This document shows positions 1 through 36,737 of a stretch of 36,737 nt of DNA, piece after piece. Position 1 is the stretch's first letter, and each line of letters opens with the position of its first letter. Both the position numbers and the translations under genes were made by a program. Under the pieces are notes generated by a model that worked only from the letters and a program-made list of their open reading frames with translations, was not told the DNA's origin and made no database searches. The stretch is from Candidatus Gastranaerophilales bacterium. Lineage in GTDB: Bacteria; Cyanobacteriota; Vampirovibrionia; Gastranaerophilales; Gastranaerophilaceae. The stretch lies in assembly GCA_905236775.1 (NCBI GenBank), contig CAJOOM010000076.1, positions 1 to 36,737 on the forward strand. The letters run 5' to 3'.

Positions 1-1
1 A

Positions 2-3000
2 GCTGACTCAGGATACTTAACAAGACGTTTGGTTGACGTTGCACAAGACGTTATTATCCGTGCAGAAGATTGCGGCGGAGATAAATATATTAACATGAAG
101 CCCATTATGGATGGTGACGCAATTATTGTTCCATTGGTAGACAGATTATTAGGTAGAACTGTTGCTCAAGATATTTATGATGAAGACGGAAAGACACTTC
201 TAGTATCTAAAAATACTACAATTGACAGAAAAGATATCAAGAAAATATCTCATTTAAATCTAACAGAACTAAAGGTTCGTTCCGGTTTAACTTGTTCTCT
301 TGAATATGGTGTATGTCAAAAATGTTACGGCTGGGCGCTTACTTCACAAAAACTTGTTGATGTTGGTGAAGCTATAGGTATTATTGCAGCTCAATCAATC
401 GGTGAACCTGGTACACAATTAACAATGAGAACATTCCACACAGGTGGTGCTGTTGGTGTTAAAGAAGCAACAAAAGAAATTCACTCACCGGTAGCAGGTA
501 CAGTTGAATCTAAGCTTAAGACAAGAGAACTTAGAACTCGTCACGGTGATGTTGTAAGGGTTTCTATATATGAAGCAGATATCGAAATTAAGTCTGGTAA
601 GAAATCAGAAAAAGTTCATATTCCTGCCGGTGCAACAGTATTCTTTGAAGATGGTTTAAATATTGAAAAAGACTACAAATTGGCTGAATTTAAACCTTCA
701 TCGAATGAGTCTCGTTTGACAGAAAAAGCTACAAAAGATATTAATGCTGATATCTCAGGTATGGTGTTATTTGAGGACTTCGTGGCTGATGAAAAGAAAG
801 ACAGACAAGGTAATATTTCTAGAACTGCCAATAAAAACGGTATTGTTTGGGTAATTGGCGGCGATGTTTATAATCTACCAGGTGGTTCAAAAATATTGGT
901 TAAAGATGAACAAAATGTTAAGGCAGGTGACAGACTTGCTGAAACATTAATAATCTCTGAACACGGTGGTGAAGTTCGTTATGGTGAAGATTTAGTTGTA
1001 GAAGAAATTAAATCAGGTAAGGGTAAAATCAATAAGATTGTTTCTGGTAAAGAAATAACAATTGTAATTGCTTCTCTTGCCCCTTCTAATGCTAAGTTTG
1101 AGCAAACCAAGAAAGAACAATTATGGACTGTTAAGAAATCTGATGAAAAATATATCGTAAAAGCTCCTGTTGATACAACAGTTGAAAACGGTATGATTAT
1201 AGCGGAACTTATAGATGATGAATGTTCAGTTTCATCAAGTGGTGAAATTAAATATTTAGACATAGAAGTTGACGAAAATCAAATTGTAACAAAACCTGGT
1301 AACATTGTATTCGTTCCGGAAGAAGTTCATCAGATTAACAAAGATGCAACCTTAAAAATGGTTGATAATGGTACTTTCGTTACTGCAGGTACAGAAGTAG
1401 TTAAAGATGTATACTGTCATATAGATGGTGTCGTTGAATTTAAAGAATTTAATGGTGTAATTCATGAAATTACTGTTCGTCCTGGAGAGGTTCATACTCT
1501 TTCAAGTATGTCAGAACTTAAGGTAGAAGAAGGTTCTGTTGTAGAAGCAGGAACTACTATTGCAAAAGGTATCAAAGTTAAAGAAGCTTCAATGGTTACT
1601 TTAATGGAAATGGATTTTGACGACCTTGACATTGATGATTTGGACGAAGAAATTGATACAACTTCTCTAGAAGAAGAAACTTTAGAAGATAAACCTGTTC
1701 AAATTCTGGTAAGACCAGTACAAACAATTTACGTTGAACCTAAAGATGTTACAATAAAATTTGACTCGACAGATGAACTCATTAGTATCGTTCCTGTAAC
1801 GCAACTTCAATATAAAGACGGTGCAAGAGTTCGTAACTTAGATGGTGCAACTTTAACAAGAACATCTTTGGTTCTTCAAATGCAAGGCTACTTGTCTCAC
1901 TTAAAAGGACTTGTTGAACTTGACGATAAAGGAAATCTTAAGATTGTTGTGTTGGAAACATTAATTGTAAGACGTGAACTGGAAGGCAATTCTAAATTAA
2001 ATAGTTCTTTACAAACAGAACTATTGGTTAAAAATGGCGATGTAATTGAGGCTAAGACCCCTGTTGCTAAAACTGATGTGTTAGCTTTAAATGATGGTTC
2101 TGCTTCAATAAAAGGTGATTCAACAGAAGCAAGAAGATTACTGGTAAATTGTTCTAATTATGAAACAACAATTAGCACAAAGAATAAACCTACTGTTAAG
2201 AAAGGTGCGTTTATAAAACTTGATACTGAACTTGCTTCATCTGGTGAAGTTGCTACTGTATCAGGTAAAATTGTTGACGTAGATACTAAGTCTGTAACTA
2301 TTAGAAATGGACGTCCTTACTTAATTAGTCCAGGTACAATGTTACAGGTTGAGGAATGCGCTCTCGTTCAACACGGTGATATGTTAGCATCACTTGTATT
2401 TGAAAGAGAAAAAACAGGCGATATTGTTCAAGGTTTACCAAGAGTTGAAGAACTTCTTGAAGCTCGTAAACCTAAAGATTGCGCTATCTTAGCTGAATAT
2501 GACGGTACTGCTAAGATTGAAATTGAAGATGATGTTCCGAGATTATATCTTGTTTCAGATGAAGGTACATCAACTGAGATTAAGTTTGCAATTGATGCAA
2601 GTATCGTTGTCACAAACGGTCAAAAGATTAAGAAAGGTCAGCCTTTAACAAGTGGACCTCTCAATCCGCATGATATTATTAGATTATGCGGACCGGAAGA
2701 AGCTCAACAGTACTTAGTAGATGAAGTACAACGTGTTTACCGTTCACAAGGTGTTGAAATTGCTGATAAGCACGTAGAAATCATTGTACGTCAAATGACT
2801 AAGAAAGTAAGAGTAGTAGATTCAGGCGATACAAATTTACTACCAGGTGAGTTAGTTGAAGTTCAAACTTTTGAAAATGAAAATAAAGCTGTAAGAGAAC
2901 ATGGTGGACAAGAAGCTGTTTGTGAGTACATGCTATTAGGTATTACAAAAGCTTCCTTGAATACTGAATCCTTTATTTCAGCTGCATCGTTCCAAGAAAC

Positions 3001-3268
3001 TACAAGAATCTTGACTGAAGCTGCTGTTGACGGCAAAAAAGATTTGCTTAGAGGTTTGAAAGAAAACGTAATTATTGGTAGATTAATTCCTGCTGGTACA
3101 GGATACCATCACTTAACATTTGCTAGCGAGGAACGTGATAAAGAAGCTCAAAAACGAGCTGCTCAACGTAACCAAGCAAGAAAACCATCTGCTATATTGG
3201 AAGAAATTGAAGGAATGTTTGGTGCTCCTGAACTTACTGCCGGTAATGATACTATAGTAGAGGAATAA
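2..3268 (+). CDS. rpoC2: DNA-directed RNA polymerase subunit beta' C-terminal part (RpoC2-type), truncated at window start
   Basis: Open frame continues to the window edge (ADSGYLTRRLVDVAQDVIIR...); GEPGTQLTMRTFHTGG trigger-loop motif, GLPRVEELLEARKPK, GITKASLNTESFISAASFQETTRILTEAA, GLKENVIIGRLIPAGTG. The ORF-track TTG start at 29 is an artefact of truncation. Whether the gene is split (rpoC1/rpoC2) cannot be seen. Confidence 0.95.
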   Translation, partial: ADSGYLTRRLVDVAQDVIIRAEDCGGDKYINMKPIMDGDAIIVPLVDRLLGRTVAQDIYDEDGKTLLVSKNTTIDRKDIKKISHLNLTELKVRSGLTCSLEYGVCQKCYGWALTSQKLVDVGEAIGIIAAQSIGEPGTQLTMRTFHTGGAVGVKEATKEIHSPVAGTVESKLKTRELRTRHGDVVRVSIYEADIEIKSGKKSEKVHIPAGATVFFEDGLNIEKDYKLAEFKPSSNESRLTEKATKDINADISGMVLFEDFVADEKKDRQGNISRTANKNGIVWVIGGDVYNLPGGSKILVKDEQNVKAGDRLAETLIISEHGGEVRYGEDLVVEEIKSGKGKINKIVSGKEITIVIASLAPSNAKFEQTKKEQLWTVKKSDEKYIVKAPVDTTVENGMIIAELIDDECSVSSSGEIKYLDIEVDENQIVTKPGNIVFVPEEVHQINKDATLKMVDNGTFVTAGTEVVKDVYCHIDGVVEFKEFNGVIHEITVRPGEVHTLSSMSELKVEEGSVVEAGTTIAKGIKVKEASMVTLMEMDFDDLDIDDLDEEIDTTSLEEETLEDKPVQILVRPVQTIYVEPKDVTIKFDSTDELISIVPVTQLQYKDGARVRNLDGATLTRTSLVLQMQGYLSHLKGLVELDDKGNLKIVVLETLIVRRELEGNSKLNSSLQTELLVKNGDVIEAKTPVAKTDVLALNDGSASIKGDSTEARRLLVNCSNYETTISTKNKPTVKKGAFIKLDTELASSGEVATVSGKIVDVDTKSVTIRNGRPYLISPGTMLQVEECALVQHGDMLASLVFEREKTGDIVQGLPRVEELLEARKPKDCAILAEYDGTAKIEIEDDVPRLYLVSDEGTSTEIKFAIDASIVVTNGQKIKKGQPLTSGPLNPHDIIRLCGPEEAQQYLVDEVQRVYRSQGVEIADKHVEIIVRQMTKKVRVVDSGDTNLLPGELVEVQTFENENKAVREHGGQEAVCEYMLLGITKASLNTESFISAASFQETTRILTEAAVDGKKDLLRGLKENVIIGRLIPAGTGYHHLTFASEERDKEAQKRAAQRNQARKPSAILEEIEGMFGAPELTAGNDTIVEE

Positions 3269-3296
3269 TTTAATTTATATATTACTAATTATAAAA

Positions 3297-3327
3297 AGAG
3301 AGTGAAAAAAATCACTCTCTTTTGTTG
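3297..3327 (+). terminator. Rho-independent terminator after rpoC2
   Basis: AGAGAGTGA / TCACTCTCT stem followed by TTTTGTTG. Confidence 0.85.
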
Positions 3328-3513
3328 TTAAAAACAATCGTAAAATATGTTATAATATAATAAGTAAACGAATATGAGAATTAATAAAAATACTAATACA
3401 TTATATGTCTTGAAAAATTAAATTTTATTAAGATTTGTAAATCTAAAAATTCAATCTATAAGCGGGTTTAAGCCATACTTTACAAAAATTTACAAAAAAT
3501 TATTATATGAAAT

Positions 3514-3540
3514 TAAAGTTTTTAAAAATTTTGCCGATAT
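3514..3540 (+). promoter_or_regulatory. Sigma28 (FliA)-type promoter
   Basis: TAAAGTTT (3514-3521), 11-nt spacer, GCCGATAT (3533-3540); fits the sigma28 consensus TAAAGTTT-N11-GCCGATAA. Confidence 0.8.
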
Positions 3541-3575
3541 ATATAGTAAGAAAAAGATAATTTAAGGAGTCCAAA

Positions 3576-3740
3576 ATGCAAAATAGTATAAGCGGTAATC
3601 TAAAAAATTATGACAATTTTATGTTTAACTTTAGAAATGAAACAACTGAAAGAGCAATAAAAGAAGAGTCTTCTGTAAAGAGATGTACTTTAGCTTATGA
3701 ATTTATATTAGATAATAGTGAATTGCAGAATATTAAGTAA
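3576..3740 (+). CDS. Small orphan protein, 54 aa (MQNSISGNLKNYDNFMFNFRNETTERAIKEESSVKRCTLAYEFILDNSELQNIK)
   Basis: ATG preceded by AAGGAGT; not in supplied ORF track; first gene after the sigma28-type promoter. Confidence 0.65.
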   Translation: MQNSISGNLKNYDNFMFNFRNETTERAIKEESSVKRCTLAYEFILDNSELQNIK

Positions 3741-3751
3741 GGAATCGGATT

Positions 3752-4060
3752 ATGGAATTTAACAAATTTAACATGTATGCGTACAATATGGGAGCTGGTG
3801 GAATTGCACAGGCTCTTGATGAAGTAGATATCTGTCGTCAAGATTTAATGCGTATGACTGAATATGAAGATGTAAAAAACTTTATAACAAGAAAATTCGG
3901 TGAATTTGAAGGTAAAAAATGGGTAAAATATCCTGAATTAAACAAGCATGTATATCTATATAAAGACGATGAAAAAGTTGAATTCTGTGCCCTAAAAAAT
4001 AAAAAACAATATTGGGGCAGAGGATGGAAATTAGAAGAAGTAACCAACGAAAATAAATAA
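3752..4060 (+). CDS. Hypothetical protein, 102 aa
   Basis: ORF with RBS AAGGAAT upstream; second gene of the small-protein operon. Confidence 0.8.
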   Translation: MEFNKFNMYAYNMGAGGIAQALDEVDICRQDLMRMTEYEDVKNFITRKFGEFEGKKWVKYPELNKHVYLYKDDEKVEFCALKNKKQYWGRGWKLEEVTNENK

Positions 4061-4094
4061 TTTTAAGTAAACACGACAAATAAGGAGATCTTTA

Positions 4095-4238
4095 ATGAGT
4101 ATTAATGTAAACAACACTAATCGTATCTTCACCCAACAAGTAGATTCACAAAAAGACGTACAAAAAGATGATACAAAAAAATTTCAAACAGTTATATATG
4201 ATGCTGTAGCACCACAAATTCCTGATGATTTAAAATAA
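4095..4238 (+). CDS. Small hypothetical protein, 47 aa (MSINVNNTNRIFTQQVDSQKDVQKDDTKKFQTVIYDAVAPQIPDDLK)
   Basis: ATG preceded by AAGGAGA; followed by a strong terminator; not in supplied ORF track. Confidence 0.65.
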   Translation: MSINVNNTNRIFTQQVDSQKDVQKDDTKKFQTVIYDAVAPQIPDDLK

Positions 4239-4255
4239 AATGTATAACATAAAAT

Positions 4256-4297
4256 GAAAGAGATAACTAAGCTTTATCTTAGTTATCTCTTTCTTGT
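4256..4297 (+). terminator. Rho-independent terminator of small-protein operon
   Basis: Perfect 16-bp stem GAAAGAGATAACTAAG / CTTAGTTATCTCTTTC with 6-nt loop. Confidence 0.85.
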
Positions 4298-4386
4298 GCA
4301 ATAAGCTATTTTTATACCATTTTAAACATCTTTTTTATTTTTATGCAATAATATATATGTAATTTAATTAAGGAAGGAATATAAAT

Positions 4387-5862
4387 ATGTCAGAAGTACG
4401 AGTTAGAATTGCCCCTTCTCCAAGCGGTAACTTACATATAGGTACAGCTAGAACGGCTTTATTTAATTATTTATTTGCTAAAAAAAATAATGGTAAGTTT
4501 GTGTTAAGAATAGAAGACACTGATGCTGAAAGAACATCACAAGAGTATGTTGACAATATTTTTGATTCTCTTAAAGCTTTAGGTTTAAATTGGGATGAGG
4601 GTCCTGATGTTGGTGGTGATTATGGTCCATACACACAATCTCAACGTTTTGACATCTATCCAAAATATGTTAAACAGCTTTTAGATTCAGGCTTCGCCTA
4701 TGAATGTTTCTGTACCCCAGAAGAGCTAGAAGCAGAAAAAGAAGAAGCAACTGCCGCAAAAAAGGCATATGTTTACTCTAAAAAATGTGAAAATTTAACA
4801 GAAGAAGAAAAAGAAAAGCTAAGAGCAGAAGGGAGAAAGCCTGCTATAAGATTTAATATTGCTAAAGCTCAAAAAGCATTCCACGATACTTCAATATTAG
4901 AATTTGATGATTTAGTAAAAGGGAAATTACATGTTGATACCAACTTGATTGGTGATTTTGTAATAATGAAATCAAATGGAGCACCAACTTATAACTTTGC
5001 GGTTGTAATTGATGATGCTTTAATGAAAATATCGCACGTTATTAGGGGTGAAGACCACATTTCTAATACTTATAAACAAATATTAATCTTTGAAGCTTTA
5101 GGATTTGAAGTTCCGAGATTCGGTCACTTGGGTATGATTTTAGCTCCGGATAGAAGTAAACTGTCAAAAAGACACGGCGCAACAGCAGTTTCTGATTTTG
5201 TTAAAGAAGGGTATTTGACTGATGCACTAATTAACTTTGTAGCTCTTTTAGGCTGGGCACCATCTGACGGTCAAGAAATAAAAACTGTAGATGAGATTGC
5301 TCAAGACTTTAGAATAGGTGAAATTTCATCTTCAAATTCAATCTTTGAATATGATAAATTAAAATGGATGAATGGTCATTATATAAAAATGCTACCTATT
5401 GAAGAACTAAAAGAAAGGTTAAAACCTTATTTGACCAAATATAATTTGGATGAATTAGGTGATGAAAAATATACAAAAATGGTTGAGATAACTAGGGAGC
5501 CATTAACACTTCTTTCTGATATAACTGATGCAGTTCCTTACTTCTTTGGTAAAGATGTTCAAATTGATCCGGAAGCTCAAACAGGAACCCTTGATACAGA
5601 TGTAGCACAAAAAGTTCTTGTTGACTTCGTTAATAAAGCAAAAGGCTGGGATTGGACAGAAGAAAACTTACATGAAAAACTTGCGGATTTTCGTGCATAC
5701 TGGAAAGAAACAGCAGGAATAAAGCCAAAAGTTACAATGTGGGCGGTAAGAGCTGCAATAACAGGAAGAACTTGCGGTGCTGATATGGTAGGAATTCTTG
5801 ATATTCTTGGTAAAGAAACATCATTATATAGAGCAGAAAAAGCAATAAAAGTTTCTGTTTAA
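4387..5862 (+). CDS. gltX: Glutamyl-tRNA synthetase
   Basis: RIAPSPSGNLHIGTARTALFNYLFAKK HIGH region, KLSKRHG (KMSKR-like) motif, class I GluRS layout. Confidence 0.97.
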   Translation: MSEVRVRIAPSPSGNLHIGTARTALFNYLFAKKNNGKFVLRIEDTDAERTSQEYVDNIFDSLKALGLNWDEGPDVGGDYGPYTQSQRFDIYPKYVKQLLDSGFAYECFCTPEELEAEKEEATAAKKAYVYSKKCENLTEEEKEKLRAEGRKPAIRFNIAKAQKAFHDTSILEFDDLVKGKLHVDTNLIGDFVIMKSNGAPTYNFAVVIDDALMKISHVIRGEDHISNTYKQILIFEALGFEVPRFGHLGMILAPDRSKLSKRHGATAVSDFVKEGYLTDALINFVALLGWAPSDGQEIKTVDEIAQDFRIGEISSSNSIFEYDKLKWMNGHYIKMLPIEELKERLKPYLTKYNLDELGDEKYTKMVEITREPLTLLSDITDAVPYFFGKDVQIDPEAQTGTLDTDVAQKVLVDFVNKAKGWDWTEENLHEKLADFRAYWKETAGIKPKVTMWAVRAAITGRTCGADMVGILDILGKETSLYRAEKAIKVSV

Positions 5863-5881
5863 TAAAGTGAATATTTTATAA

Positions 5882-5914
5882 AAAAGACTTTTGAATATTC
5901 AAAAGTCTTTTTTT
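5882..5914 (+). terminator. Rho-independent terminator after gltX
   Basis: AAAGACTTTTGAATATTCAAAAGTCTTTTTTTT. Confidence 0.85.
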
Positions 5915-5990
5915 TATGTAAATTTTAAAAAATAATAAAATTTTAAAAAATAGTAAATAAGTTTACATTTTCTAGAATGCTTGATAAAAT

Positions 5991-7388
5991 ATGAATATGA
6001 GGGATTATGAACCATATTATACTGAGGATGGCTCTATAGGGCTTTATTCTTATGCTGATAAAGATGTGTATCATTCAAAATTTGGTGCCTTGACTGAAGC
6101 GTGGGAAAAGTTTGTCATACCGTCAGGAATTAGTTCACTTATAGACAATAAACAAAATATTAAAGTTTTGGATGTGTGTTATGGAATCGGGTACAACACA
6201 AAAGCTTTGATGAGTTTTATTATAAATAAAAATTTAAAACAAATTAAAAATAAAAATTTGATTGAAAAAATTAGATACTTCGTTTCGATACATACCAATA
6301 ATTTTTTTAAGAAAAAAGAGTCAGAGTTATTGGTATATAACGAATCGATAGATACCAATAATTCTTTATTTGAGAATTTAAAAATTGATTGTTTAGATAT
6401 TAATAAAGAGTTAATGAAATTATCACCATTTTTTAAAACAATAAAAACTCCGGGAGAAGTTTATGATAGTTTTGTTCCTCAAATTTTTACTTGCTTTGAT
6501 AGTTATTATAAGTTAAGAAAAATTTACGAAAATATTGCCTCAATATTTTATCCACGCAATAAGAAAACTATAAAAGAAAAGTTAGACATTAAGTTCAAAA
6601 ATATGCATATAGATAAGGAGTATAAAGTTAATGGTCTTGTAAATTATATTTTAATAAATAGCTTAAGCAAAAATTTTAAGAAGAATTATATCGACAATGA
6701 GTTGAAAAAAATATTAAAAGAAAGGCAAATTTCGAATTTTCTTGATAAATCTACAATTAGATATGCGCGATTTAATCAATTTTGGGAGTATAATTTATCA
6801 TCTGGAAACATTTTATCGACCTTCTTACATAATATATATTATAGGTACCTATCGAGTCGATATAAAAATATTAATTTTAAGAAAGCTGAACACCTATTTG
6901 ATGTAAATTTTTATCCTAACGATGCAAGAAAAACAATTAAAAAGCTTAAAGAGACATATGATTGTATTTTTTTGGATGCATTTACGTATACTCTAGCTCC
7001 TCAGTTATGGTCTGTAGAGTTTGTAAATGAATTATATGAACATTTAAACGATAACGGAGTAATTTTAACATATTCAAACTCCGCTCAAATAAGAAATACA
7101 TTTTTAGAAAATAATTTATTTGTAGGAAAAATTTATAATAAAAAACTTGGAAAATTTGTCGGTACTATAGCTTCTAAAAATAAATCTAAAATAAAATATC
7201 CTTTAACAAATTATGAACTTGGGTTATGCAACACAACAGCTGGAATTCCTTACCATGACCCAAATTTATCATTTTCTAAAAAAGAAATACTTGAATTTAG
7301 AGAGTATGAATTCAGACATAGCAATTTAATGAGTTCATCTAAATATATAAAAATAAGATCAATGAGGGAATCAAATGACGAAATATGA
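5991..7388 (+). CDS. MnmC-like (DUF752) SAM-dependent methyltransferase with large internal insertion
   Basis: VLDVCYGIGYNTKAL SAM motif; CIFLDAFTYTLAPQLWSVEFVNELYEHLNDNGVILTYSNSAQIRNTFLENNLFVGK resembles the MnmC methyltransferase domain; ~200 residues inserted between the first and second Rossmann strands. Confidence 0.75.
   Translation: MNMRDYEPYYTEDGSIGLYSYADKDVYHSKFGALTEAWEKFVIPSGISSLIDNKQNIKVLDVCYGIGYNTKALMSFIINKNLKQIKNKNLIEKIRYFVSIHTNNFFKKKESELLVYNESIDTNNSLFENLKIDCLDINKELMKLSPFFKTIKTPGEVYDSFVPQIFTCFDSYYKLRKIYENIASIFYPRNKKTIKEKLDIKFKNMHIDKEYKVNGLVNYILINSLSKNFKKNYIDNELKKILKERQISNFLDKSTIRYARFNQFWEYNLSSGNILSTFLHNIYYRYLSSRYKNINFKKAEHLFDVNFYPNDARKTIKKLKETYDCIFLDAFTYTLAPQLWSVEFVNELYEHLNDNGVILTYSNSAQIRNTFLENNLFVGKIYNKKLGKFVGTIASKNKSKIKYPLTNYELGLCNTTAGIPYHDPNLSFSKKEILEFREYEFRHSNLMSSSKYIKIRSMRESNDEI
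6273..6364 (+). repeat. Palindromic element copy 1, in-frame within the MnmC-like gene
   Basis: AGATACTTCGTTTCGATACATACCAATAAT...GAGTTATTGGTATATAACGAATCGATAGATACCAATAATTC; homologous to the reverse complement of 7729-7818. Confidence 0.8.
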
Positions 7389-8631
7389 TGTTATTATTGC
7401 CGGAGGAGGTACTGCAGGCTGCGCTTGTGCCTATACTTTAGGAAAATTAGGGTATAAAGTTCTTTTAGTTGAAAAAAACTCTTTTCTTGGTGGTTCTATA
7501 ACCTCATCTCTTGTCATTCCGGCAATGAAAACTTCCCAAAATTCAATCAACAATGATTTTTTTGAAACTTTATATAAAAAATTAAATAAAATTAATGGCG
7601 CATTTACATATATTGACGGCAATAAAGGTTGGTTTAATCCTGAATTAACTAAAATAGTGTTAGATGAATTAATGTTAGAAGCACATGTTGATGTTTTATT
7701 TGAATCTGAAATTAAAGAAATAAAAAAAGAATTATCGGTATATATCGTATCGATAGATACCGATAATTCAAAAAATTTTTCAGAAAGATTATTGGTATCT
7801 ATCGAATCGAAGTATCTTGTTGATGCAACAGGCGATGCAAAAATTTGTAAAAAAATGAATTGCGATTTTTTAGAAGATAATCATAAAACTCAGCCAATAA
7901 ATTTAAGATTTATCATGTCAGGGATTGATACACGTAAATTTTCTGATTGGTTAATTGAATTAGATAAAGACCGAGAAGTAACTACTTGTTGCAAAATTGA
8001 TGATAAGATAATGTTGTCTACAGCTTATACTTGGGATACAAACAAACAATGGGCATTAAAGCCTATATTTAAAAGGGGAATACAGGATGGAATAATTACA
8101 GAAGAGGATTCTAATTATTTTCAAATATTTTCTGTCGCTGGAACAGTTGATTCTATTGCTTTTAACTGTCCCAGAATTCTCGATAAGCAGATATCATTAT
8201 CAAATGCTTATATTAAAGGAAGACAAAGCATTCTAAGAATTGCTAATTTTTGTAAAAAATATTTTATTGGCTTTGAGAATGCTTATATATCTTCTATCGC
8301 TAATAGTCTTGGAATAAGGGTATCAAATAGGGTTAAAGGGAAATATGTTTATACTAAAGATGATATAATTATCGGCAAAAGATTTGATAATCCTGTTGTA
8401 ATATCTAACTACCCTATAGATATTCATTCATCTGATAAAAACAATTCACAACTAGAAAAAATATACAAGGAGTATCAACTTCCGGTAGAATCATTAATTG
8501 TAAAAGACAATTTATTTGTTATTGGAAGATGTATTTCTGCTGATTTTGAATCGCAAGGAGCATTAAGAATTATTCCATCGTGTTTTTCTATGGGTGAAGG
8601 TTTAGCAAAATATATTCATTCTATAAATTAA
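7375..8631 (+). CDS. FAD-dependent oxidoreductase (PF12831-like)
   Basis: YDVIIAGGGTAGCACAYTLGKLGYKVLLVEKNSFLGGSITSS dinucleotide-binding motif; YLVDATGDAKI; C-terminal VIGRCISADFESQGALRIIPSCFSMGEGLA. Confidence 0.9.
   Translation: MTKYDVIIAGGGTAGCACAYTLGKLGYKVLLVEKNSFLGGSITSSLVIPAMKTSQNSINNDFFETLYKKLNKINGAFTYIDGNKGWFNPELTKIVLDELMLEAHVDVLFESEIKEIKKELSVYIVSIDTDNSKNFSERLLVSIESKYLVDATGDAKICKKMNCDFLEDNHKTQPINLRFIMSGIDTRKFSDWLIELDKDREVTTCCKIDDKIMLSTAYTWDTNKQWALKPIFKRGIQDGIITEEDSNYFQIFSVAGTVDSIAFNCPRILDKQISLSNAYIKGRQSILRIANFCKKYFIGFENAYISSIANSLGIRVSNRVKGKYVYTKDDIIIGKRFDNPVVISNYPIDIHSSDKNNSQLEKIYKEYQLPVESLIVKDNLFVIGRCISADFESQGALRIIPSCFSMGEGLAKYIHSIN
7729..7818 (-). repeat. Palindromic element copy 2, in-frame within the FAD oxidoreductase gene, inverted relative to copy 1
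   Basis: GAATTATCGGTATATATCGTATCGATAGATACCGATAATTC...GATTATTGGTATCTATCGAATCGAAGTATCTT. Confidence 0.8.
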
Positions 8632-8643
8632 ATTATTATAATT

Positions 8644-9534
8644 TTATAAATCAATATTACGCTCATTATAACGTTTTATTTTATCGGAACCTTTCATGCG
8701 TTTTACGCATATAAGTTCTCTTACTTGATTTTCCATGTGGAGTTTTAATTTTAAAAACAAAATGACATCCTCAATATTTTTAAATCCATTTAGTTCTTCT
8801 CTTTTTTTAATCAATTTTTTAGCTAAAACTATGCTTACTCCTGGTAGAGCTGTTAATTCTGCTTCAGAGGCATTATTAATATCTAATTTTTCTTTTTTTA
8901 TTACAGTTTCATTAAATATAGAATCAGCATTATACGAATGTTTAGTAGTAGAATAATCATCCGTAATATCTAATTTTAATAATTGTTTCTCTTCGTGCTG
9001 AGTAGTTGAATAATTTTGCTCAGTTTTATTAGTTAAATATTCTTTATATTCAGTATTAAAATAACTACATAGCTCAATTAATTTATTGTAATTAGTATAT
9101 CTGCCGAAACTTACTAAAAACAAGTTCCATAATTCATCGTTTGTATATGTACTTGACTTGGAGATTATAAAATTTTTATTGGGGTTAGTCAAGTCTTTTC
9201 CCATAATTGTTTGACCGTTATAACCTAACTGAAGTGAACAATATTTATTAGAAAGTTTTTGTCCGCTCCATAAATCTTTATATGGGGCTAAAAACAGGGA
9301 GGCTGAACGTAATGCTTCTCTTCTGTTTATTTCTTGTTCAAGGCTATGAATTCCATAATTTTTTGTAGCGATTGTATTTGTGTGTGCAATATTATCTCCT
9401 CCAATATTTCTTATTATAAAATAAGCTATACCAATAATAATTGCACAAAGAATTGTAGGAGCAGGATACATTGCAAGAAGATATATAAATAAAAAAACTA
9501 TGAATGTTATTAATTTGTATCTGTTATGATCCAA
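8644..9534 (-). CDS. Membrane-anchored helix-hairpin-helix (ComEA-like) protein
   Basis: N-terminal hydrophobic segments; C-terminal LDINNASEAELTALPGVSIVLAKKLIKKREELNGFKNIEDV HhH motif. Confidence 0.75.
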   Translation of the reverse strand: MDHNRYKLITFIVFLFIYLLAMYPAPTILCAIIIGIAYFIIRNIGGDNIAHTNTIATKNYGIHSLEQEINRREALRSASLFLAPYKDLWSGQKLSNKYCSLQLGYNGQTIMGKDLTNPNKNFIISKSSTYTNDELWNLFLVSFGRYTNYNKLIELCSYFNTEYKEYLTNKTEQNYSTTQHEEKQLLKLDITDDYSTTKHSYNADSIFNETVIKKEKLDINNASEAELTALPGVSIVLAKKLIKKREELNGFKNIEDVILFLKLKLHMENQVRELICVKRMKGSDKIKRYNERNIDL

Positions 9535-9556
9535 TTATAAAAGTCCTTTCAGGTAA

Positions 9557-10684
9557 TTAACAGATAGTATAAACTTTTCTGTAATATAATCCTATTCCGA
9601 TTATTGTTAATACTATATCCGGCATGAATGCAGCCATTGCTGGAACTAACATACCTGTTTCTCCAAAAGATATTGACAATGCTCTTATCAGATAATATGC
9701 AAAAATAATTAATATACTAAACAAAAAGCCTCTATTGTATCTTACCCTTGGAGGTGTAATTGCAAGAGGGACACCAACAAGAACAAGAACAATCGTTGTT
9801 AAAGGCAATGCAATTTTATCAAATAAACTTATACTTAACCACCGCTTATCAGGAGTATCCGGCTTAGATAGGAGTTTGCATAATTGTATAAAGTTATTTT
9901 CATTTGCCAAATTCCGGTTCATTTCGTCCGTTAAATCCATCCCAAAACGTATCGTAGTATCTTCAAAAAGAGTTGTATCAAAGGCTCTGCCTTGATTCGT
10001 TACTGTGTAAATTGCACCTTTTTTAAATCTCCAGCCCTCTTTTGTTGTTTCACCTTCTTTTGCTTGAAGAATCTGTATTGTACCATCTTTTGAAGCATCT
10101 AAAACGGTTATATTATGCAAACAGTCCGCTTTGCTTTCCCCTACATAAAATAAACGTTTTAATGTCCCTCCGTCTTTTACTTCTTTAAATGTAAAATTTT
10201 CTTTTCCTTCTGGTATATTTTTTTTGCTAAATGCATAGAGTGCTAATTCTGTTGATTGTTTAGTCATCACTGGAACAACTGTTTCATTAACTAAAAATCC
10301 AATGCAAGCCATTATAATTGCAAATACAAAAATTGGCTTAGCAATTCTATTTATACTTATACCACAAGCTCTCATAACTGTTATTTCCGAATTCAAACTT
10401 AAACTATTCAATGTCATAACAGTTGCAAGCAAAACTCCCATTGGAATTGTCATAACAAAAACAGACGGAAGATGTAATATTATAATTAAAAATGCTATTT
10501 TAAAAGGAATTCCGTACATTGAAATCTGTTTGATTAATGTTATAAAAGTATCTGAAGCAAAAATTATTGAAGTAAAAACTAATACACCCATGATAAACAT
10601 TTCTATTACTTGCTTTAGAATATATTTATCAATCTTTTTCATTCGCTTAAGTTTAAAAATGATTTTTTTAGTATATTTTATCAA
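9557..10684 (-). CDS. LptF/LptG family LPS export permease
   Basis: KIDKYILKQVIEMFIMGVLVFTSIIFASDTF..., DKIALPLTTIVLVLVGVPLAITPPRVRYNRGF typical YjgP/YjgQ pattern. True start may be the internal MKKIDKYIL. Confidence 0.9.
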   Translation of the reverse strand: MIKYTKKIIFKLKRMKKIDKYILKQVIEMFIMGVLVFTSIIFASDTFITLIKQISMYGIPFKIAFLIIILHLPSVFVMTIPMGVLLATVMTLNSLSLNSEITVMRACGISINRIAKPIFVFAIIMACIGFLVNETVVPVMTKQSTELALYAFSKKNIPEGKENFTFKEVKDGGTLKRLFYVGESKADCLHNITVLDASKDGTIQILQAKEGETTKEGWRFKKGAIYTVTNQGRAFDTTLFEDTTIRFGMDLTDEMNRNLANENNFIQLCKLLSKPDTPDKRWLSISLFDKIALPLTTIVLVLVGVPLAITPPRVRYNRGFLFSILIIFAYYLIRALSISFGETGMLVPAMAAFMPDIVLTIIGIGLYYRKVYTIC

Positions 10685-10722
10685 ATTCTATCCTCACATA
10701 AATGATTATATAATAAACAACT

Positions 10723-13700
10723 TTAGTATGGCAGCGCCTCTAAAAAGTCCGGCAGTTTGGTATTTGCAGGTGGCTGCTCTTTTTGTTTTAAAGACTTTTT
10801 GGTATACGATATCCAATTAAATTGAATAACTGAGCTTGGTTTTTCTAAAATACCATTTATTAAAGCTTTAAACTCTTTCGTATTGCGAGTTTGTAATTGC
10901 GGAAGTTTATCTATGTCTTCTGTTTGAACGTTCAAGTTGTTTTCTTCACCTGTTAACATAACCATAAGCTTATTAAATGAAAAATCACCAAAAGCGCCCA
11001 GACTTTCTATTACTTCATCAGAAATTCTTCCAAGTATATTAAATTTTGCATAATCTGTTTCCGGATTATACAGTCCTTTTATAAACATCGCCATATATGG
11101 TCCTTGTGATTGTAAGAAATTAATGTTTGCAATACCATCTTTCATTTCTATATCACCTCTTAGATATTTAAAAAGACCTGTATCTTTTAATGTAACTGCT
11201 TTTGTTATTCCGCTCAATGAAGTTCTTAACATATTGTCTGCAATCACATTTTGCGCATATAATAAATGCTCTAATTTACCTAAAGTACCCATGTGACCGT
11301 TATGTACAATAAACTTTATATTTCCATTTATACTTTGTTTTGAATTTAAATTTCCTTTAATAGTTGTATCAAAATCCATGCTGCCAGTAAATTGTTCTTT
11401 TTTTGATGAAATAACATTAAAAATAGGTGAAGCACTTGCGCCTCGAGCTTGAATTGTAGATTCAAAATTATCATTTATTAAATTGTAGTTAAGCGCGCCA
11501 GCCATTTTTCCATTATATAAATCAGCAGATAAATTATTTATATTTAAGGTATTATTATTCAAATCGAAATCAGCATTTAGTGCTGATAAATTTATTATAT
11601 TATTGTATATTGAAACAGAAGCTCGCTCAGCATAAAATTTACCTTCTTGAATTTTTACTGAATGCTTATCAATAAATGGATTATTTTTAAATCCTAGCAT
11701 TGTATCGGTATTTAAAAATTTAGATTTTATTCCTGCATTTTTTACAACAATGCTATTTGAAAAATTAGTAGAAATTGTTGCATTTATACTTGCGCTTGAA
11801 TCTGCTATTTTAACGATTGGTGCATTCAAAATTGCAACGTTTTTGTTAAAATCGATTATAGCATTGCTTACTGAAAGCTGTAAAAATTGATTAATTATAT
11901 TTGAGATTGTTAATTGTCCAACAAGTTCAGGCTGTTTAACTTCGCCATTAATAAAGACATCGCCTTTAATTTGAGCTATTGTATCATTTATATTTAAGTT
12001 CAACTGTTGTGGTATAAATACTCTTATATTTTTCATTACAGGTTTAAATATATTTTCTATATTACCGCTTATAATTAGTTTTTTAGTTCCTTTATTATAT
12101 TTTGTGCTTGAAGAAGTCTTTTCATTCAGTGAAGAAATACTTAAGTCTTCTATTTTTAGATTATTTTTTTCCAGTTTTCCGGAGAAATTGATTGAGGATG
12201 GCTCGTCTAAAACCAATGAGTTAATAATTTGAACTTGGGAATCTAAATTTTGAGACTCTTTATTTCCGAAAATATGAATTTTTATAGGAAATACAGATGA
12301 TAAATTTTTCGTATAATTTATATCCTTAGAATTTATCGAGCCATTAATATTTAGATTAAATAATGTATTCCTAGAACTAAAATCTGATATCTCAGCATTT
12401 GCTTGAAGTTTGGAATTTGGCATATATATATTTGTATTTTTGATACTAATCTTATCTCCATCAACTAAAAGTTTAAGAGTTGGTATTTTTATATTTTCTG
12501 CAAATTTAGGTTTTATATTAATATTCGAGATTAGAGCAACATTATCCTTATTTGTGTCTAAATTTAATGCGTCGAATGAAATAGAATTTTTGTCTTTATC
12601 TATTCTAAATTTTTCTATTCGTACATTTTCTTTATGTATTATATTTTCTAACGTACCTGTAAGCTTTGCATCAAGAGAGATAAGTCCATTTGCAATACCA
12701 ATATTAGAGGGTAAAATATGTTTCAGCTCTACTTTATCCATTAATAATTGTAAATCAATTTCTTTTTTAATTTTTCCTTTAATCATAATTGGTGCATTAT
12801 TAATATATCCCACTGCATTTGATATATTAATACTATTGTTTGAAAAGTCTATATCAGAATTTATATTTTGCATCTTAATTCCGCTAGATTTTACTGCAGC
12901 ATCTGAAATTTTTAAATACCCTGTTGATTTTAGTTTATTGATATCTCCTTTTAGATTAAAATCAGCTTTTAACTTTCCTGACATCAATTCAATACCTTTA
13001 TATTTTGAACAATCAATCAAAAGCTTGATTTTTTTATATAAATCAGCAAGCATAATTTCATCAGTTTTTACTGTTAAATCTATTTCCGGTTTTTTAGAAT
13101 TATCAATTATGCCGGCTAAATCAACTTTTTTATCAGATGAAGTATAAATATTTGACTGAACTCCAACCTTGTTCCCTAAAAAAGTTAAGTATATAAAACT
13201 CTTGGGGTTCTTTTTTTCTAAATCAAGTACTAATATTTTATCCAGATTTAATGTCCCAGATATTTGAATATTCTTTTCTTTGTTATTATATAATTTTAAA
13301 TTTGCGAATATATCCGAATAAAAATCCAGATTTTCTATTTGGTCAATAAATTCTTGCAAATTAAACTTATTAGCAGCTTCTTTATCTAATTCAAAGTATG
13401 GTGCTAGTGAAAGATTATAACTTATGTGCCTTTTATCATTAATATAGAATTCTCCGTCAGTTACAACTTTTAAGTTTTTATAGTTTTTTAATTTTATAAT
13501 ATCAAGATTTGCACCTTTTATTTCGTATTTTTTGTTATTTTCATCGGTTTTGTATTTAATGCTATAATTTTTTAATTGCAAATTAGGGTACTCTTCAAAG
13601 TCTTTAGAGTTAATTTTTTCCATTAACGAACTTAAAAATTTGTCTTTAGAACTCACATCTACTATAAATCTGTCCGCATAAATCTTATTTACTTTTATGT

Positions 13701-13986
13701 CATTTTTTAATACAGCTGACCAATTAACATAAAATTTAACATTATTTAGTTGTGCAAATTTTTTATTATCTTCATACATAACATGCATTAATGGTGCTTT
13801 TATTTTTAAAGCCGGTCCAAGTCTAAAGATTAACTTTTCTATATGAACTTTTACACCTAATTCATCTTGAAATTGTTTCTCGACAACAGGTATGAATTTT
13901 GATGCACCGATAGGTATAAAACAAACTGTTATACATAATGCTAAGGTTATGATTGCTATTATTAAGTAAATTCTATATTTTTTCAT
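10723..13986 (-). CDS. AsmA/TamB-like envelope protein
   Basis: N-terminal signal anchor, long beta-rich repetitive body, C-terminal AsmA-type region (NGNIKFIVHNGHMGTLGKLEHLLYAQNV...). Confidence 0.75.
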   Translation of the reverse strand: MKKYRIYLIIAIITLALCITVCFIPIGASKFIPVVEKQFQDELGVKVHIEKLIFRLGPALKIKAPLMHVMYEDNKKFAQLNNVKFYVNWSAVLKNDIKVNKIYADRFIVDVSSKDKFLSSLMEKINSKDFEEYPNLQLKNYSIKYKTDENNKKYEIKGANLDIIKLKNYKNLKVVTDGEFYINDKRHISYNLSLAPYFELDKEAANKFNLQEFIDQIENLDFYSDIFANLKLYNNKEKNIQISGTLNLDKILVLDLEKKNPKSFIYLTFLGNKVGVQSNIYTSSDKKVDLAGIIDNSKKPEIDLTVKTDEIMLADLYKKIKLLIDCSKYKGIELMSGKLKADFNLKGDINKLKSTGYLKISDAAVKSSGIKMQNINSDIDFSNNSINISNAVGYINNAPIMIKGKIKKEIDLQLLMDKVELKHILPSNIGIANGLISLDAKLTGTLENIIHKENVRIEKFRIDKDKNSISFDALNLDTNKDNVALISNINIKPKFAENIKIPTLKLLVDGDKISIKNTNIYMPNSKLQANAEISDFSSRNTLFNLNINGSINSKDINYTKNLSSVFPIKIHIFGNKESQNLDSQVQIINSLVLDEPSSINFSGKLEKNNLKIEDLSISSLNEKTSSSTKYNKGTKKLIISGNIENIFKPVMKNIRVFIPQQLNLNINDTIAQIKGDVFINGEVKQPELVGQLTISNIINQFLQLSVSNAIIDFNKNVAILNAPIVKIADSSASINATISTNFSNSIVVKNAGIKSKFLNTDTMLGFKNNPFIDKHSVKIQEGKFYAERASVSIYNNIINLSALNADFDLNNNTLNINNLSADLYNGKMAGALNYNLINDNFESTIQARGASASPIFNVISSKKEQFTGSMDFDTTIKGNLNSKQSINGNIKFIVHNGHMGTLGKLEHLLYAQNVIADNMLRTSLSGITKAVTLKDTGLFKYLRGDIEMKDGIANINFLQSQGPYMAMFIKGLYNPETDYAKFNILGRISDEVIESLGAFGDFSFNKLMVMLTGEENNLNVQTEDIDKLPQLQTRNTKEFKALINGILEKPSSVIQFNWISYTKKSLKQKEQPPANTKLPDFLEALPY

Positions 13987-15017
13987 TATATTAGAACATC
14001 TCCACTATTTTTATCAAAAAAATACATATTATTAACATCTAAATTTAATGTAATATTATCAGAAATATCGTAATCTAGCGGAACCCTTGCTGAACATTTT
14101 TGATTATTCAATCTAAAATATACAATTCTTTCACCGCCGGTCATTTCAAGTATATCAACAGGAACAGTAATTGTTTGATTACCGCTAATCATTTTCTCTG
14201 CACGAATAGCAACTGTTACTTCTCCGTTAGCTACTTTATCTGTCTTAAATTCAGTGCTTTCGATACTAAATTTTCCATCTTGAACATTAACGTTAATAAA
14301 ATTCATTTGCCCAATAAAACCGGCTACAAATTTATTTTTTGGATGATTATATATTTCCTCTGGAGTTCCTGCTTGTTGAATTTTACCTCTGTCAAGAACA
14401 ACAATTCTATCTCCCATGGTTAATGCCTCTGTTTGATCGTGAGTAACATAAATAAATGTTGTCTGGAGCTTTTGATGGAGTTTTTTTATCTCTGAACGCA
14501 TTTGGACTCTTAAATTTGCATCTAAATTTGATAGCGGTTCATCCATTAAAAATACCTTTGGATTTCTAACTATGGCTCTTCCAAGTGCAACTCTTTGTCT
14601 CTGTCCTCCTGATAACTGACGCGGCTTTCTATCCAGAAGTTCTATTAAATTTAAAGATTTTGCAACTTCATTTACTTTTTCATCTATTATTTTTTTATCA
14701 ACTTTTCTCATTTTTAAACCAAATGCAATATTATCATATACACTCATATGCGGATAAAGAGCATAGCTTTGAAATACAAACGCAATATCTCTGTCTTTAG
14801 GATGAACATTATTTACAACTTTTCCATCTATTATGACTTCACCGCTTGTAATTTCTTCTAGTCCTGAAATTAATCTTAAAATAGTTGATTTACCGCATCC
14901 TGAAGAGCCGACAAGTACAATAAATTCTTTATCATTAATCTCAAGATTTATATCATTGATTATATTATTCTTTCCATCATAACTTTTAATTAGATTCTTT
15001 AGAACTACACTGCTCAT
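13986..15017 (-). CDS. ABC transporter ATP-binding protein, MalK/UgpC-like
   Basis: Walker A GSSGCGKST, LSGGQRQRVALGRAIVRNPKVFLMDEPLSNLDANLR, C-terminal TOBE-like domain. Confidence 0.93.
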   Translation of the reverse strand: MSSVVLKNLIKSYDGKNNIINDINLEINDKEFIVLVGSSGCGKSTILRLISGLEEITSGEVIIDGKVVNNVHPKDRDIAFVFQSYALYPHMSVYDNIAFGLKMRKVDKKIIDEKVNEVAKSLNLIELLDRKPRQLSGGQRQRVALGRAIVRNPKVFLMDEPLSNLDANLRVQMRSEIKKLHQKLQTTFIYVTHDQTEALTMGDRIVVLDRGKIQQAGTPEEIYNHPKNKFVAGFIGQMNFINVNVQDGKFSIESTEFKTDKVANGEVTVAIRAEKMISGNQTITVPVDILEMTGGERIVYFRLNNQKCSARVPLDYDISDNITLNLDVNNMYFFDKNSGDVLI

Positions 15018-15155
15018 TTTTATTTAAAACTCCTCTTTTTTAATGAAAATACAAAATTTATAAAGAAAATTATTTCAATATGTTTAAAGTTAAATTATTT
15101 TTAGGGAAATAAAACTTAATAATTTTCTATTACTTTTATATTTTACCCTTACCCC

Positions 15156-16235
15156 CTATCCTTCGGGAATAATAACATTAAAACTTGTATTTTTAAGGAT
15201 TTGTGATTCAACCCAAACAATTCCGCCTAGAGCTTGTGTATAATTCTTAACCGAAGCAAGAACTATAGCTCTTAAAACATTTTTTCTATTTGATGAATCT
15301 AATATTCTGTATGGGTCAAACATGCAATCTAAATCATTTTCAGTAAGTAAAAATGAATTACTTGATAAAGAAAATTTTGTATAATTACCAGGTTGCAATC
15401 CTTTATCAGATATTTCATCTTCTTTTGGTGTAGAAAGTGTTATTGTTATTTCTCCGATATCTAATGATTTAAGAATAACTTCAAATAAATTTTGAAGAAT
15501 ATTCCTTACTATATTTAAATCCGTTGAAATAGTTCTTTTATAATCTTCATCTTGCTTTACTTGTATTTTTACATCTTTACCTTTGAATAGTTGCTCATTG
15601 TATTTAACAACTGAATTTACAAGTGCAATTCCATCAACCACTTTTCGTTCAGGGTGAAATGGCACTGACTCCGTTTCTGAAAGTTCTAGCAGTTTTCCAA
15701 TGAAATACATTAAATCTGTTGAATTTTTATTTATGATTTTTATATACTTTTCTTGCTGCTCACTCATTGAACCGCCCAAACCATCAGACATAGCTTGAGA
15801 AAATCCGACAATAGATTGAACAGGTGCTTTTAAATCATTCGTTAACTTTAAAAGAAAATTGTTTTTCTCTCTGTTTATCTCGGTGTTATTTTTTTGTTCC
15901 ACCGGTTCTGATTGATTTACTGCTTCACGAAAATCTAAAACATAACCGTTTTCTATTTCTCTTGCAGTCATGTCATAATATAATTCTCTATTTTTAAACT
16001 TTACTATTAAAGGTTTATGTAGAATTACAGCATTTGATATTAAAGTAATTGAGTTTTCAATAAAATCATCGATATTTGATGTCATCAAATGCATTTTTGA
16101 CGTTTCAAAAAAATCTGATGCAATATCATTTACCCATTGAATTTTACCTTCTTTGTTTATATAAACCAATGCATCCGGCAAAGCCTTTTCTACATCTATT
16201 GAATTTGTTTTAAATAATATTTTCTTAAAATCCAT
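15156..16235 (-). CDS. PAS-domain histidine-kinase-like protein, probable pseudokinase
   Basis: PAS-like N-terminus (LPDALVYINKEGKIQWVNDIASDFF), H-box-like FLLKLTNDLKAPVQSIVGFSQAM with Asn in place of His; degenerate N/G1/G2 boxes. Confidence 0.85.
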   Translation of the reverse strand: MDFKKILFKTNSIDVEKALPDALVYINKEGKIQWVNDIASDFFETSKMHLMTSNIDDFIENSITLISNAVILHKPLIVKFKNRELYYDMTAREIENGYVLDFREAVNQSEPVEQKNNTEINREKNNFLLKLTNDLKAPVQSIVGFSQAMSDGLGGSMSEQQEKYIKIINKNSTDLMYFIGKLLELSETESVPFHPERKVVDGIALVNSVVKYNEQLFKGKDVKIQVKQDEDYKRTISTDLNIVRNILQNLFEVILKSLDIGEITITLSTPKEDEISDKGLQPGNYTKFSLSSNSFLLTENDLDCMFDPYRILDSSNRKNVLRAIVLASVKNYTQALGGIVWVESQILKNTSFNVIIPEG

Positions 16236-16347
16236 TTCTACTACCTCATCAAAAAAATTTTACCACGAATAATACTATTAAAAAATAATTAAAATTATTA
16301 AGATTTGTAATTTTTTGTATTAATATAAGGTTAGTAAAGGAAAGTAT

Positions 16348-17376
16348 ATGAAGTACAAAGATTATTATGAAATTTTAGGTGTTTCACGTGATGCAGATGC
16401 ATCTGCAATAAAATCAGCATACAGGAAACTTGCTAGGAAATATCATCCTGATGTAAATAAAACGAAGGAAGCAGAAGAAAAATTTAAAGATATTAATGAA
16501 GCTTATGAAGTTTTATCTGATAAAAATAAAAGACAAAGATATGATAGCTTAGGCTCAAACTGGCAAGGCGGAGCTGATTGGACGCCACCTCCTGGGTTTG
16601 AAAATTTTAGTTTTAATTTTAATCAAGGCGGCGGACAAAGTTTTGATTTTGGAAACAGTGGTTTCTCCGAATTTTTTAGCTCTATATTTGGCGATATGAT
16701 GAGCGGAATGGGTGGAAATCAAACAAGACAGTCATATACAAATTTTGATTTTGGTAGTGCTCAAAGAAATACAAGTTCAAGACGTAGCGCGCGACAAGAA
16801 AAACAGGAAGATTTAGATATAACAAAGAATCTAAATGTAACTGCACGAGAAATTTTTGACGGAAAACCAATAACTGTTACATTTACTGATATGGAAAGAT
16901 GTCATGAATGTTCAGGAGGCGGCTATTGCTCACATTGCGGAGGTACTGGAATTGTTTCGACTCCTAAAACTGTTAAAGTAAAATTGCCAAAAGGTATTGA
17001 AGAAGGTAAAAAAATACGTTTAAAAGGCGAAGGAAAGTCTGACAGTTTTGGAAGAAAAGGTGATTTATATTTCATTGTGCATTTTAAAGACAGTGAATAT
17101 GAATTTGAGGGTTCTAATATAACAAAAGATGTTGAAATTACACCCCCTGAAGCAGTTTTAGGGTGTTCTAAATGTATTCAAACATTGCATGGAAAAATTA
17201 ATATAAAGATTCCTGCTGGTGTTTCAAGCGGACAGACATTAAGACTTAAACAGCTTGGCATTCCAAGTACAAATGGTTTTGGTGATTTAAATGCAAGAAT
17301 CAAAATAGTAGTTCCGAAAAACCAATCTTCGGAAGTTATTGAATTATATAAAAAGATTTTTAATCTTCAAAAGTAG
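16348..17376 (+). CDS. DnaJ-like co-chaperone with reduced zinc finger
   Basis: J domain with HPD (KYHPDVNK), Gly/Phe-rich region, [17 protein letters not shown], DnaJ C-terminal domain. Confidence 0.93.
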
Positions 17377-17395
17377 AATGCATGTTATAAATACA

Positions 17396-18043
17396 TTATC
17401 TAACTAATATCACATAGCAAGGTTTTTCGCTGGAATAAACTCCATTGGCTGAAAACTCTATCATTCCTGACTTGTCTACATGTAAAAAGCCGGTCAAATT
17501 AAATTTTTGAATTTTAGAATTTCCTGATGCAAATTTATATCCCTCCAGAGACTTACTTGTGTCATTATATATGAATATTTTTAGTTCCCCAAAATGTTTT
17601 TTCAGCTTATATGAATTTGTATTTTTGCTAAAGTCAGAAATTGATATTATCGTATAATTTGGCAAAAGGTTTTGTACTTCTTCCTTCTCAAGTATACGTT
17701 TATATATTTTGCCATTTTCATATTCTATCTCATAGAATCTTAGATCTTTATTTGAATATCCAAATAAATGACCGTTATAGATAAATTCATATTCACAGTC
17801 AGTTGTAAAAGCAAAATTTTTATTTGGATCTAAATAATCAAAAGTACTTCCAAAACCTTTTACTTTTGTAAAGTATAAGCTATTTTTTTTATTAACTGTA
17901 TACGACCATTCATGAGTAGTTTGATTGTATGCTATATTATCCCTTACTTTAATATTTCTATACCTTATATCAGGATAGTTCTGTGCCATGACACATAGGT
18001 TCATAAAAACAAGCATAAAAATACTTAGTACTATCTTTTTCAT
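17396..18043 (-). CDS. Secreted hypothetical protein
   Basis: Signal peptide MKKIVLSIFMLVFMNLCVMAQ; RBS AGGAGAG on minus strand. Confidence 0.75.
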   Translation of the reverse strand: MKKIVLSIFMLVFMNLCVMAQNYPDIRYRNIKVRDNIAYNQTTHEWSYTVNKKNSLYFTKVKGFGSTFDYLDPNKNFAFTTDCEYEFIYNGHLFGYSNKDLRFYEIEYENGKIYKRILEKEEVQNLLPNYTIISISDFSKNTNSYKLKKHFGELKIFIYNDTSKSLEGYKFASGNSKIQKFNLTGFLHVDKSGMIEFSANGVYSSEKPCYVILVR

Positions 18044-18195
18044 AAAGCTCTCCTTTTAAAAATTATACAAGATTGCTAAGGGTTTATCAAGTAAATTAGA
18101 TATATTTAGCTTTAAATATTAGTTTATATTTTTTAATATCTTGACCGATTAACAAATAGTTAATATTATATAATGTATAAGACTGGAGGGAAAGT

Positions 18196-19560
18196 ATGAG
18201 TTTTCAACATCAACCGCTTAGCGGAGTAAAGTATTCAAATGAAGATATAAAAAGAATTATAGATGAGTATGATGTTCAATTTATAAAGCTTCAATTTGTG
18301 GATATAAACGGACAGGTAAAGAATTTAGCCGTTCCGTCAGAGCATATTGACAGAGTATTAAATAATGAGATAATGCTAGACGGTTCATCAATCAAAGGAT
18401 TTAGAAATATTGAAACTTCAGACATGTTTTTTTATCCAGATAAAAATACTTTTCAAATCCTTCCTTGGCAAGAGCAAGACGGAAGAAATTCTGCAAGATT
18501 AATTTGTGATATATATAATGCAGACGGAACTCCTTTTGAAGGATGCCCCAGATGTAATTTAAAACGATTAATGGAAGAAGCTAAAAAACTTGGTTTATCA
18601 ATGAATATAGGACCTGAAGCAGAATTTTTCTTATTTGAAAAAGATGAAGATGGACATATAACAACACGAACTCACGATAGGGCTGGTTATTATGATATGG
18701 GGCCTGATGACTTAGGAGAAGAAGTTAGATCTGATATAGTTAGCACACTTCAAGACATGGGCTTTGATATCGAAGCTTCTCACCATGAAGTAGCAGACGG
18801 TCAGCACGAAATCGATTTTAAATACTCGGATGTTCTTACAACAGCAGATAATGTTGTAACCTTTAGAATAGCAGTAAAAGCTATTGCAGCTCAATACGGA
18901 TTACATGCAACATTTATGCCTAAACCTGTATATGGAATTAACGGTTCCGGCATGCATTGCAATATCTCACTTTCAGATATGAAGGGAAAAAATGCTTTCT
19001 ATGATGCTAAAGCTGAGTATCAACTTTCGGATACTGCAAGATATGCAATAGGCGGTATGCTCAAGCACATAAAGAGTATTACTGCTATTCTTAACCCGAC
19101 TGTTAATAGTTATAAACGACTTGTTCCCGGATATGAAGCACCTGTTTATATGGCTTGGTCACTGGCAAACAGAAGTGCGCTATTAAGAGTTCCTGCTAAA
19201 CGTGGTGTTTCAACGAGAGTTGAATTACGTTCTCCGGATCCAAGTTGTAATCCGTACTTGGCATTTGCAACAATTCTTGCTGCTTGTCTGGATGGTGTAA
19301 GAAATAAGATTGAACCGCCAAAACCTGTTGAATCTAATATTTATAAATTATCAGAAAGAGAAAGAAAACGTTTAAGAATAGAGTCACTTCCCGGAAGTTT
19401 AAAAGATGCACTTGACTATATGCAAAAATCACTTATTGCAAAGACTGCATTAGGCTCACATATAGTTGATGAATTTGTAACTGCTAAAGAAATTGAATGG
19501 GATGCTTTTAGAACGTATGTTTCTCAATGGGAAATTGACAGATATTTAGCAAGATACTAA
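18196..19560 (+). CDS. glnA: Type I glutamine synthetase (GSI-alpha-like)
   Basis: FVDINGQVKN, LDGSSIKGFRNIETSDM, GPEAEFFLF, GINGSGMHCN, NSYKRLVPGYEAPVYMAWS, RVELRSPDPSCNPYLAFA; 454 aa. Confidence 0.97.
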   Translation: MSFQHQPLSGVKYSNEDIKRIIDEYDVQFIKLQFVDINGQVKNLAVPSEHIDRVLNNEIMLDGSSIKGFRNIETSDMFFYPDKNTFQILPWQEQDGRNSARLICDIYNADGTPFEGCPRCNLKRLMEEAKKLGLSMNIGPEAEFFLFEKDEDGHITTRTHDRAGYYDMGPDDLGEEVRSDIVSTLQDMGFDIEASHHEVADGQHEIDFKYSDVLTTADNVVTFRIAVKAIAAQYGLHATFMPKPVYGINGSGMHCNISLSDMKGKNAFYDAKAEYQLSDTARYAIGGMLKHIKSITAILNPTVNSYKRLVPGYEAPVYMAWSLANRSALLRVPAKRGVSTRVELRSPDPSCNPYLAFATILAACLDGVRNKIEPPKPVESNIYKLSERERKRLRIESLPGSLKDALDYMQKSLIAKTALGSHIVDEFVTAKEIEWDAFRTYVSQWEIDRYLARY

Positions 19561-19575
19561 ATTAATAAAAGAAAA

Positions 19576-19598
19576 GTTGCTAACTTTTGATTAGCAAC
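19576..19598 (-). terminator. Rho-independent terminator oriented on the minus strand
   Basis: GTTGCTAA/TTAGCAAC stem; the U-tract (TTTTCTTTTATT) lies on the minus-strand side only. Confidence 0.7.
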
Positions 19599-19746
19599 AT
19601 TAAATAAACACGAGGATATTAAGAGAGAGTATAAAAAGAGAATATTATTAAGATTAATCGTTTCAATTTTAATTAACTTATCAAGTGCAATTTACTTTTT
19701 AAGTTCTTTTGAATCTCTTTCCGGCTAATGTTTGTATCTTACATTG
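19576..19746 (-). ncRNA. Candidate small RNA of ~170 nt between promoter-like module S1 and the terminator
   Basis: Promoter-like module at 19751-19820 and terminator at 19576-19598 on the same strand; no credible ATG/GTG/TTG ORF between them. Confidence 0.4.
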
Positions 19747-19750
19747 TCTT

Positions 19751-19820
19751 ACATATATATAAAGTAATTTTTTTCAAAAAAATTGCCTTTTTTATGTTAT
19801 TTTTAGTAAAATTTTTACAA
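19751..19820 (-). promoter_or_regulatory. Promoter-like module S1
   Basis: Minus strand: TTGTAAAAATTTTACTAAAAATAACATAAAAAAGGCAATTTTTTTGAAAAAAATTACTTTATATATATGT. Confidence 0.55.
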
Positions 19821-19857
19821 TGCTTAATACTGTAAATAATACATATATATTATATAT

Positions 19858-21150
19858 TTAATTAAGATTTAACAATGTCAAGATTAATCTTTTAAACTTA
19901 CTTAATCTTATCGGCTGTTGTGATGATTCATTAGTATTAACATCCATTAGTCGGTTTGTTTTACTTGCAGCTTGACCTTTTATTTTCAAAGCTTTTTCTA
20001 AGAATTCTACAGTAAATGGATGTTTTGTTTTTAATTCAGAATCTGGAACATCTTTAAGTGATGCTTTAAACATATTTGCAGCCTCTTGAACAATTAAAGC
20101 AATTTCACCGTTTGAATATCCTTCTTTTTGAAGTTTATCCGCAAATTTATCTGCTGCTTTAGATTTTAAGAAATCAGTTTCTATAACTGCGCCTACTTCT
20201 TCTACATTTTTTAAGTACATTTCAAGTAAACCAGTAATTTGTTCTTTATCAGGAAGAGGAACTTCGATTTGTTTATTAAATCTTCTAAGAGCAATCTCAT
20301 CTACTTGTCCGTTTTTAGGGTGGTAATTAGAAGTAGCTACAAATGTAATATTTTTACATCTTCTTCTTAACGCATCAATACCTGTAAGAACCGCTGCTCT
20401 TGATTTATTAGCTTCCTCTGATGAATGTGCCTCATTTACCTTTTTGATTACCGCATCAAATTCATCAATACAAACTACTATCGGTCTATCCGGATTTTTG
20501 TTTGCCACCTCTTCAATGTTTTTAAATGTATTACTAATTCTCATACTTGCAGCATCCTTGAATGGCGAACCCATGTCAGGATATTTAATGCTGGTAAATA
20601 TAGCACCGATTTCTTGAGCAAATTGTTCTGCTACGTACGTTTTACCGGTACCTCCGTGTCCGTACAAGTATATAATATCTGTTCCGCTATCTTTCATTCC
20701 GCCCCATTTTTTTGCAGCGGCTGAAAGTTTTGTGCTATCTATTATGCTATTAAATGCTTCCTTTAATGCTTTTGAGGTTGTTGACGAATTAAGACGTGCA
20801 ACAGTACCCTTTTTGTCTTTAAAATCTAACCAATCAAGAGTTACTTCGGTAAGTTTTTTCATCTCTTCTTCTGCTTGGGATTTACCTTTATTTTTAATCA
20901 TGGAAAATATACTAAGTAATAATGAACCTACTAATCCTGCTCCAATTGCAACGGTTCCATAAGCACTAATCTTTTGTAGACGTTCTTGCTGCTTTTGTTT
21001 CTTTTGCATTTGATTTTGAACTGACATTAAATCTAATTCATCATCTTCATAAGGAATTATAGCCGGTTGAGGCTGACGAGTTGATGTATTAAAAGTTGAT
21101 TGAGTGGGCTTAGTATCAGCCTTAAAGTTAGTAGAGTTTATTGTTAACAT
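19858..21150 (-). CDS. AAA ATPase with single TM segment (AAA-1)
   Basis: Walker A GHGGTGKT, Walker B VVCIDEFD, TM AYGTVAIGAGLVGSLLLSIF. The ORF track starts at 21180, but a RBS (AAAGGAAAA) precedes the ATG at 21150 (MLTINSTNFK). Confidence 0.88.
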   Translation of the reverse strand: MLTINSTNFKADTKPTQSTFNTSTRQPQPAIIPYEDDELDLMSVQNQMQKKQKQQERLQKISAYGTVAIGAGLVGSLLLSIFSMIKNKGKSQAEEEMKKLTEVTLDWLDFKDKKGTVARLNSSTTSKALKEAFNSIIDSTKLSAAAKKWGGMKDSGTDIIYLYGHGGTGKTYVAEQFAQEIGAIFTSIKYPDMGSPFKDAASMRISNTFKNIEEVANKNPDRPIVVCIDEFDAVIKKVNEAHSSEEANKSRAAVLTGIDALRRRCKNITFVATSNYHPKNGQVDEIALRRFNKQIEVPLPDKEQITGLLEMYLKNVEEVGAVIETDFLKSKAADKFADKLQKEGYSNGEIALIVQEAANMFKASLKDVPDSELKTKHPFTVEFLEKALKIKGQAASKTNRLMDVNTNESSQQPIRLSKFKRLILTLLNLN

Positions 21151-21169
21151 TTGATTTTCCTTTTTGTTT

Positions 21170-22363
21170 TTAGATTGCACCTTGTTGTTTTGCTATAAAT
21201 TCCCAGAATTTTGCAATTAATGAATCATTTATTTGCGGAATAATATTCCCTCCTTTTGCACTGTCATCAATTCCTGATGCCCAGACTTCTTTTTTGTCGA
21301 TAGCTTTTTGAATATAATCTGCTGTCATTTGTTGAGACGTTGCATTTGCTTTATTACCTATATCTATCGTAAAATCAGAAGTTGCTGTTTCAACAATTTT
21401 TTCAATATCTCTATTTGAGCCTTTTTTATCAACAATTTGTTGAGCGAATTTTTCAAGAGCTTTTTTATCTTTTATTAAGTTGTCAGTTCCACCAAATCTA
21501 CTAAGCTGGAATGCAAAAGCACTTGCAGCTTCATTTTTAACCGGAAGTCCAAGTTCCATAATTACTGCTCTTCCAATCGATGCACTATCCATATTACCTG
21601 ATTCCGGTTTAACATTCGTAGTACCAATAATTGTAAGGTTTTTGCAATCTTTTACACTATCTAAACCATTTAAGAAAGCAGTTCTATTTTGCCCTAAATG
21701 TTGATTATTAGAGCCTAATTTATTTACATTATTTAATAATGAGTCCATTTCATTGAACACCAGAACATGTTGCTCATTTGGATTTTTATTAACCATTTTT
21801 TTAATTTCTTTAAACTTTTTGCTGATATTTACTGCTGTTTTACCTACATATTCAGAAGACAAATCAGAAAATTGAACTTCTCCGTATTTTGCATTAAGTT
21901 CTTTTGCCACTAATTGTGCGCTAAATGTTTTACCAGTACCGGTCGGACCATGAATTATCATAAATCGCGGAGGTGCTGCTTTTGTATATTCTGCAACTTC
22001 TTTTGGTACTTTAAGTATATTTACAAATCTTTCAATTGTTTCTTTAATTTTTGGATTTACACAATCATCCGTAAGAGCTGGCATTTTATCGCTTATCTTA
22101 TTAAAAACAGTTTTTGGTGCTCCTTTTCCTAAAAACATATATGCAGTTAAGCCAACACTTGTTAAAAGAGTACCCAAAACTCCAATTTGAACAGCTTGAT
22201 TTAATTTTCTATCTTTTTCAGCTTTTTTCTTTTGTTTTTCATATTCAGAAACAAAACTGTCTTTTTCATTGTTAGCATTTGGTTTTGTAACTGTAGATTT
22301 AAAGTTAACTAAACTATTATAATTAGTCGTTGGATAAGTATTTATTCCTTGTACTTTGTTCAT
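21170..22363 (-). CDS. AAA ATPase with single TM segment (AAA-2), Walker B Asp replaced by Asn
   Basis: Walker A GPTGTGKT, Walker B position VLVFNEMD, TM VQIGVLGTLLTSVGLTAYMFLG. Confidence 0.88.
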   Translation of the reverse strand: MNKVQGINTYPTTNYNSLVNFKSTVTKPNANNEKDSFVSEYEKQKKKAEKDRKLNQAVQIGVLGTLLTSVGLTAYMFLGKGAPKTVFNKISDKMPALTDDCVNPKIKETIERFVNILKVPKEVAEYTKAAPPRFMIIHGPTGTGKTFSAQLVAKELNAKYGEVQFSDLSSEYVGKTAVNISKKFKEIKKMVNKNPNEQHVLVFNEMDSLLNNVNKLGSNNQHLGQNRTAFLNGLDSVKDCKNLTIIGTTNVKPESGNMDSASIGRAVIMELGLPVKNEAASAFAFQLSRFGGTDNLIKDKKALEKFAQQIVDKKGSNRDIEKIVETATSDFTIDIGNKANATSQQMTADYIQKAIDKKEVWASGIDDSAKGGNIIPQINDSLIAKFWEFIAKQQGAI

Positions 22364-22395
22364 ACACTATTCCTTTACACACATTTAGTCTTCTA

Positions 22396-22463
22396 TAAAT
22401 ATAAAAACAAATTCTTATGAAAAATTGCCTTTTTTAACGACCTTTGTAAAGAATTGTAACAAT
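22396..22463 (-). promoter_or_regulatory. Promoter-like module S4 upstream of the AAA pair
   Basis: Minus strand: TTGTTACAATTCTTTACAAAGGTCGTTAAAAAAGGCAATTTTTCATAAGAATTTGTTTTTATAT. Confidence 0.5.
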
Positions 22464-22487
22464 TTTATGTAAAAAGTGAAAAATAGC

Positions 22488-22514
22488 TAAAGTTTTCAAA
22501 AAAAATGCCGATAT
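22488..22514 (+). promoter_or_regulatory. Sigma28 (FliA)-type promoter
   Basis: TAAAGTTT (22488-22495), 11-nt spacer, GCCGATAT (22507-22514). Confidence 0.8.
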
Positions 22515-22578
22515 ATATATTAGAAAAGTAAAATATTAATCTTGAACAACATAAAAGGGACAGATAAAGGAAAGCAAA

Positions 22579-23574
22579 ATGAGTTTAGGAGTCAATAACG
22601 TAACATTATTAACTTTAACTTCGCGAAAAGCTGATGTTGAATTAGGCATTTCGCTCGATGCGGCTGAAAAAATGGCTCTTACAAGACAACAAACTGAACT
22701 TACCAAGGAATATTATGCTCGTTTACAAGGAAAAAATATTACGTATTATGCTAATGGTCAATATAATGCAATGGACTATAATTACTTAATGGGAAATACA
22801 ACACTTGCTGCAACAGATATTATATCCGGTAATACTGCTAACATGAAAAAGGATTCTTCAATGGTATTAACCGATTCAAGCGGACTTGTTGTAATGAATG
22901 ATAGTTATGCAAGTATTTTAAAAACAGTTTTAGGTTCTTCTTGTTTAGATGCAAACGGTAGAGGAGGTACTTTTTCTCAAGATAAAATTCCTGCTCTCAT
23001 TGCTCAAGTTGCAGGAGCATATGCAACAGAAGAAGAAATTAAAAAAGTTATTGATGGTGGGAAACTTGAATCAAATTACAACGTTTCTGTTTTAAAAACA
23101 AAATCACAAGATGTTGTGGCTAATGGAGTTAGCCATGATAATACAGATGCTGTAACATCAAAAATAGAAGCTATTGTAAATTATTTTTATCCAATATTTA
23201 AAGCTGCTGCTGCAAATGGATGGACAACAGAATACAATAAAGAAATGGGAAATAATAAAAATTACATAAGTGATGCTTTAGTATCAGGAATCTTTAATCT
23301 AGAACAAATTGATATAGCAGGTCAATATTTGCCGGATGCATCATTATCATACTTTACAACCGCTGGATTAGTTACTGAAAGAACAGATTCAAGTGTGAGA
23401 GAGGCAATCACTGCTTGGTATAACTCCGAAAAAGATGCCATAAACGAAAAAGAAAGCTGGATTGATTTAGACATACAAGACTTATCTACCGAGCTTGAAG
23501 CTATAAATACAGAGATTCAATCAATAGAATCAATGAAAGAAGATGACTTAAAAGCTTTTGAATTTGCTTCTTAA
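22579..23574 (+). CDS. Hypothetical protein, 331 aa, C-terminal coiled coil
   Basis: ORF with RBS AAAGGAAAG, downstream of the sigma28-type promoter; C-terminal WIDLDIQDLSTELEAINTEIQSIESMKEDDLKAFEF. Confidence 0.85.
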   Translation: MSLGVNNVTLLTLTSRKADVELGISLDAAEKMALTRQQTELTKEYYARLQGKNITYYANGQYNAMDYNYLMGNTTLAATDIISGNTANMKKDSSMVLTDSSGLVVMNDSYASILKTVLGSSCLDANGRGGTFSQDKIPALIAQVAGAYATEEEIKKVIDGGKLESNYNVSVLKTKSQDVVANGVSHDNTDAVTSKIEAIVNYFYPIFKAAAANGWTTEYNKEMGNNKNYISDALVSGIFNLEQIDIAGQYLPDASLSYFTTAGLVTERTDSSVREAITAWYNSEKDAINEKESWIDLDIQDLSTELEAINTEIQSIESMKEDDLKAFEFAS

Positions 23575-23605
23575 TAAATTAATATTATAGTTTATACTTT
23601 TATTA

Positions 23606-23645
23606 TAAAAATGGATTCAACATTCGATGTTGAATCCATTTTTTA
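23606..23645. terminator. Bidirectional terminator
   Basis: AAAAATGGATTCAACAT-TCG-ATGTTGAATCCATTTTTT between convergent genes. Confidence 0.88.
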
Positions 23646-23659
23646 TTGCTTTTACATTG

Positions 23660-25435
23660 TTATTGTTTATTTACTGTACTCTTAATATGAAGTTCTCTCA
23701 TTTGTTGAAGTGAAGCTTCGCCCGGAGCATCCGACATTAAGCATTTTGCACTTGCATTTTTCGGGAATGCAATTACGTCACGGATGGATTCCGTTCTGCA
23801 TAATAGTGCAACAAGTCTATCCAAACCGATTGCCAAACCTGCATGCGGTGGTGTGCCATATTGAAGAGCATTAACCATAAATCCGAATTTTTCTGTTGCT
23901 TCTTCTTCTGTTAGTCCTAAAGCTTTAAAGATTTTCTTTTGAACTTCAGAAGAGTGAATTCTGACAGAGCCACCGCCTAATTCAGTACCGTTATAAACGA
24001 TATCATAAGCGATTGATTTAACATTTCCTAAATCTCCGCTATCGAGCTTATCTAAGTCATCCAAGTTTGGAGATGTAAATGGGTGGTGCATTGCCATGTA
24101 TCTGCCTTCTTCATCAGACCATTCGAACATCGGGAAGTCTACTACCCAAAGAAGATTGTGTTTGCTTTCGTCAATTAGGTTTAATGATTTACCAAAGTGA
24201 AGTCTTAATCTACCCATAATATCGTAAACAAGTTTTGGCTTATCTGCTACGAAGAAGATTATATCGCCTGCTTGAGCTTGGGCACGTTCTTGAATAGCTT
24301 TAGCTTGCTCTTCCGTAACGAATTTAAGAACAGGAGATTTAGCTGTTCCGTCTTCTTGGTAAATTATGTTAGCCAATGCTTTAGCACCAAATGATACTGC
24401 AAGTTTTGTAATATCGTCAATATCTTTTCTTGAGTATTTAGCACCGCCGGGGATTCTTATACCGCGCACAATACCACCATCAAGAAGAGTCTTTTTAACA
24501 ATCTCAAAATTAGATTCTAAAATAATATCACCGATATCAAATAATTCTAAGCCAAATCTTGTATCCGGCTTATCTGAACCATATCTGTCCATAGCTTCCT
24601 GCCAAGGCATTTGAATAAACGGAGGTTTAATATCAACACCAGCAGCTTTGAACGCGTCTACCAGCAAGCCTTCAACTGTTTCAATAACGTCTTGTTGTTT
24701 TACAAACGACAATTCCATATCAATCTGAGTAAATTCAGGTTGTCTATCAGCTCTTAGGTCTTCATCTCTAAAACATTTAGCGATTTGATAGTATCTTTCA
24801 ATACCGCCAACCATCAATAATTGTTTAAAGATTTGAGGTGATTGAGGAAGCGCAAAGAACTTACCCGGTTGAACTCTTGATGGAACAAGGTAATCTCTTG
24901 CACCTTCAGGAGTAGTCTTTATCAAAATCGGTGTTTCTACTTCTAAAAATTCTTTATTATTCAAGTAATTTCTAACCGCTTGAACAATATTATGGCGAAC
25001 TTTCAAATTGTTAAGCATTTTTTCGTTTCTAATATCAAGATAACGATATTTTAAACGAACATCTTCCGAAACATTTTCATCACCAAGTACAAAAGGTAAT
25101 ACTTTTGACTCAGATAATATATTTACCCCATCAGGATACATTTCAACTTGTCCAGTCGGATATTTTTCGTTATATGTTTCTTCAGGTCTTTTAGAAATTT
25201 TACCGTGAACCTGAATTACATATTCGCTTTTAACTTTAGAAAATACTTCGTGAACTTTAGGATTAACTTGAGGGTTAGCTACAAGTTGGAAAAATCCGCT
25301 TCTATCGCGAAGTTCTATAAACAAAATTCCGCCTAAATCGCGAACGGTTGAAACCCAACCGCAAAGAGTAACTTCTTCATTTAAGTTTGTGAGGTTTAAT
25401 TCCCCGCAATTTTTCGATTTCATACTTGTTTTCAA
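23660..25435 (-). CDS. aspS: Aspartyl-tRNA synthetase
   Basis: LCGWVSTVRDLGGILFIELRDRSG, FLEVETPILIKTTPEGARDYLVPSR, CFRDEDLRADRQPEFTQIDMELSF, GLAIGLDRLVALLC. Confidence 0.97.
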   Translation of the reverse strand: MKTSMKSKNCGELNLTNLNEEVTLCGWVSTVRDLGGILFIELRDRSGFFQLVANPQVNPKVHEVFSKVKSEYVIQVHGKISKRPEETYNEKYPTGQVEMYPDGVNILSESKVLPFVLGDENVSEDVRLKYRYLDIRNEKMLNNLKVRHNIVQAVRNYLNNKEFLEVETPILIKTTPEGARDYLVPSRVQPGKFFALPQSPQIFKQLLMVGGIERYYQIAKCFRDEDLRADRQPEFTQIDMELSFVKQQDVIETVEGLLVDAFKAAGVDIKPPFIQMPWQEAMDRYGSDKPDTRFGLELFDIGDIILESNFEIVKKTLLDGGIVRGIRIPGGAKYSRKDIDDITKLAVSFGAKALANIIYQEDGTAKSPVLKFVTEEQAKAIQERAQAQAGDIIFFVADKPKLVYDIMGRLRLHFGKSLNLIDESKHNLLWVVDFPMFEWSDEEGRYMAMHHPFTSPNLDDLDKLDSGDLGNVKSIAYDIVYNGTELGGGSVRIHSSEVQKKIFKALGLTEEEATEKFGFMVNALQYGTPPHAGLAIGLDRLVALLCRTESIRDVIAFPKNASAKCLMSDAPGEASLQQMRELHIKSTVNKQ

Positions 25436-25571
25436 TTTATTATCTCCCTATTTATATTTTCGCATTTACTTTTAGAAATACTCCAAACAGGGGTAAATGT
25501 AAAGAGCAAAGTTAATAAGGTACACACGATTCAACTCACTTTTTATTTTAAGTAATTCTTAACAACAAAAA

Positions 25572-25592
25572 GGCGGATTTTTCATCTCCGCC
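25572..25592 (-). terminator. Rho-independent terminator for the 316-aa gene
   Basis: GGCGGA/TCCGCC stem with minus-strand T tract. Confidence 0.75.
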
Positions 25593-25623
25593 AAAAGTAA
25601 GTTTATAAGAAAAGAAAGGAAAA

Positions 25624-26574
25624 TTATGTCCTGTTATATTGCCAAACTCCGGTATTTACAACATTATAGATTGCTGCAGCAATTGCTGCCCATTTAGCGA
25701 CTTTCATACCTTTCATAAAAGATATTTGTTTAGGGAATAACGTTTTCAAGGCTGTTGTTCCACCTAAAGTCAAACCGCCTCCTACCAAAGCTCCAGTTGT
25801 TGCAGCAGATGCCACTTCACCTACATATTCGGCTTTTTTCTTGCTGCCTGTATCATTTATGCCATTACCAAAGAGTTGGTTTAGAGTTTGTTCTGCATTT
25901 AATTTATTATGTCCGTGGTTACCTAACCAATAATTGTTCCATCCATGCTGGAATGAAGTTTCACCGAATGCTCTAATATCACTTCTCAAATCGGGTTTAA
26001 CACCATTTTGAAAATTCTTGCCAATTTCAGAATACATTATATTTATGTATTCATTCAAATTACTTGCTAAGTTTACACTGCCTTCCGGTGTATTAAGATA
26101 ATTGCTGTATTTATTTATAATTTCTTGTTTTAATTCATAGAATTTTTGGACAACGCTATCAGAATGACCTTGTCTAATTTCGTCATAAATATCTCTTATT
26201 CCTTTTTTAACAAAACCATCTGACATAACTTTTAATAAGAATGTTTGTTCATGGTCATTAAGATTTGCAACTTCAGCAAGCTGCTGTTTTCTGTGCATTT
26301 CTGTCGTATGGTCTAATCGTTGTTTTTCCAAATCTTCTTGGAATTTATTGTACTCTTTTAAGGCTTCCATCTGGGTTTGCATAAAAGTACCACCATACAT
26401 TCCCATTGCAGGATTATTCATCATCATAGCTGAAGAATAGTCTAACATAGGATTCATCATTCCATAACTTCCATAATTGCCATAACCGCTATACAAAGCA
26501 TAGGACATTGGGTCATAGTAAGAACCGAAGTTACATCCGAAGTTATCTATTGGTGATATGCTATTGTCTGGCAT
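25624..26574 (-). CDS. Hypothetical protein, 316 aa, Tyr/Gly/Met-rich N-terminus and C-terminal hydrophobic segments
   Basis: RBS AGGAGG; N-terminus YSGYGNYGSYGMMNPMLDYSSAMMMNNPAMGMYGG. Confidence 0.85.
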   Translation of the reverse strand: MPDNSISPIDNFGCNFGSYYDPMSYALYSGYGNYGSYGMMNPMLDYSSAMMMNNPAMGMYGGTFMQTQMEALKEYNKFQEDLEKQRLDHTTEMHRKQQLAEVANLNDHEQTFLLKVMSDGFVKKGIRDIYDEIRQGHSDSVVQKFYELKQEIINKYSNYLNTPEGSVNLASNLNEYINIMYSEIGKNFQNGVKPDLRSDIRAFGETSFQHGWNNYWLGNHGHNKLNAEQTLNQLFGNGINDTGSKKKAEYVGEVASAATTGALVGGGLTLGGTTALKTLFPKQISFMKGMKVAKWAAIAAAIYNVVNTGVWQYNRT

Positions 26575-26611
26575 AATAGCCTCCTACAAGTTTTAACTAA
26601 CCTATTTTTAC

Positions 26612-26686
26612 CTTACACTTATATAAAGTATTTTATTTTTTAGAAATTGACTTTTTTTAACAATTTTGTAACAAAACTTTACAATT
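26612..26686 (-). promoter_or_regulatory. Promoter-like module S3 upstream of the 316-aa gene
   Basis: Minus strand: AATTGTAAAGTTTTGTTACAAAATTGTTAAAAAAAGTCAATTTCTAAAAAATAAAATACTTTATATAAGTGTAAGG. Confidence 0.55.
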
Positions 26687-26751
26687 AAATTTTATTTATT
26701 ATTAAATGCTTTTGTAGTAACATAATTTGGTAGTAATTATGGGGATTTATA

Positions 26752-27477
26752 ATGAGAATTGAGGCATACAATCTGGTTAAAATATACGGTGACAGAAGTG
26801 TTGTAAATGATGTCACCTTTTATATAGATAAAGGAGAAGTTGTTTGTTTACTTGGTCCGAATGGTGCGGGTAAAACTACTACTTTTTACATGATAGTAGG
26901 TCTAATAAAACCGAATAAGGGTAGTGTTCTTCTTGATGGAAAAGAGATTACAGCATGGCCTATGAACTTGAGAGCAAAAGCAGGAATAGGATATTTGCCA
27001 CAAGAAAACTCAATATTTAGGAAATTAACTGTTGAAAAGAATATTCAGCTTGTATTAGAAATGAATGAAAAGCTTACGGTTAATGAAAAAAAAGCAAAGC
27101 TAGAAGAACTGCTTAATGAATTTGGTGTAGAAAGATTGAGAAAATATTCAGCGGTTTCACTCTCAGGAGGTGAAAGAAGACGTGTAGAAATTGCTCGCGC
27201 ACTAGCTGCAAGTCCGGATTTTATGCTTTTGGATGAACCTTTCGCAGGTATTGACCCTATAGCAATCGGAGATATTAAGGATAATATTAGAAAAATATCT
27301 AAAGAAAAAGGATTAGGAGTTTTAATTACCGATCACAATCCTAAGGCTACATTGTCGATTACTGATAGGGCATATGTAATATTTGACGGTAAAATAAAGA
27401 TTGAAGGTAGAAGCGAAGAGGTTGCAAACGATTCTGTTGCAAAAGAATTTTATTTAGGAAAGGACTTTAAGCTTTAA
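26752..27477 (+). CDS. lptB: LPS export ABC transporter ATP-binding protein
   Basis: GPNGAGKTTTFYMIVGLIKPNKGSVLLDG, LSGGERRRVEIARALA, PFAGIDPIA, followed by an LptF/G gene. Confidence 0.95.
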   Translation: MRIEAYNLVKIYGDRSVVNDVTFYIDKGEVVCLLGPNGAGKTTTFYMIVGLIKPNKGSVLLDGKEITAWPMNLRAKAGIGYLPQENSIFRKLTVEKNIQLVLEMNEKLTVNEKKAKLEELLNEFGVERLRKYSAVSLSGGERRRVEIARALAASPDFMLLDEPFAGIDPIAIGDIKDNIRKISKEKGLGVLITDHNPKATLSITDRAYVIFDGKIKIEGRSEEVANDSVAKEFYLGKDFKL

Positions 27478-27478
27478 T

Positions 27479-28603
27479 ATGAAAAAGTTTTTTACCGTTT
27501 ATGATAGGTATATATTTAATCAAGTTCTTATGACAACAATTGTTGCTATTCTTTTGTTTACGATTGTTTGGATAGCTCCTGAAATGCTTTTAAATACAAT
27601 AAAGAAGATTCTTGAAGGAACATATACTGTTAAAATGGGGGTAATGGTATTATTATATGAACTTCCGAAAATCTTTGGTAAAGCTTTTCCTGTGGGTTTG
27701 CTTTTAGGCTCTTTATTTACATTTGATAAATTGAGCAAAGATTCAGAATTAACGATTTTTAGAGCAGTAGGAATGTCTTTTTTCAGAATATTAAGACCTG
27801 TTTTGGTTTTAAGTATAATTGTCACCGGTCTCTGTTTCGTAACATATGACAAATGGATTCCGTATTCTTGTCAGAAATTGCAAGAAATAAAAGGTGCACA
27901 AATATTGACACAATTTATATATACAATAAAAGATGAAAATCATCACCCTGACACTGCTGTAATAGTTTCTAAGTTTAAAGATAACACAATGAATGATGTT
28001 ATAGTTATGAATTTTTCTAAAGAAGTTTTTGATGATTTACATGGACTTTCTAATATTTTAGTTGGTGAAGTAGGGAAATATGATACAGACGAGGATGGAA
28101 ATCCTTGTTGGAAACTTAATAAAGTAACATTATATGATATTGATGAAAATGGAATTTTTAAAGATATAAGAAAATATAAAACAGTAGAAATTCTAAATGG
28201 TCATCATGCACAAGATGCCTATACAATTATGATAAATTCAACAAAGCGAGATAGAGATATAACCAATAAAGATTTAAAGCAATATGTAAGTTTACTAAAA
28301 CGCGGGAATTTAGATGAAGAATACAGACTAATGTTTAATAAGTATCTTCAAAGATTTTTTCATCCTTTTGTATGTATTTTACTTGCAGTTTTAGGATGTT
28401 TGTTAGGATTTTCAAAACCTAGAGAACAGAGGCTTATTGGTTTTACTATAGCAATAGGAAGTATTTTTATTTATTATATTACACTTCCGTTCTTTGATTT
28501 ACTCGCAGAAAAAGGTATTTTGCCGCCTTTAATTACAGCAGCATTCCCGCCAATAGCTTTTTTATGTGCTATATTTATGTTTTACAAAACAAAGGATTTA
28601 TAA
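27479..28603 (+). CDS. LptF/LptG family LPS export permease
   Basis: YDRYIFNQVLMTTIVAILLFTIVWIAPEM...; FHPFVCILLAVLGCLLGF; adjacent to lptB. Confidence 0.92.
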   Translation: MKKFFTVYDRYIFNQVLMTTIVAILLFTIVWIAPEMLLNTIKKILEGTYTVKMGVMVLLYELPKIFGKAFPVGLLLGSLFTFDKLSKDSELTIFRAVGMSFFRILRPVLVLSIIVTGLCFVTYDKWIPYSCQKLQEIKGAQILTQFIYTIKDENHHPDTAVIVSKFKDNTMNDVIVMNFSKEVFDDLHGLSNILVGEVGKYDTDEDGNPCWKLNKVTLYDIDENGIFKDIRKYKTVEILNGHHAQDAYTIMINSTKRDRDITNKDLKQYVSLLKRGNLDEEYRLMFNKYLQRFFHPFVCILLAVLGCLLGFSKPREQRLIGFTIAIGSIFIYYITLPFFDLLAEKGILPPLITAAFPPIAFLCAIFMFYKTKDL

Positions 28604-28604
28604 T

Positions 28605-29432
28605 ATGAAGAAAATAGTAGTATTTTTATTTGCAATAATTATATGTATAACTTTAACCGGCATGGTTAATGCGTCTCAAATTGAAATGGAGTATGAGAAC
28701 GGAATTTATCATTTTGTATTATCAGGTGATAAAATAAAGAAACAAATTCACTTTGTTTCATCACAAAATTTGATTACAAATAAAGAAGCCCACGCAAAAG
28801 GAGGTTCGATATTAACAATTAATGCCGGATTTTTTGACCCCAAAAATCAAAAAACAATATCATACATTGTTAATGACTCACAAACTGTAGAAGATCCTCT
28901 TTTCAATGATTCATTAATGACTAATCCTGTATTAAGACGGAATATGCAGAAAATATTGAATAGAAGTGAATTTAGAATACTTGATTGTGATAGTAAGTTA
29001 AAGTATGAAATAGCTCAGCATAATGCCAATGTTGATTTTTTGTGTTCTGTCGTAACTTCTGCACAAGGTGGTCCTCAACTTCTTCCGAATTTAAGATTAG
29101 AAGAAGAATTTTTTATTGTAAAAGACGCAGAAGGTAACGTAATAAGAGAATCAGCTTCTGTATTACATAAAACGCCGAGAACACTGGTCGGGATAAAAAA
29201 CTTAGCAAAAAATCAACAAGAAATGCATATTTTTATAGTTACAAATGAAAATCCTATGGATATTTTTGAAGCAAGAGATTTATGTAAAAAATATAATTTA
29301 GATACAGCGATGGCATTTGATGGTGGCAGCTCAACATCACTAAATTATAAAAAAATACAAGTTGTGTCTACACAAGATTCCGGAGATACAGGAAGAGCTC
29401 TTAAATCGTTTATGATAGTTCAACCGAAATAA
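28605..29432 (+). CDS. Phosphodiester glycosidase (NAGPA-domain) family exported protein
   Basis: Signal peptide at MKKIVVFLFAIIICITLTG; NAGFFDP, SAQGGPQLLPN, RTLVGIK, AMAFDGGSSTSL. ORF-track start at 28566 is probably too early. Confidence 0.85.
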   Translation: MKKIVVFLFAIIICITLTGMVNASQIEMEYENGIYHFVLSGDKIKKQIHFVSSQNLITNKEAHAKGGSILTINAGFFDPKNQKTISYIVNDSQTVEDPLFNDSLMTNPVLRRNMQKILNRSEFRILDCDSKLKYEIAQHNANVDFLCSVVTSAQGGPQLLPNLRLEEEFFIVKDAEGNVIRESASVLHKTPRTLVGIKNLAKNQQEMHIFIVTNENPMDIFEARDLCKKYNLDTAMAFDGGSSTSLNYKKIQVVSTQDSGDTGRALKSFMIVQPK

Positions 29433-29434
29433 AA

Positions 29435-30178
29435 TTATAAACGTATAGAACGAAACAGAGTTGAATATTTGTATTCACCATAATATATATTTATATTGAT
29501 AAAATAATTTTCCAAATCATCAACTTCTAGAAAACTTTTTACTGGAGCTTGTCTTTTAGAGTGCTTACGATTACCAAGCTTTTCCAAGCTATTTAAGTGC
29601 CATTTCTGAGAACGTGTAAGTTTTGGCTGTGGAATATGTTCTTCATAAAAGTGCTGAGGAGTAGCACCTTTCTCATAAACAGGAATTATGTGCAAAACTT
29701 TTCCATTCTGTTTGAATAGCATATATGATTTTCCATTATGCTCTCTTGGAGTCAACAAATAGTATCCGGGTTCTATAGTTTGATTTTTAAAATAAATAGC
29801 CGAATTTAGTCTTAACAATGGATATATAGACCATGCTGCATTTTTTGTATCATAATATTCCTCAGGGTCAATTCCATGTAAGTACGAAAAATTTGCCGGT
29901 TCCAATTGATTATATATTTGAGAATAATTTTTTATTGGCTTCACGTTTATTGTTTTTGAATACTTATCGCTTGAATTAAAAGAATTATTTTCATTTGATA
30001 GATCATTCTTTAGAGTATGATAAGGTGTAATTTCATCATCTTCATTATCAATAGTATTTGGATCAATATCATCATAAAATCCAGGAGGTGTTCCGACATG
30101 ACCGCCATTATCTATAGACTCTGCATTTAAAGGTAACGCAAATATCAGCAAAAATATAAACGTTAAATATTTTTTCAT
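29435..30178 (-). CDS. Secreted hypothetical protein
   Basis: Signal peptide MKKYLTFIFLLIFALPLNAES. Confidence 0.75.
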   Translation of the reverse strand: MKKYLTFIFLLIFALPLNAESIDNGGHVGTPPGFYDDIDPNTIDNEDDEITPYHTLKNDLSNENNSFNSSDKYSKTINVKPIKNYSQIYNQLEPANFSYLHGIDPEEYYDTKNAAWSIYPLLRLNSAIYFKNQTIEPGYYLLTPREHNGKSYMLFKQNGKVLHIIPVYEKGATPQHFYEEHIPQPKLTRSQKWHLNSLEKLGNRKHSKRQAPVKSFLEVDDLENYFININIYYGEYKYSTLFRSIRL

Positions 30179-30465
30179 AATCTTTATTTTAACAATTTTT
30201 GTTATTAAATCAAGTATTAATTAATGAAAAGTATGCAGAATTATATACACTTGATTTTATTTGGACACTAATGCCTATCAATAATTCAGATTCATTGTCT
30301 TAGAAGCAACTCAACTCACAAAATACTATTTTCAGCAAATAATAAACTTTACTTAATTGTCGATTAATACTAATGATATCTATATTGTTGTACTGGTTTA
30401 TTGTTTTTGTTAAAATTAGAATGTATATTATAGTAAGTATATATAGCAAGAAACTTGGAGAGAGC

Positions 30466-31677
30466 ATGAGAAAAAATATTTTCATTATACTAGCGATTAT
30501 TTGCGCACTTATCTTTATGAGATGGACTATTTCACATACTAGCAAATCTGCTTCAGCGAAGCAAAAGCTATCTATGGGAACTCCTTCTGTAACTATTGAA
30601 ACAGTTCAAACAGACAAAGTAAGACGTGAATTCACTGCATCTGCCAGAGTAATGGCAAAATATAGAGTCGATGTTCTAGCTCGTATAAACGGATATTTGA
30701 CAAAAAGTTATTTCAAAGAGGGTGATTTTGTAAAAGCTGGTCAAATTTTATTTGAGATAGAGCCGCAAGAATATGCTTATGCAGCAGGTAAAGCAAAAGG
30801 TAATTTAGAAAATGCTAAAGCGCAACAAGAGTATTACAATAAACAATTAGCCAGATATAAAGAACTTGTAGACAATGATTTTGTCGCCAAATCTGATTAT
30901 GACAATGTTCTAGCACAAAGAAATGCTTATAATGCTCAAGTTCAAAGCATGGAAAGTGCATACAGAGATGCCCAAAGGAATCTCGGTTATACTCATATAA
31001 AATCACCTGTTGATGGTAGAGTGGGTATTATTGACGTAACTGTAGGAAACTATGTATCAATGAACAGTCGACCATTAACGACTATTAATAGTTCAAATCC
31101 AATGTATATAACATTTCCACTTGAATCAAAGGATTATGCAGAACTTGTAAGAATTGACGGCGGAGCAAACGTTGAACGAGAAGTCGAATATATATTCAGT
31201 TCCGGACAAAAATATAAATATAAAGGTGTACAAGATTTCTATGATAATAAGGTTGATGAATCAACCGGTGCTATAACTCTTAGAGCAACTTTCCCGAATC
31301 CTAATGATGAACTTTTGCAAGGTGATTTTGGAAGAATTATAATTTATTCTAATAAAGAAGACGAACTTCCAATCGTTCCACAATCAGCTACTATGGAGAA
31401 TCAAGAAGGTCTATATGTACTCATTATGGATGAAGAAAACCTTCCACGTTTATCTTACATTAAAACAATGGGACAAGTAGGAACGAATTGGGTTGTTTAT
31501 GATGGAGTTAAAAAAGGAGATAGAATTATAACAACAGGTATGCAAAAGGTAATTCCTGGTTCTCCTGTAAGAGAGGTTAAAAATACAGCGCAAGGTGAGA
31601 CAAAACAAGTTAAAAAAACTAATATATTTGTGCGTATAGTTAACAAAATAAAAAAAATACTCGGAGGGAATAAATAA
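30466..31677 (+). CDS. RND efflux periplasmic adaptor (HlyD/AcrA family)
   Basis: YRVDVLARINGYLTKSYFKEGDFVKAGQILFEIEPQEY, GYTHIKSPVDGRVG; preferred start at 30466 (MRKNIFIILAIICALIF). Confidence 0.93.
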   Translation: MRKNIFIILAIICALIFMRWTISHTSKSASAKQKLSMGTPSVTIETVQTDKVRREFTASARVMAKYRVDVLARINGYLTKSYFKEGDFVKAGQILFEIEPQEYAYAAGKAKGNLENAKAQQEYYNKQLARYKELVDNDFVAKSDYDNVLAQRNAYNAQVQSMESAYRDAQRNLGYTHIKSPVDGRVGIIDVTVGNYVSMNSRPLTTINSSNPMYITFPLESKDYAELVRIDGGANVEREVEYIFSSGQKYKYKGVQDFYDNKVDESTGAITLRATFPNPNDELLQGDFGRIIIYSNKEDELPIVPQSATMENQEGLYVLIMDEENLPRLSYIKTMGQVGTNWVVYDGVKKGDRIITTGMQKVIPGSPVREVKNTAQGETKQVKKTNIFVRIVNKIKKILGGNK

Positions 31678-34600
31678 TGGCTGAAAACTTCTTTGTTAAA
31701 CGTCCAAAGTTTGCGATAGTAATTTCAATAGCCATTATGCTTGCAGGTTTATTAAGTTTAACAACCTTACCTTTAGAAGAGTATCCGTCAATTACCCCTC
31801 CGCAAGTCATTGTAAATGCTACATATGCAGGAGCAAACGCAGATGTAATTACGTCCACAATTGCTTCGCCTGTTGAATTGCAATTAAACGGCGTTGAAAA
31901 TATGCTTTATATGACTTCTGAGTCAAGTAACGGCATGTATAAACTTACTATATACTTTGAAGTAGGTTCTGACCCTGATATGAACCTCGTAAATGTGCAG
32001 AACCAGCTTCAATTAGTAACTCCACGTCTGCCGGAAGAAGTGCGGCGGTATGGTCTAACTGTGCGTAAGTCTACAGGTGGCGGCGGTTGTTTATTTATAG
32101 GCTTGCGCTCTCCGAATGGAACTTATAATTCCTTATATTTAGCGAACTATGCTTCAAGATTTATTAAAGACGAACTAGCCAGGACAAAAGGTTCTGCGGG
32201 TGTTGCAGTATATGGCGCAGGTGATTATTCAATGCGCATTTGGCTAAAACCGGACAAAATGGCGAGTTTAGGAATTTCAACATCAGATATAAGCAATGCT
32301 ATACAGACTCAAAACGTACAAACCCCGGCTGGTAATATTGGAACAGAGCCAATGGATACTCCTCAAATGATGAAATTTACATTGAGGACAAAAGGCAGAT
32401 TAAAAACTGTAGAAGAGTTTGAAAATATTATTGTAAAATCCAATATAGACGGTTCAAGTGTAAGAATAAAAGATGTTGCAAGAGTTGAAATGGGCGCTGA
32501 AAATTATTCTCATCGTTCAATGGTAGAAGGCAGAGAATCTGCAATTATTGCGGTAACTCAATTACCAAATGCCAATACCATTGACCTTGTCAACAGAATA
32601 AATAAAAAGATGGAAGTATTGTCTAAAAAATTCCCTAATGATATGGAATATCACGTTCAGTATGATGTTACCGAGTTTGTAAGAGAATCAATAAAAGAAG
32701 TAGTTGAAGCTATAGTGCTGGCAATTATACTTGTATCTGCCGTAACTTACCTTTTCTTAGGAACCGCAAGAGCAGCATTTATTCCATTTTGTGCAATTCC
32801 TGTATCGTTAATTGGTGTATTCATGTTCATGGCCGTAATTGGCTTTTCTATAAACTTGTTAATATTGTTTGGTCTGGTACTGGCAGTAGGTCTGGTTGTA
32901 GATGATGCGATTGTAGTACTCGAAAATACTCAGCGGCACATTCAAGAGGGGAAATCTCCGCGTGAAGCAACAAATATATCTATGGAAGAAGTATTTGGAG
33001 CGGTTGTAGCAACATCTCTTGTATTGATGGCAGTATTTGTACCTGTTTCGTTTTTAGGTGGAATTACGGGTCAAATGTTTAGACAATTTGCTGTATGTAT
33101 TGCAACATCAGTAGGTCTTTCAACAATAGTTGCTTTAACTCTTTCTCCGGCTCTTTGTTCATTGATTCTTAAATCAGGAGATGAAAAAACAGACTATGAA
33201 TTTATTGAAAAATTTGATAGATGGTTTAATAAAGTCAAAGATAAATATTTAAGTATAGTTGAATATTTTGTAAAACAGCCTCATAAAACACTTAGGACAG
33301 TATTAGGTATTGTTTTCTTTATTATAATAATGTTTAAAATTGTACCATCAGGTTTTTTGCCGGATGAAGACAGAGGCGCAATGTTTATGCAAGTCCAACT
33401 ACAAGACGGTGCAACTTTATCTCGTTCTACAGATGTTGTTAACAATATGTGTAAAGAAATACTTAAAATTGATGGTGTATTATCAACCTTATCAATAAAT
33501 GGATTTAATGGTGAAAATACAGCACTTGTTATTGTCAAATTGGCTCCGTGGCATGATAGAAAATCAAAGAAACTTTCTATAAATAGCATAATGAAACAAG
33601 CAAGACAAATTACATCCAAGTACACAGAAACAACAACATTTGTTTCGCAGCCACCGGCAATTACTGGTCTAGGTATGTATAATGGTATAGAATTCCAACT
33701 TCTGGATAAGGGGGATAGAACACCTGATGAAATGTTTGCGGAAACTCAAAAATTTATGAAAGAAGCAAGAAGTAATCCGGCCTTTTCAAGTGTTTACACC
33801 TCTTTTACAGCTTCCCTGCCACAAGTTGTTGTTAGAATAAATGAAGAAAAAGCTATGGCACAAGGTGTTTCAATATCGGAAATATATTCAACTATTGCGG
33901 CACAATTTGGTGCTACATATATTAATGACTTTAATAAATTCGGACGGGTTTATCGTGTATATATGCAAGCTGATTCACCATTTAGAAGCACAATGGAAGA
34001 TTTAAATAAAATCTATGTAAAAAGTAACTCCGGTAAGATGGTTCCTTTAACATCAGTAATTACAACGGAAGATGTTATAGCACCATATGAACTTACAAGG
34101 TTTAACTTGTATCCGTCTATTGCTATTAATGCGGAAGTTGAATCCGGCATGAGTTCAGGAGCAGGCATGAAAGCAATGGAAGAACTTGCAGATAAAGTTC
34201 TACCAAATGATATGGACTATGCATGGTCAGGAAAATCTTTCTTAGAGCAACAGTCATCAGGTCAATTATTATCAATTTTGTCGCTTGCTTTTGCATTTGT
34301 ATACCTGTTCCTTGTTGCGTTATATGAAAGTTGGACTCTTCCTATTTCCGTAATGTTAATATCACCTATAGCAATTTCAGGTGCACTATTCTTGCAATAT
34401 GTTTGGGGACTTGCACTTGATATTTATGCACAAGTTGGACTTGTCATGCTATTGGGATTATCTACAAAACAAGCAATTTTAGTTGTAGAATTTGCAAAAG
34501 ATGCAATTGAAAAAGATGGAATGCATTATATTGAAGCCGCAATGCAAGCTGCTAAATTAAGATTTAGAGCAGTTATGATGACGAATATTGCATTCATTCT

Positions 34601-34898
34601 TGGGTTAATACCTCTTGTAATAGCAAGAGGAGCCGGAGCAGGTAGCCGACATTCTATTGGTGTTTCAGTATTTGGAGGAATGCTTGCTGTTGCATTCTTC
34701 GGAAGTATATTAGTTCCAGCATTTTTTGTATTATTAAATACAATAAAACACGAAAAAGAACAGAGCAAATCATTGTTAAAGGAACTGGTGATACTATTAC
34801 TGCTTATTATAGTATTGTATAGTGTAATATTTTATGCACTTCCTTGGTTACTAAGTGCAATTTCAGCAATATTTGGTAGATTATTATCACTTATTTAA
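31677..34898 (+). CDS. RND efflux permease, HAE1/AcrB family
   Basis: FFVKRPKFAIVISIAIMLAGLLSLTTLPLEEYPSITPPQV, LVVDDAIVVLENTQRHIQEGKSPREAT, FLPDEDRGAMFMQVQLQDGA; stop/start overlap with adaptor. Confidence 0.96.
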   Translation: MAENFFVKRPKFAIVISIAIMLAGLLSLTTLPLEEYPSITPPQVIVNATYAGANADVITSTIASPVELQLNGVENMLYMTSESSNGMYKLTIYFEVGSDPDMNLVNVQNQLQLVTPRLPEEVRRYGLTVRKSTGGGGCLFIGLRSPNGTYNSLYLANYASRFIKDELARTKGSAGVAVYGAGDYSMRIWLKPDKMASLGISTSDISNAIQTQNVQTPAGNIGTEPMDTPQMMKFTLRTKGRLKTVEEFENIIVKSNIDGSSVRIKDVARVEMGAENYSHRSMVEGRESAIIAVTQLPNANTIDLVNRINKKMEVLSKKFPNDMEYHVQYDVTEFVRESIKEVVEAIVLAIILVSAVTYLFLGTARAAFIPFCAIPVSLIGVFMFMAVIGFSINLLILFGLVLAVGLVVDDAIVVLENTQRHIQEGKSPREATNISMEEVFGAVVATSLVLMAVFVPVSFLGGITGQMFRQFAVCIATSVGLSTIVALTLSPALCSLILKSGDEKTDYEFIEKFDRWFNKVKDKYLSIVEYFVKQPHKTLRTVLGIVFFIIIMFKIVPSGFLPDEDRGAMFMQVQLQDGATLSRSTDVVNNMCKEILKIDGVLSTLSINGFNGENTALVIVKLAPWHDRKSKKLSINSIMKQARQITSKYTETTTFVSQPPAITGLGMYNGIEFQLLDKGDRTPDEMFAETQKFMKEARSNPAFSSVYTSFTASLPQVVVRINEEKAMAQGVSISEIYSTIAAQFGATYINDFNKFGRVYRVYMQADSPFRSTMEDLNKIYVKSNSGKMVPLTSVITTEDVIAPYELTRFNLYPSIAINAEVESGMSSGAGMKAMEELADKVLPNDMDYAWSGKSFLEQQSSGQLLSILSLAFAFVYLFLVALYESWTLPISVMLISPIAISGALFLQYVWGLALDIYAQVGLVMLLGLSTKQAILVVEFAKDAIEKDGMHYIEAAMQAAKLRFRAVMMTNIAFILGLIPLVIARGAGAGSRHSIGVSVFGGMLAVAFFGSILVPAFFVLLNTIKHEKEQSKSLLKELVILLLLIIVLYSVIFYALPWLLSAISAIFGRLLSLI

Positions 34899-34927
34899 CG
34901 TATTAATTTAAATTAATTATTTATAGA

Positions 34928-34961
34928 ACTATCTTGCAATAGTATGTGCAAGATAGTTTTT
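34928..34961 (+). terminator. Rho-independent terminator after RND operon
   Basis: ACTATCTTGCA / TGCAAGATAGT stem then TTTTTA. Confidence 0.85.
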
Positions 34962-35023
34962 ATGTATCAAACAATACATTTAATAAAGAAAAATTACAAA
35001 TTTCTCTTGCACACTCTTTTAAT

Positions 35024-35090
35024 GTTACAAAACTTAACAAAAAAACAAAAAAAAGGCAATTTCTGAAAAGAAAAATACTTTATATATATA
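35024..35090 (+). promoter_or_regulatory. Promoter-like module S2 upstream of the 67-aa gene
   Basis: GTTACAAAACTTAACAAAAAAACAAAAAAAAGGCAATTTCTGAAAAGAAAAATACTTTATATATATA. Confidence 0.55.
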
Positions 35091-35116
35091 CAAAGAGTAT
35101 TTTATAAGGAGCCAAA

Positions 35117-35320
35117 ATGAAAGAAGAAGAACTAAATGCAACAATGTCAGTAATCGCCGATCCAATCAATAATGTATATAAATTAGATTCAAGACAAGCA
35201 ATAGATGAGATACAAAGAATTTGCAGAATTTTTGCTATTTCAGAAAAGCAAGCAAACAAACATAAAATGTTGTCGATTAAAAATTTAGCTACATTCCGAT
35301 TAGTTTTGAGTAACAACTAG
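35117..35320 (+). CDS. Small hypothetical protein, 67 aa
   Basis: RBS AAGGAG, upstream module S2, downstream terminator. Confidence 0.8.
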   Translation: MKEEELNATMSVIADPINNVYKLDSRQAIDEIQRICRIFAISEKQANKHKMLSIKNLATFRLVLSNN

Positions 35321-35343
35321 TTTATAGCTGAAATATAAATTGT

Positions 35344-35371
35344 AAAAGCCCTGTATAATCAGGGCTTTTTT
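35344..35371 (+). terminator. Rho-independent terminator after the 67-aa gene
   Basis: AAAAGCCCTGTATAATCAGGGCTTTTTT. Confidence 0.9.
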
Positions 35372-35400
35372 GTAATCTATATAGGTTTAGTTTTTTAAGT

Positions 35401-36081
35401 CTAATAAACAGGAACGTCAATAGGATTAATTAATTGAACGGTCATCTTATCTCCGCCGTTAATTATTACCTCTTTTCCTTTTCTAAACATATCTGCTACA
35501 GAATCTCCTATCAAATATCCGGCACCACCAAAGAATCCTCCGATTGCGCAAACAGGAGTTGTTATATATTGTAAACCGGGATGATCATCTTTAACGCTAA
35601 AGCCATAATTTGTAAGCTTTTTAGTAATTTCTACACCTTTATCCCAATTTTCTTTAACAGCTTCACCATAACCGAGATTTTTATAAAGTCCGCCATCATA
35701 ATTTATTTTGTCATATGAAACAACCGCCATATCAAGTGGTATTTGTCTGCCGTTTGGTGTAACAACATGGTCAAAATCTAGATATAACATTGCACCTCTT
35801 GAAAAACGCTTTGCTGTTTTAATTGTAGATATACTACCTCTAATAACAGACCCTCTTGGTAATATTACTATATTGTCAGTAGAAAGCTCATTTTTTAAAG
35901 AAGCTGTAAAAAAATCTCCCTCTGAACCAGAAGATGTTGAAACCGGCTGTAAAAATTCTAATTCGAATCTAGTTCCGGAAGCAATTCTTTTTGTTTTAGC
36001 ATCAGCTTTAAATGTTCCGGCTGCGTTTACTGTTAAATTTGTAATAAACATCATTAATAATATTACAACTATTTTCTTCAT
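35401..36081 (-). CDS. Secreted hypothetical protein, 226 aa
   Basis: Signal peptide MKKIVVILLMMFITNLTVNAAG; Gly-rich hydrophobic segment CAIGGFFGGAGYLIGDSVADMF. Confidence 0.8.
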   Translation of the reverse strand: MKKIVVILLMMFITNLTVNAAGTFKADAKTKRIASGTRFELEFLQPVSTSSGSEGDFFTASLKNELSTDNIVILPRGSVIRGSISTIKTAKRFSRGAMLYLDFDHVVTPNGRQIPLDMAVVSYDKINYDGGLYKNLGYGEAVKENWDKGVEITKKLTNYGFSVKDDHPGLQYITTPVCAIGGFFGGAGYLIGDSVADMFRKGKEVIINGGDKMTVQLINPIDVPVY

Positions 36082-36159
36082 ATTTTCTCTCCTCTTTTAG
36101 GTACCATGTTATCACTTGAGACTAAGAAATGCAATTTGTTTACGAGTATACATAAGCAC

Positions 36160-36178
36160 CTTCCCCCAGCGGGGGAAG
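36160..36178. repeat. GC-rich palindrome 5' to window centre of the DUF559 locus
   Basis: CTTCCCCC-AGC-GGGGGAAG. Confidence 0.75.
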
Positions 36179-36264
36179 AGAAGCCATTGCTGAGCAAAGC
36201 GAAGCTTATGGATTCGTTGAGGGTTCGGTTCTATATAATGAATGAGGGTACGAACCCAAAATAT

Positions 36265-36618
36265 TTACTTATTAAACACCGTAGTATAAATAACTTGACA
36301 CACACCGTCTATATTTTTTTCAATCTCAAAATTCCAAAATCTTAAAACTTTATAGCCCAGTGAGTTCAAATACTCAGTTCTCGTTTTATCTTTTTCTATA
36401 TTATCAGGTTCATTGTGTTGACCGCCGTCAAGCTCAATTATTAAATTGTATTGTTCGCATACAAAATCCGCTACATAATTCCCAATAGGAACCTGCCTTT
36501 TAAACTTTAATCCGTAAAAAGCATTATTCCGCAAAATATGCCATAATTTTCTTTCTTGGATTGTCATATTTTTTCTTAATTCTCTTGCTTGGTTTAATGT
36601 TGTGCTTTTGTGTTTCAT
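36265..36618 (-). CDS. DUF559 family (Vsr/restriction-endonuclease-like fold) protein
   Basis: RELRKNMTIQERKLWHILRNNAFYGLKFKRQVPIGNYVADFVCEQYNLIIELDGGQH...RTEYLNSLGYKVLRFWN. Confidence 0.92.
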   Translation of the reverse strand: MKHKSTTLNQARELRKNMTIQERKLWHILRNNAFYGLKFKRQVPIGNYVADFVCEQYNLIIELDGGQHNEPDNIEKDKTRTEYLNSLGYKVLRFWNFEIEKNIDGVCQVIYTTVFNK

Positions 36619-36691
36619 ACAACCATTTTACCATGATTGTACCCTCACCTGAATTTCTGATATTCGAACAAGTCCTCATATCGAAATTCTA

Positions 36692-36710
36692 CCTCTCCCG
36701 CTGGGAGAGG
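36692..36710. repeat. GC-rich palindrome on the other side of the DUF559 gene
   Basis: CCTCTCCC-GCT-GGGAGAGG; another apparent copy (CCTTCTCCCAACGGG) is cut by the window end. Confidence 0.75.
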
Positions 36711-36737
36711 GTGGTACTTACTCCTTCTCCCAACGGG

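Follow-up and report, generated by a model that had tools for sequence, protein, structure and literature searches.

The window analyzed here is the whole stretch of 36,737 nucleotides (G+C 31%), one contig of the 2.1-Mb genome, in 181 contigs, of a member of the Gastranaerophilales. The first-pass annotation had noticed four promoter-like modules in it, S1 to S4, and all four are found exactly where it placed them. Their GGCAATTT (GTCAATTT in S3) is separated from ACTTTATAT (TTTTTATAT in S4) by exactly 14 nt in 4/4 sites. In S2 (forward strand), the first G of GGCAATTT is at 35055. The profile of the 73 sites described below delimits a proposed -35 element, GGCAATTTCT (35055..35064), with an A-tract before it, and a proposed -10 region, TACTTTATATATATA (35076..35090). 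A direct repeat, GTTACAAAACTTAACAAA (35024..35041, forward strand), lies upstream at offset -31, with one mismatch to the HLR1 consensus KTTACAWW-N2-KTTACAWW, and is kept upstream of orthologs in three other species. The target gene (35117..35320, forward strand) encodes a 67-aa protein without Pfam match, whose orthologs in other species are 85-93% identical and lie behind the same promoter. Its predicted structure is all-helical, at low confidence (pLDDT 59).

The other three sites are on the reverse strand, where their cores were located by sequence and PWM. The core of S4, GGCAATTT-N14-TTTTTATAT, spans 22399..22429 (first G at 22429) and faces the gene of a 397-aa AAA ATPase (21170..22363, reverse strand), followed by that of a second AAA protein (19858-21180). 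Upstream of this core is a perfect HLR1, GTTACAATTCTTTACAAA (22443..22460, reverse strand). S3, GTCAATTT-N14-ACTTTATAT, spans 26621..26651 (first G at 26651) and has an HLR1-like repeat in reverse orientation, ATTGTAAAGTTTTGTTAC (26668..26685, reverse strand; one mismatch, offset -34); its target encodes a 316-aa protein without Pfam match (25624..26574, reverse strand). S2, S3, and S4 had been described as oriented toward gene starts, and start codons indeed lie 25, 40, and 29 nt past their predicted transcription starts. The TTACAAA boxes attributed to all four modules hold for these three (0-1 mismatch to HLR1) but are weak in S1 (3 mismatches), whose core, GGCAATTT-N14-ACTTTATAT, spans 19757..19787 (first G at 19787). 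No convincing ORF was found downstream of S1, and no RNA element was identified by Rfam anywhere in the window. S1 is nevertheless among the highest-scoring sites and heads toward the 3' end of glnA; a small RNA may start there, or the site may be a relic.

The pattern GCAATTT-N{8,22}-TTTATAT has 71 matches in the whole genome versus 2 for the reversed pattern. A single identical spacing, out of the 15 allowed, accounts for 60 of the 71 pairs. Hence, the constant spacing stands as the argument against AT-rich coincidence that it had been taken for. Two genome scans were merged and two spurious matches removed, resulting in 73 curated sites. The PWM built genome-wide picks exactly the four modules in the window (scores of 53.4, 50.0, 46.2, and 36.9), where nothing else scores above 6. 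Scores across the set have a minimum of 22.9 and a median of 41, clear of the background, and S2 has the highest of all. In the 73-site profile, conservation extends outside the selection pattern: an A-tract precedes the G, YT follows GGCAATTT, TA precedes CTTTATA, and ATATA comes after it. The consensus core of the 73 sites is GGCAATTTYT-N11-TACTTTATATATA. Its -10 comes in two forms, ATACTTTATAT, the majority in this genome, and TTGTTTTTATAT, and the first base of the box is C in most sites. The four sites very probably act as true gene switches and belong to a set of around 73 members.

In 57 of the 73 sites a start codon is found 19-60 nt past the predicted transcription start. The first-pass annotation had staked its idea on an enrichment upstream of genes, and the idea survived a stricter comparison: a start codon with a Shine-Dalgarno sequence follows 51/73 sites, versus 5% of the positions in the window overall and 13% of those that are AT-rich. 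Most of the target proteins have no Pfam match. The few matches among 64 target proteins are to HEAT repeats, CopG-type RHH, M16 peptidase, AAA, GH108 lysozyme, and TPS domains. A flagellar or phage theme for the GGCAATTT regulon was rejected, as these 64 proteins give only scattered Pfam/PHROGs matches. A short motif, F[KR][GA], is present in the first 60 residues of 9/50 regulon proteins versus 2/83 other ORFs of the same loci, for example in the proteins encoded at 21170-22363 and 19858-21180 of the window. It could be a sorting signal or due to chance.

The pattern was then followed in other genomes. Raised counts of the motif are seen across the whole family and in those other families of its order that were tested; counts are low in other orders of the class. 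The TTGTTTTTATAT form prevails in several deeper families. At least 110 stretches with the core pattern are found in GTDB species genomes. Nearly all titled matches, among those listed, are MAGs named Gastranaerophilales, Melainabacteria, or 'Cyanobacteria', and a large number of further matches are rumen MAGs without a title. MAGs labelled 'Fusobacterium' (L248) and 'Acinetobacter' (L278) both carry an HLR1 with one mismatch, and L248 also a regulon-type gene, which suggests that they are probably mislabelled. As these loci were retrieved by the core pattern, the core is conserved in them by construction, which does not hold for HLR1 and the genes. Among the matches listed, the 109 sites of other species have a median leader length of 26 nt, and 29 of them have an HLR1 with at most one mismatch (0.3 in mononucleotide shuffles), at exactly -31 in 18 cases. 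Likewise, 39 of the 85 downstream proteins listed are homologous to regulon proteins of this genome, the 67-aa S2 protein included. With 73 sites, their placement before gene starts, and conservation across the order, the proposal of a promoter with a dedicated regulon is upheld. Exact copies of the core promoter were also seen in ten IMG/VR viral contigs (L322-L331).

RpaB is a light-response regulator of cyanobacteria. Its site there is HLR1, with the above consensus (PMC13421787), and the TTACAAA boxes match it. In the 80 nt upstream, 22/73 sites have a perfect HLR1 and 38/73 one with at most one mismatch; dinucleotide-preserving shuffles give expectations of 0.01 and 0.36. The 10-bp repeat period is the best among those tried for the boxes, and the HLR1 positions fall, in both orientations, on discrete steps 10-11 bp apart. 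Counted from the predicted transcription start, they span about -72 to -40, and activation by cyanobacterial RpaB uses an HLR1 at about -45 to -66 (PMC13421787). About 9 of the 73 sites, S1 included, have a poor match. The genome encodes an RpaB ortholog (NF045944.1, 354.2 bits for an NCBIfam equivalog cut-off of 330). It has three other OmpR-type regulators, of which the two tested are far below this cut-off; these three could bind the boxes instead of RpaB. The regulon had been called new, which appears right for the core promoter and the gene set, but the activator box matches a cyanobacterial site.

The same boxes occur in front of a second promoter class. The HLR1 scan gave at least 100 perfect copies in the genome, and many of them, among the matches listed, precede TAAAGTTT-N11-GCCG[AT]TA, a textbook sigma-28 promoter. 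The spacing is 11 in 12 of the 13 matches of this type, in agreement with the sigma-28 (FliA) consensus TAAAGTTT-N11-GCCGATAA (PMC2859248), and the genome has a FliA/WhiG-family gene (L096). One such site with HLR1 precedes the gene of FliD and another HLR1 that of FlgK, both confirmed by Pfam. In this class (loci L077, L079, L182, L198-L200, L204, L207-L209, and two in the window), HLR1 has fixed offsets, mostly -35 or -45 from TAAAGTTT. Reverse-oriented boxes have the same offsets before GGCAATTT, and this is the best evidence in the sequence that GGCAATTT is in the -35 position. Two promoters of this class, both TAAAGTTT-N11-GCCGATA, are in the window. One (22488..22513, forward strand; HLR1 offset -45) points toward the gene of a 331-aa protein at 22579 and apparently has the HLR1 at 22443..22460 in common with the divergent S4. 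The other (3514..3539, forward strand) precedes a 54-aa ORF at 3576 and has a perfect HLR1, TTTACAAAAATTTACAAA (3479..3496, forward strand). In contrast with this class, which fits the sigma-28 consensus, the GGCAATTT class does not match it, in the -35 or in the -10. The arrangement resembles that of E. coli aer, which has a sigma-28 promoter dependent on activator binding at a fixed position on the helix. Here too, a helix-phased activator would sit beside an alternative-sigma promoter, but it would be of OmpR type, versus CRP at aer.

The annotation had proposed a sigma factor or an activator. The sequence suggests, but does not prove, both: an OmpR-family activator at the boxes and an alternative sigma factor at the core. 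We think it reasonably probable that an alternative sigma factor uses the sites as promoters and that a response regulator of the OmpR type activates them; this regulator is most likely the RpaB ortholog, an assignment that we infer strongly. RpaB would bind HLR1, a direct repeat of 10-bp period whose few fixed helical positions lie immediately upstream of the core, and would activate rather than repress. A polymerase with a non-housekeeping sigma factor would read GGCAATTTYT as the -35 and TACTTTATATATA (or TTGTTTTTATATATA) as the -10, and transcription would begin roughly 25-30 nt ahead of the start codon. Some 73 genes, few of them with a known function, would make up the regulon, and the same boxes would serve the sigma-28-type class, including flagellar late genes.

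Which sigma factor might read the core? Eight sigma genes of the genome are above the family cut-off: SigA, two of group 2 (L090, L091), one RpoS-like (L092), one SigF-like (L093), one FliA/WhiG (L096), and two ECF (L094, L095). A tree of the sigma factors of this genome, two more of the order, and two outgroups places L090, L091, L092, and L094 in clades restricted to the order. The PWM found no copy of the promoter at any sigma gene, so the usual autoregulation of alternative sigma factors is not seen. Two of the factors are made unlikely by absence, which is not proof in draft genomes. The ECF factor L094 has no ortholog in G176 (a draft that keeps the motif), seems to be broken into two frames in G118, and lacks a site at its own gene. 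L092 is missing from three drafts in which the motif is retained. An HLR1-like repeat and a conserved but different promoter were seen upstream of the L092-type gene (L092 1150-1260, L134, L136); hence, RpaB may also control this sigma factor. The sequence of SigF does not covary with the motif. The remaining candidates are L090, L091, and L093, and the distribution is best fitted by L090 and L091.

In an AT-rich genome, four sites that resemble each other might also arise by coincidence or from a dispersed repeat. Yet this explanation has a negligible probability: the reversed-pattern control gives 2 matches versus 71, the copies differ in spacer and flanks, and the sites are placed before start codons and conserved across the order, all of which contradict it. 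It is less far-fetched, though unlikely, that SigA reads the AT-rich -10 and that GGCAATTT is the site of a second DNA-binding protein, which together with RpaB would recruit the SigA polymerase. The TATATA stretch could pass for an imperfect -10, the spacing suits SigA too, and no dedicated sigma factor was found; yet the offset of GGCAATTT from HLR1 is that of the -35 box in the sigma-28-type class, and a TTGACA-like element is absent, the core differing from the SigA consensus TTGACA-N17-TATAAT.

For an alternative sigma factor at the core, group-2 sigma L090 or L091 is a possible though rather doubtful reader. Both are in 6/6 genomes of the order examined and 0/2 outgroup genomes, which matches the distribution of the motif but relies on two outgroup genomes only. 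In E. coli sigma-70, the effect of a T to C change at -12 is suppressed by T440I (PMC2613000). The residue of L091 at the equivalent position is V, I, or S, and C starts most -10 boxes, although the alignment of the -10 is uncertain, making this only a lead. Against both factors, their -35 recognition helices are near that of SigA, from which a -35 so unlike the usual one as GGCAATTT would not be expected. Reading by the SigF-type factor L093 appears improbable. SigF of Synechocystis recognizes type 3 promoters with TAGGC at -32 and GGTAA at -12 (PMC2758279). These promoters belong to an alternative-sigma class of the same phylum and share with the present ones (T/A)AGGC in the -35 box, here as WAGGC inside AAGGCAATTT, and a purine-rich stretch upstream; SigF orthologs are in every genome of the order examined. 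However, the core has TTTATAT in place of the GGTAA box. A SigF whose recognition helix is almost identical is encoded in an outgroup genome that lacks the motif, and in this genome the helix of SigF has diverged while GGCAATTT has not.

The activator and its box are known from cyanobacteria, while the core promoter, the host group, and the regulon appear to be new. Like the cyanobacterial RpaB regulon, the present one has an 18-bp direct-repeat box and an RpaB ortholog; the box is located just upstream of the core promoter, which may be where cyanobacterial RpaB activates, going by the predicted transcription start. In contrast, its host is non-photosynthetic, its core promoter is not of SigA type, and its targets are order-specific unknown proteins, plus flagellar genes via the sigma-28-type class. 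Homologs of RpaA, RpaB, and NblS were reported in Melainabacteria by Di Rienzi et al. 2013 (PMC3787301), who suggested another function without stating which one. Tentatively, with chances close to even, we propose that RpaB in this non-photosynthetic gut sister group is not a light regulator but a master activator of at least two alternative-sigma classes, sigma-28 and an undescribed order-specific one, GGCAATTTYT-N11-TACTTTATATATA, controlling flagellar late genes and many order-specific unknown proteins. The papers found in our literature search, which had most subscription journals outside its reach, do not include this promoter class. The presence of HLR1 at most sites hints at a role for RpaB in bacteria of the dark gut, and bears on the job it had before photosynthesis was gained or after it was lost. 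A concrete list of predicted targets with a binding site makes the role of RpaB in Melainabacteria directly testable. In addition, the promoter class and its box are a marker that groups dozens of gut-bacterial proteins of no known function, which are probably co-regulated.

Two further arrangements were observed. At L004, L027, L063, and L086, a tandem repeat of the pentanucleotide GAATA (AGAATAGAATAG...) takes the place of HLR1, and the promoters behind it are possibly phase-variable. At L188, L201, L202, and L206, a perfect or near-perfect HLR1 lies beside AATGTGTTA...GAAATATGGAACTAAG on the reverse strand, a third recurrent arrangement that may represent a further promoter class or a repeat.
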